Assembly (NCBI RefSeq): GCF_004323735.1
Contig: NZ_CP036455.1
Span: 2,413,101 to 2,477,100 of the forward strand
Length of the DNA stretch: 64,000 nt
From: Streptomonospora litoralis
GTDB lineage: Bacteria; Actinomycetota; Actinomycetes; Streptosporangiales; Streptosporangiaceae
Direction of reading: 5' to 3'
Shown here piece after piece: positions 1-64,000 of the stretch. The notes under the pieces were generated by a model, which was not told the origin of the DNA, did no database searches, and worked only from the letters and a program-made list of their open reading frames with translations. Numbering within the stretch: position 1 is the first letter of the stretch; every line of letters begins with the position of its first letter. The position numbers were made by a program, and so were the translations under genes.

Positions 1-633
1 GACCCGCTCCAGGCCGCGCTGGGCTGGCAGGAAGCGGGGGCCGAGTGGATCCACCTGGTCGACCTGGACGCCGCCTTCGGCCGCGGCCATAACCGCGACC
101 TGCTCGCCGGGATCGTCGGCCGCCTGGACATCCGGGTCGAGCTCTCCGGCGGCATACGCGACGACGACTCGCTGCGCGCCGCTCTGGCCACCGGCTGCAC
201 CCGCGTCAACATCGGCACCGCCGCACTGGAGAACCCCGACTGGTGCGCGCGCATCATCGCCGAGCACGGCGAGAGCATCGCCATCGGACTGGACGTGCGC
301 GGCAGCACGCTGGCCGCCCGCGGCTGGACCCGCGACGGCGGCGACCTCAGCAGCACCCTGGACCGCCTGGAGGCCGAAGGCTGCGCCCGCTACGTGGTCA
401 CCGACGTCACCAAGGACGGCACACTCAAGGGGCCCAACCTGGAGCTGCTGCGGACCGTGGCCCGGCGCACCGACAAGCCCGTGGTCGCCAGCGGCGGCAT
501 CGCCACGCTGGACGACCTCACCGCCATCGCCTCGCTCACCGGGGAGGGCGTCGAGGGCGCCATCATGGGCACCGCGCTCTACGAAGGCGCCTTCACCCTG
601 CAGGACGCGCTCAAGGCGGTGCGTGCAGCATGA
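1..633 (+). CDS. priA: HisA/PriA isomerase, 5' end cut by window edge
   Basis: Reads open from base 1, so the N-terminus lies outside the window. The visible 210 residues are a TIM-barrel ProFAR isomerase: [44 protein letters not shown] and ASGGI are family phosphate-binding and catalytic segments. It converts ProFAR to PRFAR in histidine synthesis in the cytoplasm. In actinomycetes the same enzyme (PriA) usually also does the TrpF step of tryptophan synthesis. That dual role is inferred from family knowledge and fits the absence of a trpF in this window. The stop codon overlaps the hisF start (ATGA), so the two are translationally coupled. Confidence 0.93.
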
Positions 634-1400
634 GCCTGGCCGTGCGCGTCATCCCCTGCCTCGACGTGGACGCCGGGCGGGTGGTCAAGGGCGTCAACTT
701 CCAGAACCTCCGCGACGCCGGCGACCCGGTGGAACTGGCCGCCCGCTACGACGCCGAAAGCGCCGACGAGCTGACCTTCCTGGACGTCACCGCCTCCAGC
801 GGCGACCGCGAGACCACCTACGAGGTCGTGCGCCGCACCGCCGAGCAGGTGTTCATCCCGCTGACCGTCGGCGGAGGCGTGCGCGCCCCCGCCGACGTCG
901 ACCGGCTGCTGCGCGCCGGTGCGGACAAGGTCGGTGTGAACACCGCGGCCATCGCCCGCCCCGAGCTGATCCGCGAGATCGCGCGGCGCTTCGGCAGCCA
1001 GGTGCTCGTGCTCTCCGCCGACGTGCGCCGCGCCTCGGGGGAGGAGCCCACCCCTAGCGGATTCGAGGTCACCACGCACGGCGGCCGGCGCGGCACCGGC
1101 GTCGACGCCGTCGAGTGGGCCGCCCGCGGTGCCGAACTGGGGGCCGGCGAGCTGCTGCTGAACTCCATGGACGCCGACGGCACTCGCGCCGGATTCGACC
1201 TCGAGTTGATCCGGGCCGTGCGCGCCGTGGTGGAGATCCCGGTGATCGCCAGCGGGGGAGCGGGCAAGGTCGAACACTTCCCGCCCGCCGTCGACGCCGG
1301 AGCCGACGCCGTCCTGGCCGCCAGTGTGTTCCACTTCGGCGAGTTCACCGTCGCCGACGTCAAGGCCGAGCTGCGCGCCCACGGCAACCCCGTGCGCTGA
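630..1400 (+). CDS. hisF: Imidazole glycerol phosphate synthase, cyclase subunit
   Basis: HisF, 256 residues, the usual length. It pairs with HisH and closes PRFAR plus ammonia to imidazole glycerol phosphate and AICAR. The N-terminal [15 protein letters not shown] carries the first catalytic Asp. The second lies in LSADVRRA near residue 130, where many homologues read [21 protein letters not shown] and IASGGAGK are the phosphate-binding loops. The start is the ATG overlapping the hisA stop by four bases. A longer upstream frame is a shadow of hisA. HisH is not in the window and presumably lies upstream. Confidence 0.96.
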
Positions 1401-1447
1401 CCCCCGGCCGCGCCGGCACGGATCGCGGCTGTGGGGCTGCGCGGGAA

Positions 1448-2266
1448 TCACGTCCAGGCGACACGCTCCAGCCAGAATCCGAGCAGGTCCGCATCGCCCT
1501 GCACGTCCACCGTGCCCGCCTGCGGGGAGCGGCGCCGCATCAGCACCAGCAGCAGTTCGCTCGGAGGGCCGACGACCGTCACAGCCGCCGGCCCCCGGCC
1601 GCGGGAGCAGGAGATCGCGGTGCCGGTGAGGTCGACCCGCCAGTCGGCGAGCGCCTCGCCGCCGGGACCGGCGGCCCGGAACGCCAGGACGCGGCCGGTA
1701 CCCGGCAGGTCGCGCTTGTCCGGCCGGGCCTCCAGCATGCCCGGCAGCGACTCCAGCTCCATCCACTCGTCGACGCCGTCGACGGCGAGCTCGTCGTCCA
1801 AATCGAAACCGACGCCCAGCGCCAGCGCGGCGTCGGCGCGGTGCACCGCGGTCTCGTGGGCGAAGCGGCGGGCGTAGAAGCCGGACCGCTGCACGCCCGG
1901 CACCGGGGTCCACACGGCGGCGTCGGGACCCGCCTCGCGCAGGGTCGCCACCAGGCGCGCGGCGCCGGCGGCGAGCCACGCCGCCAGCGCGGCGCCTTCG
2001 TCCGGCCCGCCGGTGGATCCGGGCTCGCCGGGCAGGCCGAACACCTCGCGTACGGGATCGTCGGACACGGGCCCGCTCGCCCGGGTGCGCACGGTCTCCT
2101 CGGCCCACATGTGCCCGCCCCCGACATGGCGGACCAGGTTGCGCACGGCCCAACCGGGGCAGGTGGGTACGGGAAGGTCCAGGTCGGCGGCGGTGACATG
2201 CGATCCGAGCAGCTCGGCCTGGGCGAGCAGGTGGTCGCAGAGGCGGTCGTGGTGCACAGTGCCCAT
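1448..2266 (-). CDS. Maleylpyruvate isomerase family, mycothiol-dependent type
   Basis: 272 residues. The N-terminal half is the DinB-like four-helix fold used by mycothiol-dependent enzymes: CPGWAVRNLVRHVGG and later RRFAHETAVHRADA contain the His/Glu/His positions expected to bind a metal. The C-terminal half (about residues 175-265, WRVDLTGTAIS and PSELLLVLMRR) resembles the SCP2-like domain seen in this actinobacterial family. The true substrate is unknown; the name follows the family. It lies convergent to hisF with a 47-base gap, a neighbour I recall as common in actinomycete his regions. ATG start; function only at family level. Confidence 0.8.
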   Translation of the reverse strand: MGTVHHDRLCDHLLAQAELLGSHVTAADLDLPVPTCPGWAVRNLVRHVGGGHMWAEETVRTRASGPVSDDPVREVFGLPGEPGSTGGPDEGAALAAWLAAGAARLVATLREAGPDAAVWTPVPGVQRSGFYARRFAHETAVHRADAALALGVGFDLDDELAVDGVDEWMELESLPGMLEARPDKRDLPGTGRVLAFRAAGPGGEALADWRVDLTGTAISCSRGRGPAAVTVVGPPSELLLVLMRRRSPQAGTVDVQGDADLLGFWLERVAWT

Positions 2267-2449
2267 GGCGCCACGCTAGGGCAGGGGTGTGACCGAACGG
2301 TGTCAAAGGGTGCCCGCGCGTCGGGGTGGGTCGCCACGCGTCCGCATCCGGACACGCAGCGAGCCGGAATGTCGGCACCGGGTGGAATAGTCCGTCTACG
2401 CCCGCCGCTGAACCAATCGGCTACGACCTCCCCGGTGCGCCGGAGTAGG

Positions 2450-2479
2450 TTGTACGCCGGTGCCGTCCGGTCATAGGAC
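2450..2479 (+). promoter_or_regulatory. Candidate promoter for the ABC exporter pair
   Basis: TTGTAC, an 18-base spacer and TAGGAC make a housekeeping-type promoter whose start point would fall about 40 bases before the ATG at 2528. The match is by eye only. Confidence 0.45.
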
Positions 2480-2527
2480 GGCGCCGGCGACGCACCACCG
2501 GATCAGTGCCTACGGGCAGGGGGACCT

Positions 2528-4507
2528 ATGCCGCACGACAGCACGACCGGCCCGAGACCCGGGCGGGCGGTGTTCCGGCGCGGCATGCGCGTGCTGTGGG
2601 TGGCGATCCGCACCGAGCCCCTGGTCTTCCTGGTCGCGGTCGCCGGAGCCGCGCTGCACGCCGCCGTCAGCGTCGCCTCGGCCTCGGTCATGGGCGGCAT
2701 CACCGACCGGGTCGTGATGCCCGCCCTCGACAGCGGCTCGACCACCGCCGCCGCCCTGTCCGCGGCCGCCGGCCTGCTGCTGGGCGTGGGCGTGGCCAAA
2801 GCGCTCGGACTGGCCGCCCGGCGGCTGTTCGCCGGGCTGATGCAGTTCCGCATGCAGGCGCGCTACCGCCGCTCGGTCTCGCGCACCTACCTGCGCCTCC
2901 CGCTGTCCTGGCACCACCGCCACGCCACCGGGCAGCTGCTGTCCAACGCCAACGCCGACGTCGAGGAGTCCTGGCGGCCCCTGGCGCCGCTGCCCATGGT
3001 GATCGGCAGCATCATCATGCTCGTCATCGCCGCCGTGGCGATGGTCGTCACCGATCCGATGCTCGCACTGATCGCCTTCGTCATCTTCCCCGTCCTGGCA
3101 CTGGCCAACGTGGTCTTCCAGCGCCGCGTCTCGCCGGCCGCCACCCGCGCCCAGGCGCTGCGCGCGGAGGTCAGCGAGGTCGCCCACGAGTCCTTCGACG
3201 GCGCGCTCGTGGTCAAGAGCCTCGGCCGCGAGGACACCGAGACCGAGCGCTTCACCGAGGCCGCCCACCGGCTGCGCGACGCCCAGATCCAGGTCGGCCG
3301 CATGCGCGCCGCCTTCGACCCCGTCATGGAGCACCTGCCCAACTTCGGCATCCTCGCCGTCCTCGTGGTGGGCGTGTGGCGGCTGTCCACCGGCGCGATC
3401 ACCGCAGGCGACCTCGTGCAGGTGGCCTACCTGTTCACCCTGCTCACACTGCCCATCCGCTCCTTCGGCTGGATCCTGGGCGACCTGCCGCGCACCGTCG
3501 TGGGCTGGAACCGCGTCCAGGCGGTCCTCACCGCCCAGGGGGCGATGCCCTACGGCGACCGCCGCGTCGCCGACGGCGAGGGCGGCATCCGGCTCGCCGC
3601 CGAGGGGGTCTCCTTCTCCTACGAGGACGGCTACGGCGGCGGCCGCGACCTCGGCGACACACCGCGGGCCGCCGCGTCCCGCAGCACCGTGCTCAGCGGG
3701 GTCGACCTCGACATCGCCCCCGGCCGCACCGTCGCGCTCGTCGGCCCCACCGGCGCCGGCAAGTCCACCCTGACCACCGTGCTGATGCGCCTGGTCGACC
3801 CCGACACCGGCACCGTCCGCCTCGACGGCACCGACGTACGCGACCTCGACAAGGGCGAGATCGCGCGGGCCGCCGCACTGGTGCCGCAGTCGACGTTCAT
3901 CTTCGAGGACACCGTCCGCGGCAACGTCACCCTCGGCGCGGACATCGACGACACCCGGGTGTGGGACGCGCTGCGGCTGGCCCGCGCCGACTCCTTCATC
4001 GCGGCCCTGCCCGAGGGCCTCGACACCAGCCTCGGTGAGCGCGGTACCAGCCTCTCCGGCGGCCAGCGCCAGCGCCTGGCCCTGGCGCGGGCACTGGTGC
4101 GCCGTCCCCGCCTGCTGATCCTCGACGACTCCACCTCCGCCGTCGATCCGCAGGTCGAGGCGCAGATCCTCGCCGGGCTGCGCGAGAGGGACCTCGCCGC
4201 GACCGTCATCGTGGTCGCCTACCGCCGCGCCACCATCGAACTCGCCGACGAGGTGGTGTACCTGGAACGGGGCACCGTGGACGACCGCGGTACCCACGCC
4301 GAACTGCTGGAGCGCTCCGCGGGCTACCACCGCCTGGTCACCGCCTACGAGCGCGCCGCCGCCGAGCGGGCCGGCGAAGGCGAACCCGGCGAGGGCGAGC
4401 CCGAACCGCGCGGCCTGCGCCCCGCCCGCGTCTCCGGCTCCGGTCACCGCGGAGCCGCGGACGGTGCGGCCGAACCCGAGACCGAGACCCAGGAGGCCGC
4501 GCGTTGA
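2528..4507 (+). CDS. ABC exporter half-transporter with degenerate ATPase site
   Basis: 659 residues: an exporter-type membrane domain (about residues 30-325) followed by an ATPase domain. Walker A is GPTGAGKST (about residue 410) and the signature LSGGQRQ is intact. Walker B reads LLILDDSTSAVD, with Asp in place of the catalytic Glu, and the H-loop reads VAYRRAT, with Tyr in place of His. This is the pattern of the degenerate subunit of heterodimeric exporters such as TM287/288. A purine-rich SD (AGGGGG) precedes the ATG. The stop overlaps the next gene, so both subunits should be made together. The substrate (drug, lipid or peptide) cannot be told. The acidic C-terminal tail of about 50 residues is not conserved in the family. 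Confidence 0.9.
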   Translation: MPHDSTTGPRPGRAVFRRGMRVLWVAIRTEPLVFLVAVAGAALHAAVSVASASVMGGITDRVVMPALDSGSTTAAALSAAAGLLLGVGVAKALGLAARRLFAGLMQFRMQARYRRSVSRTYLRLPLSWHHRHATGQLLSNANADVEESWRPLAPLPMVIGSIIMLVIAAVAMVVTDPMLALIAFVIFPVLALANVVFQRRVSPAATRAQALRAEVSEVAHESFDGALVVKSLGREDTETERFTEAAHRLRDAQIQVGRMRAAFDPVMEHLPNFGILAVLVVGVWRLSTGAITAGDLVQVAYLFTLLTLPIRSFGWILGDLPRTVVGWNRVQAVLTAQGAMPYGDRRVADGEGGIRLAAEGVSFSYEDGYGGGRDLGDTPRAAASRSTVLSGVDLDIAPGRTVALVGPTGAGKSTLTTVLMRLVDPDTGTVRLDGTDVRDLDKGEIARAAALVPQSTFIFEDTVRGNVTLGADIDDTRVWDALRLARADSFIAALPEGLDTSLGERGTSLSGGQRQRLALARALVRRPRLLILDDSTSAVDPQVEAQILAGLRERDLAATVIVVAYRRATIELADEVVYLERGTVDDRGTHAELLERSAGYHRLVTAYERAAAERAGEGEPGEGEPEPRGLRPARVSGSGHRGAADGAAEPETETQEAAR

Positions 4508-6324
4508 CCGCCCCCACCGAGGAGACGGCACCGGAACAGGAAGCACCGCACGGCGGGCTGCAGCGCAGCCGCGACGGCGCCCTCGCCACCGTCCGGCGCG
4601 GGTTGCGGCTGTCCCCCGAGTTCGCCCGCGGCCTGTGGCTGACCCTGCTGCTGGCCGTCGTGGCCACCGCGGGCAAGGTCATCGTGCCCATCGCGATCCA
4701 GCAGATCATCGACCGCGGCCTGGGAGCCGCGGGCGGCGGCCCCGACATGGACTTCGTCACCACCACGGTGGCGCTGTGCGCGGGCACGCTGGCCGTCACC
4801 ATGGTCTGCGCGTACCTGATGAACGTGCGTCTGTACCGCGCCACCGAGTCGGCGCTGGCCACCCTGCGCCGCAAGGCGTTCCGCCACGTCCACGACCTGT
4901 CCGTGCTCACCCAGGACAGTGAGCGCAAGGGCGCCCTGGTTGCCCGCGTCACCGCCGACGTGGACCAGATCAGCACCTTCATGCAGTGGGGCGGCCTGCA
5001 GCTGATCGTCAGCGTCGGCCAGCTGGTGGTCGCCACCGTCCTCATGGCGGTGTACTCCTGGGAGCTCACCCTGCTGGTGTGGGTGTGCTTCCTGCCGCTG
5101 CTCTTCGGCGCGCGCTGGCTGCAGAAGCTGCTTTCCCGGGCCTACCTCAAGGTCCGCGAGCGCACCGGCGACATGCTCGGTGCCATCGGCGAGACCGTGA
5201 TGGGCGCCTCGGTGATCCGCGCCCACGCCACCGAGGAGCGCACCGCCCGCCGCATCGACACCACGGTGGTGGCCACCCGAACCGCCCAGGTCAAGGCGCA
5301 GCGGCTGTCCATGGCCGTCTCGCCCTTCGCCGAGATGATCGCGGCGGTGGGCAACGCCGCAGTCGTGGTGGTCGGCGTGCTGCTGGGCATCGGCGGCAGC
5401 ATCACCGCAGGCGAGCTGGTGGCGTTCCTGTTCCTGATGACGCTGTTCGTCGCACCCATGATGATGGCCACCGAGATCTTCAACGAGGCGCAGAACGCCA
5501 TCGCGGGCTGGCGGCGCGTGCTCGGCATCCTCGACACCGTCCCCGACATCGCCGACCCCGGCGAGGCGGGGGTGCAGCTGCCGCGCGGCCCGGTCGAGGT
5601 GCGCTTCGCCGACGTGTCCTACGCCTACCCGGGCGGGCCCACCGTGCTCGACTCCGTGGACGAGGAGATCGCGCCCGGCACCCGCATCGCCGTCGTCGGC
5701 GAGACCGGATCGGGCAAGACCACGTTCGTGAAGCTGCTCACCCGGCTGATGGACCCCGCCGCGGGGCGGGTCCTCGTCGACGGCACCGACCTGCGCGAGG
5801 TGGCCTTCTCCTCGCTGCGCGCCCGGATGGTGATGGTGCCCCAGGAAGGGTTCCTGTTCGACAGCTCGCTGGGCGCCAACATCCGCTTCGCCCGACCCGA
5901 GGCCACCGACGCGGAACTGGAGACGGCCATCGGCGAACTGGGCCTTGCGGACTGGCTGTCCACCCTGGCGCACGGCCTCGACACCCCGGTGGGCCAGCGG
6001 GGCGAGTCGCTCTCGGCCGGCGAGCGGCAACTGGTGGCGCTGGTGCGGGCCTACGTCGCCGACCCCGACCTGCTGGTGCTCGACGAGGCCACCTCGGCCG
6101 TCGACCCCGACACCGAGGTCCGCATCCAGCGGGCCCTGGACCGGCTCACCCGGGGACGCACCTCCGTGGCGATCGCCCACCGGCTCTCCACGGCCGAGGC
6201 GGCCGACGAGGTGCTCGTCTTCGACGCCGGCCGCGTCGCCCAGCGCGGCACCCACGGCGAACTGGTCGCCCGGCCCGGTGTCTACGCCGACCTCTACGCC
6301 TCCTGGGTGCGCAGCTCGGCCTGA
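4504..6324 (+). CDS. ABC exporter half-transporter, catalytic partner
   Basis: 606 residues, membrane domain then ATPase. Walker A is GETGSGKTT, Walker B is LLVLDEATSAVD with the catalytic Glu, and the switch His is present in IAHRLST. Its signature is LSAGERQ rather than LSGGQ. In the heterodimer the intact Walker/His set here pairs with the intact signature of the upstream subunit, and the two altered halves form the second, weak site. The start is a TTG inside TTGA overlapping the upstream stop, with a strong AGGAGG SD 7-8 bases before it. I see no better ATG or GTG. Substrate unknown. Confidence 0.9.
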   Translation: MTAPTEETAPEQEAPHGGLQRSRDGALATVRRGLRLSPEFARGLWLTLLLAVVATAGKVIVPIAIQQIIDRGLGAAGGGPDMDFVTTTVALCAGTLAVTMVCAYLMNVRLYRATESALATLRRKAFRHVHDLSVLTQDSERKGALVARVTADVDQISTFMQWGGLQLIVSVGQLVVATVLMAVYSWELTLLVWVCFLPLLFGARWLQKLLSRAYLKVRERTGDMLGAIGETVMGASVIRAHATEERTARRIDTTVVATRTAQVKAQRLSMAVSPFAEMIAAVGNAAVVVVGVLLGIGGSITAGELVAFLFLMTLFVAPMMMATEIFNEAQNAIAGWRRVLGILDTVPDIADPGEAGVQLPRGPVEVRFADVSYAYPGGPTVLDSVDEEIAPGTRIAVVGETGSGKTTFVKLLTRLMDPAAGRVLVDGTDLREVAFSSLRARMVMVPQEGFLFDSSLGANIRFARPEATDAELETAIGELGLADWLSTLAHGLDTPVGQRGESLSAGERQLVALVRAYVADPDLLVLDEATSAVDPDTEVRIQRALDRLTRGRTSVAIAHRLSTAEAADEVLVFDAGRVAQRGTHGELVARPGVYADLYASWVRSSA

Positions 6325-6364
6325 GCCGGGGTGCGGCCGGGCACCCGCACCGTCCGGGCGCCGC

Positions 6365-7366
6365 TCAGCCCGCGGCCGCCGGCCGGGCGCGCTCGCGCTC
6401 GGCCCACCAGTGCGCGGCGAGCAGTTCGGCCACCACCGGTTCGGTGAGCAGCCCCACATCGGGGTCGTTCTCGCCCGGATAGCGGACCTCCAGCGCCGCC
6501 CCCGGCACCTGGGCACCCACCGCGACCGCCTTGCCCCGCAAGCCGAGCAGGTGGTCCACCGTGCGGTCGTCGTAGTGCGAACCGGCGAACAGCAGCGCCC
6601 GGTAGTCGCTGACCGCCGCCAGGTAGCGGTCGGTGTGCGACCACTCGCCGGACTCCGCCGCGTGCGCGACCAGCACCGGCCCCTGCCGCAGCGCCAGCGC
6701 CCCCTGCTGCGCCGAGCACAACCGCTCGGCCGGTGCCACCAGGTACAGCCCCGCCGGAGACCGCAGCGCCTCGGCGGCCCGCGGCACCCACTCCCGAGCC
6801 TGCTCCAGCAGCCCCGCCGTCGCGTTGGCGCAGCGCCGCAGCGTCGTCGCCATGTCCCCGCCCAGCGGCGGGGCGCCCAGCCGGTAGCCCAGCAGCAGCA
6901 ACAGCGCCAGCGCGTGCTGGAACGCCCGGCACGCCAGACCGCTGCGCTCGCCGCCCGCCAGCAGGGGAACCAGGATGTCGGCGTAGCGGGCGACCGGCCC
7001 CTCCGCGGCGTCGGTCAGCACGATGATGGCCGAGCGCTCGACGTAGGTGTCCAGGATCGTGCACAGCTCCCGGTCGCCGCCGCCGGAGGCCACCGCCACC
7101 ACCAGCGTGTCGGGCCCCGGCGGCAGCGAGCGCTCCGCCGAGGCGTACTCGGCCACCGCCCCCAGCCCGGCCAGGCGCATGCGCGCCGCCGCGGCCGCGC
7201 ACGCGTGGCGCGCGGCGCCCACGCCGAGCAGCAGGATGCCCGCGGGCTCGTCGTCCAGCAGCGCCGGCAGCGCCCGGTAGGGATCGTGGCGGGCCAGGCG
7301 GTCGGCGAGCGCGGACAGCGCGTCGGGTTTCCCGGCCAGGTCGGCGGTGAGTAGTTCGGCGGTCAC
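6365..7366 (-). CDS. SIS-domain protein, two sugar-isomerase-like domains
   Basis: 333 residues. Two SIS (sugar isomerase) domains are suggested: one around ILLLGVGAARHACAAAAARM and VVAVASGGGDRE (about residues 45-150) and one around GLYLVAPAERLCSAQQGALAL (about residues 205-320). The family binds phosphosugars and includes GlmS C-terminal halves and regulators. No glutaminase domain is attached, so it is not a full GlmS. GTG start at 7366 with a GGAG about ten bases upstream. Convergent with the ABC pair. Substrate unknown; the domain call is good, the function open. Confidence 0.72.
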   Translation of the reverse strand: MTAELLTADLAGKPDALSALADRLARHDPYRALPALLDDEPAGILLLGVGAARHACAAAAARMRLAGLGAVAEYASAERSLPPGPDTLVVAVASGGGDRELCTILDTYVERSAIIVLTDAAEGPVARYADILVPLLAGGERSGLACRAFQHALALLLLLGYRLGAPPLGGDMATTLRRCANATAGLLEQAREWVPRAAEALRSPAGLYLVAPAERLCSAQQGALALRQGPVLVAHAAESGEWSHTDRYLAAVSDYRALLFAGSHYDDRTVDHLLGLRGKAVAVGAQVPGAALEVRYPGENDPDVGLLTEPVVAELLAAHWWAERERARPAAAG

Positions 7367-7471
7367 AGGCTGCTGACTCCTGGCGAATCGGATGCGGCGG
7401 GGACGGACACTGAAGCGGCGCCAGAAACCCTACGGGGTGACGAAGCCGGCGAGGGGCGGCGAGGGTGGCGG

Positions 7472-7522
7472 GTGGCCGGGCCCGCGGTCGTCGGGTCGGG
7501 TGTGCGCCGGCGGCGGTTGCGG
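7472..7522 (+). repeat. Repeat arm R1 of element A (plus orientation)
   Basis: Contains GGGCCCGCGGTCGTCGGGTC followed by a CGCCGGCGGCGG tract. The same arm recurs at 21971-22020 and 22046-22095 in this orientation, and inverted at 8289-8336, 22803-22852 and 22941-22990. Confidence 0.6.
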
Positions 7523-8063
7523 CGGGGCGGCGTTCGGCCGCCGCAGGCCGGTCGGCGCATCCAACGCGCGGTTTCCACCCGATTACGGCCGCTGTCTGGT
7601 CGCAACCCTGCGCTGGGCGCGGCTTGGCCCGTCTATCGTGAAGTTATGGTCGCAGGAAAGCGCATTCCTCGGCTATAAGTTCGCGATCACCGCCGGATGG
7701 ACCGGCATACCGGACATACCGGCGCCGGTGGGCCGGCGTGGTGTCGCCGTGTTGCGGCCGGGACCGCGCGGGCCGGAGGCCGCGCGGCGGGGCGGTCGCG
7801 GGTGCTCGCACGACCCTGCGGCGCGCCGGATCGGGGACTGGGGGCGGCGACGTGTCGCTCGTGGCGCCCGGGCGCTGCCGCCGGGGGCCCCACCGCCCGA
7901 TGGGGTGGGCTTTTGGGGGCCTATGCCCGTTTTGCGGGCGGCCTCGGCGGGCGCGGCGGCCACGAGGTGCACGGAAAGTTGACGTCGGGGGCGTTTTCGC
8001 GCCATTCGGTGCGCCTCGTGCGCCCCCGCGGCCGCAGCGCGGGCGCGGGGGCGCCGGGAACCC

Positions 8064-8118
8064 GGGCATTAGTGGGCAAAACACCCCGAGTTGTTTCGTA
8101 TCGCGGAATGACGGTGCG
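8064..8118 (+). repeat. Highly conserved core of repeat element A
   Basis: About 55 bases, including GTGGGCAAAACACCCC and GTTGTTTCGTATCGCGGAAT, that match the complement of 22307-22361 with only about four differences. The flanks are much less alike. Its A/T-rich composition contrasts with the surrounding DNA. Confidence 0.65.
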
Positions 8119-8288
8119 GGGCGGCGCCGAGGCGGATACCGCCGCACGTAGGTGCATCTCGTGGCCCCGACCCGGCCGCATGACCGCCGCCGACCGCCCC
8201 GCGTCGCGCCCTTGCCGACAACCGAGCGGCGAGCGCCGGGGCTCGCCCACCGCGTCCCCGGCCCCGCCGCCGTCGTCGCCGTGCTCGC

Positions 8289-8395
8289 CGGCCGCCGCCA
8301 CCGGCGGGCACCCGAACCGCTAGCTGCGGGCCGGACCCCGCTGTCACCGTCGCCGCCGCTTTTCCGTAAGTCCATCCGTCGCCCGGCAGACCCGA
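8289..8395 (-). repeat. Repeat arm R2 of element A (inverted)
   Basis: Starts with the inverted arm core CCACCGGCGGGCACCCGAAC and runs on through a GCCGCCGC tract to CCCGGCAGACC. The same extended order is seen at 22803-22925 and 22941-23068. Confidence 0.6.
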
Positions 8396-8539
8396 GCCGC
8401 CCGCCCCCACCACCCGCCCCCACCGCCCCCGCACCGGCCGCGGGCATCGGTGATGGTCATCCGGACGAGCCGGGCCACACGCGCGGCCCCGGCCGCGCCT
8501 GCTATGCGGACCCGGGCGCGGTCCGGCGCAGAGGGGCCA

Positions 8540-8545
8540 TAGTCT
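8540..8545 (+). promoter_or_regulatory. -10 box of hisI, leaderless pattern
   Basis: TAGTCT followed by six bases and the hisI ATG. The predicted transcription start coincides with the start codon. No clear -35 box and no SD. Confidence 0.5.
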
Positions 8546-8551
8546 GGAAAC

Positions 8552-8971
8552 ATGAGCACCAGTCCTCCCGCGGGCGCCCCCGGTACCGACGCCGGCCCGC
8601 GGCTCGCCCCGGAGATCGCCGAGCGGCTCACCCGCAACAGCGACGGCCTGCTGCCCGCAATCGTCCAGCAGCACGACACCGGCGAGGTGCTCATGCTCGC
8701 CTGGATGGACGACGAGGCGCTGCGCCGCACCCTCGACAGCGGCCGCGCCACCTACTGGTCGCGCAGCCGCCGCGAGTACTGGGTCAAGGGCGCCACCTCC
8801 GGCAATGTGCAGGCGGTCGTCGGCGTGGCGCTGGACTGCGACGGGGACACCCTGCTGCTGCGCGTCGACCAGAGCGGCCCCGCCTGCCACACCGGCGCGC
8901 ACACCTGCTTCGACGAGGGCGAGCTGCCCTTGGGCGGCGGCAGCGCCCCCGCCGGCGGGGTGGCGCGGTGA
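8552..8971 (+). CDS. hisI: Phosphoribosyl-AMP cyclohydrolase
   Basis: 139 residues, cytoplasmic. It opens the adenine ring of PR-AMP in the third step of histidine synthesis. Diagnostic parts are [33 protein letters not shown] and the metal-binding [13 protein letters not shown] plus [10 protein letters not shown], where the cysteines and aspartates hold Zn and Mg. No HisE domain is fused. It starts at an ATG six bases after a TAGTCT box, so it is probably read from a leaderless transcript. The TGA overlaps the GTG of the next gene by four bases. The trpE gene that I recall following hisI in related genomes is absent. Confidence 0.95.
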
Positions 8972-9645
8972 CCGATCGCCGCCGTCGCGCGGAGTACGCC
9001 CTCGCCCTGGGCGCGGTCGCCGCCGGTGCGGCGGCGCTCACCGGCGCGTCCGGGCGCACCTGGGCCCGCGCCGAGATCGCGCTCAGCGGCCCGGCCGCCC
9101 CCGCGCCCGTCGTCGTGACCGGCGACGACACCGCCCCCGCGGCCTTCGCGACGGGCCTGGCCGCACTCGCGGCGGTGGCCGCCCTGCCGGCCACCCGCGG
9201 CCTCGCCCGACGCGTCCTGGGCGGCCTGGTCGCGCTGTTCGGCGTCGCCGGACTGGCCGCCGTCTGGCGCGGGACCCGCCCCGCCGCGCTGCAGGACCTG
9301 GCCGCCGACCGCTCCACGGCCCACGGCGCGGTCGAGGCGCTCCACGTGTCGGCGCTATGGCCCGGCCTGGCCGCCGCCGGCGCCGCGCTGCTGGTGGCCG
9401 CCGGTGCCTACACGCTGGTCCGGGGGGCTGCCTGGCCGAGCATGGGCAGCAGGTACGATCGCCACAGCGCCCCGGGCACCGGCCGCAGCAGCGACCCCGC
9501 CGAGCTGTGGAAATCGCTCGACAGCGGCGCCGACCCCACTCTGGACACCGGACCCGGCGCCGGCGACCGGCCCGCCGACGCACACGGCCGCGCCGCACCG
9601 AGCCCGGCGACCCGCACCCGGCACGAGCACCCGAAGGAGCCTTGA
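8968..9645 (+). CDS. Trp-region conserved membrane protein (TIGR02234 type)
   Basis: 225 residues. Four hydrophobic segments (about residues 10-28, 57-75, 85-103, 135-155) are followed by a polar tail with GSRYDRH and [15 protein letters not shown], the recognisable signature of the actinobacterial tryptophan-operon-associated membrane protein. The biochemical role is unknown. The GTG start overlaps the hisI stop (GTGA). The next gene starts on the last base of its stop codon, so hisI and the two small membrane genes form one tight operon. Confidence 0.82.
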
Positions 9646-10013
9646 TGGCCGACGAACACCACGAGGACCACGGCAACACCGTCTCCGCATGGTTCCTGAC
9701 CACGTCCTGGATCGTCGTGTGGACCGCGGCCGCAGGCGCGATCATCGTCGACGAGAACGTGGTGATGTGGTCCTTGGTGGCCCTGGGCGCCAGCGTCGTC
9801 TGCGCCGCGATCGCCGGGATCATGAAAAAGGCCGGACTCGGCCGCAGGCACCCCCGACCCACCCCGCCCACCCGCGAGGAGTGGGAGGCGCTCCAGGCCG
9901 GACAGCGCCGGGCCGAGCCCGCCGCGAAGTCCGCGGGCGCAGCGGAGGAGGCCGAGGCGGTCGCCGGCGACGCCGCCGAGGACTCCGCCGGAGAAACCGC
10001 CTCCGTCCGCTGA
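9645..10013 (+). CDS. Small membrane protein, HGxxPAAW-like
   Basis: 122 residues with two transmembrane helices (about 14-34 and 42-62) and a long charged Ala/Glu-rich tail. The segment DHGNTVSAWFLTTSW sits where the actinobacterial HGxxPAAW family has its motif; here it reads HGNTVSAW, so the Pro is replaced. Neighbour of the TIGR02234 protein in the trp region. An SD-like AAGGAG lies about eight bases before the ATG. Function unknown. Confidence 0.7.
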   Translation: MADEHHEDHGNTVSAWFLTTSWIVVWTAAAGAIIVDENVVMWSLVALGASVVCAAIAGIMKKAGLGRRHPRPTPPTREEWEALQAGQRRAEPAAKSAGAAEEAEAVAGDAAEDSAGETASVR

Positions 10014-10018
10014 ACCAC

Positions 10019-10043
10019 GGCGCCCGCCCGCCCGGCGGGCGCC
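10019..10043 (+). terminator. Terminator hairpin after the hisI operon
   Basis: GGCGCCCGCC, a five-base loop and GGCGGGCGCC form a perfect 10-bp stem six bases after the stop codon. No U-tract, as is common in actinomycetes. Confidence 0.65.
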
Positions 10044-10240
10044 TGTGAGCGGCACGAGCGTCCAGGCGCCGATACGCCCGCCTGCCTCGGTGTGATCCGG
10101 GCCGATCTGGCATGATTCGGTCTACCGCGACGCGCTCAGGACGACAGGCCCAGCCGTGACCCCGTCTGGTGCGCCTCCTCCGCCGCGCGAAGCGGCCGCA
10201 TTGGTCGACTCCGCAACCGAAACCGGAAAGCCGCATCGAC

Positions 10241-10615
10241 ATGAGCTACGGTCCTCCGCCCCCGCCTCCCTCCCAGCCGCCGCCCGGCGCCGGATACGGC
10301 CCGCCCCCCGGGGGCCCGGGGGGCTACGCCGGCGGCTCCGAACCGCCGAACAACTTCCTCGTGCCGGCCATCCTCTCGATGTTCTGCTGCTGGCCGTTCG
10401 CCATCCCCGCCATCCTTGCGGCGGCCAAGGTGAACGAGCTGTGGAACCTCGGCGACTTCGCCGGAGCCCAGGAGCGCGCCGACCGCGCCAAGCGCTTCGC
10501 GATCATCGCGCTCGTCGTCGGCATCCTGATCTACGTCGTGACGATCGTCGGCTACTTCGCGCTGTTCGCCGCCGTGCTCAGCACCGCGCCGACGACGACG
10601 GCGCCGGGATACTGA
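10241..10615 (+). CDS. CD225/dispanin-family membrane protein
   Basis: 124 residues. A Pro/Gly-rich N-terminus (about 38 residues, repeated YGPPP) precedes NNFLVPAILSMFCCWPFAIP, then a loop with KVNELWNLGDFAGAQERADRAK and a second transmembrane helix. This order matches the CD225 (IFITM-like) domain. Bacterial members are small membrane proteins of unknown role. Its last base is the first base of the DUF2752 gene, and the two families are commonly adjacent in actinomycetes. I chose this ATG because the frame upstream shows no family similarity. Confidence 0.8.
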   Translation: MSYGPPPPPPSQPPPGAGYGPPPGGPGGYAGGSEPPNNFLVPAILSMFCCWPFAIPAILAAAKVNELWNLGDFAGAQERADRAKRFAIIALVVGILIYVVTIVGYFALFAAVLSTAPTTTAPGY

Positions 10616-11058
10616 TGTCCCGCGACGCCCTCGCGGCCACCGCGCGGCGCCGCCTGCACCCCGCGGCGGCGCCGCTGCTGCTAGCCGCCGCGGGGGCGGC
10701 CGGAGCCGTCCTGCTGCACTTCGTCGACCCCAACGAGGGCGGCAACTACCCGGTGTGCCCGTGGCTGATGATCACCGGGACCTGGTGCCCGGGTTGCGGG
10801 ACCATGCGCGCCATCCACGCCATGACCGAGCTGGACGTGGCGGGCGCGTTCGGCATGAACCCGATGCTGATGCTGATGGCGCCCTTCCTGGCCTACGGCT
10901 ACGTGCGCTGGCTCTACCGCTCCTTCCGCCCGGCGCCGCCGCGCACGACGCCCAAGAAGGCCCTGCACCCCGCGTGGCTGTACCTGTTCCTGGTCGCGTT
11001 CATCGCATACTGGGTGGTCCGCAACCTGCCCTTCGGCCAGTTCCTCGCCCCGGGCTGA
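10615..11058 (+). CDS. DUF2752 membrane protein
   Basis: 147 residues, about three transmembrane helices. The diagnostic segment is [18 protein letters not shown] followed by TMRAIHAM, the Cys-rich DUF2752 hallmark (CP..TG..CPGCG). Function unknown. Start ATG overlaps the CD225 stop (TGATG). The gene sits just upstream of trpC, but 250 bases and several hairpins separate them. Confidence 0.82.
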
Positions 11059-11132
11059 CCGCCCCGACGCCCGACCACGGGGGGACGTGGCAACAGCCCC
11101 GCGCGGACTCGATACGATCGGTAGTACCCGAA

Positions 11133-11187
11133 CGCGGGGCCGCGCCCCGCGCTCCGGTGCCCGGCCCCGCCGCTCAACCGCGGCGGG
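11133..11187 (+). promoter_or_regulatory. Two hairpins in the trpC leader
   Basis: CGCGGGGC-CGC-GCCCCGCG (11133-11151) and CCCGCCGC-TCAACC-GCGGCGGG (11166-11187) are perfect 8-bp stems between a possible -10 (TACGAT at about 11112) and trpC. They could end transcription from the DUF2752 operon or regulate trpC. No Trp-rich leader peptide is visible. Confidence 0.4.
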
Positions 11188-11308
11188 CGTGCCCCGCCCG
11201 AGTACGCGACACCGGCCTCGGCCGCGGGCACCCGTCGACCCCAGTGCAACCCGCACGCGCGGGGATGGTCCAGGTCCACACACCGGCGAATTGAGGGGGC
11301 AGTCCCAC

Positions 11309-12115
11309 GTGAGCGTGCTCGACGAGATACTCGAAGGAGTACGCGCCGATCTGGCCGATCGGCAGGAGGCCACACCCCTGGAGCGGCTCAAGGAGGCGGC
11401 CCGGTCCGTGCCCCGGCCCCAGGACGTGGCCGCGGCCCTGCGCAGGCCCGGTGTGCAGGTCATCGCCGAGGTGAAGCGGTCCAGTCCGTCCAAGGGGGCC
11501 CTGGCCACCATCACCGACCCCGCGGCGCTGGCCCGCGACTACGCGGCCGGCGGCGCAGCCCTCATCAGCGTCCTCACCGAGGGTCGGCGCTTCGCCGGCA
11601 GCCTCGGCGATCTGGACGCCGTGCGCGCGGCGGTGCCCACCCCGCTGCTGCGCAAGGATTTCATCATCAGCTCTTACCAGCTGTGGGAGGCGCGCGTGCA
11701 CGGCGCCGACGCCGTGCTGCTCATCGTCGCCGCGCTGGAGCAGGAGGCACTGGTCTCCCTGGTCGAGCGGGCGCGCTCGCTGGGGCTGACCCCGCTGGTC
11801 GAGGTGCACACCGAGGACGAGGTCGGCCGCGCGCTGGAGGCCGGCGCCACCGTCGTCGGCGTCAACGCCCGCGACCTCAAGACCCTGCAGGTGGACCGCG
11901 ACACCTTCGCCCGGCTCGCCCCGATGATCCCGGCCGACCGCGTCCGGATCGCCGAGTCCGGTGTCCGCGGTCCGCACGACCTGCTGGCCTACGCCGGCCA
12001 CGGCGCCGACGCCGTCCTGGTGGGCGAAAGCCTGGTCCGCGGCCGACAGCCGCGCGACGCCGTCGCCGACCTGGTGACCGCGGGGGCGCACCCCGCGCTG
12101 CGGGACAGGGGCTGA
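11309..12115 (+). CDS. trpC: Indole-3-glycerol phosphate synthase
   Basis: 268 residues, TIM barrel, cytoplasmic. It closes CdRP to indoleglycerol phosphate. Key parts: [12 protein letters not shown] with the catalytic Lys and phosphate contacts, [35 protein letters not shown] and [12 protein letters not shown]. The GTG start (VSVLDEIL) has a GAGGGGG SD about nine bases upstream and matches the usual N-terminus; the frame extends further upstream without similarity. First gene of trpCBA. Confidence 0.95.
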
Positions 12116-12118
12116 GCT

Positions 12119-12203
12119 GTGCGTCTCCGCCCGCTCGTGCAGCGGCGCCCCGCCGGCGGCCGATGGCGTTAGGGGGCCCGCGCGCAACCGCGCGTCGGCC
12201 CCC
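12119..12203 (+). promoter_or_regulatory. Mini-ORF and strong hairpin between trpC and trpB
   Basis: Three bases after the trpC stop, a GTG opens a 17-codon frame ([17 protein letters not shown]) with a Trp codon next to last, ending at 12172. The hairpin 12172-12203 begins at its stop: GGGGGCC.CGCGCG, loop CAAC, CGCGCG.TC.GGCCCCC, about 13 pairs. The upstream GCCCC around 12147 could pair with the left arm instead. This geometry resembles an attenuator before trpBA, but a single Trp codon is weak support. It may only be an intercistronic terminator or processing hairpin. Streptomyces has a trpM gene at this position; no such gene fits here. Confidence 0.4.
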
Positions 12204-12305
12204 GCAGCCGCGCCGACCTCATCCGGTCGGGCGGTCGGGCCCCGCGTCCGGCCGCCGGCCGGTACCACCGCACAGGGCGCGCCGCGCGCCGACATGGAGA
12301 ACCAC

Positions 12306-13544
12306 ATGCCATCCGCGACACCGGATTCCAACCAGCCCGACGCACGCGGGCACTACGGCCGCTACGGGGGCCGCTTCAGCCCCGAGGCCCTGATCGCGGC
12401 GCTCGACCAGGTCGCCGAGGAGTGGGAGAAGGCCAAGAACGACACCGGCTTCCGCGCCGAGCTCGACGCCCTGCTGCGCGACTACACCGGCCGGCCCAGC
12501 CTGCTCACCGAGGCGCCGCGGTTCGCCGAGCACTGCGGCGGTGCCCGCGTCTTCCTCAAGCGCGAGGACCTCAACCACACCGGGTCCCACAAGATCAACA
12601 ACGTGCTGGGCCAAGCGCTGCTGACCAAGCGCATGGGCAAGACCCGGGTGATCGCCGAGACCGGCGCCGGCCAGCACGGCGTGGCCACCGCCACCGCGTG
12701 CGCGCTGATGGGCCTGGACTGCGTCATCTACATGGGCGAGGAGGACACCCGCCGCCAAGCCCTCAACGTCGCCCGGATGCGGCTCCTGGGCGCCGAGGTC
12801 GTGCCCGTCGCCGTCGGCAGCCGCACGCTCAAGGACGCCATCAACGAGGCGTTCCGCGACTGGGTCGCCAACGTCGAGACCACCCACTACCTGTTCGGCA
12901 CGGTGGCCGGCCCCCACCCCTTCCCGGCGCTGGTACGCGACCTGCACCACGTCATCGGCGCGGAGGCGCGCACGCAGGTGCTCGACGCCACCGGGCGGCT
13001 GCCCGACGCCGTGGCGGCCTGCGTCGGCGGCGGCTCCAACGCGATGGGCATCTTCGCCGCCTTCGTGCCCGACACCGGCGTCGCCCTCTACGGATTCGAG
13101 GCCGGCGGCGACGGCGTCGAGACGGCCCGCCACGCCGCCGCGATCTCCGGGGGAGCGCCCGGCGTCTTCCACGGCGCCCGCACCTACGTGCTGCAGGACG
13201 AGCACGGCCAGACCCTGCCCAGCCACTCCATCTCGGCCGGGCTGGACTATCCCGCGGTGGGCCCCGAGCACGCCTGGCTGGCCGACAGCGGCCGCGTGTC
13301 CTACCGGGCGGTCACCGACGCCGCGGCGATGGACGCCTTCCAGCTGCTCAGCCGCACCGAGGGCATCATCCCGGCGATCGAGAGCGCCCACGCGCTGGCG
13401 GGCGTGCGCGAGATCGGCGCCGAACTGGGGCCGAACGGCGTGATCGTCGTCAACCTCTCCGGCCGCGGGGACAAGGACGTGGACACCGCCGCCTCCTACT
13501 TCGGACTCGTCGACACCGACCAGGACGGCGAGGTGCGGGCATGA
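12306..13544 (+). CDS. trpB: Tryptophan synthase beta subunit
   Basis: 412 residues from this start. The PLP-dependent subunit joins indole and serine. [23 protein letters not shown] (with the PLP lysine), ETGAGQHG, the phosphate-binding VGGGSNAMG, and [11 protein letters not shown] are all typical. An ATG 12 bases upstream (12294) is also possible. I prefer 12306 because GGAG lies six bases before it, while 12294 has no SD. Overlaps or couples with trpA at its stop codon. Confidence 0.95.
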
Positions 13545-13606
13545 GCGCGGCACAGCAGACCGGCGGCGCACACGCTGCGCCCGGCGGGCGAGACGAGCGA
13601 GGGACG

Positions 13607-14425
13607 ATGAGCCAGACCACACTGCAGGCCGCACTCGCCCGCGCCGAAGCCGACGGGCGGGCCGCCCTCATCGGCTACCTCCCGGCGGGCTTCCCCGACG
13701 TGGAGTCCTCCATCCGGGTGATCGGCGCCATGGTCGAGGGCGGCTGCGACGTCATCGAGGTCGGCCTGCCCTACTCCGACCCGACCATGGACGGCCCGAC
13801 CATCCAGCGTGCGGCCGACACCGCCCTGTCGGCGGGCACCACCCCCGCCGACGTGCTCCGAGTCGTGGAGGCCACCGCCGCCACCGGCGCCGCGGCGGTG
13901 GTGATGACCTACTGGAACCCCGTCGAGCGCTACGGGCCGGCGCGCTTCTGCACCGACCTGGCCGCGGCCGGCGGGGCGGGGGTCATCACGCCCGACCTCA
14001 TCCCCGAGGAGGCCGACGACTGGTTCGCGGCCACCGACGCCGCGGGCCTGGACCGGATCTTCCTGGTCGCGCCCTCCTCCAGCGACGAGCGGCTCCGGCT
14101 GACGGCGCGTGCGTCCCGCGGCTTCGTTTACGCCGCATCCCTGATGGGGGTGACGGGCACCAGGGCCCAGGTCTCCGGTACCGCCGAGAAGCTGGTCGCC
14201 CGCACACGCAGCGCGATCGGCGCGGACGGGCCGTCGGTGTGCGTGGGCCTGGGCATCTCCAACCGCGCACAGGCCGCCGAGGTCGCCGCCTACGCCGACG
14301 GGGTCATCGCCGGCGCCGGGTTCTGCCAGCGGGTCCTGGACGCCCCCGACCTGGAGACGGGCATCGGCGCCGTGCGATCGTTCGCCGAGGAGTTGGCGCT
14401 GGGCGTGCGCGGCGAGCGCGGCTGA
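13607..14425 (+). CDS. trpA: Tryptophan synthase alpha subunit
   Basis: 272 residues. Cleaves indoleglycerol phosphate and channels indole to TrpB. ALIGYLPAGFPD, then VIEVGLPYSDPTMDGPTIQ with the catalytic Glu and Asp, MTYWNPVERYG, FVYAASLMGVTGTR and VGLGISN are diagnostic. An in-frame ATG at 13541 overlaps the trpB stop (ATGA) and would add 22 low-complexity residues. I chose 13607 because GAGGGA precedes it and the length and N-terminus then match the family; the upstream ATG may still serve for coupling. Last gene of trpCBA. Confidence 0.94.
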   Translation: MSQTTLQAALARAEADGRAALIGYLPAGFPDVESSIRVIGAMVEGGCDVIEVGLPYSDPTMDGPTIQRAADTALSAGTTPADVLRVVEATAATGAAAVVMTYWNPVERYGPARFCTDLAAAGGAGVITPDLIPEEADDWFAATDAAGLDRIFLVAPSSSDERLRLTARASRGFVYAASLMGVTGTRAQVSGTAEKLVARTRSAIGADGPSVCVGLGISNRAQAAEVAAYADGVIAGAGFCQRVLDAPDLETGIGAVRSFAEELALGVRGERG

Positions 14426-14459
14426 GGCGGCCGCGCCCCCGGGCGGCCGCGTGCACCAG

Positions 14460-14493
14460 CCCGCCCGGCCCGCTGATCCGCGGGCCGGGCGGG
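14460..14493 (+). terminator. Terminator of the trp operon
   Basis: CCCGCCCGGCCCGC, loop TGATCC, GCGGGCCGGGCGGG: a perfect 14-bp stem. A second GC-rich inverted repeat (GCGGCCGC) lies just before it at about 14427-14451. Confidence 0.8.
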
Positions 14494-14710
14494 TAAGAGT
14501 TCCGTGTGAGTGCGTCCCCGGCGGCCTTCCGGGGGCATGAACCGACGGCCTGCGTCGTTACAGTGCAGCGAGAGGGCCCAGGCGTCGCGCTCGGCAGGGG
14601 AGGCGAGCCGACTCCCTGTGTCGCCGCGCGGACGTAGAGTAGTATCCGCACGGTGCGCACCTGATCCGGTGCTCTACCGCAGTGAACGACTCGCCCCCGG
14701 GAACACTTCA

Positions 14711-15229
14711 TTGGACACCACACATCAGACGGCGCCGGGCAGCCGGCCGGCCGCGGCGCCGCGCCGATGGGCTGCCATCCAGCCCTGGGTCACCCTGCTG
14801 GCCCGCCTCGCCCTGGCCGGGGTGCTCGCCTACGCGGCCGCCAGCAAACTGCCGCCCGCACTGTCGGTGCAGTCCGTCGAGGCCTACCAGCTCTTCTCCG
14901 CCGACGTCAGCCGGGCCATCGGCTTCGCGCTGCCGCTGCTGGAGTTCGCGTTGGCGCTGCTGCTGGTGGTGGGCCTGGCCACGCGCTACGTCGGCGGGGC
15001 CTCGGGCCTGCTGATGATCGTGTTCATCGCGGGCATCGCCTCCGCGTGGGCGCGCGGGCTGAACATCGACTGCGGGTGCTTCGGGACCGGGGGCCCGGTC
15101 GCCGAGGGCGAGACGCAGTACGGACTCGACATCGCGCGCGACCTCGGGTTCCTCGCACTGGCCGCGGTCGTCACGATCTGGCCGCGCTCGCCGCTGGCAT
15201 TGGACCGGCTGTTCGGTCTCTACCGCTGA
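14711..15229 (+). CDS. MauE/DoxX-family redox membrane protein
   Basis: 172 residues with four transmembrane helices (about 20-40, 58-80, 83-105, 135-155). The loop NIDCGCFGTGG carries the CxC motif of the MauE group, which is thought to move electrons for disulfide formation or reduction across the membrane. The next gene encodes a membrane-anchored DsbA-like protein, so the pair probably forms an extracytoplasmic thiol-redox unit. Start is uncertain: TTG at 14711 is the closest to the family N-terminus, with GGGAA about eight bases upstream, and no ATG or GTG in frame fits better. Confidence 0.75.
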   Translation: MDTTHQTAPGSRPAAAPRRWAAIQPWVTLLARLALAGVLAYAAASKLPPALSVQSVEAYQLFSADVSRAIGFALPLLEFALALLLVVGLATRYVGGASGLLMIVFIAGIASAWARGLNIDCGCFGTGGPVAEGETQYGLDIARDLGFLALAAVVTIWPRSPLALDRLFGLYR

Positions 15230-15409
15230 GACCGGCGCCGGACGCACACCCCCGACCGCGGCGGCGGGCCGGGGGAACCGCCCCGGGCGACGGCGCCCGG
15301 CGCCCGGCGGCTGGACGGCGCGCCGCGGACGCACACAGGCGAACCGCGCCGCCCGGCGACGGCGGGCGGAGAAGACGACAGAGACTAGGGATTTCACGGT
15401 GATCGGCTG

Positions 15410-16432
15410 ATGGGCAAGGCTGCGCGGGAAGCGTCTCGCGAACGACTCAGGCAGGAACGGGAGAGGGCCAAGAAGAGGTCTCAGCGCAACAAGGTGCTGG
15501 GCGTCGTCGGCGCCGCGGCAGCGGTCATCCTTCTCGTCGTGGGCGGCGGTTACTTCTTCTTCGCCCAGCAGAGCGCCCAGGAGCAGGCGTTCGCCAACCG
15601 CTACGAGCAGCTGCCGTCGCAGACGGTGCAGCAGGACGGCAGCGTCGTCCTCGCCGAGGAGGGCGTCCAGGCCCCGGTTGTCGAGGTCTACGCCGACTTC
15701 CAGTGCCCGGCCTGCAAGCAGTTCGAGACCGCGAGCGGCCCCACGCTGCAGAAGCTGGCCACCGAGGGCAAGGCCATCGTGCACTACCGGCCGGTGAGCA
15801 TCTTCGCTCAGGCCCAGGAGCCGCTGAGCACCAACTCGCTGCGCGCCGCGGCCGCCGCCCGCTCGGCCGCCGACTACGGAAAGTTCGTCGAGTACCACGA
15901 CCTGCTGTTCGAGAACCAGCCGGCCGAGGGCAGCCAGGGCTTCGCCACCGGCGACCTCAAGGAGTGGGGCGCGGAGATCGGCATCGACGACCCTGCCTTC
16001 GCGGAGCGCGTCGAGGCCGAGGCGCAGGTCGCCGACACCTTCACCGGCGACTACCTGCCCAAGCTCTCCGCGGCGGCCCAGGACCGGATGAGCGGATCCG
16101 AGATCCAGCAGACGGGGCTGGGCGGCCTCATCGAATGGGGCGACGCCAACGGCGTGGACAGCTCGTTCCTCCAGGACACCTACGTCAAGGAGGTCATCGA
16201 TGCGACGTCGGCGGTCAAGGACCGGTACTCTTCCGGAGCGAACGCGTTCGGCGGCACCCCCGCGGTCTACGTCAACGGGCAGCAGATGGGCGACGCCGCC
16301 TTCTCCGGCGACGGAATCCGCGACGCCGTCTCGGAGGCGGGGCCCGGCGAGGTGAGCACCGAACCGCTCGCCGCCTCCGACGACTCGGGGGCGAGTGCCG
16401 ACGCTTCGCCCGAGCCCACCGTGTCACCGTGA
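15410..16432 (+). CDS. Membrane-anchored DsbA-like thioredoxin-fold protein
   Basis: 340 residues. A basic cytoplasmic head (about 1-27) is followed by one transmembrane helix (about 28-52), then an exported thioredoxin-fold domain with the redox motif CPAC in YADFQCPACKQFE (about residue 100) and the cis-Pro region FGGTPAVYVNG. A Ser/Asp-rich tail ends the protein. The family oxidises or isomerises disulfides in exported proteins; the MauE-like neighbour is the likely redox partner. ATG start; lgt follows after about 40 bases. Confidence 0.87.
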   Translation: MGKAAREASRERLRQERERAKKRSQRNKVLGVVGAAAAVILLVVGGGYFFFAQQSAQEQAFANRYEQLPSQTVQQDGSVVLAEEGVQAPVVEVYADFQCPACKQFETASGPTLQKLATEGKAIVHYRPVSIFAQAQEPLSTNSLRAAAAARSAADYGKFVEYHDLLFENQPAEGSQGFATGDLKEWGAEIGIDDPAFAERVEAEAQVADTFTGDYLPKLSAAAQDRMSGSEIQQTGLGGLIEWGDANGVDSSFLQDTYVKEVIDATSAVKDRYSSGANAFGGTPAVYVNGQQMGDAAFSGDGIRDAVSEAGPGEVSTEPLAASDDSGASADASPEPTVSP

Positions 16433-16471
16433 ACGTAGTGCCACCCTGACCGCAAGGAACAGATCGCAGCG

Positions 16472-17593
16472 ATGACCATTCCGCTGATCACCCCCGAGGG
16501 CGCGGCCGAGACCGGCCGCGCCCTCGCGGCCATCCCCAGCCCCGAGGTGAGCTCGTTCTCGCTCGGCCCCTTCACCATCCACTTCTATGCGCTGTGCATC
16601 CTGGCCGGCGTCATCGCCGCCGTGTTCTGGAGCGAGCGCCGCTGGGCCGCCATGGGCGGCGAAAAGGGCACCATCGTCGACATCGCCGTGCCCGCTGTAC
16701 TGCTGGGGCTGGTCGGCGGTCGCCTCTACCACGTGATCAGCGACTACCAGCTCTACTTCGGTCCCGGGCGCAACCCGGTCGAGGCGCTCTACATCTGGAA
16801 CGGCGGCCTGGGCATCTGGGGCGCCATTCCGCTGGGTGCGCTGGCCGTGTGGTGGATGGCCCGGCGCCGCGGGATCTCGCTGTCCAAGCTCTCCTTCGCA
16901 ATCGCCCCGACCCTGCCGCTGGCCCAGGCGCTCGGCCGGTGGGGCAACTACTTCAACCAGGAGCTGTTCGGCAAGCCCACCGACCTGCCCTGGGCGGTGC
17001 ACATCTCGCTGGACTACACCTACAACGCCAACGGGGCACCGCGTCCGGGTATGCAGCCGATCCCCGGAACCAGCACCGAGTACTACAGCTACTACCACCC
17101 CACGTTCCTCTACGAGTCACTGTGGTGTCTTGCACTCGCGGTGCTGCTCGCCTGGCTGGGCAGGCGATACGGTGACCGCCTGGCCGGTGGGCGGCTGTTC
17201 GCGGTCTATGTTATGGGCTACTGTGTGGGTCGGTTCTGGATCGAATACCTGCGCGTCGACCCTGCGCACGAGATCCTCGGCCTGCGATTGAACAACTGGA
17301 CCTCGCTGCTGGTGTTCGCCGCCGCACTCGCCTACTTCCTCTGGGCCGGGCGACGGCTGGACGCCTTCTCCAGCCGGGTCCTGCCCGCAGGCCACGATGT
17401 CGGGACCGAGGTCTTCGACACCGACCCCGCCACCTCCGCGGACAGCGGAGGAGCCGACTCCGCCGACAGGGGCGGGAACGGGTCCCCCGACGGACCCGAG
17501 TCCGGCGCAGGCGCCACGGGGGGCGCCGGTCATGAGAAAGGCACAGCCGGACGGCCGGGAGGTACAGGCCCCGCGCCGTCCGAGGATGGATGA
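16472..17593 (+). CDS. lgt: Prolipoprotein diacylglyceryl transferase
   Basis: 373 residues, seven transmembrane helices. It moves diacylglycerol from phosphatidylglycerol to the lipobox Cys of prolipoproteins. VGGRLYHVISDY, YIWNGGLGIWGA, the Lgt signature GRWGNYFNQELFG (with the essential Arg and Asn) and GRFWIEYLRVD are seen in order. A hydrophilic Gly/Asp tail of about 70 residues after the last helix is longer than in E. coli and common in actinomycetes. The stop overlaps the next gene by four bases. A likely client is the binding lipoprotein encoded at 46030-47274. Confidence 0.95.
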   Translation: MTIPLITPEGAAETGRALAAIPSPEVSSFSLGPFTIHFYALCILAGVIAAVFWSERRWAAMGGEKGTIVDIAVPAVLLGLVGGRLYHVISDYQLYFGPGRNPVEALYIWNGGLGIWGAIPLGALAVWWMARRRGISLSKLSFAIAPTLPLAQALGRWGNYFNQELFGKPTDLPWAVHISLDYTYNANGAPRPGMQPIPGTSTEYYSYYHPTFLYESLWCLALAVLLAWLGRRYGDRLAGGRLFAVYVMGYCVGRFWIEYLRVDPAHEILGLRLNNWTSLLVFAAALAYFLWAGRRLDAFSSRVLPAGHDVGTEVFDTDPATSADSGGADSADRGGNGSPDGPESGAGATGGAGHEKGTAGRPGGTGPAPSEDG

Positions 17594-18699
17594 ATGACCA
17601 CGTGAGCACATCCGACTCCGCCGGCCGCAACGGCCGAGGGGGATCGCGCCGGGCCGATTCGGCCCGCGCACCCCGGGAGCGCTACGAGGACGAAGACGTC
17701 AACACCGACCGCGGAGCCGACGAGGGCGCCGACGGTTCCCGCACGCGCCGGGGCGGCAAGGCCCGCCGCCGGGGTGCGGACGGGCGCGGGGGCGCTCCGG
17801 GCGGCAGAACCGCCCGCGGCCGCCGCCCCGGGCGCTCCGGAGCGGGGGCCGACCCGGTATCCAGGTTCTCCGCCTCGGCGCTGCGGCGCGTCAGCGTCCT
17901 GGGCGACCGGCCCAGCCAGGTCGTCTACACCCTGGCCGAGCAGAGCCGGCGCAAGAACGGCACCGCGGTCCTCGCCGGGCTGCTGGTGCTATGCCTCACC
18001 TCGCTGGTGGGCCTGCTCGGCGTGCTGAGCTACCAGCTCGCCACCCAGACCGGGGGAACCTCCAGCCAGGCGGCCGTGGGCAGCGTCGTCGCCCCTCCCG
18101 AGGGGCACTCCACTCTGCTGCCCGAGATGTACCAGGCCCAGCCCCAAGACGAGGCCTTCGAGCCGATCGCCGAGCGGGGCGAGGGCTCCGGCGGACTGCC
18201 CGAGGACGGGGTGTTCGGCTCCGAAACCGAGGAGCTGGAGCTGGACGGCCAGAAACTGGTCCGCGACCAGTCCGAGGTGACCGATACCTGCACCAGCCTG
18301 GTGTGGGGCCGGGAGGTCGCCCAGACGCTGGTCGACGGCGAGTGCACCTCGGCCGCCAGCGCCGTCTACCTGAGCGGCGGCGAGAAGTACATCGCCCAGT
18401 TCACGCTGTTCGACCTGGCCGACGTCGATGCCGCCACGAACGCGGCCACGGCGCTCGACCCCCAGGACCCGTCGATCGCCCCGGGCTTCCTACTGCCCCG
18501 GAAGAGCGGCGTCGAGGGGCTGCACGAGGGGTACAGCCAGGCCACCGCCCAGGTCATGGGGCACTACCTCGCGGTGTACTGGGTGGCGCGCACCGACGGC
18601 GAGAAGCCCGGGGAAAGCGACACCCTGTCCACGCTCAACGTGGCGGCGATGAACGCCTCCACGTGGGTCTACCGCCAGGTCGGCGAGGCCGAGCAGTAG
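17590..18699 (+). CDS. Membrane-anchored protein of unknown function, paralogue 1
   Basis: 369 residues: a charged Arg/Gly-rich cytoplasmic region (1-115), one transmembrane helix (about 122-146), then an exported domain. The exported part shares a pattern with the next gene: C.SLVWG..V...L....CT.A..A.Y, a FxL.D segment, a GF..P segment and YS.A.A.V.GHYL.V.WV. Two Cys about 24 residues apart are conserved between them and may form a disulfide. It overlaps lgt by ATGA, so it is co-transcribed with it. I do not recognise a named family. Confidence 0.7.
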   Translation: MNDHVSTSDSAGRNGRGGSRRADSARAPRERYEDEDVNTDRGADEGADGSRTRRGGKARRRGADGRGGAPGGRTARGRRPGRSGAGADPVSRFSASALRRVSVLGDRPSQVVYTLAEQSRRKNGTAVLAGLLVLCLTSLVGLLGVLSYQLATQTGGTSSQAAVGSVVAPPEGHSTLLPEMYQAQPQDEAFEPIAERGEGSGGLPEDGVFGSETEELELDGQKLVRDQSEVTDTCTSLVWGREVAQTLVDGECTSAASAVYLSGGEKYIAQFTLFDLADVDAATNAATALDPQDPSIAPGFLLPRKSGVEGLHEGYSQATAQVMGHYLAVYWVARTDGEKPGESDTLSTLNVAAMNASTWVYRQVGEAEQ

Positions 18700-18716
18700 C
18701 CGGGACAGCCCAGGCC

Positions 18717-18748
18717 GGTGCCGGTCGGGCGCGGGCCCGACCGGCACC
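18717..18748 (+). terminator. Terminator after the lgt unit
   Basis: GGTGCCGGTCGGGC, loop GCGG, GCCCGACCGGCACC: a perfect 14-bp stem 18 bases after the stop codon. Confidence 0.78.
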
Positions 18749-18925
18749 CGCGGCGCAGCGGCGGCTGCAGGGCCACTCGACGTCCGGCACCTAAGGGCTG
18801 AGGCCGGGACGGTCCGGGTTCTTCTGCAAGCTAGGATTTGCGCACCGGCGGCATGGTCACACGCGGCGTCCGCCGTCCCACCCCGCTGAATGCGAACAGC
18901 CCCCGCGACCGTCCGAGAGGTTCTG

Positions 18926-19813
18926 GTGTCTTCTAAGTCGTCTGTGTCCGGTACCCCCGGCCGGCGGAGGAAAAGCGACGAGGCCGACTCCATCGAGGGT
19001 TTGGCAGCGGCTCCCGCCCGCCGCAAGGGAGCCCGCCGCCGGCGCCGGGGCTCCTCGCGCGCACGGTCGCGGAGCAGGATGCTGCCGGTGCTGCTCGGCG
19101 CTCTCGGGGTCGCCGTGGTGGCGCTGGTGGTCGTGCTGGTGCTGCAGTTCGCGACCGGCGGCGCCGATGCGCCGGAGAACCCCGTGCCCGCCGCGTTCGA
19201 GATCCACGACTCCGGGACGGAGATCCTCGCCACCCGCGAGGCCGACTCCCGGCCGCTGAACAAGAGCGAGCTGTTCGGCGAGGACGCCAAGCAGATCGAC
19301 AGCGAGAGCCAGGGCATCACCTTCGAGCTGCAGTCGTCGTCGCTGAGCGAGGACTGCGCCTCGGTCGTCTGGGGCGACGATGTCCGTACGGCGCTCTCCG
19401 AAGCCGACTGCACGCAGGCGGCACGGGCCGGATACACCTCCGACAAGTACGTCGGCGCCGTTGTGATGTTCAACCTGCGCGATCAGGAGGCCGGCCAGGC
19501 GGTCGCGACCGCGCTGCAGCCCCCGAAGGGCGAGCAGGCCCAGCCGGGCGGCTTCATCGCGGTGCCGACCCCCGAGGAGGACCCGTTCTCCAGCCTGGGA
19601 GCGGGTTACAGCGCCGCCGAGGCCACCGTCAGCGGCCACTACCTGACCGTGACGTGGGTGCAGTCGATCGACTCCGACGACCCGTCTCAGCGGGAGAGCC
19701 TCGTCTCGCCGATCATCGCGCTGAACAGCTTCCGCGACCCGCTCTACAACCGCGTCGTGCAGCTGGAGAACCTGCAGGAGGCCCAGCAGCAGAACTCCGC
19801 GCCCGCAGCCTGA
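18926..19813 (+). CDS. Membrane-anchored protein of unknown function, paralogue 2
   Basis: 295 residues. Basic head with RRKGARRRRRG, one transmembrane helix (about 52-76), exported C-terminal domain with the two conserved Cys (LSEDCASVVWG and EADCTQAARAGY) and SGHYLTVTWVQ shared with the upstream gene. The two look like a diverged tandem duplication. GTG at 18926 was chosen because GAGAGG lies eight bases before it; an ATG at 18890 in the same frame has no SD. A terminator separates it from paralogue 1, so it may be regulated separately. Confidence 0.68.
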   Translation: MSSKSSVSGTPGRRRKSDEADSIEGLAAAPARRKGARRRRRGSSRARSRSRMLPVLLGALGVAVVALVVVLVLQFATGGADAPENPVPAAFEIHDSGTEILATREADSRPLNKSELFGEDAKQIDSESQGITFELQSSSLSEDCASVVWGDDVRTALSEADCTQAARAGYTSDKYVGAVVMFNLRDQEAGQAVATALQPPKGEQAQPGGFIAVPTPEEDPFSSLGAGYSAAEATVSGHYLTVTWVQSIDSDDPSQRESLVSPIIALNSFRDPLYNRVVQLENLQEAQQQNSAPAA

Positions 19814-20004
19814 CCCGGCCTGCCGGATCCGGCACGCCGGCCCGCGGATACGACGAAGTCGCCCGGCTCCGCCCGAGGAATTTCCGCCGAGCCACGCGCT
19901 ACACCGCCACCTCCTGCGGTGACACGCTCATCGGGTCCCGAGGGGGCCTGATCCGTGTGCAAGCGGCTCCGGACGACAGAGGGGGCCTGGCGGCGGCCGC
20001 GGGA

Positions 20005-21783
20005 TCACCGCGACGCGTTCGCGCCGCCGCCGTCCGGGCTCTCGCGCGCCTCGACGATCGAGGCCGCGAGGTCGGCGGCCGCCGCGCGCAGCCGCTCCAT
20101 GCGGTGGGCGGGCAGGTCCAGCAGCGTGTGCCCCTCCAGCCAGGGCGCCGCCGCGGCGACGGCATGGCGGGCGGTGCGCTTGTTGACCGGCACGTCGGCG
20201 GTCGCGGCCACGCGCACGAGCCCTTCGCGCAGGGTGGCGGACAGTCGGCCGTGCGCCCGCCGCTGGCAGTGCGCGAGCAGCCGCTCGTCCGCCGCCCCGC
20301 CGTCTGGTGCCTCGGCGGCCCGCACCGTTGTCAGGCGCGGCGCCGGTGTTCCGCGCATGAAGCGCACCTCGAAGCGCGGCGCGAGCAGCGCGGCCAGTTC
20401 GCGCTGTCCGTCCCTGTCGCGCACCTGCGGATGGTCGGCGGAGACCACCGCCGAGACCTCGGGGCCCGGTGCCGCCAGTACCACCCTGGCCAGCAGGTCC
20501 TCCCAGCCGCCGGTGAGGTCCACGGCGGCGCTGCCGCGCTCCGTCGGCGTCTCCAGCCACGTGGCCAGGCGGACGTGCCGCGGTGTGCGCGGTTCCCCGG
20601 ACGCGCCGGCAGTCCGGGGGAGGGGCGCCAGCGCACCGCGCGGCCACTCGCCGACGGCGGTCTCGGCCGCGGCGTCCTCCAGCACGGCGCGAGCCTCGGC
20701 CTCCTGCAGCCCGCCGGCGGACTCCGCGGAGTTGGTGCCGCGGCTGTAGACCCGCGCCGCCGCCGCGCCGCGCGAGCCCTGGGGTGTGCGGCCGGTGGGC
20801 CGGAGCACGTACAGGTCGCTGGCCGCCCCGATCGCCTCGGCGCCCCGGTAGCGGTTGAAGTCCGGCCACAGCGCTTCGGTGACCAGGTCCAGCGCGCTCA
20901 GCCGCGACTGGGTCCGGGCGGTCAGGGCCGGGGTCGTCTCGCTGGCGCCGTAGGCCAGCAGCACCCGGCCGGCTCGGGGCGCGGCAAGGCCCTCGACGCC
21001 GCGGCGTACGAACAGTTCGACGCCCTCGGGGGTGTAGGGCGGATCGGTGAAGGCGAGGTCGCAGCTTTCGCGCAGCGCCGGGGGCAGGCCCAGCCGCAGG
21101 TCGGCGAAGTGGCACCGGACGTTTGCGCCCAGCCGCTCGGCGGCCGCGTCGATGTAGGACAGCATCCGCTCGTCGATGTCGACGACGACGGCCCGCAGGC
21201 CGGGGCAGACGAGGGCGGCGGCCAGTGAGGTGAGGTCGTGGTCGCCTACGCACAGCAGCCGCGCGCCGTCGAGCGCGAAGTGCGTCCGCAGCAGCAGCGC
21301 GCGCCGCAGCGCGGTCTCCGCGGTGGCGGCGACGTGGTCCAGGTCGGTGCGCGCGGCGGGCGCCTCGTCGACCAGGCGGCGCAGTTCGGCCGCCGCCTCC
21401 GCGTGGTCTCCGGCGAGGTGGCCGACCGGGTCGGCGGTGCCCGGCCGGTCGAAGCCGGCGTAGCCGCCGGCACGCCGCAGCCGGGCGTGCACAGCGCCGG
21501 TGTCCCACTCCAGTTCACCGTCCAGGGCGTCGAGCACGCCCTGGACGCTTCGGTGCGCCACCGCGGTCCGGCGCACCAGCTCACGCGGCGACCACCAGCC
21601 GCCGTCGGCGAGGGCTGCGAGTACGCGATGCAGCCGCCGCGCCGCGATGCCGTGGTCGTCGAGCAGCTCGCGCAGCCCGGGCGGTACCCCGTCGCCGTCC
21701 GTCGGCGGCGGGGGAGCGCAGTCGGATGTGCCACGGGCGGGGTCGGTGCGGCCGGTGCCGTCGGCCTCGGGATGTTCCTCCAC
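20005..21783 (-). CDS. BpsA-like branched polyamine synthase with extra C-terminal domain
   Basis: 592 residues from this start. An N-terminal winged-helix part (LRELLDDHGIAARRLHRVLA ... VQGVLDALDGE) is followed by a Rossmann domain with LLCVGDHDLTSLAAAL, VVVDIDERMLSYID and FTDPPYTPEG. These are hallmarks of N4-bis(aminopropyl)spermidine synthase (BpsA), which adds aminopropyl groups from decarboxylated SAM to spermidine. Archaeal and Thermus BpsA are about 350 residues; here roughly 240 more follow (from about residue 350), with no motif I recognise. The frame stays open to 22149 but runs into repeat element B, so I take GTG 21783; GTG 21801 is also possible. Confidence 0.68.
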   Translation of the reverse strand: MEEHPEADGTGRTDPARGTSDCAPPPPTDGDGVPPGLRELLDDHGIAARRLHRVLAALADGGWWSPRELVRRTAVAHRSVQGVLDALDGELEWDTGAVHARLRRAGGYAGFDRPGTADPVGHLAGDHAEAAAELRRLVDEAPAARTDLDHVAATAETALRRALLLRTHFALDGARLLCVGDHDLTSLAAALVCPGLRAVVVDIDERMLSYIDAAAERLGANVRCHFADLRLGLPPALRESCDLAFTDPPYTPEGVELFVRRGVEGLAAPRAGRVLLAYGASETTPALTARTQSRLSALDLVTEALWPDFNRYRGAEAIGAASDLYVLRPTGRTPQGSRGAAAARVYSRGTNSAESAGGLQEAEARAVLEDAAAETAVGEWPRGALAPLPRTAGASGEPRTPRHVRLATWLETPTERGSAAVDLTGGWEDLLARVVLAAPGPEVSAVVSADHPQVRDRDGQRELAALLAPRFEVRFMRGTPAPRLTTVRAAEAPDGGAADERLLAHCQRRAHGRLSATLREGLVRVAATADVPVNKRTARHAVAAAAPWLEGHTLLDLPAHRMERLRAAAADLAASIVEARESPDGGGANASR

Positions 21784-21860
21784 CCCACGATCTTCGCGCA
21801 CTCGGCGAGCGGGCGCGTACCCGCCGTCGGAGCCGGGAACGGGCGCGGTTGCGCGCGCCG

Positions 21861-21890
21861 GATGGGCTGCTGGGGGATGGGCTGCTGGGG
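21861..21890 (+). repeat. Perfect 15-bp tandem duplication
   Basis: GATGGGCTGCTGGGG occurs twice head to tail, directly before the left end of repeat element B and upstream of the bpsA-like start. Confidence 0.85.
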
Positions 21891-21893
21891 GTG

Positions 21894-22020
21894 GGGTCCG
21901 CTGTGCGGTCTTGTTGGTCTGCCGGGTGGGGGGTGGTCTGTGGGAGAGGCGGCGGCGACGGTGGCGGACGGTCGGGCCCGCGGTCGCCGGTTCGGGTGCT
22001 CGCCGGTGGCGGCGGCCGAC
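21894..22020 (+). repeat. Left outer inverted arm of element B (R3)
   Basis: Pairs with 22941-23068 over about 120 bases: shared blocks include GGTCTGC, GGCGGCGGCGACGG, GGGCCCGCGGTC and GCCGGTGGCGGCGGCC, with scattered mismatches. A second arm core in the same orientation (R4) follows at 22046-22095. Confidence 0.6.
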
Positions 22021-22306
22021 GAGGGGCGGCGACGGCGGCGCGGGGTGGCGCCTGCGGTCGTCGGTTCGGGTGCTCGCCGGTGGCGGCGCCCGACGGGGGC
22101 GGCGAGTACGGCGGCGGGGCCGGGCCTGTGTGGTCGGGGCGGCGGTCACCGGCCCCGGCTGCGGGTGGTCGAGCCCGGGCGGCTGCCGCCCGGTTGTCGC
22201 GCGGGCCTGCGGGGCGGTGGGCGGCGGTCATGCGGCCGGGTCGGGGCCACGAGATGCACGTACGTGCGGCGGCATCGGCCTCGGCGTCGCCCCGAGGCGC
22301 CGCCCT

Positions 22307-22361
22307 CGCACCGTGATTCCGCGATACGAAACAACACGGGGTGTTTTGCCCACCAATGCCC
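22307..22361 (-). repeat. Highly conserved core of repeat element B
   Basis: Reverse complement of the 8064-8118 core, with GTGGGCAAAACACCCC and TTTCGTATCGCGGAAT intact. About four differences in 55 bases, far fewer than in the flanks. Confidence 0.65.
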
Positions 22362-22802
22362 GATTTCTCGGTGGGTCCGCCCCCGCGCTGCGGCGGCGGT
22401 GGCCCACGAGACGCGCCGAATGGCGCGAAAACAGTCCCGGAGTCACCCCATCGCGGGGTGGGGCAGTCGGCGGCCGCGCCTGGGCGCCACGAGCGACGTG
22501 TCGTCGCCCCCCGGACCCCGATCCGGCGCGCCACCGGGGGCGTGCGAGCACCCGCGACCGCGCCCCGCCGCGCGACCTCCGGCCGGCGTGGGCCCGGGTC
22601 GGAACACGGCGGCGGCGCCTCCCAACCCCCGCGCCCGCTATGTCCGACGTGCCGGAGTCGGCCGCGGCGATCGCGGCGGTCGTGGGCAAATTCCCAAAGA
22701 ACGCCGCTGGATTTCGTCATACGGGCACGATCGTCGCGCCGCCCTGCGACATAACGGGCCCGCGAGCGCCTCCCGGCTCCCCGCCGTCCTCGCCGCCCCT
22801 CG

Positions 22803-23068
22803 CCGGCCGCCGCCACCGGCGGGCACCCGATCCGGTGACCGCGGGCCCGGCCATCCGCCACCGTTGCCGCCGCCGTTACCCATCAGGCCGCCCGTTTCCC
22901 GGCAGACCATCAAGGCCGCACAGCAGACCGCTGCCGCCCCGTCGGCCGCCGCCACCGGCGGGCACCCGATCCGGTGACCGCGGGCCCGGCCCCGCTGCCG
23001 CCGTCGCCGCCGCCTTTCGGACAGGCCACCTTCTACCCCGCAGACCGACAAGCCCGCCCAGCGGACCC
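22803..23068 (-). repeat. Right inverted arms of element B (R5 and R6)
   Basis: Two successive copies of the extended arm in the same orientation: 22803-22925 and 22941-23068. Both begin with CCGCCGCCACCGGCGGGCAC and continue with CCGATCCGGTGACCGCGGGC. R6 mirrors the left outer arm and R5 mirrors R4. Confidence 0.6.
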
Positions 23069-23622
23069 GGGCCGCCCGCCCTCTCTCCTCGGGGCCGGTG
23101 TGGCGTGGGTCGCAGGGAATTCTCACCGCGGCTTTATGTCCGGTGTGTTGCCCGGGGGTACGCTGGGTGTGAACTGAGGCTGCCCCCGGTGCGCGGCGCC
23201 GGACGGGGGCGGGGTACGGTGCTTTCGTCCCGCATTGCGGTGATCTACCGAGACCGGGGCAAAAGGGATGTTTGCGCGGTGCTCCGCTTGGAAAGATCAC
23301 GGCTAGCCCGAACGGGCGGGTCATCGCCGACCCTCTCGCCTCGGGTGCGAGGCCGCGAGCCTCACCGCACTGTGGCGGTGCTTGGTCTAGACCTAACGAC
23401 TCACGTCGGGGCTGGACCGCAGGTATAACAGACTACTTACGTCGTGTGGCCACCGAACAGGGGCGACACCGGTTACCACGAGGAAGTGACGCAGGTCCGG
23501 CGCCGAGCCGGCTGTGGAACCGGTGCCTGCGGGGCCGCCTTCGCATGCTGACGCAGCAGGGCCAACGTCGTCCCGGATGCGCTTTCGAAGAGAAGCCCAT
23601 ACGTACGACGACAGGAGGGTAG
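23069..23622 (+). promoter_or_regulatory. Long gene-free region upstream of gltB
   Basis: About 550 bases with no convincing gene. It is less G+C-rich than the flanks and contains AT-rich words such as GGTATAACAG (about 23421), where TATAAC could be a -10 box about 195 bases before gltB. Around 23152-23196 an inverted repeat CCGGGGG ... CCCCCGG could form a hairpin. A strong AGGAGGG SD precedes gltB. I see no riboswitch class I recognise. Confidence 0.35.
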
Positions 23623-28188
<4,566 letters not shown>

Positions 28189-28224
28189 AGCCGTCGGCCG
28201 GAATCGAAAGGAGGGACGAACACC

Positions 28225-29688
28225 ATGGCTGACCCGAAGGGTTTCCTGAAGATCACCGAGCGGGAGCTGCCCACCCGCCGCCCGGTCGACGTGCGCATCC
28301 AGGACTGGCGCGAGGTCTACGAGGAGGCCGACCGCGGCACCGTCGTCAAGCAGGCGTCGCGCTGCATGGACTGCGGCATCCCGTTCTGCCACAACGGCTG
28401 CCCGCTGGGGAACCTCATCCCGGAGTGGAACGACCTGGTCCACCGCCACGACTGGGGCGAGGCCATCGAGCGGCTGCACGCCACGAACAACTTCCCGGAG
28501 TTCACCGGGCGGCTGTGCCCGGCTCCGTGCGAGTCGGCGTGCGTGCTGGGCATCAACCAGCCCGCCGTGACCATCAAGAACGTGGAGAATTCCATCATCG
28601 ACCGGGCCTGGGAGGAGGGCTGGGTGCGGCCCCAGCCGCCCGAGGTCCGCACCGGTAAGAAGGTCGCGGTGGTGGGGTCGGGCCCGGCGGGGCTCGCCGC
28701 CGCCCAGCAGCTGACCCGCGCCGGCCACGACGTGACCGTCTTCGAGCGGGCCGACCGCATCGGCGGGCTGCTGCGCTACGGCATCCCCGAGTTCAAGATG
28801 GAGAAGCGCCACATCGACCGCCGCCTGGGCCAGATGCGGGCCGAAGGAACCGAGTTCCGCAGCGGTGTCGACGTCGGCACCGACATCACGGTCGAGGAGC
28901 TGCGCGCCCAGCACGACGCGGTCGTGCTGACGGGCGGGGCCACCGCCTGGCGGGAGCTGCCGGCGACCGGGCGCGAGCTCGACGGCGTCCACCAGGCGAT
29001 GGAGTACCTCCCGCAGGCCAACCGGGTGCAGGAGGGCGACATCGAGGCCGCGGAGATCGACGCCGCGGGCAAGGACGTGATCGTCATCGGCGGCGGCGAC
29101 ACCGGCGCCGACTGCGTCGGCACCGCGCACCGCCAGGGCGCGGCGTCGGTCACCCAGCTGGAGATCATGCCCAAGCCGCCCGCCGAGCGGCCGCACGCTC
29201 AGCCGTGGCCCACCATGCCGATGGTGTACAAGGTCTCCACGGCCCACGAGGAAGGCGGCAAGCGGCTCTACTCGGTGAACACCGTGGAGTTCCTCGGCGA
29301 CGAGCAGGGCCGCGTGCGCGCGCTCAAGCTGGTCGACGTCGAGCGCACCGACTCCGGCTTCGAGCCGGTCCCCGGCAGCGAGCGCGAGATCCCCGCCGGC
29401 CTGGTCACGCTGGCCATGGGCTTCGTGGGCCCGGAGAAGGCGGGAATGCTGGAGCAGCTGGGAGTGGAGCTGGACGGACGCGGCAACGTCGTTCGCGACG
29501 CCGACTACGCCACCTCCGTCGACGGAGTCTTCTGCGCGGGCGACATGGGCCGCGGCCAGTCGCTGATCGTCTGGGCGATCGCGGAGGGCCGCTCGGCGGC
29601 GGCTGGCGCCGACCGCTACCTCCGCGGTGAGGACACCGCCCTGCCGACCGCCATCCCGCCCACGGAGCGGCCGCTGACGGCCTCCTGA
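28225..29688 (+). CDS. gltD: Glutamate synthase, small subunit
   Basis: 487 residues. FAD protein that feeds NADPH electrons to GltB. The N-terminus has the Cys sets CMDCGIPFCHNGCPLGN and GRLCPAPCESACVLG for [4Fe-4S] clusters. The FAD fold is VAVVGSGPAGLAAAQQL and the NADPH fold VIVIGGGDTGADCVG; FCAGDMGRGQSLIVWAI closes the FAD site. AAAGGAGG lies about 11 bases before the ATG. Forms an operon with gltB and ends at two strong hairpins. Confidence 0.97.
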   Translation: MADPKGFLKITERELPTRRPVDVRIQDWREVYEEADRGTVVKQASRCMDCGIPFCHNGCPLGNLIPEWNDLVHRHDWGEAIERLHATNNFPEFTGRLCPAPCESACVLGINQPAVTIKNVENSIIDRAWEEGWVRPQPPEVRTGKKVAVVGSGPAGLAAAQQLTRAGHDVTVFERADRIGGLLRYGIPEFKMEKRHIDRRLGQMRAEGTEFRSGVDVGTDITVEELRAQHDAVVLTGGATAWRELPATGRELDGVHQAMEYLPQANRVQEGDIEAAEIDAAGKDVIVIGGGDTGADCVGTAHRQGAASVTQLEIMPKPPAERPHAQPWPTMPMVYKVSTAHEEGGKRLYSVNTVEFLGDEQGRVRALKLVDVERTDSGFEPVPGSEREIPAGLVTLAMGFVGPEKAGMLEQLGVELDGRGNVVRDADYATSVDGVFCAGDMGRGQSLIVWAIAEGRSAAAGADRYLRGEDTALPTAIPPTERPLTAS

Positions 29689-29696
29689 ACGGCGCC

Positions 29697-29754
29697 GCCG
29701 GGCCGCGCTCCGCGGCCCGGCGCCCCGGCACGGCGGGATCCCGCCGTGCCGGGG
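29697..29754 (+). terminator. Double terminator after gltD
   Basis: First stem GCCGGGCCGCG-CTC-CGCGGCCCGGC (29697-29721, 11 bp perfect), then a perfect 32-base palindrome (29723-29754) starting CCCCGGCACGGCGGGA. Both lie within 70 bases of the stop codon. Confidence 0.82.
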
Positions 29755-29881
29755 CGGTAGCCGAGATCGCCGCCGGCGTGGTGGCCGCTTCCGGACCCGT
29801 CGTCGCGGGCGGATCCCGGCGGGAGCCGCCGGCGGTGCTGCTAGGCTCCCCGCGGTCGCCTATTTCATGGGAGCGAATGCG

Positions 29882-30412
29882 GTGAGTGCTACCGGCAGCG
29901 GCAACGCCGACGCGCAGCGGATCGCTGCCGGCGTTTACACCATCGACCCCGCGCGGTCGGTGGTCTCCTTCCAGACCCGAGCGATCTTCGGCCTCACGGG
30001 GGTGAAAGGCACGTTCGACCTCGACAGCGGAACGGTCACTGTGGCGGACCCCGTCGAGGATTCCACGGTCGAGGCCGTGGTGTCGGCTTCCGGATTCTCG
30101 AGCGGCAACACCCAGCGCGACAACCATGTTCGCTCGGCGGACTACCTCGACGCCGAAAGGCATCCGCATTTCTCGTTCGTCGGTGAGCGCCTGGAGAGAT
30201 CCGGCGAGCGAGGCGTACTGGTCGGGCGCCTGACCGTCAAAGGCGTTACGCAGCCGCAGACCCTGGACATCACGAACGTCTCCGGCGATGAGCACGGCCT
30301 CACCGCCCGTGCCACCACCACAGTCGACCGCTTCGACTACGGCGTTACGAAGGCCCCCGGCATGACGGGCCGGAAGCTGCACATCACCCTGGACGTCGCG
30401 GCGAGGCGGTAA
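29882..30412 (+). CDS. YceI-family lipid-binding protein
   Basis: 176 residues. The YceI beta-barrel pattern is clear: GVYTIDPARSVVSFQTRA, GVKGTFDLDSGTV, NTQRDNHVRSADYLDAERHP and FVGRLTVKGVTQP-type strands (here LVGRLTVKGVTQPQTLDI). The family binds isoprenoid-like lipids. No signal peptide is visible, so this member appears cytoplasmic. GTG 29882 has GGGAG eight bases upstream; ATG 29867, fifteen bases earlier, has none. Monocistronic after the gltBD terminators. Confidence 0.85.
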   Translation: MSATGSGNADAQRIAAGVYTIDPARSVVSFQTRAIFGLTGVKGTFDLDSGTVTVADPVEDSTVEAVVSASGFSSGNTQRDNHVRSADYLDAERHPHFSFVGERLERSGERGVLVGRLTVKGVTQPQTLDITNVSGDEHGLTARATTTVDRFDYGVTKAPGMTGRKLHITLDVAARR

Positions 30413-30589
30413 CCCCGCACCTTCCCACCGGAACCCCTGTATTCGCCCGCCTCGACAGCTACCCGGTCGGCAGCCGGGTGCTCGCGACGTGGCTGCCGGA
30501 GCTGTTCAGCGGCATGGCTGCGAGGGCCGACAGCCCGCTCGGCCGGTGGCACGACGACCATTCCGCGGTCGTCGTGGCCGTTTCCGCAC

Positions 30590-30691
30590 GACGAGATCGA
30601 CGCCCGCGGGCACCATTCCAGCATGCTCGGCGAGCACGTCCCGCAACTCGCGGCCGGAATCGGACAATGGCTTTCCGAACGGGGACTCTGA
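30590..30691 (+). pseudogene. Possible remnant of an alpha/beta-hydrolase or thioesterase C-terminus
   Basis: An in-frame tail reading DEIDARGHHSSMLGEHVPQL, then a WLSERGL end and a stop, has the look of a hydrolase or thioesterase end (a catalytic-type His, then a helix LAAGIGQWL). Coding-like third positions stop at its left edge. Just before it, 30429-30580, another frame (RLDSYPVGSRVLATWLPEL and on) also looks coding-like but has no start. Both may be scraps of deleted genes. Low confidence. Confidence 0.3.
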
Positions 30692-30814
30692 ATGGCAGGT
30701 GGCGGCTTCGGGGTTTGCCCACCGGGACGCTGCCCGCCGCGGCGGAATTTTTTCGCTTTGCGGTAGGGTCGCCGCGACCGGCCGCCGCGCACCATGCGAT
30801 TGGGGAACGCTGTG

Positions 30815-31609
30815 ATGCATCCGGATTCCGAGAAGAGCGGCGGTGAAGCGGGGACCGCCGCGGCGGCGCTGAGAATCGACGGATTACGCAAAACCTTCGG
30901 CGCCAAGACGGCGGTCGACGACGTTTCGCTCGTCGTCCCGACCGGCAGTTTCTTCGGGCTGGTCGGCCCCAACGGCGCGGGCAAGACCACGATGCTGTCG
31001 ATGGCGGTCGGACTCCTCCGGCCGGACGCGGGAACCGTCGAACTGCTCGGCGCCGACGTGTGGGCGGATCCCGTCCGGGCCAAGGAACTGCTCGGCGTGC
31101 TGCCCGACGGGCTCGCCCTTCCCGAACGGCTGACCGGGCGCGAGCTGCTGGCGTTCGCGGGCAGCATCCGGGGCATGGCGCCGGACGTGGTGGCGCAGCG
31201 GTCCGCCGAGCTGCTCGCGGTGCTGGAACTCGACGGGGACGATGCCACCCTGGTGATCGACTACTCGACCGGCATGCGCAAGAAGATCGGCCTGGCCGTC
31301 GCCCTGCTGCACCGGCCGCGGCTGCTGGTGCTCGACGAGCCTCTCGAAGCGGTCGATCCGGTGTCGTCGGCCACGATCAAGTCGATCCTGCGGGCGTTCG
31401 TCGACGCCGGCGGCTCCGTCGTGTTCTCCAGCCACGTCATGGCCGTCGTCGAGCAGCTGTGCGACCACGTCGGGGTGCTCGCGGGCGGTCGCGTGCTCGC
31501 GTCGGGGCCGATGGCAGAGGTCGGCTCGGGCGGTCTCGAACAGCGGTTCATGGACCTCGTCGGCACCGAGGGCGCCGGGTTCGAGGGGTTGCAGTGGTTG
31601 GCGACCTGA
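30815..31609 (+). CDS. ABC-2 type transporter ATPase
   Basis: 264 residues, a single ATPase domain. Walker A GPNGAGKTT (about residue 57), signature YSTGMRKKIGLAVAL of the ABC-2 exporter type, Walker B LLVLDEPLEAVDP, switch His in VFSSHVMAVVEQ. It powers the membrane protein encoded next, with which it overlaps by 16 bases. ATG 30815 has GGGGAA seven bases upstream; GTG 30812 and ATG 30794 are alternatives. Substrate unknown. Confidence 0.88.
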   Translation: MHPDSEKSGGEAGTAAAALRIDGLRKTFGAKTAVDDVSLVVPTGSFFGLVGPNGAGKTTMLSMAVGLLRPDAGTVELLGADVWADPVRAKELLGVLPDGLALPERLTGRELLAFAGSIRGMAPDVVAQRSAELLAVLELDGDDATLVIDYSTGMRKKIGLAVALLHRPRLLVLDEPLEAVDPVSSATIKSILRAFVDAGGSVVFSSHVMAVVEQLCDHVGVLAGGRVLASGPMAEVGSGGLEQRFMDLVGTEGAGFEGLQWLAT

Positions 31610-33579
31610 TCCGACTGAAAACGACGCTGCTGCGCCGGTCGATGTCCGGCCGGCGCGCCGCGCAGCTGGTCCTCGGGGCGGTCGTCGGGCTGCTCGCGGC
31701 CGCGGGCACGATCGGGCTGGCCGGGGTCGAGTCCCCGGTGGAGTCGGTGACCGGTGACCTGATCGCCGCGGCGCTCGCCGTGTGGACGTTCGGCTGGGCT
31801 TTCGGGCCGATCCTCTTCGGCAGCGGAGGAGTCGAGCTGAGGCCCGAACAGCTCGCACTGTTCCCGATCCGGCCGCGGACGCTGACCGCGGGCCTGGTGG
31901 GTGCGGGCGCGATCGGTGTCGGCCCCGCCGTGACGCTCATCGCGTTCGCCGTGACGGCGGTCTACGGCGCGGGCCTCGGCGGAGTGCCGCTGCTGGTCGC
32001 GCTGCCCGGCCTCGTGCTGACGCTCGGGTTCGCGGTCCTGCTGTCGAAGGTGGTCGTCACCGCGCGGGCCCAGGTGGTGCGCTCGCAGCTCGGGGCCGCT
32101 CTTTCCGGACTGCTCACCGGTGTCGTGCTGGCGGCCGCGGGCACGGTCTGGGCGATCGTGCCCGCGTTCCAGCGCGCGCTCGAATCGGGCTTTCCCGCGG
32201 GGTTCTCGCTGGCGGTGCGCGTGCTGCCGTCCGGCTGGGCCATGGCGGCGGTGGACGCCGCCGGCCGATCGGACTGGGGGCTCGCCGCGGCCGGTGTCGG
32301 CGGGCTGCTTGTCGCCGACGTGCTGCTCGCTGCCGTGCTGGCGCGGCTGCTCACGCGCCAGATCACGGCGGGCCGGAGCAGCGGCAGGAGCGCGAAACAG
32401 GCCACGCGGTACCGCCCCGGCCCCCTCGACAAATGGACCGGCCACGTGTTCGGGGTCGCCGCCAAGGAGCTGCGCACCTGGTTCCGCGACGTCACGCGGA
32501 CGAACTTCCTGTACTTCGCGTTCTTCTACGGGCTGTTGCAGACCGTGACCCCGCTGCTCATCGGCGCCGAAGCCATGCTGCCGTGGACGGGTGTCGTCGT
32601 CGCCGTCTGGGTCGCCGCGGTGAGCGCGAACATGTACGCCTCCGACGGCTCCGCGCTGTGGCTGACCCTGGTGACGCCCGACGGCGGCAGGGGGGACATC
32701 CGCGGCAGGCAGTCGGCGTGGCTCATCATCGTCGCGCCGATCGCCCTCGCGCTGACCGTCGTCTTCACGGCCGTGTCGGGTGTGTTCTGGGCGTGGCCGT
32801 GGGCTCTGGCACTGTCGGGCTGCGTGCTGGGCGCCGGGGCCGGCGCCGTGGTGCTCGTCGCGGTGCTGTTTCCCGTGCCGATGGCCGACCCCAAACAGCG
32901 GGGGAGCGGCGCCTGGGACAATCGTATCGACTTCGTGCAGGTCGTCGCCGTCCTGGCGCTCATGGCGGCGGCGGCGCTGCCGATGCTCGCCGTGCTGTGG
33001 CTCGGTGCGGCGACCGGCTCGGCCGCGCTGAGCTGGCTCGCGGTCCCCGTCGGTTTCGGGAGCGGAGCCTTCTACGTGTGGTGGTTCGGTCGGCTCGCGT
33101 ATCGGCGCCTCGGCACGCAGGGCGCGGAGCTGCTTCAGCAGCTGCGCACGGGGCATCGGATCAGCGGTGGGGCCACCGGAACCGGTAGGGCGGAGCAGGA
33201 GTCGGCGGAAACCGGCGGTGAGATCGTCCGCCCCGGATCGGGCCTGCCCACCGCCGTAGTCTTCGCCTGCTTCGTCCTGTGCTGGATTCCGCTGTTCCCG
33301 CAGGGCATCGTTCCGATGCTGCTCAAGCTCGCGGACTCGGACACGAAATCGTGGTTCCTCCCGCTCTGGCTGCCCGAGCCCCTGCAGTGGCCGGTGATGA
33401 TCGGGATGGTCGTACTCGGCCTGGCGCTGATCGTCGTCGGCGTGCTCGTGGCACAGCGCTACGACATCCGCCCTCCGGCCGGGCCGGGCGGAGCAAGTGC
33501 GGGCCGCTCGCTGGGCCGGCAGGTCCGGGCCCAGATGAAGGAACATCAGGAACGGCAGCGCACCAAGGCGGATCGCTGA
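31594..33579 (+). CDS. ABC-2 type transporter membrane protein
   Basis: 661 residues with about twelve hydrophobic segments in two groups (about 20-250 and 305-625). A central polar stretch contains TRYRPGPLDKWTGHVFGVAA and KELRTWFRD, a placement seen in ABC-2 permeases of actinomycetes. The GTG start has GAGGGG just upstream and lies inside the end of the ATPase gene, so the two subunits are coupled. A basic tail (QVRAQMKEHQERQRTKADR) ends in the cytoplasm. Substrate unknown; no precursor peptide or modifying enzyme is adjacent. Confidence 0.82.
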   Translation: MVGDLIRLKTTLLRRSMSGRRAAQLVLGAVVGLLAAAGTIGLAGVESPVESVTGDLIAAALAVWTFGWAFGPILFGSGGVELRPEQLALFPIRPRTLTAGLVGAGAIGVGPAVTLIAFAVTAVYGAGLGGVPLLVALPGLVLTLGFAVLLSKVVVTARAQVVRSQLGAALSGLLTGVVLAAAGTVWAIVPAFQRALESGFPAGFSLAVRVLPSGWAMAAVDAAGRSDWGLAAAGVGGLLVADVLLAAVLARLLTRQITAGRSSGRSAKQATRYRPGPLDKWTGHVFGVAAKELRTWFRDVTRTNFLYFAFFYGLLQTVTPLLIGAEAMLPWTGVVVAVWVAAVSANMYASDGSALWLTLVTPDGGRGDIRGRQSAWLIIVAPIALALTVVFTAVSGVFWAWPWALALSGCVLGAGAGAVVLVAVLFPVPMADPKQRGSGAWDNRIDFVQVVAVLALMAAAALPMLAVLWLGAATGSAALSWLAVPVGFGSGAFYVWWFGRLAYRRLGTQGAELLQQLRTGHRISGGATGTGRAEQESAETGGEIVRPGSGLPTAVVFACFVLCWIPLFPQGIVPMLLKLADSDTKSWFLPLWLPEPLQWPVMIGMVVLGLALIVVGVLVAQRYDIRPPAGPGGASAGRSLGRQVRAQMKEHQERQRTKADR

Positions 33580-33776
33580 CGGATCCGCGTGCCGTCCCAC
33601 TCATTTAGGGAAGCGGGCCGGGCCGGCCGGGCTCGGGTGCCCCCCGACCTTCGCGCGGCGGACCCCTGGAGTGCGGTCCGTGCTCGGCGAGACCCGGCGA
33701 GCCGGTATTGCGGCCCACGCCCGGGTTCCCGCTCGCGGCGGGCATTCCCGGCGTCCCGGTGGGTAGTGCCCCCTAT

Positions 33777-34178
33777 ATGGGTTACCGCCTGATCGCCGAT
33801 GCGGCCATGCTGCTGCACTTCGGCTTCCTATGCTATGTGGCGTTGGGCGGCTTCCTGATCTGGCGTCGCCCGCACGCCTTCTGGCCGCACCTGGCCGTGT
33901 GCGCCTATGCCATCGGCATTCTGGACTTCCAATGGGGGTGCCCCCTCACCTGGGTGGAGGACTGGGCGCGCAACCAGGCCGGGCTGCAGGGCCTGCCGCC
34001 GAGCGGGTTCATCGACCACTACCTCACCGGGGTCGTCTACCCCGCCCACCTCCTCATGGAGATCCAGGTCGCCGTCGGGGTGGTGGTGGCGTTGTCGTGG
34101 CTGGGTGCCGCCTTCCTGCTGGTGCGGCGCCGCCGGGCGGCGGCCGCGTCCGACGACGAGCAGTTCGGGTCGCGTTGA
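33777..34178 (+). CDS. DUF2784 membrane protein
   Basis: 133 residues, about three transmembrane helices. MGYRLIADAAMLLHFGFLCY, WPHLAVCAYAI, WGCPLTWVEDWAR and SGFIDHYLTGVVYPAH follow the DUF2784 pattern (CPLTxxE and GFIxHYL are its hallmarks). Function unknown. The frame extends 23 codons upstream without similarity. No good SD is visible before the ATG. Confidence 0.8.
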   Translation: MGYRLIADAAMLLHFGFLCYVALGGFLIWRRPHAFWPHLAVCAYAIGILDFQWGCPLTWVEDWARNQAGLQGLPPSGFIDHYLTGVVYPAHLLMEIQVAVGVVVALSWLGAAFLLVRRRRAAAASDDEQFGSR

Positions 34179-34315
34179 GAAGCTGTGCCGACTTCACACC
34201 CTGCACTGCCTTCACCGCCTTCACTGCGACAAATCTCGCAAATCGGGCCATCTGCGAAGTAAAGGTGCGTAAAAATGGTGCATAGCTGGCATTTTCCCTT
34301 TGAAGGAGCCCGCCG

Positions 34316-35236
34316 GTGCGGGCGTACATTCGGGGCATGAGCATGGTGACCCCGGAAGCCCTCCGCTCCGCGGAGCACTTCATCTCCCGCAATGCCCGAC
34401 TGATCGACCGCCACCGCTTCGCCTACCACTTCCGCAGCGGCCCGGCCGAGCCCATCCACTCGGCCCTCGAGTCCTACCGCAACCTCGACGGCGGCTTCGG
34501 CAACGGCCTCGAACCCGACCTGCGCGGCCACGGCAGCCAGCCCGCGGCGGTGGCGGTGGCCCTGCACTATCTCGACGAGCTCGGCACCATCCCCGCCGAC
34601 GTGGCCGACGGCATCAACCGCTACCTCACCAGCGTCACCCATGAGAACGGGGGAGTGCCGCCGGTGCTGCCCACAGCACGCCACACCGAGGCCGCTCCGC
34701 ACTGGCGCGAGGCCGAGGACTTCCGTGGCGCGCTCGACCCGACCGCGGCCCTGGTGGGGCTCATGCACCGCCACCGCATCTGCCACACCTGGCGCGACCG
34801 GGCCACGGCCTTCTGCTGGACCCGCATCGGAGCGCTGCGCTGGACCAGACCCGAAGAGTCGATCGCGGTGTGCACGTTCCTGCAGCACGTGCCCGACCGC
34901 GAGCGGGCCGAGCAGGAGTTCGACCGGCTCGCACCGGCCATCCGGGCGGTCATCGAGACGGACCCGGCAGCCGGCGGGCACGTCCACAAGCCCCTGGATC
35001 TGGTGAGCCGTCCCGACCACATCGCGCGGCGGCTCTTCTCCGACGACGAGATCGAGGCGCACCTCGACGCCCTCTGCGACGCGCAGGGCGACGACGGCGG
35101 CTGGGACATCACCTGGGACAGCTGGGCTCCCAGTGCACGCAACGAGTGGCGCGGCATGCTCACCGTGCGCCACCTCAAGACCCTGCGCGACTACGGCCGC
35201 CTCTCCGCCGACGTCCCCACCACGGCGCGCACGTAG
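34316..35236 (+). CDS. Terpenoid-cyclase/prenyltransferase-fold protein, conserved hypothetical
   Basis: 306 residues. YRNLDGGFGNGLEPDLRG and DDGGWDITWDSWAPSARNEW look like the QW-type repeats of alpha/alpha-barrel terpenoid cyclases and prenyltransferase beta subunits, but there is no DxDD catalytic motif and the length is only half that of a squalene cyclase. A one-barrel protein of unknown activity is the best reading. GTG 34316 is preferred because AAGGAG lies seven bases upstream; ATG 34337 is the alternative. The upstream 137 bases are unusually A/T-rich and carry short CTTCAC-type direct repeats. Confidence 0.68.
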   Translation: MRAYIRGMSMVTPEALRSAEHFISRNARLIDRHRFAYHFRSGPAEPIHSALESYRNLDGGFGNGLEPDLRGHGSQPAAVAVALHYLDELGTIPADVADGINRYLTSVTHENGGVPPVLPTARHTEAAPHWREAEDFRGALDPTAALVGLMHRHRICHTWRDRATAFCWTRIGALRWTRPEESIAVCTFLQHVPDRERAEQEFDRLAPAIRAVIETDPAAGGHVHKPLDLVSRPDHIARRLFSDDEIEAHLDALCDAQGDDGGWDITWDSWAPSARNEWRGMLTVRHLKTLRDYGRLSADVPTTART

Positions 35237-35250
35237 CCGCCGCCCTCCCG

Positions 35251-35314
35251 CGGCGATCTTGTGGCCGCCGCCGCGAACAGGCCGCCGGCACGTGCGGCGG
35301 CCACAAGACCGCCG
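35251..35314 (+). terminator. Large inverted repeat, likely terminator
   Basis: TCTTGTGGCCGCCGC (35257-35271) is repeated perfectly inverted at 35294-35308; with one mismatch the stem extends to about 21 bp. The loop is 22 bases. It lies 15 bases after the preceding stop codon. Confidence 0.6.
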
Positions 35315-35441
35315 GGTGAACAGGGCGCCCACGCGTAACGCCGGCGCCGGTGGGCAGCGGGTCCCCAGTACGCCGAACGGCCGCGGTCGGCGCGCCGCGG
35401 CCGCCGGACGGCCGATGACACGAAGGGGGACGTGAAAGACC

Positions 35442-35996
35442 ATGGCCACCGACCTCAACGGCTCCGTAGTCGCTTTCCTCGCCGCTCCCGAGGGGACCGA
35501 GCAGGTGGAGCTCACCGAACCGTGGGCCGCGGTGGAGAAGGCCGGCGGGCGGCCGCAGCTGATCTCCACCTCGTCCGGCAGCATCCAGGGGTTCAACCAC
35601 CTCGACAAGGGCGACACCTTCACCGTGCATGCCACCGTCGAGGACGTCGGCGCCGCCGACTTCATCGGGCTGGTGCTGCCCGGCGGTGTGGCCAACCCCG
35701 ACTTCCTGCGCACCGTGCCCCGCGCGGTCGCCTTCACCAAGGAGTTCTTCGACACGGGCAAGCCGGTCGCCGCGATCTGCCACGCGCCCTGGACCCTCGT
35801 CGAGGCCGGGGCCGTCGACGGGCGACGCCTCACGTCGTTCCCGAGCCTGCGCACCGACATCACCAACGCCGGTGGCGAGTGGAGTGACGAGGAGGTCGTC
35901 GTGTGCTCGGCTGGGCCGAACAAGCTGGTCACCAGCCGCAAACCGGACGACCTGCCCGCCTTCGGCGACGCCCTGGTGAGCGCGTTCGCCGATTGA
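35442..35996 (+). CDS. DJ-1/PfpI-family protein
   Basis: 184 residues. Class I glutamine-amidotransferase-like fold with the nucleophile elbow AAICHAPWTL (Cys about residue 112, His next to it), LVLPGGVANPD and an acidic residue in APEGTEQVEL for the Glu that supports the Cys. Close relatives are called type 1 amidotransferase, PfpI protease or deglycase, and the true activity is disputed. AAGGGGG lies before the ATG at some distance. Single gene between a hairpin and a transposase remnant. Confidence 0.85.
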   Translation: MATDLNGSVVAFLAAPEGTEQVELTEPWAAVEKAGGRPQLISTSSGSIQGFNHLDKGDTFTVHATVEDVGAADFIGLVLPGGVANPDFLRTVPRAVAFTKEFFDTGKPVAAICHAPWTLVEAGAVDGRRLTSFPSLRTDITNAGGEWSDEEVVVCSAGPNKLVTSRKPDDLPAFGDALVSAFAD

Positions 35997-36032
35997 CTTC
36001 CGCTCCCCGGGCTAAAGCCCAAGGCCGTGAAG

Positions 36033-36401
36033 TTAGGACGTGTCTGAGCCGGTCAAGATGGCGATCTGGACCGTGGCCCGGTAGCTGCGACGATCGACCC
36101 GCAGGCTCTTGTAGGCATACCGCGACAACGGGCGCTTGACCGCGCGTGGGCTGATACGCAGCCGCCGGGCGGGCAGCAGGTTGTCCAGCACCCGGTCCCC
36201 GATACGCCCGAGCAGGTCGATGACGGTCTCGGCCGTCGCGCTCGGGGCATCCGGGCCGATCCAGCGCCACACGGTGCGTTCGCTGACCCCGCACCCGGCC
36301 CCGGTCAGGCGCACGTGCCGGGCAGTCAGCTGGCCGGCCTCAGCGAGCTGGCGCAGCCGCGCGGTGGCCGCGCGGCGCTTCTCGGGATCGACCCGCCCCA
36401 T
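36033..36401 (-). pseudogene. Chimeric transposase remnant (HTH head, IS4-like tail)
   Basis: 122 residues. The first half (RAATARLRQLAEAGQLTARH ... GCGVSERTVWRWIG) is a helix-turn-helix like those at the head of Mu-type or integrase-class transposases. The second half (VLDNLLPARRLRISPRAVKR, PLSRYAYKSLR) looks like the extreme C-terminus of IS4-family transposases. Neither catalytic core is present. An internal deletion between two insertion elements is the simplest explanation. The split between families is my reading from memory and needs a search. Confidence 0.55.
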
Positions 36402-36676
36402 CCACCCTCCACCAGGTCCACGCCGGAATCACCGGCTGTGACATCGCGCGGGGGGTGAGGCGGCTGCCGCTGGGGACCGCTAGCCGAATCTTATCGGCAG
36501 CCAGAACCAGTCGAAACAAGAAGGAACTACGCGGTCCGCGTAGACCACCCGGAACCGGCGGATTGGTCTACCTTCTGAACAGCCAAAACGCCGGGGCGGA
36601 GGTGGGGCGCCCCGGGATCCGGCGCCTCCGCCTCACTACCGGACACCGGTCACGTTGCGTGACTATCTTCGGCGCC

Positions 36677-36856
36677 ATGGCGATGACGCGAGAAGAGCGC
36701 TCCGGGTCGGTGCGCATCCGCAGTGTCGTGCGCGCCGGCGGCGGCGCGGTGCTGGGCCCGCGCGGGCTGGACATGTGGCGGCCCGGGGATGGCGACGGGT
36801 TCGGCCTCAGATCAGGGGAGGGTGCCGTGGTGATGCTCAGAGACGCCGGATCGTGA
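36677..36856 (+). CDS. Small hypothetical protein
   Basis: 59 codons starting MAMTREERSGSVRIRS. Third positions are mostly G or C. A -10-like TATCTT (36664-36669) lies seven bases before the ATG, with CGGACA 18 bases further up, so a leaderless transcript is possible. Its end overlaps by 20 bases the end of the convergent frame at 36837-37085. No family recognised. Confidence 0.35.
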   Translation: MAMTREERSGSVRIRSVVRAGGGAVLGPRGLDMWRPGDGDGFGLRSGEGAVVMLRDAGS

Positions 36857-37085
36857 GGAGCACGGGGGTGCGGACGCCCTGCTGCAGGACGGACTCGGCC
36901 ACGTAGGCCGCCACCCACCCCAGGGCTTCGTAGGACCACTCCACTAGGCGGCCGGTGAACGCGGCCTGGTGGCGGGCGGGGCCCTCCCACATGTGGTCGC
37001 CGATGCCCGAGGTGAGCCCGCCGCCCGCCGCGCCGCGCTGCGCCGGGGCGATGCGGGCGAACACCTCCTGCTTGAGTGAGCCCAT
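36837..37085 (-). CDS. Hypothetical protein fragment in the mobile-element zone
   Basis: 82 residues, GSLKQEVFARIAPAQRG, DHMWEGPARHQAAFTGRLVE, WSYEALGWVAAYVAESV and VRTPVLLTIRRL. Nearly every third base is G or C, which supports coding. The frame continues upstream of the ATG to about 37256 without a clear start, so it may be the 3' part of a gene broken when the adjacent IS200-like fragment arrived. No family recognised. Confidence 0.42.
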   Translation of the reverse strand: MGSLKQEVFARIAPAQRGAAGGGLTSGIGDHMWEGPARHQAAFTGRLVEWSYEALGWVAAYVAESVLQQGVRTPVLLTIRRL

Positions 37086-37169
37086 CCACGCGGCCGCGGA
37101 GGGCGCCGCCGCACAGAAGCGCCGATGGCTACTGACATCTTCGCGGCCACAGGCGCTGTCATCTGCGCG

Positions 37170-37300
37170 GCCGTCAACAAGGAGATCATGCGGTCTGTGT
37201 GCGCGGACTTCGAGGTAGAGCTGGTGGAGTTCAACGGCGAAAGCGACCACCTGCACCCGCTAGTCGGTTTCACCTCCGCCGTGAACGGCGGAGCGCTACC
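37170..37300 (+). pseudogene. IS200/IS605 TnpA fragment
   Basis: The frame contains KEIMRSVCADFEVELVEFNG followed by ESDHLHPLVGF. This matches the part of the Y1 transposase around its His-hydrophobic-His metal motif (usually DHVHLLV; here HLH). The N-terminal part and the catalytic Tyr helix are missing, and the frame soon loses similarity (GGALPTTRWPPGVRP). So only about 45 residues of a 130-150 residue transposase remain. Confidence 0.6.
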
Positions 37301-37371
37301 GACGACCCGGTGGCCACCCGGCGTACGCCCACTCGCAACCTGGTTTAGACCACTGCACTGCCCGGACGCTT

Positions 37372-37377
37372 TAGAGT
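37372..37377 (+). promoter_or_regulatory. -10 box of pyk, leaderless pattern
   Basis: TAGAGT, then seven bases, then the pyk GTG at 37385. No SD. The -35 region (TTTAGAC at about 37344) is poor. Confidence 0.45.
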
Positions 37378-37384
37378 GTTAAGC

Positions 37385-38815
37385 GTGACACGTCGAGCAA
37401 AAATCGTCGCGACTCTCGGTCCCGCGACGTCGAGCCCGGAGACCATCCGCGCGCTCGTCGACGCGGGACTCGACGTTGCGCGACTCAACCTCAGCCACGG
37501 AACGCATGAGGACCACCGCGCCAGCTATACCAACGTCCGGGCGGCCGCCGAGGCCACCGGACGCAGCGTGGGGATCCTCGCCGACCTCCAGGGACCGAAG
37601 ATCCGCCTGGGCAGCTTCCCCGACGGGCCCGTCGAACTGGTCGCCGGCGACCAGTTCACGGTGACCGTCGAGGACGTCCCCGGCGACCGGCACCGCGTCT
37701 CCACCACCTACAAGGGTCTGCCCGGGGACGTGCGCCCCGGCGACCGCGTCCTGATCGACGACGGCAACGTGGTCTTGGAGTGCACCAAGGCCACCAGCAC
37801 GGAGGTCCAGACACGGGTCCTCATCGGCGGCCGCGTCTCCGACCACAAGGGCCTGAACCTCCCCGGCGTCTCGGTCAGCGTCCCCGCGCTCACCGAGAAG
37901 GACGAGGACGACCTGCGCTGGGCCCTGGAGCAGGGCGTCGACATGATCGCCCTGTCCTTCGTGCGCAGCCCCGCCGACGCCGAGGACGTCCACCAGATCA
38001 TGGACGAGGTGGGCGTGCGCGTCCCGCTCATCGCCAAGATCGAGAAACCCCAGGCCGTCGAGCGGCTCCAGGACATCATCGAGGTCTTCGACGGCGTCAT
38101 GGTGGCCCGCGGCGACCTCGGCGTCGAACTCCCCCTGGAGAACGTCCCGATGGTGCAGAAGCGCGCCATCGAGCGGTGCCGCGACAAGGCCAAGCCGGTG
38201 ATCGTGGCCACCCAGATGCTGGAGTCCATGATCAGCGCGCCCCGGCCCACCCGCGCCGAGGCGTCCGACGTCGCCAACGCCGTCCTCGACGGCGCCGACG
38301 CGGTCATGCTCTCCGGCGAGACCAGCGTGGGCGAGTACCCGATCGAGACCGTCGAGACCATGGCGCGCATCGTCGCCGCCGCAGAGCAGGAGTCGCTGCG
38401 GGCCTCGCACGTCCTCAACCGGGTTCCCGAGACCACCGGAGGGGCCATCGCCCGCGCCGCCGCCGAAGTCGGAGCCACCGTCGGCGCCAAGGCCCTGGTC
38501 GCTTTCACCATGTCCGGCGAGACCGCGCGCCGCCTGGCGCGGTACCGCTCGCCGATTCCGCTGCTGGCGTTCACCACCCAGGACGCCACACGCTTCCAGC
38601 TGGCCCTGACCTGGGGCGTCGACACCCACTGCGTGCCGTGGGTCGACCACACCGACGACATGGTCCGCCAGGTCGAGGGCGAACTGCTGGAGATGGGCAT
38701 CTACCAGAAGGGCGACAAGATCGTCGTCGTCTCGGGAAGCCCGCCCGGCACCCCCGGTTCCACCAACTCGCTGCGCGTTCACCGCATCGGCGACGCGATC
38801 GCCCACGGCGGATAG
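37385..38815 (+). CDS. pyk: Pyruvate kinase
   Basis: 476 residues, the usual actinobacterial length. Converts PEP and ADP to pyruvate and ATP. Motifs: RRAKIVATLGPATSS, RLNLSHGTHEDH, ILADLQGPKIRLG, the catalytic IAKIEKPQAVE, VMVARGDLGVELP, TRAEASDVANAVLDGADAVM and the C-terminal effector domain with FTMSGETARRLARYR. GTG 37385 (VTRRAKIV) is chosen over an in-frame GTG nine bases upstream because it matches the family N-terminus and sits seven bases after a TAGAGT box. Confidence 0.96.
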   Translation: MTRRAKIVATLGPATSSPETIRALVDAGLDVARLNLSHGTHEDHRASYTNVRAAAEATGRSVGILADLQGPKIRLGSFPDGPVELVAGDQFTVTVEDVPGDRHRVSTTYKGLPGDVRPGDRVLIDDGNVVLECTKATSTEVQTRVLIGGRVSDHKGLNLPGVSVSVPALTEKDEDDLRWALEQGVDMIALSFVRSPADAEDVHQIMDEVGVRVPLIAKIEKPQAVERLQDIIEVFDGVMVARGDLGVELPLENVPMVQKRAIERCRDKAKPVIVATQMLESMISAPRPTRAEASDVANAVLDGADAVMLSGETSVGEYPIETVETMARIVAAAEQESLRASHVLNRVPETTGGAIARAAAEVGATVGAKALVAFTMSGETARRLARYRSPIPLLAFTTQDATRFQLALTWGVDTHCVPWVDHTDDMVRQVEGELLEMGIYQKGDKIVVVSGSPPGTPGSTNSLRVHRIGDAIAHGG

Positions 38816-38831
38816 GGCCCGCAGCAGGGTC

Positions 38832-38850
38832 GAGGCGCACCCCGCGCCTC
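38832..38850 (+). terminator. Small hairpin after pyk
   Basis: GAGGCGC, loop ACCCC, GCGCCTC: a 7-bp perfect stem 17 bases after the stop codon. Confidence 0.45.
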
Positions 38851-38928
38851 CTCGCACACCGGCCCTCACCCCGGGGAGGCCGCCGCGGCTTCACCGGGGG
38901 AAGGGCCGACCGGGGCCGGGTGCCGCGT

Positions 38929-39861
38929 TCACTGCGGCAGGGCGCTGGGCACACCTTCGTAGGGCACCCGCTCCAGGGGCATGTCCCAGGGCAGCCGGTT
39001 CCACGGACTCGCCGGATCGAAGGCCAGCAGCTCCAGCGCGGCCCACGTCCGCTCCCAGCCCGGCCCGCGCTGGGCGTAGGCGAGCAGGTAGCCGACGTGG
39101 AAGGCCTCCGCCAGCTGCTGCCATCCGGCGTAGCGGCGCTGCAGGTCGGCGGCCGTCCGCAGGAGCAGATGGCGCGTCTCCACTCGGCTCAGCCACTCCA
39201 GGCTCGCCCCGCCGCACGCCAGCCGGATGATCTGGGCCGAGCGCCACCACCGGTGTCCGGCGACCACCACGGCCGAGGCGTTGTTCTCGGCGCCGGTGAC
39301 GGCACGCAGCCGCGCCACCTGGTCGGGGCTCAGGTGCACCAGCCGCTCCGGGGCCGAACCGTCCAGCCGCCCGCGCAGTGTCGCGGCGGCGAAGTCGATG
39401 TGCAGATCGGTGTCCTCGCCGCTGTACAGCTCCGTCCGGAGCCGTTCCACCGTCGCCAGCAGCGACGCGCGGTCGACCACACCCCACTCCCGTTCGAAGG
39501 CCCGCCGGTAGCGGCGGCGCAGCTGGGGGCGCTCCACCTCGTCCCAGGGCTCGGCCAGCGCGGTGCGGAACGGGGCGGCCACGGCGGCGGCCCAGCGCTC
39601 GGTGCTCAGCGGGGCGTCGGGGTCGCCCGTGCGCAGCGCGGGCGGTTCACGGGAGCCGACGACCAGTTCGGCGAAGGTGCCCGCCGCCAGCAGCAGCGCC
39701 GGAACGAAGGACCAGGCGGCGAACCCCGCGACGAGCAGCAGCACGGCGGCGAGAGCGAGCGGAGCCATCAGCCACGGCTGCCGGCGCTGGGACCCCCACG
39801 AAACCAGGATCCAGGCGCCGATCGACAGCGCTCCGGCGATCGCCGCCACCGCAGTCAGCAC
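38929..39861 (-). CDS. DUF1266-type protein with N-terminal membrane helices
   Basis: 310 residues. Three hydrophobic helices (about 1-68), then a soluble domain. YRRAFEREWGVVDRASLLAT, VERLRTELYSG, QLAEAFHVGYLLAYAQ and PWNRLPWDM follow the DUF1266 pattern. Function unknown. GTG 39861 has GAGGAGAG just before it; the frame extends to ATG 39936, which lacks an SD. Convergent with pyk. Confidence 0.72.
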   Translation of the reverse strand: MLTAVAAIAGALSIGAWILVSWGSQRRQPWLMAPLALAAVLLLVAGFAAWSFVPALLLAAGTFAELVVGSREPPALRTGDPDAPLSTERWAAAVAAPFRTALAEPWDEVERPQLRRRYRRAFEREWGVVDRASLLATVERLRTELYSGEDTDLHIDFAAATLRGRLDGSAPERLVHLSPDQVARLRAVTGAENNASAVVVAGHRWWRSAQIIRLACGGASLEWLSRVETRHLLLRTAADLQRRYAGWQQLAEAFHVGYLLAYAQRGPGWERTWAALELLAFDPASPWNRLPWDMPLERVPYEGVPSALPQ

Positions 39862-40140
39862 CAGGCTCTCCTCTACTCGCAGCGGACAGCCCTCCGCGGC
39901 GGCCTGCGGCGCCGCCCGAGCCGCTGTCCTGAACACGCCTGCCGTTCCAGGATCGGCGACCGGCAGCCGTCGTGGCGACCGAACTCACCGGTTGTGTTCG
40001 TGTTGTGGCCGCAATGTGACCGCTGGGGCATCCGAGCCGGTGAATGCAGCGCGGTGCGGCGCGACAGGCGCGAGGAGGTGAGGGGTGGTGCGGGAGGCGG
40101 CCGCCTCGACCGCGGCGCCCGATGCGGGCGGGGGCGGAAG

Positions 40141-40214
40141 TGCCCTGAGTGGGATTCGAACCCACACTGTACGAGGTTTGAGCTCGCTCGCTCTGCCGGT
40201 TGGCGTATCAGGGC
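40141..40214 (-). tRNA. tRNA-Leu (anticodon CAA) with short variable loop
   Basis: 74 bases. Acceptor stem GCCCTGA/TCAGGGC is perfect, anticodon stem GCGAG/CTCGT has one G-U pair, loop CTCAAAC gives anticodon CAA, and the T arm is GTGGG-TTCGAAT-CCCAC. The D stem is only three pairs (CGC/GCG), with GG in the loop. The 3' CCA is not encoded. Leucine tRNAs normally have a long variable arm; here it is five bases (ACAGT), a class I shape. Identity follows from the anticodon only. Confidence 0.85.
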
Positions 40215-40338
40215 TGCGCAGCGGGAATCCGAATGAACCGAGCCGTGCCACCGGCCTAGCGGCGCGGCGCCCGAGGTCACGCCTCGGCCAAAGTTCCCGT
40301 GGCCACTGCTCTGCATCCTAGCGGATCTCGATACCCTC

Positions 40339-40935
40339 ATGTACGTGACGACGACGCAGAGCCGCGTGGTGATCGCGGAAGACGAGGCCCTGATCAGGCT
40401 GGACCTCAAGGAGATGCTTGAGGAGGACGGCTATGCCGTTGTTGGCGAGGCCGGAGACGGCGAGACCGCGATACGCCTCGCAGGCGAGCACCGGCCCGAC
40501 CTCGTCATCCTCGATATCAAGATGCCCGTCCTCGACGGCCTCTCGGCGGCCGAGCGCATCGCCTCCGAGCGCATCGCACCCGTCGTCATCCTGACGGCCT
40601 TCTCCCAGCGCGAGTTGGTCGAGCGGGCCCGTGACGCCGGTGCCATGGCCTACCTGGTCAAGCCGTTCAACAAGGCAGACCTGGTTCCGGCCATCGAGAT
40701 GGCGGTCAGCCGCTACGCCGAGCTTTCGGCTCTTGAGGCCGAGGTGAGCGGCCTTCAGGAGCGCCTGGAGACCCGCAAGCTGGTCGAGCGCGCCAAGGGG
40801 CTGCTGCAGAGCCGGCACGGCCTCAGCGAGCCGGAGGCGTTCCGCTGGATCCAGAAGAACTCGATGGACCGCCGGCTGACCATGCGCAAGGTCGCCGAGA
40901 CCGTCGTGGAGACCCTGGGCGAACAGGGGGAGTGA
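40339..40935 (+). CDS. pdtaR: ANTAR-domain response regulator (PdtaR type)
   Basis: 198 residues. Receiver domain with acidic pocket IAEDEALIRLDL, phosphoacceptor Asp in VILDIKMP (about residue 58), ILTAFSQ and the Lys in YLVKPFNKAD. A coiled linker leads to an ANTAR RNA-binding domain (TRKLVERAKGLLQSRHGLSE ... FRWIQKNSMDRRLTMRKVAE). In mycobacteria PdtaR is phosphorylated by the kinase PdtaS and acts as an antiterminator by binding paired hairpins in mRNA leaders. No kinase gene is adjacent. Clean ATG, no clear SD; a very strong terminator follows. Confidence 0.93.
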   Translation: MYVTTTQSRVVIAEDEALIRLDLKEMLEEDGYAVVGEAGDGETAIRLAGEHRPDLVILDIKMPVLDGLSAAERIASERIAPVVILTAFSQRELVERARDAGAMAYLVKPFNKADLVPAIEMAVSRYAELSALEAEVSGLQERLETRKLVERAKGLLQSRHGLSEPEAFRWIQKNSMDRRLTMRKVAETVVETLGEQGE

Positions 40936-41012
40936 CCGCCCCGCCGGCGAGGGCGCCGGCGGGGCGGCGATCGCAGTCCGCGCCGTGCTGCGCGGGCGGC
41001 ATATGCGCACAC

Positions 41013-41054
41013 CGAAGCGGCCCCGGCGCGGATCTCCGCGCCGGGGCCGCTTCG
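41013..41054 (+). terminator. Strong terminator after pdtaR
   Basis: CGAAGCGGCCCCGGCGCGG, loop ATCT, then its exact complement: a perfect 19-bp stem. Confidence 0.88.
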
Positions 41055-41249
41055 TGTCGCCCGGGGCGGTGCCGGAGTCCGCGCCGCACGGTTCCCGCAT
41101 CCGCCGCGCCATGACAGGGGGTGAGCGCCCCGGGGCGCCCGGTGGGCCTTTTCGGTCGCGCTGTGCTGGGGCGGAGCGCCGTCAACAGGAACGATGTCCC
41201 GTTTCGGTCACGGATGCGCACAAAGCAGTGACGTTTGGATCACGTGGCT

Positions 41250-41278
41250 TTAGACCCGCTGAACGACCAGGCTAAACC
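41250..41278 (+). promoter_or_regulatory. Candidate promoter of the liv operon
   Basis: TTAGAC, 17-base spacer, TAAACC, about 85 bases before the GTG at 41365. Upstream, GTGACGTTTGGATCAC (41228-41243) holds AC pairs nine bases apart, which loosely resembles a GlnR half-site arrangement. Weak evidence. Confidence 0.35.
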
Positions 41279-41364
41279 GGGCTAAACTCGCGCCACCGAA
41301 CAGCAAACCTCCGGAATCGGACACCTGCCGGTTCCGGCCCCTGACGAATGCGCAAGGAGCGCGC

Positions 41365-42834
41365 GTGCGCACACGCCTCGTGACGGTGCTGCTCGCCCTG
41401 ATCGCCGCCACCCTGGCGATCCCGGGGACGGCAGCAGCAGACACCCAGGGCGGTGCGTCGCTATTCGGCCAGATCCGTCAACCGGACAACGATGACGAGG
41501 GCGTCGAGGGCATCGACATCACCGTTTCGCAGGACGGCGAGCAGATCGGCGAGGCGACCACCGACTCCGACGGGAATTGGGAAGTGGGGCTGCCCGGCGC
41601 GGGCACCTACCACGTGGTGCTCGACGAGGAGTCGGTGCCCGAGGAATACGACGTGCTGGAGCTGCCCGCGGGCGCCGAGCGCGACGTCGAGGTCCGCGCG
41701 GACCAGCGCTTCGCGGTCGTCTACCAACTGGTCCCGGCCGGACAGGGCGACACTGACACCGCCGCATCGCCGAGCGAGTCGGAGTCCGCCGACTCCGAGG
41801 AGGGCGCGGGCGAGCAGGGCGGATCCGGCGGCGGATCGGCCGAAGGCGGCCAGGAGGAAGGCGTCGTCGACTCACCCGCGGCCTCCGCCGGCTCCGGGAC
41901 GTTCGAACAGGTCGTCGGTCTGACCGTGGCGGGCCTGCTCTTCGGTCTGATGATCGCCATCTCCTCCGTGGGGCTGTCGCTGATCTTCGGCACCACGCGG
42001 CTGATCAACTTCGCGCACGGCGACATGGTCACCTTCGGCGCGATCATGGCGATGATCTTCAGCGGGACCTCGACGCTTGCCGCCCTGCACGAACCCTTCA
42101 CCGGCACGCCCGTACTCGGCTTCGCCACGAACCCCTTCGTCGTGGGCACCGTGCTCGCCGTCGCCTGCGGCGGCCTGCTCGGCGGGCTCATGGAGCGCTT
42201 CCTGTGGCGCCCGCTGCGCCGGCGCAACGTCGCGATGATCCAGATGTTCATCGTGACCATCGGCATCGCCCTGCTGCTGCGGCACCTGCTGCTCGTCGTC
42301 TTCGACGCCAACCGGCAGAAGTACGTGCAGTTCCGCATCCAGGAGATGATGGAGTGGGGCCCGATCGCCATCACGCCCCGCGACCTGGCGATCATGGTCC
42401 TGTCCGTCGTGGTGCTGGTCCTAGTGGCGAGCATGCTGCAGTTCACCCGCATCGGCAAGGCGATGCGCGCGGTCTCCGACAACCGGGACCTCGCCGAGTC
42501 CTCCGGTATCGACGTCGACCGCGTAACCGTCTACGTCTGGGTGCTCGGCGGCGCGCTGTCGGCCCTGGGCGGCGTCTTCCTCGGTCTGAACCAGTCGGTG
42601 TACTGGCAGATGGGCTTCCACCTGCTGCTGCTGATGTTCGCCGCGGTGATCCTGGGCGGACTCGGCACCGCCTACGGCGCCATGGTCGGCGGGCTGGCGA
42701 TCGGCCTCGTCGCCCAGCTCTCCACGCTGTGGTTCTCGCCGCAGCTCATGAACGTGTGGGCGCTGCTCATCATGATCGTCGTGTTGTTGGTCCGGCCGCA
42801 GGGCATCCTCGGCCGGCGCGAGCGGGTCGGCTAA
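41365..42834 (+). CDS. LivH-type permease with secreted N-terminal domain
   Basis: 489 residues; ordinary LivH permeases have about 290-300. Residues 1-26 form a signal peptide (LLALIAATLAIPGTAAA). Residues 30-125 look like a carboxypeptidase-regulatory or Ig-like beta domain (GVEGIDITVSQDGE, TTDSDGNWEVGLPGAGTYHV). A Glu/Ser/Gly linker (125-185) follows, and then the permease with about eight helices, GTTRLINFAHGDMVTFGA and RAVSDNRDLAESSGIDVDRV. It imports branched-chain amino acids or amides with the following genes. GTG start, AAGGAG seven bases upstream. Confidence 0.88.
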   Translation: MRTRLVTVLLALIAATLAIPGTAAADTQGGASLFGQIRQPDNDDEGVEGIDITVSQDGEQIGEATTDSDGNWEVGLPGAGTYHVVLDEESVPEEYDVLELPAGAERDVEVRADQRFAVVYQLVPAGQGDTDTAASPSESESADSEEGAGEQGGSGGGSAEGGQEEGVVDSPAASAGSGTFEQVVGLTVAGLLFGLMIAISSVGLSLIFGTTRLINFAHGDMVTFGAIMAMIFSGTSTLAALHEPFTGTPVLGFATNPFVVGTVLAVACGGLLGGLMERFLWRPLRRRNVAMIQMFIVTIGIALLLRHLLLVVFDANRQKYVQFRIQEMMEWGPIAITPRDLAIMVLSVVVLVLVASMLQFTRIGKAMRAVSDNRDLAESSGIDVDRVTVYVWVLGGALSALGGVFLGLNQSVYWQMGFHLLLLMFAAVILGGLGTAYGAMVGGLAIGLVAQLSTLWFSPQLMNVWALLIMIVVLLVRPQGILGRRERVG

Positions 42835-42847
42835 GGGGAGACGGACG

Positions 42848-43834
42848 ATGGACACGATGACGATCCTCGCCTTGTCCCTGGAGACGGCGATCGGGCCGGT
42901 GACGGCCATCTACGTGCTCGCGGTCATCGGGCTGAACATGCACTTCGGCTACACCGGGCTGCTCAACTTCGGCCAGGTCGGGTTCATGCTGGTCGGCGCC
43001 TACGGAGTAGCCGTCAGCGTGGCCACCTTCGGGTTGCCGCTGTGGGTGGGCATGCTGGCCAGCCTGGGCTGCTCGGTGGTCATGGCGCTGCTGCTGGGCA
43101 TTCCCACGCTGCGGCTGCGGTCCGACTACCTGGCGATCTCCACCATCGCGGTGGCCGAGGTGCTGCGGCTGGTCTACCGCTCCGAGTTCGCCCGCCCGGT
43201 CACCGGCGGCGTCTACGGGCGGCAGAGCTTCGCCGACGCCTTCTACGCCGCCAACCCGCTGCCGTCGGGCTCCTACGGCATAGGCGACGTGGACTTCTCC
43301 CAGGACGAACTGTGGCTGATGCTGTGCACGTGGGGCCTGGTCGCGCTGGGGCTGGCGCTGACGGCGCTGCTGATGTTCAGCCCCTGGGGCCGTGTCATCA
43401 AGGGCATCCGCGAAGACGAGGACGCCGTGCGCAGCCTCGGCAAGGACGCCTTCACCTACAAGCTGCAGAGCCTGGTCTTCGGCGGCGTCTTCGGCGGTCT
43501 GGCGGGCGCGATGATCGCGCTGAACCAGCAGAACATCACCGCCGACCAGTTCATGCCGCAGGTCACCTTCTACCTGTGGGCGATGCTCCTGCTCGGCGGT
43601 GTCGGCACCATCTGGGGCCCGGTCATCGGCCCGGTCATCATGTGGTTCCTGCTCACGCTCTTCGACGAGACGCTGCGCGCCCTGATCTCCTCGGACATGC
43701 TGCCGCTTCTGGAGACGGCGGACTCCGGGGCGCTGCGCCACGCGCTCGTCGGGGTCGTGCTGATGCTGCTGATCGTCTACCGACCGCAGGGACTCGTCGG
43801 AAACCGCAAGGAGATGCTGGTCAATGTCAAGTGA
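42848..43834 (+). CDS. livM: LivM-type branched-chain amino-acid ABC permease
   Basis: 328 residues, about eight to nine helices. GLNMHFGYTGLLNFGQVGFM, PTLRLRSDYLAISTIAVAEV, RVIKGIREDEDAVRSLGKDA and GGVGTIWGPVIGPVI are family segments; the REDExAxxSLGK loop contacts the ATPase. GGGGAG precedes the ATG, and the 3' end overlaps the ATPase gene by 11 bases. Substrate range (Leu/Ile/Val, urea or amides) cannot be told from the permease alone. Confidence 0.92.
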   Translation: MDTMTILALSLETAIGPVTAIYVLAVIGLNMHFGYTGLLNFGQVGFMLVGAYGVAVSVATFGLPLWVGMLASLGCSVVMALLLGIPTLRLRSDYLAISTIAVAEVLRLVYRSEFARPVTGGVYGRQSFADAFYAANPLPSGSYGIGDVDFSQDELWLMLCTWGLVALGLALTALLMFSPWGRVIKGIREDEDAVRSLGKDAFTYKLQSLVFGGVFGGLAGAMIALNQQNITADQFMPQVTFYLWAMLLLGGVGTIWGPVIGPVIMWFLLTLFDETLRALISSDMLPLLETADSGALRHALVGVVLMLLIVYRPQGLVGNRKEMLVNVK

Positions 43835-44711
43835 GGCGACGCGCGGCACGCCGCCGGCGAGCGAGGACCGGATGGCCGGTGCCGAGCCCGCGGTCGGCTC
43901 GGCCAAAGCCGACGCGATCCTGCGGGCCGACGGCATCCGCCGCAACTTCGGGGGCCTGACCGCTGTGGACGTGGGCCACCTGGAGGTCCAGCGGGGCACC
44001 ATCACCGCGCTGATCGGACCCAACGGCGCCGGCAAGTCCACCCTGTTCAACGTGCTTACCGGCTTCGACCGCGCCGACGCGGGGGAGTGGTCCTTCCAGG
44101 GCCGCAGCCTCAACGGCACGGCCGGCCACAAGGTCGCCCGGCGCGGCATGGTGCGCACCTTCCAGCTCACCAAGGCGCTGACCCGCCTGACCGTGATGGA
44201 GAACATGCTGCTGGCCGCGCCCGGCCAGCTCGGCGAACGCTTCCTGGGGACCTTCGCCTACTGGCGGTGGCGCCGGCAGGAGGCCGCCAACCGGGAGCGG
44301 GCCATGGAGCTGCTGGCGCGCTTCAAGCTCGACGCGAAGAGGGACGACATCGCCGGCAGCCTCTCCGGCGGCCAGCGCAAGCTGCTGGAGATGGCCCGCG
44401 CGCTCATGGTCGACCCGGCCATGGTGATGCTGGACGAGCCGATGGCCGGGGTGAACCCCGCTCTGGTGCAGTCGCTGCTGGAGCACATCACCTCGCTGCG
44501 CGACGAGGGCACCACCGTCCTGTTCGTCGAGCACGACATGGACGTGATCATGGGCATCAGCGACTGGATCGTGGTCCTGGCCCAAGGCCGGGTGATCGCC
44601 GAGGGCCGCCCGGCGGACATCCGCTCCAACGAGCAGGTCGTCGACGCCTACCTGGGCGCCCACCACGACGAGCCCGACAGCGGCGCGCCGTCGGGGAAGG
44701 AGGGGCAGTGA
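43824..44711 (+). CDS. livG: LivG-type ABC transporter ATPase
   Basis: 295 residues. Walker A GPNGAGKSTLFN, the LivG-type VRTFQLTKAL (Q-loop) and VMENMLLA, signature LSGGQRKLLEMARAL, Walker B MVMLDEPMAGVNP, switch His in VEHDMDVIM. The N-terminal 35 residues are a polar extension. The stop overlaps the livF-like GTG (GTGA). Confidence 0.93.
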   Translation: MSSEATRGTPPASEDRMAGAEPAVGSAKADAILRADGIRRNFGGLTAVDVGHLEVQRGTITALIGPNGAGKSTLFNVLTGFDRADAGEWSFQGRSLNGTAGHKVARRGMVRTFQLTKALTRLTVMENMLLAAPGQLGERFLGTFAYWRWRRQEAANRERAMELLARFKLDAKRDDIAGSLSGGQRKLLEMARALMVDPAMVMLDEPMAGVNPALVQSLLEHITSLRDEGTTVLFVEHDMDVIMGISDWIVVLAQGRVIAEGRPADIRSNEQVVDAYLGAHHDEPDSGAPSGKEGQ

Positions 44712-45640
44712 GCGGGTCCACGGCAGCCGGCGCCCCCGGCGAGGAGCCCCGGGGCGCCGAGCAGGAGGCGGCGGGCGACGACCGCGGCGCGGGGCCGCCC
44801 GGCCACGAGCAGATCGACCACCCCCCGGAGAACCGGGAGGAGGCCGGCCTGCTCCAGGCGCACCGCGAGGAGGTCCTCGAACACGCCGGACCGGCCGAGG
44901 GCGTCGGCGACCATTCGCAGTACCTGCTGGTCGCCGACGACGTCAAGGCGGGCTACGTCCCCGGGGTGAACATCCTCAACGGGTGCACGCTGACCCTGCG
45001 CGAGGGCGAGGTCGTCGGCATCATCGGGCCCAACGGCGCCGGCAAGTCCACCCTGATCAAGACGGTTTTCGGGCTGCTGCCGGTGCGCGGAGGCGCCATC
45101 ACCCTGCGCGGCGAGAGCATCGTCCGGCGCAGCGCCCACCAGCTCGTCTCCAGCGGAGTGGGCTACGTGCCCCAATCCCAGAACGTGTTCCCGAGCCTGA
45201 CGGTCGAGGAGAACCTGGAGATGGGCGTGTTCCTGCGCCCGAAGATCCTCCAGCGGCGCCTGGCCGCCGTCGCCGAGCTCTTCCCGCTGCTGGGCGAGCG
45301 GCGCAAGCAGAAGGCCGGTGCGCTCTCCGGCGGTGAGCGCCAGATGGTGGCCATGGGGCGCGCCTTGATGATGGAGCCCTCGGTGCTGCTATTGGACGAG
45401 CCCACGGCCGGGCTCTCGCCGATCTTCCAGGACGAGGTGTTCCACCGCGTCCGCGAGATCAACGCGACCGGCGTCTCGGTGGTCATGGTCGAGCAGAACG
45501 CCCGCCGCTGCCTGCAGGTCTGCGACCGCGGCTACGTACTCGACCAGGGGCGCAACGCCTACACCGGCACCGGGCGCGAGCTGCTGGACGACCCCAACGT
45601 CGTCGAGCTCTACCTGGGCACGCTGGCCAAGTCCGGGTAG
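44708..45640 (+). CDS. livF: LivF-type ABC transporter ATPase
   Basis: 310 residues; ordinary LivF has about 235. An acidic, low-complexity N-terminal extension of about 75 residues precedes the ATPase. GPNGAGKSTLIKTVFGL, GVGYVPQSQNVFPSLTVEEN, LSGGERQMVAMGRALM, VLLLDEPTAGLSP and VVMVEQNARRCL are typical of LivF. GTG start overlapping livG. Last gene of the four-gene import operon, ended by a hairpin. Confidence 0.92.
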   Translation: MSGSTAAGAPGEEPRGAEQEAAGDDRGAGPPGHEQIDHPPENREEAGLLQAHREEVLEHAGPAEGVGDHSQYLLVADDVKAGYVPGVNILNGCTLTLREGEVVGIIGPNGAGKSTLIKTVFGLLPVRGGAITLRGESIVRRSAHQLVSSGVGYVPQSQNVFPSLTVEENLEMGVFLRPKILQRRLAAVAELFPLLGERRKQKAGALSGGERQMVAMGRALMMEPSVLLLDEPTAGLSPIFQDEVFHRVREINATGVSVVMVEQNARRCLQVCDRGYVLDQGRNAYTGTGRELLDDPNVVELYLGTLAKSG

Positions 45641-45663
45641 CCGCCGGCTCTCGCCGCGGTCCG

Positions 45664-45691
45664 CGGGGGCGGTGCACCGGCACCGCCCCCG
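45664..45691 (+). terminator. Terminator of the liv operon
   Basis: CGGGGGCGGTGC, loop ACCG, GCACCGCCCCCG: perfect 12-bp stem 23 bases after the stop. It may also serve the convergent binding-protein gene. Confidence 0.75.
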
Positions 45692-46029
45692 TCGCATGTC
45701 CGGCTGGAGGCGCCCTCCCGCGAACCCGGGCACCCCGGCAACCACGGGGAGGAACCTCCGGGGGCCACAGGCGGCGGCGACCGCGGAGTCGCGGCATTTC
45801 GCGGGAATGGGCCGCGACCGCGCGAAGCGCTGTGCGCCGACTCGCCGCCGAGCGGGGGCCGCACGTACGGGTCCCGCCCCTGGCCCCTGGCGCCTGCGAG
45901 CCGCGCGAAAGGCCCCCGGCGGTCTCTGGGACCACCGGGGGCCGGGTGCGGCCGGTGCCGCACGGAGCCGCACTGTGCACGTGCCGCGGAGCGGGCCGCG
46001 AGCGCCGGGGGCGGACCCCTCGGCGCCGG
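45692..46029 (+). other. Gene-free stretch between convergent liv genes
   Basis: About 340 bases with no supported gene. Several copies of ACCNCCGGGGGCC-like words recur (about 45753 and 45937), without a clear larger structure. Confidence 0.3.
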
Positions 46030-47274
46030 TTACGCCTGGGAGTCCACGGTGATCTCGTCCTGCTGGCTGTGCTCACCCTGGTCGTTGAAGCCGTAGATCT
46101 GGAACGTGGCCGAGGTGACGTTGCCGTCCTGGTCGAAGTTGATCGGCCCGCTGACACCCTGGTAGTCGATGTCCTCGCCCTCAGCGATCAGGTCGCGGCA
46201 CTCCTCGAAGGAGGAGCACTCCGTGCCCTCCTGCGAGACCGCGCCCATCTCCTCGACGAAGACCGTCGGGTCGGTGCTCTGGGCCTGCTCGGCGGCCAGC
46301 GCCGTGACGATCCCGCAGTCGTAGACCTGGCCGGAGAACTGGAGGACCTCCAGGTCCTGGTCGAAGGACTTCAGGCCGTCGAGGAACTCCTGCTGGCCGT
46401 TGGCGGGGGCGGTGCCCTGGAAGCCGGCGAGGGTGCTCGGGTCCTGGGCGTCGACCTTCTCGGCCAGGGTCTCGTCGTTCAGGCCGTCCGTGCCGTACAT
46501 CTGGTCGGCGCCGACACCGGACTCGATCAGCCCGGTGATGATCTGCACGCCCTCCTCGAAGGAGACCATGACCACCGCGTCGGCGTCGGCCCCGGCGACG
46601 TCGCTGACGACCGAGTCGAAGTTGGCGGTGTTGGGGTCGTAACCCTGGTTGTAGGCGACCTCGATGCCGTTCTGCTTGAGCGCCTCGGCCGTGGCGTTGG
46701 CCAGTCCCTCGCCGTAGTCGTCGGCGCGGTAGGTGATCGCGACGCTCTGGTGGCCGTCGGAGGCGATCTTCTGGGCCAGGACCGGGCCCTGCATCGTGTC
46801 GCTGGGCGCGGTGCGCCAGTAGTAGCCGGTCTCGTCCTCGGCGGCCAGGCCCGGCGCCGTGTTGGAGCCGGAGCACTGCACGACCTCGGCGCCGGTGACG
46901 GTGTCCATGATGGCCTGGGTCATGCCCGAGGCGGCCGCGCCCAGGATGATGTCGGCGTCCTGGTCGACCAGGCGCTTGGCGGCGTCGTTGGCCTGGGCGG
47001 CGTCGTTGGCCTCGTCGCCGCTGAGGATGTCGGGCAGTTCGGTGCCCATGACCCCGCCGGCGTCGTTGATCTCCGACAGCGCGTACTTGGCGGCGCTGAT
47101 CTGCGGCGGGCCCAGGTGGGACAGGTCGCCCGTCTCAGGGAAGACGTATCCGTACTGCAGCGGCTCGCCGCCGCCGTCTCCGCCGCCTTCTGCTCCGCCT
47201 CCGCCGCAGGCGGTCAACCCAAGGGTGAGGGCCGCGGCCGCCGCGGTGAGGCTGAGGGCCTTCTTGCTCGGCAT
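46030..47274 (-). CDS. Branched-chain amino-acid binding lipoprotein (LivK/LivJ type)
   Basis: 414 residues. Lipobox LTACGGGG after a short signal peptide, then the two-lobed Liv-type binding domain: YVFPETGDLSHLGPPQISAA, INDAGGVMG, IILGAAASGMTQAIMD, TYRADDYGEGLANA and FQGTAPANGQ. Two Cys (CSSFEEC) may form a disulfide. It should deliver substrate to the permease encoded at 41365-45640 and be lipidated by Lgt. It is transcribed toward that operon from its own promoter. GAGAG lies before the ATG; an upstream in-frame ATG at 47352 has no signal-peptide character. Confidence 0.92.
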   Translation of the reverse strand: MPSKKALSLTAAAAALTLGLTACGGGGAEGGGDGGGEPLQYGYVFPETGDLSHLGPPQISAAKYALSEINDAGGVMGTELPDILSGDEANDAAQANDAAKRLVDQDADIILGAAASGMTQAIMDTVTGAEVVQCSGSNTAPGLAAEDETGYYWRTAPSDTMQGPVLAQKIASDGHQSVAITYRADDYGEGLANATAEALKQNGIEVAYNQGYDPNTANFDSVVSDVAGADADAVVMVSFEEGVQIITGLIESGVGADQMYGTDGLNDETLAEKVDAQDPSTLAGFQGTAPANGQQEFLDGLKSFDQDLEVLQFSGQVYDCGIVTALAAEQAQSTDPTVFVEEMGAVSQEGTECSSFEECRDLIAEGEDIDYQGVSGPINFDQDGNVTSATFQIYGFNDQGEHSQQDEITVDSQA

Positions 47275-47785
47275 TGAGGTCTCTCCGTTCAACCGGCTGG
47301 GTAGCGCTGGGGGTGCGCCCTGGCCACTGCGAGGGTGATCGCGCTTAACCACGGGCGTTAGCGGAGCTTAATCACAAGCGTTCACGTTCCGGTAGATCGG
47401 ATCTCATGTCGGTGCCGAGTCGGGTTCATGCCGTTATCTCTCCGTAGTGCCGCATTGGTGAGAAACCCGCTGTTCACAGCCGCTTTTCACGATTCGCGCC
47501 GTGATCATGGCCCTCGGTGACCACGCGCTGTGCGCAGCGGCGCGATGCGTGCGGGCCGGGTGGCCGCAGCAGGGCCGCAGCCAGGGACGTACGGACGGAA
47601 CCGCGGCGGGCGGGGCAGCGGATCGGCCACCGCGACCGCGCGCATCCCAGCGGCCGCAGCCCCGGCCCCGCCGGAGGCAGGCCGCCGGCCGCCGTCGCAC
47701 CCGCTTCGGGCAAGAAGCCGCCCATCGTCGCGCCCTGCAGTGTCAACGCGCCCCGGTAGAACAGCGGGCTCGCAGGGCAGGGTGC
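47275..47785 (-). other. Upstream region of the binding-protein gene
   Basis: About 500 bases. The first 180 are A/T-richer (GTTAGCGGAGCTTAATCAC, then GTTCACGTTCC), as expected for a promoter region. Frames on both strands from 47470 to 47760 are Arg/Ala/Pro-rich without motif or SD, and I do not call them genes. Confidence 0.35.
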
Positions 47786-48199
47786 TCAGGCGTCCCTGAT
47801 GATGCAGGTCAGCCGCGACGTGCACACCCGGCGGTCCCGATCGTCGGTGATGACGATGTCCCAGCTCGCCAGCGAGCGGCCGCGGTGGACCGGCGTGGCG
47901 ACACCCGTGATGTGGCCCGAGGTGGCGCTGCGGTGGTGGGTGGCGTTGATCTCGATGCCCATCGCGATGCGCCCCTCGCCCGCGTGGATCATCGAACCGA
48001 CCGACCCCAGCGTCTCGGCCAGCACGCACGACGCACCGCCGTGCAGCAGGCCGTAGGGCTGGGTGTTGCCGTCGACCGGCATCCGCCCGACCACGCGCTC
48101 GGCCGAGGCCTCCAGCATCTCCAGGCCGAGCCGCTCGCCGAGGTCGCCTCCACCGCCGCCGCCCAGCATCCCGGCCAGCCGGTCCGCGTCGATCGCCAT
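47786..48199 (-). CDS. PaaI-type hotdog thioesterase
   Basis: 137 residues. Hotdog fold with the family core YGLLHGGASCVLAETLGSVG (catalytic acid in the AET helix) and GIEINATHHRSATSGHITGV. Such enzymes hydrolyse aryl- or acyl-CoA esters; the substrate is unknown. A Gly-rich loop LGGGGGGDLGERLG is near the start. Start ATG preceded by GGAAAG. Divergent from polA with a short shared promoter region. Confidence 0.86.
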   Translation of the reverse strand: MAIDADRLAGMLGGGGGGDLGERLGLEMLEASAERVVGRMPVDGNTQPYGLLHGGASCVLAETLGSVGSMIHAGEGRIAMGIEINATHHRSATSGHITGVATPVHRGRSLASWDIVITDDRDRRVCTSRLTCIIRDA

Positions 48200-48341
48200 G
48201 CTCTTTCCGCCTCCCGTTGTGAAGAGGGGCCGGCCGCCCGCGGCGGGCGCCGGGCGCCCCGCACCCCTGCCGTCGGCCCTCGCGGCGGCGGGCCCGGCCC
48301 CCACCCGAACGGCGCAACGCGCAAATGTCCGCACGGCATCC

Positions 48342-48347
48342 TAGGAT
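48342..48347 (+). promoter_or_regulatory. -10 box of polA, leaderless pattern
   Basis: TAGGAT, six bases, then the GTG of polA at 48354. No SD; no good -35. Confidence 0.5.
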
Positions 48348-48353
48348 TCACCT

Positions 48354-51122
48354 GTGGCGACGACACAGCAGACCCCCGGACAGAACGGTACGCCCACGAG
48401 CCGGCAGGGCCCGCCCGAGTGCGGGCGGCTGCTGCTGCTGGACGGGCACTCCATGGCCTTCCGCGCGTTCTACGCGCTGCCGGTCGAGAAGTTCACCACC
48501 AGCACGGGCCAGTCCACCAACGCCATCTACGGCTTCACCTCGATGCTGATCAAGCTGCTGCGCGACGAGCAGCCCACCCACATCGCGGTCGCCTGGGACC
48601 TCTCCGGGCCCACGTTCCGGGACGAGATCTACACCGACTACAAGGCCGGCCGCGCCGAGGCCCCCGCGGAGTTCCCCTCGCAGGTGGAGTTCGTCCAGGA
48701 GCTGCTGCGGATGCTGGGCGTCACCAGCGTCTCCGTAGCCGGCTACGAAGCCGACGACGTCATCGCCACCCTCACCGCCCGCGCCCGCGAAGAGGGCATG
48801 GAGACCCTCATCGCCTCCGGCGACCGGGACGCGTTCCAGCTGGTCGACGAGAGCTGCACGGTGCTCTACCCCGGCCGCAGTGTCTCCGACCTCACCCGCA
48901 TGACCCCCGAGGCCGTCGAGACCAAGTACGGCGTGCCGCCCGAGCGCTACCGCGACCTCGCCGCCCTTGTCGGCGAGAAAGCCGACAACCTGCCCGGCGT
49001 TCCCGGAGTGGGCCCCAAGACCGCCGCGAAGTGGATCACCAAGTACGGGTCGCTGGACGAGCTGGTCGCCCGCGCCGACGAGCTCACCGGCAAGGCCGGG
49101 CAGAACCTCCGCGACCACCTCGACCAGGTACTGCGCAACCAGCAGCTGAACCGCCTCGACCCCGACGTCGAGGTCGAGCGCCCCGTGCGCGAGCTCACCC
49201 CCGGCGAGGCCGACCGCTCGGGCGTGCACACCCTCTTCGACAACCTGGAATTCGCCTCCACCCTGCGCGACCGCCTCTTCGCCGTCCTGGGCGACACCGA
49301 GGAGGGCGCGCCGGAGGCCGCCGACGAAGGGTTCACCGTCGACCTCACCGTGCCCGCGCCCGGCGCGCTCGGCGCCTGGCTGGAGGCCAACGCCTCCGAC
49401 GGCGCGCGCTGCGGGCTGGCCGTCGCGGGCACCTGGGGCGCGGGCACCGGCGGCGTCGGCGGTCTGGCCCTCGCCTCCGGCTCGGGCCCGGCGATCTTCG
49501 TCGACCCCGCCGACCTGGGCGCCGAGGACACCGCGGCACTGGCCTCCTGGCTCGCCGACCCGGAGAGCCCCAAGGCCCTGCACGACGCCAAGGGCCCGCT
49601 GCTGGCGCTGTGGGCGCAGGGTTTCGAGCTGCACGGCCTCACCAGCGACACCGCGCTGGCCGCCTACATCGTCCAGCCCGGCGGACGCAAGTTCGAGCTG
49701 CCCGACCTCTGCCGCCGCTTCCTCAACCGCGAGCTGGGCGAACAGCAGGGCGACTCCGGCCAGCTCTCCCTCGACATCGGGGGTGCGGTTGCAGACGACG
49801 ACCACCGCGGGGCAGAGCGCCTGGAACTGGCGACCCGCGCCCGCGCCACCCTCGACCTGGCCGCGGGACTCGACCTCGATCTGGACAAGCGGGGCGGCGC
49901 CGCGCTGCTGCGCGACGTCGAGCTTCCGCTGCTGCGCGTGCTGGCGCGCATGGAGCGCACCGGAATCGCCGCGGACCGCGGCTACCTCGACTCGCTGGAG
50001 GAGGAGTTCGCCGCCGCGGTGCGCCAGGCGGTCGACGAGGCGCACCGGGCGGTGGGCCGGGAGTTCAACCTGGGCTCGCCCAAGCAGCTCCAGCAGATCC
50101 TCTTCGAGGAGCTGGACCTGCCCAAGACCAAGCGCATCAAGACCGGCTACACCACCGACGCCGACGCGCTCGCGTGGCTGGCCGAGCGCACCGACAACGA
50201 GCTGCCGGTCATCCTGCTGCGCCACCGCGACCAGACCCGGCTGCGCACCACCGTCGAGGGCCTGATCAAGACCATCGCCGAAGACGGCCGCATCCACACC
50301 ACCTACAACCAGACCGTCGCCGCCACGGGCCGCCTCAGCTCGGTCGAGCCCAACCTGCAGAACATCCCGGTGCGTACCGACGCCGGCCGCCGCATCCGGC
50401 GCGCCTTCGTGGTGGGCGAGGGCTACGCCGACCTCCTCACGGCCGACTACAGCCAGATCGAGCTGCGGATCATGGCCCACCTCTCCGAGGACGAGGCGCT
50501 CATCGAGGCGTTCCAGACCGGTCACGACTTCCACGCCGAGATCGCGGCACGGGTGTTCGGCATCGGCGTCGACGAGGTCGACGGCGAGGCCCGCGCCCGG
50601 ATCAAGGCGATGAACTACGGCCTGGCCTACGGGCTCAGCGAGTACGGGCTCTCTCAGCAGCTGGGCATCACCCCCAAGGAGGCCAAGGGCCTCATGGACG
50701 ACTTCTTCGTCCAGTTCGGCGGCGTCCGCGACTACCTGCGCGCCGTCGTCGACCGCGCCCGCCGCGACGGCTACACCGAGACCATGCTCGGTCGGCGCCG
50801 CTACCTGCCCGACCTCACCAGCGACAACCGCCAGCGCCGCGACATGGCCGAGCGCATGGCGCTGAACGCGCCCATCCAGGGCTCGGCCGCCGACATCATC
50901 AAGGTCGCCATGCTCGACGTCGAAGCCGGGCTGCGCGAGGGGGGTTACCGCTCGCGGATGCTGCTTCAGGTGCACGACGAGCTCGTACTGGAGGTCACCG
51001 AGGACGAGCTCGACAACGTCCGGAAACTGGTTTCGGAAAAGATGTCGGGCGCCTATGATCTCCGGGTGCCGCTGGCCGTTTCGGTGGGAATCGGCCGCGA
51101 CTGGCACGACGCCGCGCACTGA
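48354..51122 (+). CDS. polA: DNA polymerase I
   Basis: 922 residues. Repair and Okazaki-fragment polymerase. The N-terminal 5' nuclease has GYEADDVIATL and SGDRDAFQLVDE and a helix-hairpin-helix (LPGVPGVGPKTAAKW). The middle 3'-5' exonuclease domain (about 320-500) lacks the acidic DxE motif (GLAVAGTWG stands there), so proofreading should be absent, as usual in actinobacteria. Polymerase motifs A (DYSQIELRIMAH, about residue 698), B (RIKAMNYGLAYG) and C (QVHDELVLEV) are intact. GTG start six bases after TAGGAT suggests a leaderless mRNA. Confidence 0.97.
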   Translation: MATTQQTPGQNGTPTSRQGPPECGRLLLLDGHSMAFRAFYALPVEKFTTSTGQSTNAIYGFTSMLIKLLRDEQPTHIAVAWDLSGPTFRDEIYTDYKAGRAEAPAEFPSQVEFVQELLRMLGVTSVSVAGYEADDVIATLTARAREEGMETLIASGDRDAFQLVDESCTVLYPGRSVSDLTRMTPEAVETKYGVPPERYRDLAALVGEKADNLPGVPGVGPKTAAKWITKYGSLDELVARADELTGKAGQNLRDHLDQVLRNQQLNRLDPDVEVERPVRELTPGEADRSGVHTLFDNLEFASTLRDRLFAVLGDTEEGAPEAADEGFTVDLTVPAPGALGAWLEANASDGARCGLAVAGTWGAGTGGVGGLALASGSGPAIFVDPADLGAEDTAALASWLADPESPKALHDAKGPLLALWAQGFELHGLTSDTALAAYIVQPGGRKFELPDLCRRFLNRELGEQQGDSGQLSLDIGGAVADDDHRGAERLELATRARATLDLAAGLDLDLDKRGGAALLRDVELPLLRVLARMERTGIAADRGYLDSLEEEFAAAVRQAVDEAHRAVGREFNLGSPKQLQQILFEELDLPKTKRIKTGYTTDADALAWLAERTDNELPVILLRHRDQTRLRTTVEGLIKTIAEDGRIHTTYNQTVAATGRLSSVEPNLQNIPVRTDAGRRIRRAFVVGEGYADLLTADYSQIELRIMAHLSEDEALIEAFQTGHDFHAEIAARVFGIGVDEVDGEARARIKAMNYGLAYGLSEYGLSQQLGITPKEAKGLMDDFFVQFGGVRDYLRAVVDRARRDGYTETMLGRRRYLPDLTSDNRQRRDMAERMALNAPIQGSAADIIKVAMLDVEAGLREGGYRSRMLLQVHDELVLEVTEDELDNVRKLVSEKMSGAYDLRVPLAVSVGIGRDWHDAAH

Positions 51123-51451
51123 GCGCCTGCGGCCCGCTGATCGGGAATCCCCAGCCGGTCGGCCCGTTGCGGATGCGGTGCCGGATGCCCGGCGAGGAAC
51201 CTGCCGGGATGGCTCGGAGCCGGTACCACCGCGGGTTGCGGCAACGGCCGGCAGCTCGCTCAGCGGGCGGGACAGCTTGCCGTCTAGCGCACGCCGCACC
51301 TGTCAGGCCGGGCATCGCCGTCGGGCCGTGCCCCGTTTCCGCGGCCGGGGTGGCGGCGGCGTGATCGGCGGGTATGCCGACAGAGCGGTCGTGTGACAGC
51401 GCCGGCAGCCGGCTCGGCGGTCGGTCGGGAGCCGAAGGGAGGCGGTGCGCT
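51123..51451 (+). other. Gene-free stretch between polA and arfB
   Basis: About 330 bases. No frame with a motif or SD, and no strong simple terminator seen. It could hold the arfB promoter. Confidence 0.3.
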
Positions 51452-51892
51452 ATGCCGTCGGACACACGCGGAGGCGGGCGCGAAGCACCCGCGGTCGGGC
51501 TGCGCGACAACGAACTCGCCTGGCGCTTCTCCCGCTCCGGCGGTCCGGGCGGCCAGCACGCCAACACGGCCGACACCCGGGTTTCGCTGTCGCTGGACGT
51601 CGCCGCCACCGAGGCGCTCACCTCCGAGCAGCGCGAGCGGGCACTGCGCCGGCTCTGTGGACGGCTGAGCGGGACCGTGCTGACCGTCACGGTCGAGGAG
51701 CACCGATCCCAGGCACGCAACCGCGAACTCGCCCGGGAGCGGCTCGCCGAGGTGCTTGCCTCCGCCGCCGCCCCCGGTCCCCGGTCGCGGCGGCCCACCA
51801 AGCCCACCCGCGGCTCCAAGGAGCGCCGCCTCGCCGCCAAGAAGCGCCGTTCCCAGGTCAAGCGGATGCGCGGGCGCGGCGGCGAGGATTGA
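51452..51892 (+). CDS. arfB: ArfB-type peptidyl-tRNA hydrolase
   Basis: 146 residues. Release-factor-like catalytic domain with the GGQ loop in RSGGPGGQHANTADTRVSL, and a very basic C-terminal tail (RGSKERRLAAKKRRSQVKRM) that enters the empty mRNA channel. ArfB releases nascent chains from ribosomes stalled without a stop codon. GGGAGG lies about nine bases before the ATG. The size fits ArfB rather than RF1 or RF2. Confidence 0.9.
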   Translation: MPSDTRGGGREAPAVGLRDNELAWRFSRSGGPGGQHANTADTRVSLSLDVAATEALTSEQRERALRRLCGRLSGTVLTVTVEEHRSQARNRELARERLAEVLASAAAPGPRSRRPTKPTRGSKERRLAAKKRRSQVKRMRGRGGED

Positions 51893-52033
51893 ACCGCGAT
51901 GCGACGCGCCCGGCCCCGGTCGGCTTACGCCGCGCCGCGCCGCGACCGGATCCGCCCCGGCGCCGGGACCGGCGGTGCCGTGGCGATAGCATGCTCGGTT
52001 GCACTCTCGGTGGGTTTGTCGCCCGCTTTCCGA

Positions 52034-52062
52034 TTGACCTGGAGGGCCGCGTCTCATAGTGT
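52034..52062 (+). promoter_or_regulatory. Promoter of rpsA
   Basis: TTGACC, exactly 17 bases, TAGTGT: the best housekeeping promoter in the window. The start point would be near 52069, giving a leader of about 245 bases. Confidence 0.7.
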
Positions 52063-52068
52063 GGCGAG

Positions 52069-52314
52069 AGCGTTGTGGACTCGCGTGCGCAACCCGACCT
52101 CGGAGATCGTGCCGGTGTGACAGCCAGATCGCATACTCGACTCGACCCCCCGAGGGTCATCGGGGGGCGTGGCGGCGGTCGGCACCCTGGGATACGCGAA
52201 GAGACCCGAGCCACGGCTCGGGCCCGAAGTCGTCTCGACGGTGGTGGTGATGCAGCCGCGTGAATCCGCGGCGCACCTATTCTGCCAATGTCCGTATCCG
52301 GAGTCCACCCACAC
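52069..52314 (+). promoter_or_regulatory. Structured 5' leader of rpsA
   Basis: Hairpins CCCCCCGA-GGGTCA-TCGGGGGG (52146-52167), CCGAGCC-AC-GGCTCGG (about 52207) and GCCGCG-TGAATC-CGCGGC (about 52256). No leader peptide is evident. Ribosomal protein S1 represses its own mRNA in E. coli, so a control role is possible here, but this is inference. Confidence 0.45.
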
Positions 52315-53823
52315 ATGACGAGCAGCACAGAGGTAACCTCGACACCCCAGGTAGCGGTCAACGACATCGGGTCCGAGGAAGCCTTCCTCGCGGCGATCGA
52401 CGAGACCATCAAATACTTCAACGACGGTGACATTGTCGAAGGCACCATCGTGAAGGTCGATCGAGACGAGGTCTTGCTCGACATCGGCTACAAGACCGAG
52501 GGTGTTATCCCGTCCCGGGAACTGTCGATCAAGCACGACGTCGACCCCGGCGAGGTCGTGACCGTCGGCGACCACGTCGAGGCCCTCGTCCTCCAGAAGG
52601 AGGACAAGGAAGGCCGCCTCATCCTGTCCAAGAAGCGCGCCCAGTACGAGCGCGCCTGGGGCACGATCGAGAAGATCAAGGAAGAGGAAGGCGTCGTCAC
52701 CGGCACCGTGATCGAGGTCGTCAAGGGTGGTCTGATTCTCGACATCGGACTCCGCGGCTTCCTCCCGGCCTCGCTCGTCGAGATGCGCCGCGTGCGCGAC
52801 CTCCAGCCCTACGTGGGCCGCGAGCTCGAGGCCAAGATCATCGAGCTCGACAAGAACCGCAACAACGTCGTGCTCTCCCGCCGGGCCTGGCTGGAGCAGA
52901 CGCAGTCGGAGGTCCGCCAGACCTTCCTCAACACCCTGCAGAAGGGCCAGATCCGCAAGGGCGTCGTGTCCTCCATCGTCAACTTCGGCGCCTTCGTCGA
53001 CCTCGGCGGCGTCGACGGTCTGGTGCACGTCTCGGAGCTGTCCTGGAAGCACATCGACCACCCCAGCGAGGTCGTCGAGGTGGGCCAGGAGGTCACCGTC
53101 GAGGTGCTCGACGTCGACATGGAGCGCGAGCGCGTCTCCCTGTCCCTCAAGGCCACCCAGGAAGACCCCTGGCAGCAGTTCGCCCGCACGCACCAGATCG
53201 GCCAGGTCGTTCCCGGCAAGGTCACCAAGCTGGTGCCGTTCGGCGCGTTCGTCCGCGTCGAGGAGGGCATCGAGGGCCTCGTGCACATCTCCGAGCTGGC
53301 CGAGCGCCACGTGGAGATCCCCGAGCAGGTCGTGCAGGTCGGCACCGAGATCTTCGTCAAGATCATCGACATCGACCTCGACCGCCGGCGCATCAGCCTC
53401 TCGCTGAAGCAGGCCAACGAGAGCGTCTCGCCCGACCAGGTCGACTTCGACCCCACGCTGTACGGCATGGCGGCCGACTACGACGAGCAGGGCAACTACA
53501 AGTACCCCGAGGGCTTCGACCCCGAGAGCGGCGAGTGGCTCGAAGGCTTCGAGGTCCAGCGCGACGAGTGGGAGCGCCAGTACGCCATGGCGCAGTCCCG
53601 CTTCGAGGCGCACCGCAAGCAGGTCGAGGACGCCCAGGCGGCCGAGGCCGAGGCCGGCCCCGAGCAGCCCTACGAGGGCGGTGAGCCCGCGGCCGCCCCG
53701 AGCAACACCGGCACCGGCGGCGGTGGCGGTGGCGGCGCCGAGCCCGACACCGGCGGCGCCCTCGCCTCCGACGAGGCGCTGGCCGCGCTGCGCGAGAAGC
53801 TCGCGGGCGGCTCCGAGGGCTAG
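52315..53823 (+). CDS. rpsA: 30S ribosomal protein S1
   Basis: 502 residues, four S1 (OB-fold) domains as in other actinobacteria: VEGTIVKVDRDEVLLDIGYK, VTGTVIEVVKGGLILDIGLR, RKGVVSSIVNFGAFVDLGGV and VPGKVTKLVPFGAFVRVEEG. A disordered Gly/Ala/Glu tail follows (GTGGGGGGGAEP). It helps recruit mRNA to the ribosome. ATG 52315 (MTSSTEV) matches the family N-terminus; an in-frame ATG 27 bases upstream is less likely. The SD is weak, as is frequent for rpsA. Confidence 0.97.
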   Translation: MTSSTEVTSTPQVAVNDIGSEEAFLAAIDETIKYFNDGDIVEGTIVKVDRDEVLLDIGYKTEGVIPSRELSIKHDVDPGEVVTVGDHVEALVLQKEDKEGRLILSKKRAQYERAWGTIEKIKEEEGVVTGTVIEVVKGGLILDIGLRGFLPASLVEMRRVRDLQPYVGRELEAKIIELDKNRNNVVLSRRAWLEQTQSEVRQTFLNTLQKGQIRKGVVSSIVNFGAFVDLGGVDGLVHVSELSWKHIDHPSEVVEVGQEVTVEVLDVDMERERVSLSLKATQEDPWQQFARTHQIGQVVPGKVTKLVPFGAFVRVEEGIEGLVHISELAERHVEIPEQVVQVGTEIFVKIIDIDLDRRRISLSLKQANESVSPDQVDFDPTLYGMAADYDEQGNYKYPEGFDPESGEWLEGFEVQRDEWERQYAMAQSRFEAHRKQVEDAQAAEAEAGPEQPYEGGEPAAAPSNTGTGGGGGGGAEPDTGGALASDEALAALREKLAGGSEG

Positions 53824-53863
53824 GGCCAGTCCCTCCGCCGCGCGAGTCGACACGCGAATCGCC

Positions 53864-53895
53864 AAGGGCCGCTCCCGGGAACGGGGGCGGCCCTT
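53864..53895 (+). terminator. Terminator after rpsA
   Basis: AAGGGCCGCTCCCG, loop GGAA, CGGGGGCGGCCCTT: about 14 pairs with one T-G wobble. Confidence 0.78.
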
Positions 53896-53942
53896 CGCTA
53901 TGATCCGGCACAGCCGCGATCACCGAAGCGACGGGAGCAGCG

Positions 53943-54458
53943 ATGCCCACCCCGCCCGATCCGGTCGTCGGCCCGGCCGAGGTCGCCGACGCCGGCGAGA
54001 TCTGGACGCTGCAGCGGGCGGCGTTCGTCGACGAGGCCCAGCTTTACGGCGACCCGTTCGTGCTGCCGCTGGCCGAGACCGCCGACAGCATCCGGCGCGG
54101 CATCGAGGGCGGCGCCCACGTGCTCAAGGCCGTGCGGGACGCGCGAATCGTGGGCGCCGTGCGCGGGCGCGCCGACGGCACGACAGCCCTGGTCAACCGG
54201 CTATGCGTGGCTCCCGACCAGCGCCGCCGCGGAATCGCGCGGGCGCTGATGTCGGCATTGGAGGAGCGCCTGGCCGACGCGCACCCCGCCGTGGCCGTGT
54301 TCACGGTCTCCGCGGGCCAGCAGAGCGACGCCGCCCTGCGCCTGTGCCGCGGCCTGGGCTATGCCGAAACCCACCGCGAACGGATGGACGACCACCTCGC
54401 CCTGGTGCATCTGCGCAAGGCGGTCCCCGGCCGCACGCCCGAGACCGCGGCCCTCTAG
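53943..54458 (+). CDS. GNAT-family acetyltransferase
   Basis: 171 residues. Acetyl-CoA site [20 protein letters not shown] (the R/QxxGxG/A loop), then [20 protein letters not shown] near the C-terminus. Substrate unknown. GGGAG precedes the ATG. Its stop codon TAG doubles as the first bases of the coaE -10 box. Confidence 0.83.
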
Positions 54459-54461
54459 AGT
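54456..54461 (+). promoter_or_regulatory. -10 box of coaE inside the preceding stop codon
   Basis: TAGAGT, where TAG is the stop of the acetyltransferase gene, seven bases before the coaE ATG. Predicts a leaderless coaE transcript. Confidence 0.45.
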
Positions 54462-54468
54462 CGCCGAC

Positions 54469-55062
54469 ATGCTGCGTGTGGGACTCACCGGAGGTATCGG
54501 ATCCGGCAAGAGCGCGGTGGCCCGGCGGCTCGCCCGCCACGGCGCCCTGATCGTCGACGCCGACAAGATCGCCCGCGAGGTCGTCGAACCGGGCACCTCG
54601 GGCCTGGAGGAGATCGTCGCGGAGTTCGGCACCGAGGTGCTGACCGAGGACGGCGCACTCGACCGCCCCCGCCTCGGCGAGATCGTCTTCTCCGACACCG
54701 CCAAGCTCGCCAAGCTCAACGCCATCGTCCACCCGCGGGTGGGCAAGCGCACCGAGGAGCTGATGGCGAAGGCCTCGGCGAACGCCGTGGTGGTCTACGA
54801 CGTCCCGCTGCTGGTGGAGAACGACCTCGGCGGCCTCTACGACGTCGTCGTGGTGGTCGACGTCCCCGTCGAGGAACAGGTCGCGCGCGTGGTGCGCGAC
54901 CGGGGCATGGACGAGGCCCAGGTCCGATCCCGCATCAAGGCCCAGGCCACCAGAGACCAGCGCCGCGCGGCCGCGGACATCGTCGTCGACAACTCCGGCA
55001 CCGAGGAGGAGCTGGACACCCGGGTCGCCGAGGTGTGGGAGCGGTTGCGCGAACGGGCGTGA
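54469..55062 (+). CDS. coaE: Dephospho-CoA kinase
   Basis: 197 residues. Last step of CoA synthesis. P-loop [14 protein letters not shown] at the N-terminus, [31 protein letters not shown] and the lid region [16 protein letters not shown] are typical. The C-terminal GrpB-like domain found in mycobacterial CoaE is absent. No SD; see the overlapping -10 box. Confidence 0.95.
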
Positions 55063-55108
55063 GGGGGCGCGGGGGCCGCAGGTGATTTATATAAGAAGGG
55101 GGCCTGAG

Positions 55109-55663
55109 ATGTCGACGCCCGTATCGGCTGCCGAGCACGACCTCGCCGCGCTCGCCGACCACCTCGACCCTCCCGAGGGCTACCGGGTGGAGATCATCGC
55201 AGCGAACCTGGTCGTCTCCCCGACCCCGGTGGGTCCCCGTATCAAGATCGCGTCGCGTCTGCAGTACGCCCTCCGCGACGTGCTTACGCCCGATCTGGAA
55301 ATCGCGCAGACGGCAACCCTCGTCATCCCCCATACGGGAGAGCGCTACGTCCCCGACCTCGTGGTGCTGCCCGAGACACTGCTCGACGAGCACATATGGA
55401 AGTTCCCCGCAACGCAAGCTCTCCTGGCGGTGGAAATCACTTCGCCGGGCAACGCCGAGACCGACCGGGTCAAGAAGCCGCGCGGCTACGCCCTGGGGGA
55501 GGTGCCGGCCTACCTGCTCATCGACACCGAGCACGGGCGGTGGACCCTGTTCGAGGAGCCGGAGCGCGGGGTCTACCAACGCCAAACGCAGGTGAACACA
55601 GGCGCCAAGCTGCTGCTGCCGCACCCCTTCACCGGCCCCGTCGACACCGCACGAATCGTCTGA
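55109..55663 (+). CDS. Uma2-family PD-(D/E)xK nuclease-like protein
   Basis: 184 residues. GYRVEIIAANLVVSPTP, YVPDLVVLP (catalytic Asp), LLAVEITSPGNAETDRVKK (Glu and Lys of the nuclease site) and YLLIDTEHGRWTLFEEP are the Uma2 pattern. Many such genes occur per actinomycete genome; their role is unclear. AAGGGGG lies seven bases before the ATG. First gene of the accessory block after coaE, with an A/T-rich upstream word (GATTTATATAAG). Confidence 0.85.
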   Translation: MSTPVSAAEHDLAALADHLDPPEGYRVEIIAANLVVSPTPVGPRIKIASRLQYALRDVLTPDLEIAQTATLVIPHTGERYVPDLVVLPETLLDEHIWKFPATQALLAVEITSPGNAETDRVKKPRGYALGEVPAYLLIDTEHGRWTLFEEPERGVYQRQTQVNTGAKLLLPHPFTGPVDTARIV

Positions 55664-55672
55664 GCAAACGCA

Positions 55673-55879
55673 TTGAACGCCCAAACCGCCCACGCGAACC
55701 GCACGCGGGCCGAGCCGGTGCCTCGCGGCACGGGAGCGAACCTGCGTGCTGCCTTAGAGGATGTTCCACCGCCGGACGACCGCTTCGCCGCGGATATTGC
55801 CGACGCCCTTGCCTTGGTTGGGGACGGATTCATCCCTTGTCGCGGCAATGCGTCTGACGGATCGACGTCGGCCGTGTAG
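55673..55879 (+). pseudogene. Possible antitoxin remnant
   Basis: A 68-codon TTG frame with NLRAALEDVPPPDDRFAADI and ADALALVGDGF, a pattern I associate with small antitoxin proteins encoded before PIN-type toxins. No toxin follows, third positions are mixed, and the C-terminus loses character. Might equally be chance. Confidence 0.25.
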
Positions 55880-55960
55880 ACGAACCCGCATCCGCAGTAG
55901 CCTCCTGTTGACACAACCGGTCCGACGCGCCGCCGAGTTCGGTCGAGAAGGCAGTATGAG

Positions 55961-56188
55961 CTACCCCAACGTGCCGATTCGCTCGGCCTTGTGCCGATCG
56001 GCGACCTCGGCGGCCAGGTGGGTGGTGGAGCGTTCGGCGATGACCATGTCGGTGTTGAGGGGCAGGTGCGGGCCGTGCTGCTCCACAGAACCGACAGGCA
56101 GGCACAGGATCGACCGCTCGCTCAATTCGGCCGTGATGCGCGGTGCGGTCAGCCGCCCGTAGGGCCGCTCTTGGCCTTCAGCCGCCAT
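55961..56188 (-). pseudogene. Truncated creatininase-family gene (5' part only)
   Basis: 75 residues: YGRLTAPRITAEL, ILCLPVGSVEQHGPHLPLNT and DMVIAERSTTHLAAEVADRH. PVGSxEQHGPHLPxxTD is the metal-binding signature of the creatininase family (including MftE, which trims the mycofactocin precursor). Full members have about 230-260 residues; a stop follows after AERIGTLG and no other frame resumes convincingly. It overlaps the methyltransferase stop region by 11 bases and lies downstream of the HisRS/PP-loop/peptide cassette on the same strand. Confidence 0.62.
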
Positions 56189-56981
56189 CGCGGCTGCGCC
56201 GTCCCAGACGGATGAGGAACTCGTTCTCCTCGGAGAACGTGTCGTCGTCACTGAAGTCGGCCAGCCGGCTCTTCACCGCGGCCTCGAACTCCCTCACCCG
56301 GTTCCCGAAGAGGTGGGGCGCGGCGAAGGATGTGGAGTAGAGGTAGCCGAGGATGCTCTCCGCGGTCCAGGTGCGCTCGACGGGTATGCGGACTTCCTCG
56401 ACCTCGTTGAAGGGCGATTCGGCCATGAGGTCGCTATAGGGGCGGTTGTGGTGCCGGAACGTGCCGGCACCCGCACGACGCTCTTCGCCGAGAAAGCTCT
56501 TCACCACGCCGAGGACGGCTTCCTTCCACGGGCTGCCGGCGGCCCAGAAGCTGTTGTCGCTGAAGATGGCGACTAGGCCGTCGGAAGCGACCTGCTCGTC
56601 CAACAGGGACAGGACCGTGGCCTGATCGAGCCAGTGAAAGGCCCGGCAGATGGTGACGAGATCGGCCTGCCAACCGGTCGGCGGGATGAATGCCTCGGCT
56701 GTGTTCTGGACTAGGGACAGGCGAGCGTGCTCGGGGAGCTTGGTCCGCAGCGCCGACTCGGCGGCGGCAAGCATGTCCGCGTCGCTGTCGAGGCCGATGA
56801 CGTCGTCGAAGCGGTCCAGCAGCGCTTCCGCCACCAGGCCGGTCCCGGTGCCGATGTCCAGGAGGCGTCGTCGGCTGTCAGGGCGTGCGGGGGCGGCGCG
56901 GTTGAGGATCGACGCCACATCGTCCGGAATGCCGGGGCGGTACCAGCGGTAGTACGTGGCGACTCCGGTGAACAGGCTCAT
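56178..56981 (-). CDS. Class I SAM-dependent methyltransferase
   Basis: 267 residues. Motif I LLDIGTGTGLVAEALL, acidic loop VIGLDSDADML, NTAEAFIPP and DLVTICRAFHWLDQ (motif for a small-molecule type methyltransferase, close to the Methyltransf_11/25 group). C-terminal SILGYLYSTSFAAPHLFG is seen in relatives of unknown substrate. AAGGAG lies six bases before the ATG. Same strand as hisS but separated by 292 bases, so co-transcription is uncertain. Confidence 0.82.
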   Translation of the reverse strand: MSLFTGVATYYRWYRPGIPDDVASILNRAAPARPDSRRRLLDIGTGTGLVAEALLDRFDDVIGLDSDADMLAAAESALRTKLPEHARLSLVQNTAEAFIPPTGWQADLVTICRAFHWLDQATVLSLLDEQVASDGLVAIFSDNSFWAAGSPWKEAVLGVVKSFLGEERRAGAGTFRHHNRPYSDLMAESPFNEVEEVRIPVERTWTAESILGYLYSTSFAAPHLFGNRVREFEAAVKSRLADFSDDDTFSEENEFLIRLGRRSRDGG

Positions 56982-57273
56982 GCGTCGCTCCTTGCTACGA
57001 GGTGTTCGATGTGCTCGGCCGACGCCATCGAAACCGCTCTGGTGAACCTCACCTGACGGTACGGTCGCCCCATGACGACCAGCACTCACCTCGCAGACCT
57101 GGTGACCGACGCCGACCGCGAGGGGATTGAGCGACGCCCGTCGGGGCGGCGTTGCCGTAGCCCTGCGCGCGGTCCTCGGTGGTGGCCCAGACCGGTAGCC
57201 CTTGGCCGCGCAGCCGCTGACTGGTAGTCGCAGGCGCCGATCCCATGCCATGCCCAGCGCCTGCCCTGATTGC
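56982..57273 (-). other. Spacer between methyltransferase and hisS
   Basis: About 290 bases. On the minus strand a scrap (GLPVWATTEDRAQGYGNAAP) and on the plus strand another (MTTSTHLADLVTDADREG) look protein-like but are short and broken. Possibly the trace of a lost gene. Confidence 0.3.
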
Positions 57274-58572
57274 TCAACGCCCGAGGAGCCGCTCCACATA
57301 CGCGGCCGCGCCTTCGTCGGGCACCCTGTGCTGCTCGCCCGATGCCATATCCCGCACGGTCACCTCTCCGGCCGCCTGCTCGTCGGCGCCGCGGATGACG
57401 GCGAGCCGTGCCTGCTGCTCATGGGCCCACTTCAGCTGCTTGGCCAATTTGGTCGAGGAGCCCAGGTAGGTTCCCACGCGCAAGCCGCAGCGACGGAGGT
57501 CGTGGGCCAGCCGCAGCATTCCGCTCTCGTCGCCGCCGAGCGCGGTCAGGGCAACATCGAGGCCCTGCCCATCCTCGGCAGTCGTCTCCCGCATGGCGAG
57601 AATGCGCTCGATTCCCACCGAGCCGCCGACGGCGGGCACATCCGGACCACCCAAGGCGGCGACCAGTCGGTCATAGCGCCCGCCGGCGGCCACGGCGCCG
57701 GGATAGCCGGCCGCCTCGACCTCCCAGATGGCGCCCGTGTAGTAGTCCAATCCGCGCACCATTCGAGGCGCGAAGACGACGCGCCCGCCCAATCCTCCGG
57801 CCAGCTTCAGCAACTGGTCGATGTCGGCCAATCCCTGCTTGCCGCGCGGGTTGGCCTCCAGCTTCGCCCGGATCCGGTCGGGACTGTCGGCCGCGATGTC
57901 GGCGACGATGCCCTCGGCGGTGTCGGTAGCCACCCCGCGTTGCGCCAGCTCGGCGACAACAGCGTCACCACCGATCTTGTCGAGCTTGTCCAGGGCCGCC
58001 AATACGCCCTCGCCCGATTCGGCGCCGACACCATAGACCTCCAAGAGTCCGCGGAGCGCTTCGCGGCTGTTGACCAGGAAGCGGAAGTCGTCGACGCCGA
58101 GGGCCTCCAGCGCGTCGGCGACGGCGTAGACGACCTCGGCGTCGGCCAGTGGTGAGTGGGATCCGACGGTGTCGACGTCGCACTGGACGAACTCGCGGAA
58201 GCGGCCTTCTTGAGGCCGGTCGGCCCGCCAGACGGGGCCGATGGCGTAGCGCTTGAAGGGCGAGGGCAGCTTGGAGCCGTGGGTGCCGATCACGCGCGCC
58301 AAGGGCACGGTGTGGTCATAGCGCAACGCGAGGTCGGCCTGGCCGCCGGCCTCGTGGACACCGCGCCGCAGAATCTTGAACAGCAGGCTCGACGCCTCCT
58401 CGCCGTACTTGCCCGTGACGACCTCCAGCCGTTCGAAGGCCGGGGTTTCCAGCGGATCGAACCCGTAGCGCTCGAAGACCTCAGAGACGGCGGCGATGGC
58501 CGACTTGCGACGGCGCAGCTCGTCGGCGAGGAAGTCGCGGGTGCCGGACGGTGCTTGGGCGGCCTGGCCCAT
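57274..58572 (-). CDS. hisS: Histidyl-tRNA synthetase, probably a second copy
   Basis: 432 residues, full length. Class II motifs: motif 2 FKRYAIGPVWRADRP ... RFREFVQCDVDTVG, histidine-specific RYDHTVPLARV and RGLDYYTGAIWEV, motif 3 GGSVGIERILAM, then the anticodon-binding domain (VALTALGGDES ... VGTYLGSSTKLAKQLKWAHE). All catalytic residues I know are present, so it should charge His. Its context is accessory: it follows the PP-loop gene by 42 bases and is on the same strand as the 54-residue peptide gene. GGAGG lies nine bases before the ATG. It may be a resistance copy, or donate His-tRNA to a pathway. Confidence 0.9.
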   Translation of the reverse strand: MGQAAQAPSGTRDFLADELRRRKSAIAAVSEVFERYGFDPLETPAFERLEVVTGKYGEEASSLLFKILRRGVHEAGGQADLALRYDHTVPLARVIGTHGSKLPSPFKRYAIGPVWRADRPQEGRFREFVQCDVDTVGSHSPLADAEVVYAVADALEALGVDDFRFLVNSREALRGLLEVYGVGAESGEGVLAALDKLDKIGGDAVVAELAQRGVATDTAEGIVADIAADSPDRIRAKLEANPRGKQGLADIDQLLKLAGGLGGRVVFAPRMVRGLDYYTGAIWEVEAAGYPGAVAAGGRYDRLVAALGGPDVPAVGGSVGIERILAMRETTAEDGQGLDVALTALGGDESGMLRLAHDLRRCGLRVGTYLGSSTKLAKQLKWAHEQQARLAVIRGADEQAAGEVTVRDMASGEQHRVPDEGAAAYVERLLGR

Positions 58573-58614
58573 GGGTGTGGCCTCCTGCGTTGCGCTGTGT
58601 GATCGACGACAATC

Positions 58615-59862
58615 CTACTGCGGCCCCGAGGTGGTCGAACTCCACTGCGGAAAGTGCTCCATCAGCAGGTCGATCATGGCGGTCTGCTCCGGGGTTCGTC
58701 CGTGCCCGGTGTGCAGCAGCGGTGTCGTACCCACGCGCGAGAGGTCCTGCCACCCCTCGGTTTCCTCCATCAGCGATTTGATTCCACTCATCAGTGAAAG
58801 CGACATCTGCGGCACCAATGCATCGATGCAGTGGGCCAGATAGTAGATGGACGAGCGCCGCACCGCGGTGGAGTCGACCCGTTCGGCGTAGTTGCTCTCG
58901 CTCACGCTGGGATAGCAGGCGTCCAGCAGGCTCTTGGGTACGTCCCATACCGGCATGAGCACGTCGACCTCGCCGGTGCGGCGACGGGGGAACGGCAAGG
59001 GCCGGCGGCCGTTCATCAGCAGGAACAGCAGTTCGGCCATGACGTCCTCGCGTTGGTAGCCGACCAGCAGGTGGCCGGCTCCACGCTGTGCGCAGAGTGC
59101 GCGGCCTGCGAGGTTGACGAAGAAGGTGCCGAAGAAGTGAGAGGAGTCGGCACCGTACTGCTGCTTGAACTGCGCCCAGAGCGCGCGCGGCGACTCCCCC
59201 ATATCCAACAGCGCTGCAGCGTCGTCGGGGTAGAGAACGACGTGCTCGAATCCCGCTTCGGCACACAGCGCGCGGGCGCGCTGGGCCGCGGATTCGGGCC
59301 AGAGTGGCTCCATGACCAGGGTGAAACACGTGACCGCCGACGCATCCAGGTTGTGCTCGGCGGTGTAGCGACGCACGCCCTGCACGAGGCTGCTGCTGTC
59401 CCCGCCGCCGGAGATGCCCGCGACCAGCGGAACCGGGATCTCGTTATCGGCGAGGAAATCGGCGATCTTGCCGAAGACGATCTCGCGCATGGCGGCGTCG
59501 TCGACCAAGTGGGCCCGATGCTGGGGGTTCTTGTTCCGGTCGGCGTAGTCGAAGTCCAGCAGTGCTGTCGTCGGTTCGTCGGCGTGCCGGACGGTCTCGA
59601 TCTCGGCGGGGCGCAGCCCGTCGATGTCGGTGTTGCGCATGCACTGCAGCAGGACCGTGCGGTTCTCGGGTACCTGCCCGAGGGTCAGGGTCATGGGGAT
59701 CGGCTTCAACGATCCGTCTCCGGGCACTTCATATGCCTGGAACAACGACGGCGGAAGCCGGTTGGCCAGCAGCAACTCCGCCAGTGTCAGTTCCTGCGCC
59801 GATTTCAGCGGACGTGCGCCGGCGCTGAACAGGAGGGTGACCCTGTCGTTCCAGTCGTTCAT
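58615..59862 (-). CDS. PP-loop ATP pyrophosphatase of unknown substrate
   Basis: 415 residues. The PP-loop GISGGGDSSSLVQGV (about residue 165) marks the N-type ATP pyrophosphatase superfamily (TilS, TtcA, asparagine synthase C-domain), which adenylates a carbonyl or base and attaches N or S. A second motif region is FEHVVLYPDDAAALLDMGES, and the domain continues with AGHLLVGYQREDVMAELLFL. The N-terminal 140 residues match nothing I recognise. No Cys pair typical of TtcA is seen. GGAG six bases upstream favours ATG 59862 over 59874. It lies 42 bases after the peptide gene and 42 before hisS. Confidence 0.75.
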   Translation of the reverse strand: MNDWNDRVTLLFSAGARPLKSAQELTLAELLLANRLPPSLFQAYEVPGDGSLKPIPMTLTLGQVPENRTVLLQCMRNTDIDGLRPAEIETVRHADEPTTALLDFDYADRNKNPQHRAHLVDDAAMREIVFGKIADFLADNEIPVPLVAGISGGGDSSSLVQGVRRYTAEHNLDASAVTCFTLVMEPLWPESAAQRARALCAEAGFEHVVLYPDDAAALLDMGESPRALWAQFKQQYGADSSHFFGTFFVNLAGRALCAQRGAGHLLVGYQREDVMAELLFLLMNGRRPLPFPRRRTGEVDVLMPVWDVPKSLLDACYPSVSESNYAERVDSTAVRRSSIYYLAHCIDALVPQMSLSLMSGIKSLMEETEGWQDLSRVGTTPLLHTGHGRTPEQTAMIDLLMEHFPQWSSTTSGPQ

Positions 59863-59904
59863 AGCCATCTCCATTCCCTGACCCCCGGTGTGTCGGTCGT
59901 GTGC

Positions 59905-60069
59905 CTACAGGTGGGCGGTGAGCGCGGGGACGGCGAGGATCTCCTCGATGCGCTCGTCGGTCATGCGGTCGATTCCGCCCTCGGGCAGCGTGCGGGTGAT
60001 GATCCCCGCCAACTCGGTTGCGGGGGCAGGCGCCGTGGTCGTGGTGGGTGCGGCCGTCTGCGTGTTCAT
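59905..60069 (-). CDS. 54-residue peptide, candidate precursor
   Basis: Starts MNTQTAAPTTTTAPAPATEL, continues AGIITRTLPEGGIDRMTDER and ends IEEILAVPALTAHL. A very strong AAAGGAG lies seven bases before the ATG. It is the first gene of a minus-strand unit with the PP-loop protein and HisRS. A Thr/Ala/Pro-rich head, an acidic helix-like middle and a short hydrophobic C-terminus with one His are compatible with a leader-plus-core or carrier peptide. No Cys, no repeated core and no known RiPP signature. It could also be a small regulator. Confidence 0.6.
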   Translation of the reverse strand: MNTQTAAPTTTTAPAPATELAGIITRTLPEGGIDRMTDERIEEILAVPALTAHL

Positions 60070-60174
60070 GCGATCTCCTTTCGCTGGGCAAGCGACTCCT
60101 ACGGTGCCCCTGGCACGGCGAGGTCGGTAGTGAGAGGTGTCTGCACCCCCGGTGACCTGGAGTCCACAGTTGGT

Positions 60175-60194
60175 CAGTGCGAACCGTCGCACTG
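60175..60194 (+). promoter_or_regulatory. Palindromic operator in the divergent promoter region
   Basis: CAGTGCGA, four bases, TCGCACTG: a perfect 8-bp inverted repeat between the peptide gene and the regulator gene. A TAGCGT (-10-like) for the regulator lies 16 bases to its right. It probably binds the regulator encoded at 60256. Confidence 0.55.
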
Positions 60195-60255
60195 CGGGAT
60201 GGCGGGTGCTAGCGTCACAGCACGGACAACCCCACAGGCGACCGAGGACCGCGGT

Positions 60256-61698
60256 ATGGGAAGCGTTCACCCCCTGGATTGCGCACGCCGCATCCGCGCC
60301 GCAGCTCTCACCTCCAGCAGCGACCCCCAAGTCCGCGAACTCCACCGCATCGCCGAGGCCATTCGCAGCCACTGCGGACACACCCCCGTCAAATGCCACC
60401 GGCTGGCGTGGGGATGGACGGTCAACCAAGCCATCTCAGCGGCCCGTGCGCTCGCCGAGAACCACCGTGATCGCTATGCAGCCGTCGCGGTTTCCGAGCG
60501 ATCGTGGAAAGGCTGGGAGGCCGGCGACCGCCCGAACACCGGCTACCAGGACCTGCTTTGCCGCCTGTTCGCGACCGGTCCGGTGGGCCTCGGCTTCGCC
60601 GTGGACTACGCACCTCGCCCGAGCCCCCTTCCGATGCAGGCTGAGCCGCCCCCCGAGCCGCTGACCGAGCCGCGCTTGCGCAGCGATGCCCGAACCACCC
60701 TCCGGCGCAGCCAGGAGCTCGCTGACAACGCCCTGCACCACACGCAGCTCGACCAGATCGACGCCGACATCGACCGCATCGCCCGCGACTATGCCGCCCG
60801 CCCCGCGGCCGCCCTCTACGACGAGATCCGAGAACTGCGAACCTCGGCATTCCGCATGATCGAATCCGGCAGTCGGCCGAACCAGGCACGACGCCTGCAC
60901 CTGGCCGCCGCCCGGCTGGGTGGACTGCAAGCCCACATCTGCCTCGATCTGGGGCACTACACGTGGGCCGACACGAACGCCCGCGCCGCCTGGAACCTGG
61001 CCGACATAGCAGGGCACCGGGGCATGCTGGCCTGGTCCCGCGGGCTGCAGAGCCTCATCGCCTATTGGGACCGCCGTCCCCACGACGCCCTCGACGCCGC
61101 CCGCAGCGGTCTCGAGTACGCAGGCACCGACTCCAATCGCTCCCGTCTCCACGCGCTGACGGCCCGTGCTGCCGCGGAAGTCGGCGACCACACCACCATG
61201 CTCACCGCCATCTCCGGGATGGAGGAAGCCCGCACCCACACCGCCGAGGCGGACACGCCCCGGGGCCTGTTCGTCTTCCCCGCCGCCAAAGGCCACGTCT
61301 ACGCCGCGACCGCGCTGTTGAGCGCCGACCCCACAGCCCACGCGTCGCGAGCGCGAGAGCAAGCCGAACAGGCCATCCGTGTCTACACCGACCACGCCTC
61401 ACTCGAACGCTCCTCCGGCGACCTGCTGGCGGCCCACCTGGACCTGGCCACCGCGCACACCGCCGCGGGTGACCTCGACGCCCTCAGCGCTGCACTGGCG
61501 CCGGTCCTGGCCACACCCACCGATCGCCGCACCGCGTCCATACTGCGCCGCGCCGCCCTCCTCGCATCCCGACTCCGCAACGGCCTTCTCCGCAGCGCCG
61601 CCGAAGCCCACCGGCTCCAGGCCGACCTCACCGAGTTCTGCCGCGCACCCGCAGCACTTCCCGCGACGCTTCCCGAACGGCAGGATGAGCAACCATGA
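60256..61698 (+). CDS. Large XRE/TPR-type transcriptional regulator
   Basis: 480 residues. N-terminal region (about 1-130) with RLAWGWTVNQAISAARALAE and ERSWKGWEAGDRPNTGYQDL matches the DNA-binding head of actinomycete XRE-type regulators (W..G..P....L..L....). The rest is helical and repetitive (AARLGGLQAHICLDLGHYTW, RAAWNLADIAGHRG), like a tetratricopeptide sensor domain. ATG 60256 starts directly after an operator-like palindrome. Its stop overlaps the methyltransferase start (ATGA). It is divergent from the peptide/PP-loop/HisRS unit and probably controls it. Confidence 0.78.
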   Translation: MGSVHPLDCARRIRAAALTSSSDPQVRELHRIAEAIRSHCGHTPVKCHRLAWGWTVNQAISAARALAENHRDRYAAVAVSERSWKGWEAGDRPNTGYQDLLCRLFATGPVGLGFAVDYAPRPSPLPMQAEPPPEPLTEPRLRSDARTTLRRSQELADNALHHTQLDQIDADIDRIARDYAARPAAALYDEIRELRTSAFRMIESGSRPNQARRLHLAAARLGGLQAHICLDLGHYTWADTNARAAWNLADIAGHRGMLAWSRGLQSLIAYWDRRPHDALDAARSGLEYAGTDSNRSRLHALTARAAAEVGDHTTMLTAISGMEEARTHTAEADTPRGLFVFPAAKGHVYAATALLSADPTAHASRAREQAEQAIRVYTDHASLERSSGDLLAAHLDLATAHTAAGDLDALSAALAPVLATPTDRRTASILRRAALLASRLRNGLLRSAAEAHRLQADLTEFCRAPAALPATLPERQDEQP

Positions 61699-62522
61699 GC
61701 ACCGACCGGGTCAGCGCCACCACCGATCGTCGTCTTCTCGCCGAGCACGCCTACCGCAACGATGCGCACCTCTCGGCACGGCAGAAGCTCTACGACTTCC
61801 AGCAGCCCACCTACGATCTGCCCGGCCTGGTCGTCGATGCGCTCGACGACACGCACCGAACCGTGCTCGACCTGGGCTGCGGTAACGGCGCCTATCTCGA
61901 CCGTTTGCGCAGTGAGCGTCCACAGGCCGCCGTCATCGGTATCGACGCCGCGCCGGGCATGCTCGACGAGTTGGCCCCTCCGGTGCTGTGCGCCGATGCC
62001 GCAGACCTGCCCTTCAAGGCAGAGCGAGTCGACGCGGTACTGGCGATGCACATGCTCTACCACCTGGCCGACATCGATGCCGCACTGGCCGAGATCGCGC
62101 GCGTCCTCGCCCCTGGCGGGCTACTGGTCGCCTCGACGAACGCCGAGGACGACAAGGGGGAGTTGGACGACCTCTGGCAGGCCGCGGCCGGCGACGTGCT
62201 GGGCACCGGCCACGGGCCTCGCCGCATCCGCTTGTCCGATCACTTTCCGCTCGACGCCGGTGCCGCCAGGCTGAGAGAGCACTTCGCCGAAGTGAAAGTG
62301 CACGAGTTGACCGGTCGTATCGTCGTCGACGATCCGGCGCCCGTCCTGGACCACCTCGGCTCGTACCGCACGTGGGCCGCACAGGCGGGCGTTCCCTTCG
62401 ATGAGACGCTGCAACGCGCCCGCGAGAGGCTGGAAGGGACTATCACCAGCGCAGGAATGTTCACCGTTTCCACCCGGCAGGGCATCATCCGAGCGGCGAA
62501 GCCGGGAAGGAACGGCGAGTGA
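61695..62522 (+). CDS. SAM-dependent methyltransferase coupled to the regulator
   Basis: 275 residues. Motif I VLDLGCGNGAYLDRL, acidic loop VIGIDAAPGMLDEL, motif with VDAVLAMHMLYHLADIDAAL and LAPGGLLVASTN: a Methyltransf_11-type enzyme. The preceding residues RQKLYDFQQPTYDLPGLVVD are typical of small-molecule or peptide methyltransferases of actinomycetes. Overlaps the regulator by four bases, so both are made together. Substrate unknown; the product of the divergent cassette is a candidate. Confidence 0.85.
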   Translation: MSTDRVSATTDRRLLAEHAYRNDAHLSARQKLYDFQQPTYDLPGLVVDALDDTHRTVLDLGCGNGAYLDRLRSERPQAAVIGIDAAPGMLDELAPPVLCADAADLPFKAERVDAVLAMHMLYHLADIDAALAEIARVLAPGGLLVASTNAEDDKGELDDLWQAAAGDVLGTGHGPRRIRLSDHFPLDAGAARLREHFAEVKVHELTGRIVVDDPAPVLDHLGSYRTWAAQAGVPFDETLQRARERLEGTITSAGMFTVSTRQGIIRAAKPGRNGE

Positions 62523-62562
62523 GGGGCGGCGTCCGAGCTTGCGGCGCTGGACTTTCAGCTGG

Positions 62563-62814
62563 TTAGAGGGCTCCGTTTCGGGCGGCGGCGAGGAAGGCGT
62601 CCCACTCGGCGGCGGGGAAGGTGAGGTGGCCGTGGTGGGGGTGTTGGGAGTCGCGTAGGGCGGTGGAACGGGAGGTGGGGGCTACCTCTACGCAGTCGTT
62701 GGACCCTCCGCTGTGGGTGCTCTTGCGGAAGCGGGTGGGGATGGGGGCTATCTCGATGCAGTTGACTCCCTGGCCGCTGTAGCTGCTCTTCCGGAACACC
62801 AGTTGATCTCTCAT
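62563..62814 (-). CDS. DUF397 protein with duplicated motif
   Basis: 83 residues. The DUF397 opening (RKSSYSGQGVNCIEIAP) occurs twice in tandem, the second as RKSTHSGGSNDCVEVAP, followed by the normal end ALRDSQHPHHGHLTFPAAEW and DAFLAAARNG. Single-motif members have about 60-70 residues. DUF397 proteins act with an adjacent HTH/DUF5753 regulator, whose gene overlaps this start by four bases. Confidence 0.87.
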   Translation of the reverse strand: MRDQLVFRKSSYSGQGVNCIEIAPIPTRFRKSTHSGGSNDCVEVAPTSRSTALRDSQHPHHGHLTFPAAEWDAFLAAARNGAL

Positions 62815-63674
62815 GCGCTGCCTCCCAGGGATTCGAGCGTCTCAGCGATGATCTGGGCGGATCGCGTCGTGCTGACCGCCGACCCTTGTATATCGCCAAA
62901 TGTGGCGGTATAGGTCTGGACGTCCTCTGGAAGTTCCAAATAGAGGGCCTCGTTCAGAGTCTCGACACACACGACCGTGGGATCGAGTGAGTTGGGGAAG
63001 TCTAAGATGGTGAACGGCGCGGTCAGAGCCGCGTGCGCGCCAGCGGCCAGAGGCAGTACTTGCACGTCGACGTTCGGCATTTTCGCCATGTGCAATAGGT
63101 GCTGCAACTGTTCCACCATGACATCGCTGTCGCCGATCAGCCGCAGCAGGGCCGCCTCGTCGATGACCGCGCGTAGGTGTACCGGATTGAAGCGTGTGAG
63201 GATCTCCCGTCGCGCCATCCGCGCTTCAACACGGCGCTGAATCTGTCCTGCATCGCTGTACCTGCTTCCCTGGAAGACCGCCTGAGCGTAGTCCGGAGTC
63301 TGCAACAAACCGGGAATCACTTGGGACTCGAAGGCGCGGATGCTGGAGGCTTCGGCCTCGAAGTCGGGAAGGGTCTCGTTGCCGAACACGTCGCGGTACT
63401 TCATCCACCAGCCGCGCTCCTTGGCGTCCTTCGCGAGCTGATGTATCGCTGTCCGCCTGTCTGGATCGTCCACCTTGTACAAATCGAGCATCTTGTCGAG
63501 GTCGGCGGCCTTGACCGTCTGCGTCTCGGCGTTCTCGATCTTGCTGAGCTTTCCTGCGGCCCACTTGAGCTGCTCGACGACTTGCGTCGTCGTCAAGCCC
63601 TCCGCATGCCGTGCTCTCCGCAGTTCGGATGAGAGGCGACGGCGGCGGATGGACGGGCTGTGTGGCTGGCGCAT
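62811..63674 (-). CDS. HTH/DUF5753 regulator
   Basis: 287 residues, the family norm. N-terminal XRE helix-turn-helix (ELRRARHAEGLTTTQVVEQL ... KWAAGKLSKIENAE), then the DUF5753 domain with SQVIPGLLQTPDYAQAVF, RREILTRFNPVHLRAVIDEA, NVDVQVLPLAAGAHAALTAP and DPTVVCVETLNEALYLE. Such regulators pair with DUF397 proteins and often control development or antibiotic genes in Streptomyces. It is preceded by a perfect 12-bp inverted repeat that may be its operator. Confidence 0.9.
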   Translation of the reverse strand: MRQPHSPSIRRRRLSSELRRARHAEGLTTTQVVEQLKWAAGKLSKIENAETQTVKAADLDKMLDLYKVDDPDRRTAIHQLAKDAKERGWWMKYRDVFGNETLPDFEAEASSIRAFESQVIPGLLQTPDYAQAVFQGSRYSDAGQIQRRVEARMARREILTRFNPVHLRAVIDEAALLRLIGDSDVMVEQLQHLLHMAKMPNVDVQVLPLAAGAHAALTAPFTILDFPNSLDPTVVCVETLNEALYLELPEDVQTYTATFGDIQGSAVSTTRSAQIIAETLESLGGSA

Positions 63675-63697
63675 GGAAGAACCCTACCTGACATTTG

Positions 63698-63736
63698 GTG
63701 AATCTCACTCACTGTCTTGGCTGTAGTGAGATTCAC
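63698..63736 (+). promoter_or_regulatory. Inverted-repeat operator upstream of the DUF5753 regulator
   Basis: GTGAATCTCACT, 15 bases, AGTGAGATTCAC: perfect 12-bp arms. A further AGTGAG half-site follows at about 63746. The region is A/T-rich for this genome and lies between the regulator and the next rightward gene. Confidence 0.62.
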
Positions 63737-63897
63737 TTTTACTGTGAGTGAGGATCAAGTGATCGAGCAAGCACCTTCAGTGGTCATGATCACGCTATGC
63801 CGCGTCCGCCTCACCGTCCTGAAAACGGACTACTTCGCGGACGTTCCTGCTCGTCCTGCCTCCTCCCGCCCGAGTCAAGGAGCACGCATGTCCGCAC

Positions 63898-64000
63898 TCA
63901 CCGCTGTCCCGCCCCTGCCCGAGGTGACAGTCCCTCTCGGCCTGCTCATCCCCAACGGCTACGAGTACTACTTCAATCGCCGCCCCGACCGCCCCCACTT
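63898..64000 (+). CDS. Start of an unknown gene, cut by window edge
   Basis: Only about 34 codons are visible: MSALTAVPPLPEVTVPLGLL then IPNGYEYYFNRRPDRPH. AAGGAG lies six bases before the ATG. No family recognised. Divergent from the DUF5753 regulator and possibly its target. Confidence 0.5.

Follow-up and report, generated by a model that had tools for sequence, protein, structure and literature searches.

A three-gene cassette of a short peptide, a ubiquitin-like/PP-loop enzyme and a second histidyl-tRNA synthetase as a candidate peptide pathway in Streptomonospora litoralis

What does a full-length histidyl-tRNA synthetase (HisRS) gene do behind the genes of a 54-residue peptide and a PP-loop ATP pyrophosphatase? 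This question is raised by a locus in the 64,000-nt stretch of Streptomonospora litoralis DNA analysed here (the window), for which a first-pass annotation had proposed an undescribed pathway. The open reading frames bore out the minus-strand unit of the three genes, which are separated by 42 and 42 bases as claimed (Table 1). An alternative ATG is possible 12 bases upstream of the start chosen for the PP-loop gene. An RNA family search found a single tRNA in the window, at 40141-40214, and nothing at the cassette. The compact three-gene set, which some soil bacteria carry, looks like an undescribed route to a peptide-derived compound and to survival of it.

Table 1. Features of the cassette and its divergent neighbours (positions in the window)
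Feature	Position	Strand	Description and basis
Precursor-like peptide gene	59905..60069	-	54 aa; alignments, coding constraint
Ribosome-binding site of peptide gene	60075..60080	-	AAGGAG (AAAGGAG precedes ATG); sequence
Ubiquitin-like/PP-loop ATP pyrophosphatase gene	58615..59862	-	415 aa; Pfam, AF2, Foldseek
N-terminal beta-grasp (ubiquitin/TtuB-like) domain, about residues 1-80	59623..59862	-	AF2 and Foldseek
PP-loop motif SGGGDSS, residues 151-157	59392..59412	-	Family alignment
Second full-length HisRS gene	57274..58572	-	432 aa; TIGR00442, Pfam, tree
Inverted repeat, possible operator (neighbour element)	60175..60194		Between the divergent units
NsdA-family regulator gene	60256..61698	+	Divergent neighbour, outside the conserved cassette
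Class I SAM methyltransferase gene	61695..62522	+	Neighbour, outside the conserved cassette

The same gene order was found in 14 loci from the genus of the window, Nocardiopsis, Sinosporangium and Streptomycetaceae. The three genes thus occur together with varied flanks in other actinomycete genomes, and both the peptide and the PP-loop genes are conserved beside the cassette HisRS, which supports the proposal of a conserved pathway unit. Neither of the conditions named in the annotation for rejecting it held, as the genome also has a second hisS. In all 14 loci read HisRS followed as the third gene at a distance of 42-71 bases, and within the family of the window all 13 full-length cassette-type genomes had their PP-loop and HisRS match ends at most 100 bases apart. 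The distance test excluded L062 and L063, each with one frameshifted cassette gene; at the other 12 loci the distances co-varied (r = 0.90 for PP-loop and HisRS, r = 0.85 for PP-loop and peptide; 0 of 2000 shuffles). Both the PP-loop and HisRS genes were broken in the decayed loci L018 and L089; the genomes with both genes broken, G291 and G525, have another HisRS. L060 contained PP-loop and HisRS genes and no peptide in the motif search, the start of its PP-loop gene being uncertain. The cassette is patchy (2 of 6 genomes of the window's genus) and apparently mobile. PADLOC matched none of five proteins, the three cassette proteins included, to a defence system, and no match suggesting phage origin was found in 50,697 phage records. 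Genes in the fetched loci were called with a codon-usage script, so that start positions are approximate; most neighbours were assigned by visual inspection. L016 (G099) and L017 (G346) also stand for L056 and L058, whose contigs have equal lengths, and L143 (G711) lay outside the loci read. Two genome searches had the same sample size (394 genomes) and centre and are hence not independent.

The regulator gene overlaps the methyltransferase gene by 4 bases and is divergent from the cassette, as annotated. Both had also been counted as pathway members, which did not hold: tblastn detected no match at 18 other loci (0/18), and they were excluded from the conserved unit. The "perfect palindrome" reported between the divergent units is an inverted repeat with 8-base arms, but it is interrupted by a 4-base loop (CAGTGCGA-accg-TCGCACTG).

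When the last 34 codons of 14 peptide homologues were compared, pN was lower than pS in 88 of 91 pairs in the true frame, and in only 24 and 11 of 91 pairs in the two shifted frames. The frame thus exceeds chance, and the peptide gene is under coding constraint; the peptide itself is predicted from this reading frame. The earlier label "strongly translated" is a prediction from the ribosome-binding site alone. Most homologues share TLPxxGxDRMTxxxxEE, and they end in A(L/I)(T/C)AH followed by L, F, Y or I (...ALTAHL in the window). A search for conserved peptide C-termini beside the PP-loop family, which had been advised, thus revealed His plus a hydrophobic residue at the end of 14 of 14 cassette peptides. 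A putative ribosomal precursor whose C-terminal part is conserved lies beside a candidate modifying enzyme, as in RiPP loci. Lysine is absent from 8 of the 14 peptides and conserved in none, which makes lysine acylation of the peptide unlikely.

The PP-loop enzyme matched Pfam Asn_synthase just above the family cut-off (E = 1.8e-4), and a PDB sequence search with it gave two matches with E of about 0.5. Foldseek of its AF2 model (pLDDT 76) ranked TtuA best, followed by NcsA, TilS and NadE. The protein combines the SGGxDS motif with the HUP fold of PP-loop ATP pyrophosphatases, and S151, G152, G153, D155 and S156 are kept in 25 of 25 family members. A separate AF2 model of residues 1-125 had a pLDDT of 82; Foldseek returned nothing at E ≤ 0.001 for the N-terminal domain, and the best matches were mostly ubiquitin-like, including TtuB (5gha_H, E = 0.013). 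In these models a ubiquitin-like domain precedes the PP-loop part, much as in a fusion of TtuB with TtuA.

The window HisRS scored 350.1 bits against TIGR00442 (cut-off 286.75) and has both the catalytic and the anticodon-binding domains (Pfam PF13393 and PF03129), as a full-length HisRS should. It is not the housekeeping copy, because the genome carries a second hisS (L002), 33-35% identical to it and of a type also found in family genomes outside the cassette set (G397, G437 and G449). Another HisRS over the cut-off was present in 15 of 15 cassette genomes checked, as expected of a self-resistance copy. In a quick tree with SH-aLRT support only, from which the frameshifted L063 HisRS was left out, the cassette HisRSs formed one clade of 15 rows (SH-aLRT 95). 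Besides 14 enzymes from cassettes, this clade contains L108, the sole HisRS detected in G440, a single-contig genome of 96% completeness; neither the peptide motif nor a PP-loop gene was found in the 14.5 kb read at that locus. With no other HisRS detected in G440, the cassette enzyme probably works and may be capable of sustaining translation. Nine alignment columns separate the cassette HisRSs from the sister clade, several of them equal to other HisRS lineages, and no active-site change was found that sets the cassette enzymes apart from every other lineage. H87, which presumably lies by the histidine site, occurs in 15 of 15 cassette-clade rows, versus Leu in the window genus's own HisRS, and also in three sister-clade rows.

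Two roles had been suggested for HisRS, self-resistance and attachment of His from His-tRNA; the evidence leans to the former and less to the latter. We tentatively favour a minimal RiPP-like cassette in which the PP-loop enzyme would activate the peptide, while its second HisRS would shield the producer from a histidine-type product, a reading that we place a little below an even chance. The ribosome would make a peptide of about 50 residues, as the constrained reading frame indicates, and the PP-loop enzyme would bind it, perhaps through the fused ubiquitin-like domain, and consume ATP in activating a carboxylate or carbonyl group, located at the conserved C-terminal AH-hydrophobic end or close to it. 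This product, or else a piece with the His that host peptidases release from it, may then mimic histidine or histidyl-adenylate and poison HisRS, while the cassette HisRS, of a lineage other than the maker's own, would serve as an insensitive second target copy and keep up the His-tRNA supply. In favour of self-resistance are the conserved gene order, the joint inheritance, the further HisRS of each cassette genome checked, the sole clade HisRS of G440 and H87; the lack of an obvious exporter or protease in the cassette and of an active-site change confined to the cassette HisRSs counts against it. The locus offers a candidate natural inhibitor of HisRS and a candidate new class-defining family of peptide-modifying enzymes, and its three genes would fit one construct for a laboratory Streptomyces. 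To our knowledge, no natural-product inhibitor of HisRS is established. The phrase "histidyl-tRNA synthetase inhibitor" was absent among the literature matches listed, and none of these described the cassette by title or abstract, subscription papers and bioRxiv being mostly outside the coverage.

Second synthetases confer self-resistance in the cases of indolmycin (TrpRS), mupirocin (IleRS) and albomycin (SerRS). The cassette is similar in having a full-length second synthetase of another lineage in a candidate biosynthetic unit; no HisRS case was among the literature matches listed. Lasso systems have a leader peptidase and a recognition element beside an asparagine-synthetase-like cyclase. 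The cassette enzyme resembles this cyclase as a PP-loop enzyme that would act on a ribosomal peptide and has an Asn_synthase match, but it has a ubiquitin-like N-terminus, and no leader peptidase or recognition-element gene is found in the cassette. TtuA requires Fe-S cysteines (CxxC plus Cys in TtuA/TtcA), whereas the cysteines that are invariant in an alignment (A1) of the cassette enzyme, 74, 179, 200 and 316, include no CxxC. Foldseek matched the PP-loop part best to TtuA and, weakly, the ubiquitin-like domain to TtuB, but the cassette enzyme is a fusion with no free sulfur-carrier C-terminus and is encoded beside peptide genes. MccB of microcin C is ThiF-like; the cassette has a PP-loop enzyme instead of a ThiF/MccB-type nucleotidyltransferase. 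Microcin C and related RiPPs involve ATP-dependent activation of the peptide C-terminus and poison AspRS (PMC7136475). The cassette would share the short ribosomal peptide, this activation and a product aimed at an aminoacyl-tRNA synthetase, whereas microcin C has a 7-aa precursor, an exporter and a self-immunity peptidase, no spare synthetase and AspRS as the target. PEARL pathways, as described in PMC11962472, combine a small peptide gene, an ATP-activated C-terminal carboxylate and an aminoacyl-tRNA link. The cassette also has a small peptide gene, and the activation and the link are possible there; it differs in its PP-loop family enzyme and its encoded His, and no LanB-like PEARL gene is present in the cassette (flanking genes inspected by eye).

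A PEARL-like outcome through another enzyme family is the basis of a dedicated-supply explanation, in which HisRS makes His-tRNA(His) for the pathway and the peptide, activated at its C-terminus, receives His through the PP-loop enzyme or some other enzyme. The adjacency and co-inheritance of HisRS, its retained anticodon domain and the top Foldseek ranking of tRNA-modifying enzymes (TtuA, NcsA and TilS) for the PP-loop enzyme are consistent with it, and valanimycin biosynthesis uses a dedicated SerRS. The operons of a 2010 Biol Direct paper (PMC2922099) are also similar in that synthetase paralogues lie beside peptide-making enzymes, some with an asparagine-synthetase-like PP-loop gene. However, these are class I MetRS-type paralogues with NRPS or ATP-grasp genes, unlike the class II HisRS and ribosomal peptide of the cassette, and the paper's text contains neither "HisRS" nor "histidyl". 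His-tRNA is already made by the cell, the conserved His is already encoded in the peptide, a clade HisRS occurs in G440 with neither partner nearby, and no HisRS match was found at 23 loci of other family branches, where HisRS only was searched. Dedicated supply is thus unlikely in our view.

It is less probable still that the cassette is a selfish toxin-antidote unit, whose modified peptide is retained in the cell and is lethal once the cassette HisRS is lost, so that the unit spreads or persists by addiction and not as an exported antibiotic. The presence of three genes and no exporter, the patchy distribution with differing flanks, the sole HisRS of G440 and the location of a Gln-type relative on a conjugative plasmid would suit such addiction. 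On the other hand, G291 and G525 have both genes broken plus another HisRS, and MFS transporter genes follow the clusters of the plasmid relatives, which suggests export there.

HisRS might instead be a passenger or a translation backup with no functional link to a peptide/PP-loop pathway. Of the 12 HisRSs in the sister clade, 9 stand alone, with no other over the cut-off in the list for their genome, and the lineage is therefore ordinary housekeeping stock. This explanation is very improbable, since the position of HisRS is constant in 14 of 14 loci with differing flanks, its decay is joint with that of the PP-loop gene, the distances correlate strongly, and no independent HisRS loss or gain beside an intact His-type peptide/PP-loop pair was seen in the 14 loci. 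The least probable is direct ligation of His as an adenylate to the peptide by HisRS, with another step for the PP-loop enzyme: EpmA is a precedent as a class II synthetase paralogue acting on a protein, but it is without an anticodon domain, which the cassette HisRS retains, and the lack of a conserved lysine and the sole clade HisRS of G440 also argue against it.

The favoured self-resistance reading can be compared with a sister branch of four loci, in which the peptides end in Gln-Val and no HisRS is adjacent. The penultimate residue is His in 14 of 14 cassette peptides versus Gln in 4 of 4 of this branch, a swap that coincides with the presence or absence of HisRS in one tree split and not in repeated events. 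GlnRS over the cut-off was absent from all 20 genomes tested, so that no spare synthetase would be required against a Gln-type product; because this absence was found in all 20, it is non-discriminating. AsnRS over the cut-off was also absent from the 20 genomes, where AsnRS-like proteins were present. G646, a Gln-type genome, has a second HisRS elsewhere.

More speculatively, the cassette may belong to a class of ribosomal-peptide pathways that crosses phyla and is undescribed, its defining feature being a fused ubiquitin-like/PP-loop (TtuB-TtuA-like) enzyme next to a short peptide. In some branches the target would be given away by the essential enzyme of which a copy is linked (HisRS with AH-hydrophobic, enolase with CETGAQ). 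We regard this class as possible and rather doubtful; if it were real, the poison-plus-antidote unit of the window would be the smallest one known against HisRS. In a related subfamily a second enolase is adjacent in 2 of 2 genomes, which would also be in line with a self-resistance copy; however, G773 and G735 (2 of 8 genomes tested) have second enolases located elsewhere than the peptide cluster, and the adjacent copy could serve substrate supply instead of resistance. Short peptide genes were found beside members of the enzyme family in Actinomycetota, on two gammaproteobacterial plasmids and on one Geobacillus plasmid, the relatives in other phyla being distant ones.

The three genes of the cassette lie on the minus strand where the first-pass annotation had placed them, with gaps of 42 bases between the peptide and PP-loop genes and 42 bases between the PP-loop and HisRS genes, and a good ribosome-binding site precedes the peptide gene. 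The perfect palindrome described in that annotation is an inverted repeat of 8 bases, but its halves are split by a 4-base loop. A creatininase-family fragment that is cut short (PF02633, window 55961-56251) represents degraded DNA near the cassette, between coaE and the cassette.

Positions of the cassette genes, the adjacent inverted repeat and two related clusters
Feature	Location	Strand	Remark
Peptide gene	window 59905-60069	-	
PP-loop gene	window 58615-59862	-	
HisRS gene	window 57274-58572	-	
Inverted repeat	window 60175-60194		8 bases, 4-base loop
CETGAQ-peptide branch with PP-loop	L149:5638-11899		
CETGAQ-peptide branch with PP-loop	L150:5532-11667		

A PP-loop profile gave a match in 25 of 341 genomes searched from the window's family. 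By score these were 13 full-length cassette-type, one Gln-type (G646; peptide ending in Gln-Val, no adjacent HisRS), two remnants (G291, G525) and nine distant matches. By coordinates, the ends of the PP-loop and HisRS matches were <=100 bases apart in all 13 full-length cassette-type genomes, and the cassette was present in 2/6 genomes of the genus of the window. The class sample (394 genomes) yielded 12 PP-loop matches (4 cassette-type, 1 remnant, 7 weak), and the sample of f18, another family of genomes (n = 375), yielded 13 (2 cassette-type, 2 Gln-type, 2 enolase-type, 3 CC-type and 4 distant, among which G711 was classed without its locus being read). A scan of named genomes gave 13 loci, from Nocardiopsis (8), Sinosporangium album, Streptomyces (2) and MAGs (2).

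The proposal that the three genes form a unit was supported: their order and orientation were kept in 14 loci read, with gaps of 35-87 and 42-71 bases and one frameshifted gene each in L062 and L063, while the flanks, judged by eye, vary, close relatives sharing some of them (L053/L055, L015/L018). No peptide was found at a 15th locus, L060. Among 12 loci, PP-loop distances correlated with those of HisRS (r=0.90) and of the peptide (r=0.85), each reached in 0/2000 shuffles, and in the remnants L018 and L089 both the PP-loop and HisRS genes are broken. The divergent regulator and methyltransferase had been counted with the unit; since the regulator and two methyltransferases of the window gave 0 tblastn matches in 18 other loci, they are neighbours and not members of the cassette. 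The window cassette and the decayed copy of G291, another genus, occupy the same site downstream of polA-rpsA-coaE (window 48354-57274 and L018:1-6860). L015, the intact copy found within the genus of the window, occupies a different site, although regulator-type flank genes are common to L015 and L018. Two near-identical Cys/Ser-rich thiopeptide-like precursor genes lie 6 kb from the cassette at L017:14303-14960, and an enolase gene lies 5 kb upstream of the cassette of Streptomyces sp. 130 (L052:1313-2593).

Cassette peptides are 47-57 residues long with a variable N-terminal half. The conserved part mostly reads TLPxxGxDRMTxxxxEE and is followed by A(L/I)(T/C)AH and a last residue L, F, Y or I; the penultimate residue was His in 14/14. 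Over the last 34 codons pN was below pS in 88/91 pairs (mean pS 0.476, pN 0.227), whereas shifted frames gave 24/91 and 11/91, indicating that the peptide frame is under protein constraint.

The cassette HisRS of the window is complete. It is an extra copy, as had been suggested, because the genome (5.8 Mb, 2 contigs, completeness 99.99%) also encodes L002 (33-35% identity), and a further HisRS over the hisS cut-off was found in 15/15 cassette genomes examined. In a tree of 46 rows, 14 cassette HisRSs fell within one 15-row clade (SH-aLRT 95), the 15th row being L108 of G440 (one contig, 96% complete), the sole HisRS of that genome at E <= 1e-20; 14.5 kb around L108 contained neither the peptide motif nor a PP-loop match. 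In the sister clade, 9/12 were the sole over-cut-off HisRS listed for their genome. By this placement, the cassette HisRS is of a housekeeping-type lineage other than that of the window's genus, and an enzyme of its type can probably serve a cell alone. Separately, G397 has a HisRS-like gene pair in tandem (L106:6034-8698), and G513 has two further HisRS-like matches 3 kb apart. AsnRS-like full-length proteins of 157-222 bits, under the asnS cut-off, occur in G417, G471, G323, G674, G591, G595 and G503, genomes with no AsnRS over the cut-off.

In PP-loop enzymes, the group that becomes adenylated is a carbonyl or a carboxylate. In the cassette this activation would occur at the peptide C-terminus, giving a product similar to histidine or histidine adenylate to which the cassette HisRS would be resistant. 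The nearest known logic is that of microcin C (PMC7136475). The penultimate His and the adjacent HisRS go together: four Gln-branch loci (G646, G776, G838 and Paenarthrobacter plasmid pB, L103), with peptides ending in ALTAQV and PP-loop proteins forming a sister branch to the cassette enzymes, gave no HisRS match with three different HisRS queries that found the positive controls. G776 and G838 have one HisRS each, and G646 has two, on other contigs. An oxygenase predicted from motifs to be TauD-like follows in G646, G776 and G838, that of G776 having no Pfam match, and a P450 lies downstream (assigned by Pfam at G776 and, at the other loci, from a motif or from similarity of its end). GlnRS was over the cut-off in 0/20 genomes tested, so that a Gln-directed product would need no spare enzyme. 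The Gln branch thus fits self-resistance, but it represents one split of the tree, and GlnRS absence was general.

The main rival is that HisRS is a dedicated supply of His-tRNA for the pathway, in the manner of PEARLs, which use aminoacyl-tRNA (PMC11962472). This is weakened because the other branches lack an adjacent HisRS (0/23 loci matched) and the peptide gene already encodes the His. The cassette may also have a purely internal toxin-antidote role. Those 23 loci gave no HisRS match, and 25/25 proteins of the PP-loop tree retain D273, K310 and the residues of the SGGxDS motif; the comparison supports a putative biosynthetic core of peptide and PP-loop enzyme, with HisRS as a branch-specific addition.

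The PP-loop protein scores barely above the threshold of Pfam Asn_synthase (21.7 bits against 21, 1.8e-4), and no NCBIfam model was over its cut-off. Its AlphaFold model (pLDDT 76) best matched TtuA, NcsA, TilS and NadE, with TM-scores by target of 0.5-0.6 for TtuA and NcsA. Residues 1-125, modelled apart (pLDDT 82), showed a beta-grasp-like strand-strand-helix-strand topology. Foldseek gave no match to them at E <= 0.001; the best weak matches were mostly ubiquitin-like domains, including TtuB of the TtuA-TtuB complex 5gha; ferredoxins and EAP domains ranked below these. With this N-terminus and a TtuA-like remainder, the modelled enzyme looks like TtuB fused N-terminally to TtuA. It resembles TtuA/TtuB in its PP-loop fold and, weakly, in its ubiquitin-like part, but is fused. 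Its invariant cysteines do not form a CxxC, so that Fe-S-cluster thiolation of the tRNA type is not implied. The top-ranked matches in the open literature contained no account of the cassette, nor of ubiquitin-like/PP-loop enzymes acting in RiPP pathways. Taken as a RiPP-like system that carries a spare copy of its putative target, the cassette is a new variation on a known kind, but the enzyme class may be new in itself.

Profile comparison connects the enzyme of the cassette with another group (probability 99.6%, 371 columns at 21% identity), found in large clusters with peptides ending in FRTTCTDCVPN[YF] (L019, L020, L096, L097, L099, L100, L155, L156) or, in the variant L098, in FRTNCSDCVPNL. 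Peptides of L101/L102 end in ASR (FRTCCADPRASR). In all these clusters the peptides adjoin ThiS-like/PP-loop enzymes with CxxC pairs; at L096 the neighbours include genes for such an enzyme, an M28 peptidase, a methyltransferase-aminotransferase, a FemAB-like acetyltransferase and a phosphodiesterase. CCNS-motif peptides (ESVxCCNSxIAxG) lie beside the same PP-loop family in L152-L154. L149 and L150, where the peptides end in CETGAQ, carry an adjacent second enolase, a PhyH oxygenase and a ClpX-like ATPase, the housekeeping enolase being elsewhere in the genome. Second enolases are also located away from the peptide cluster, in G773 and G735, which counts against a simple rule that the essential copy is the target. 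The Pantoea plasmid (L105) encodes a peptide related to the CETGAQ type, with no enolase seen in its annotation. Plasmid members span three phyla (L103, Xenorhabdus plasmid II L104, L105 and Geobacillus pGS18 L145), and their family proteins are annotated only as hypothetical.
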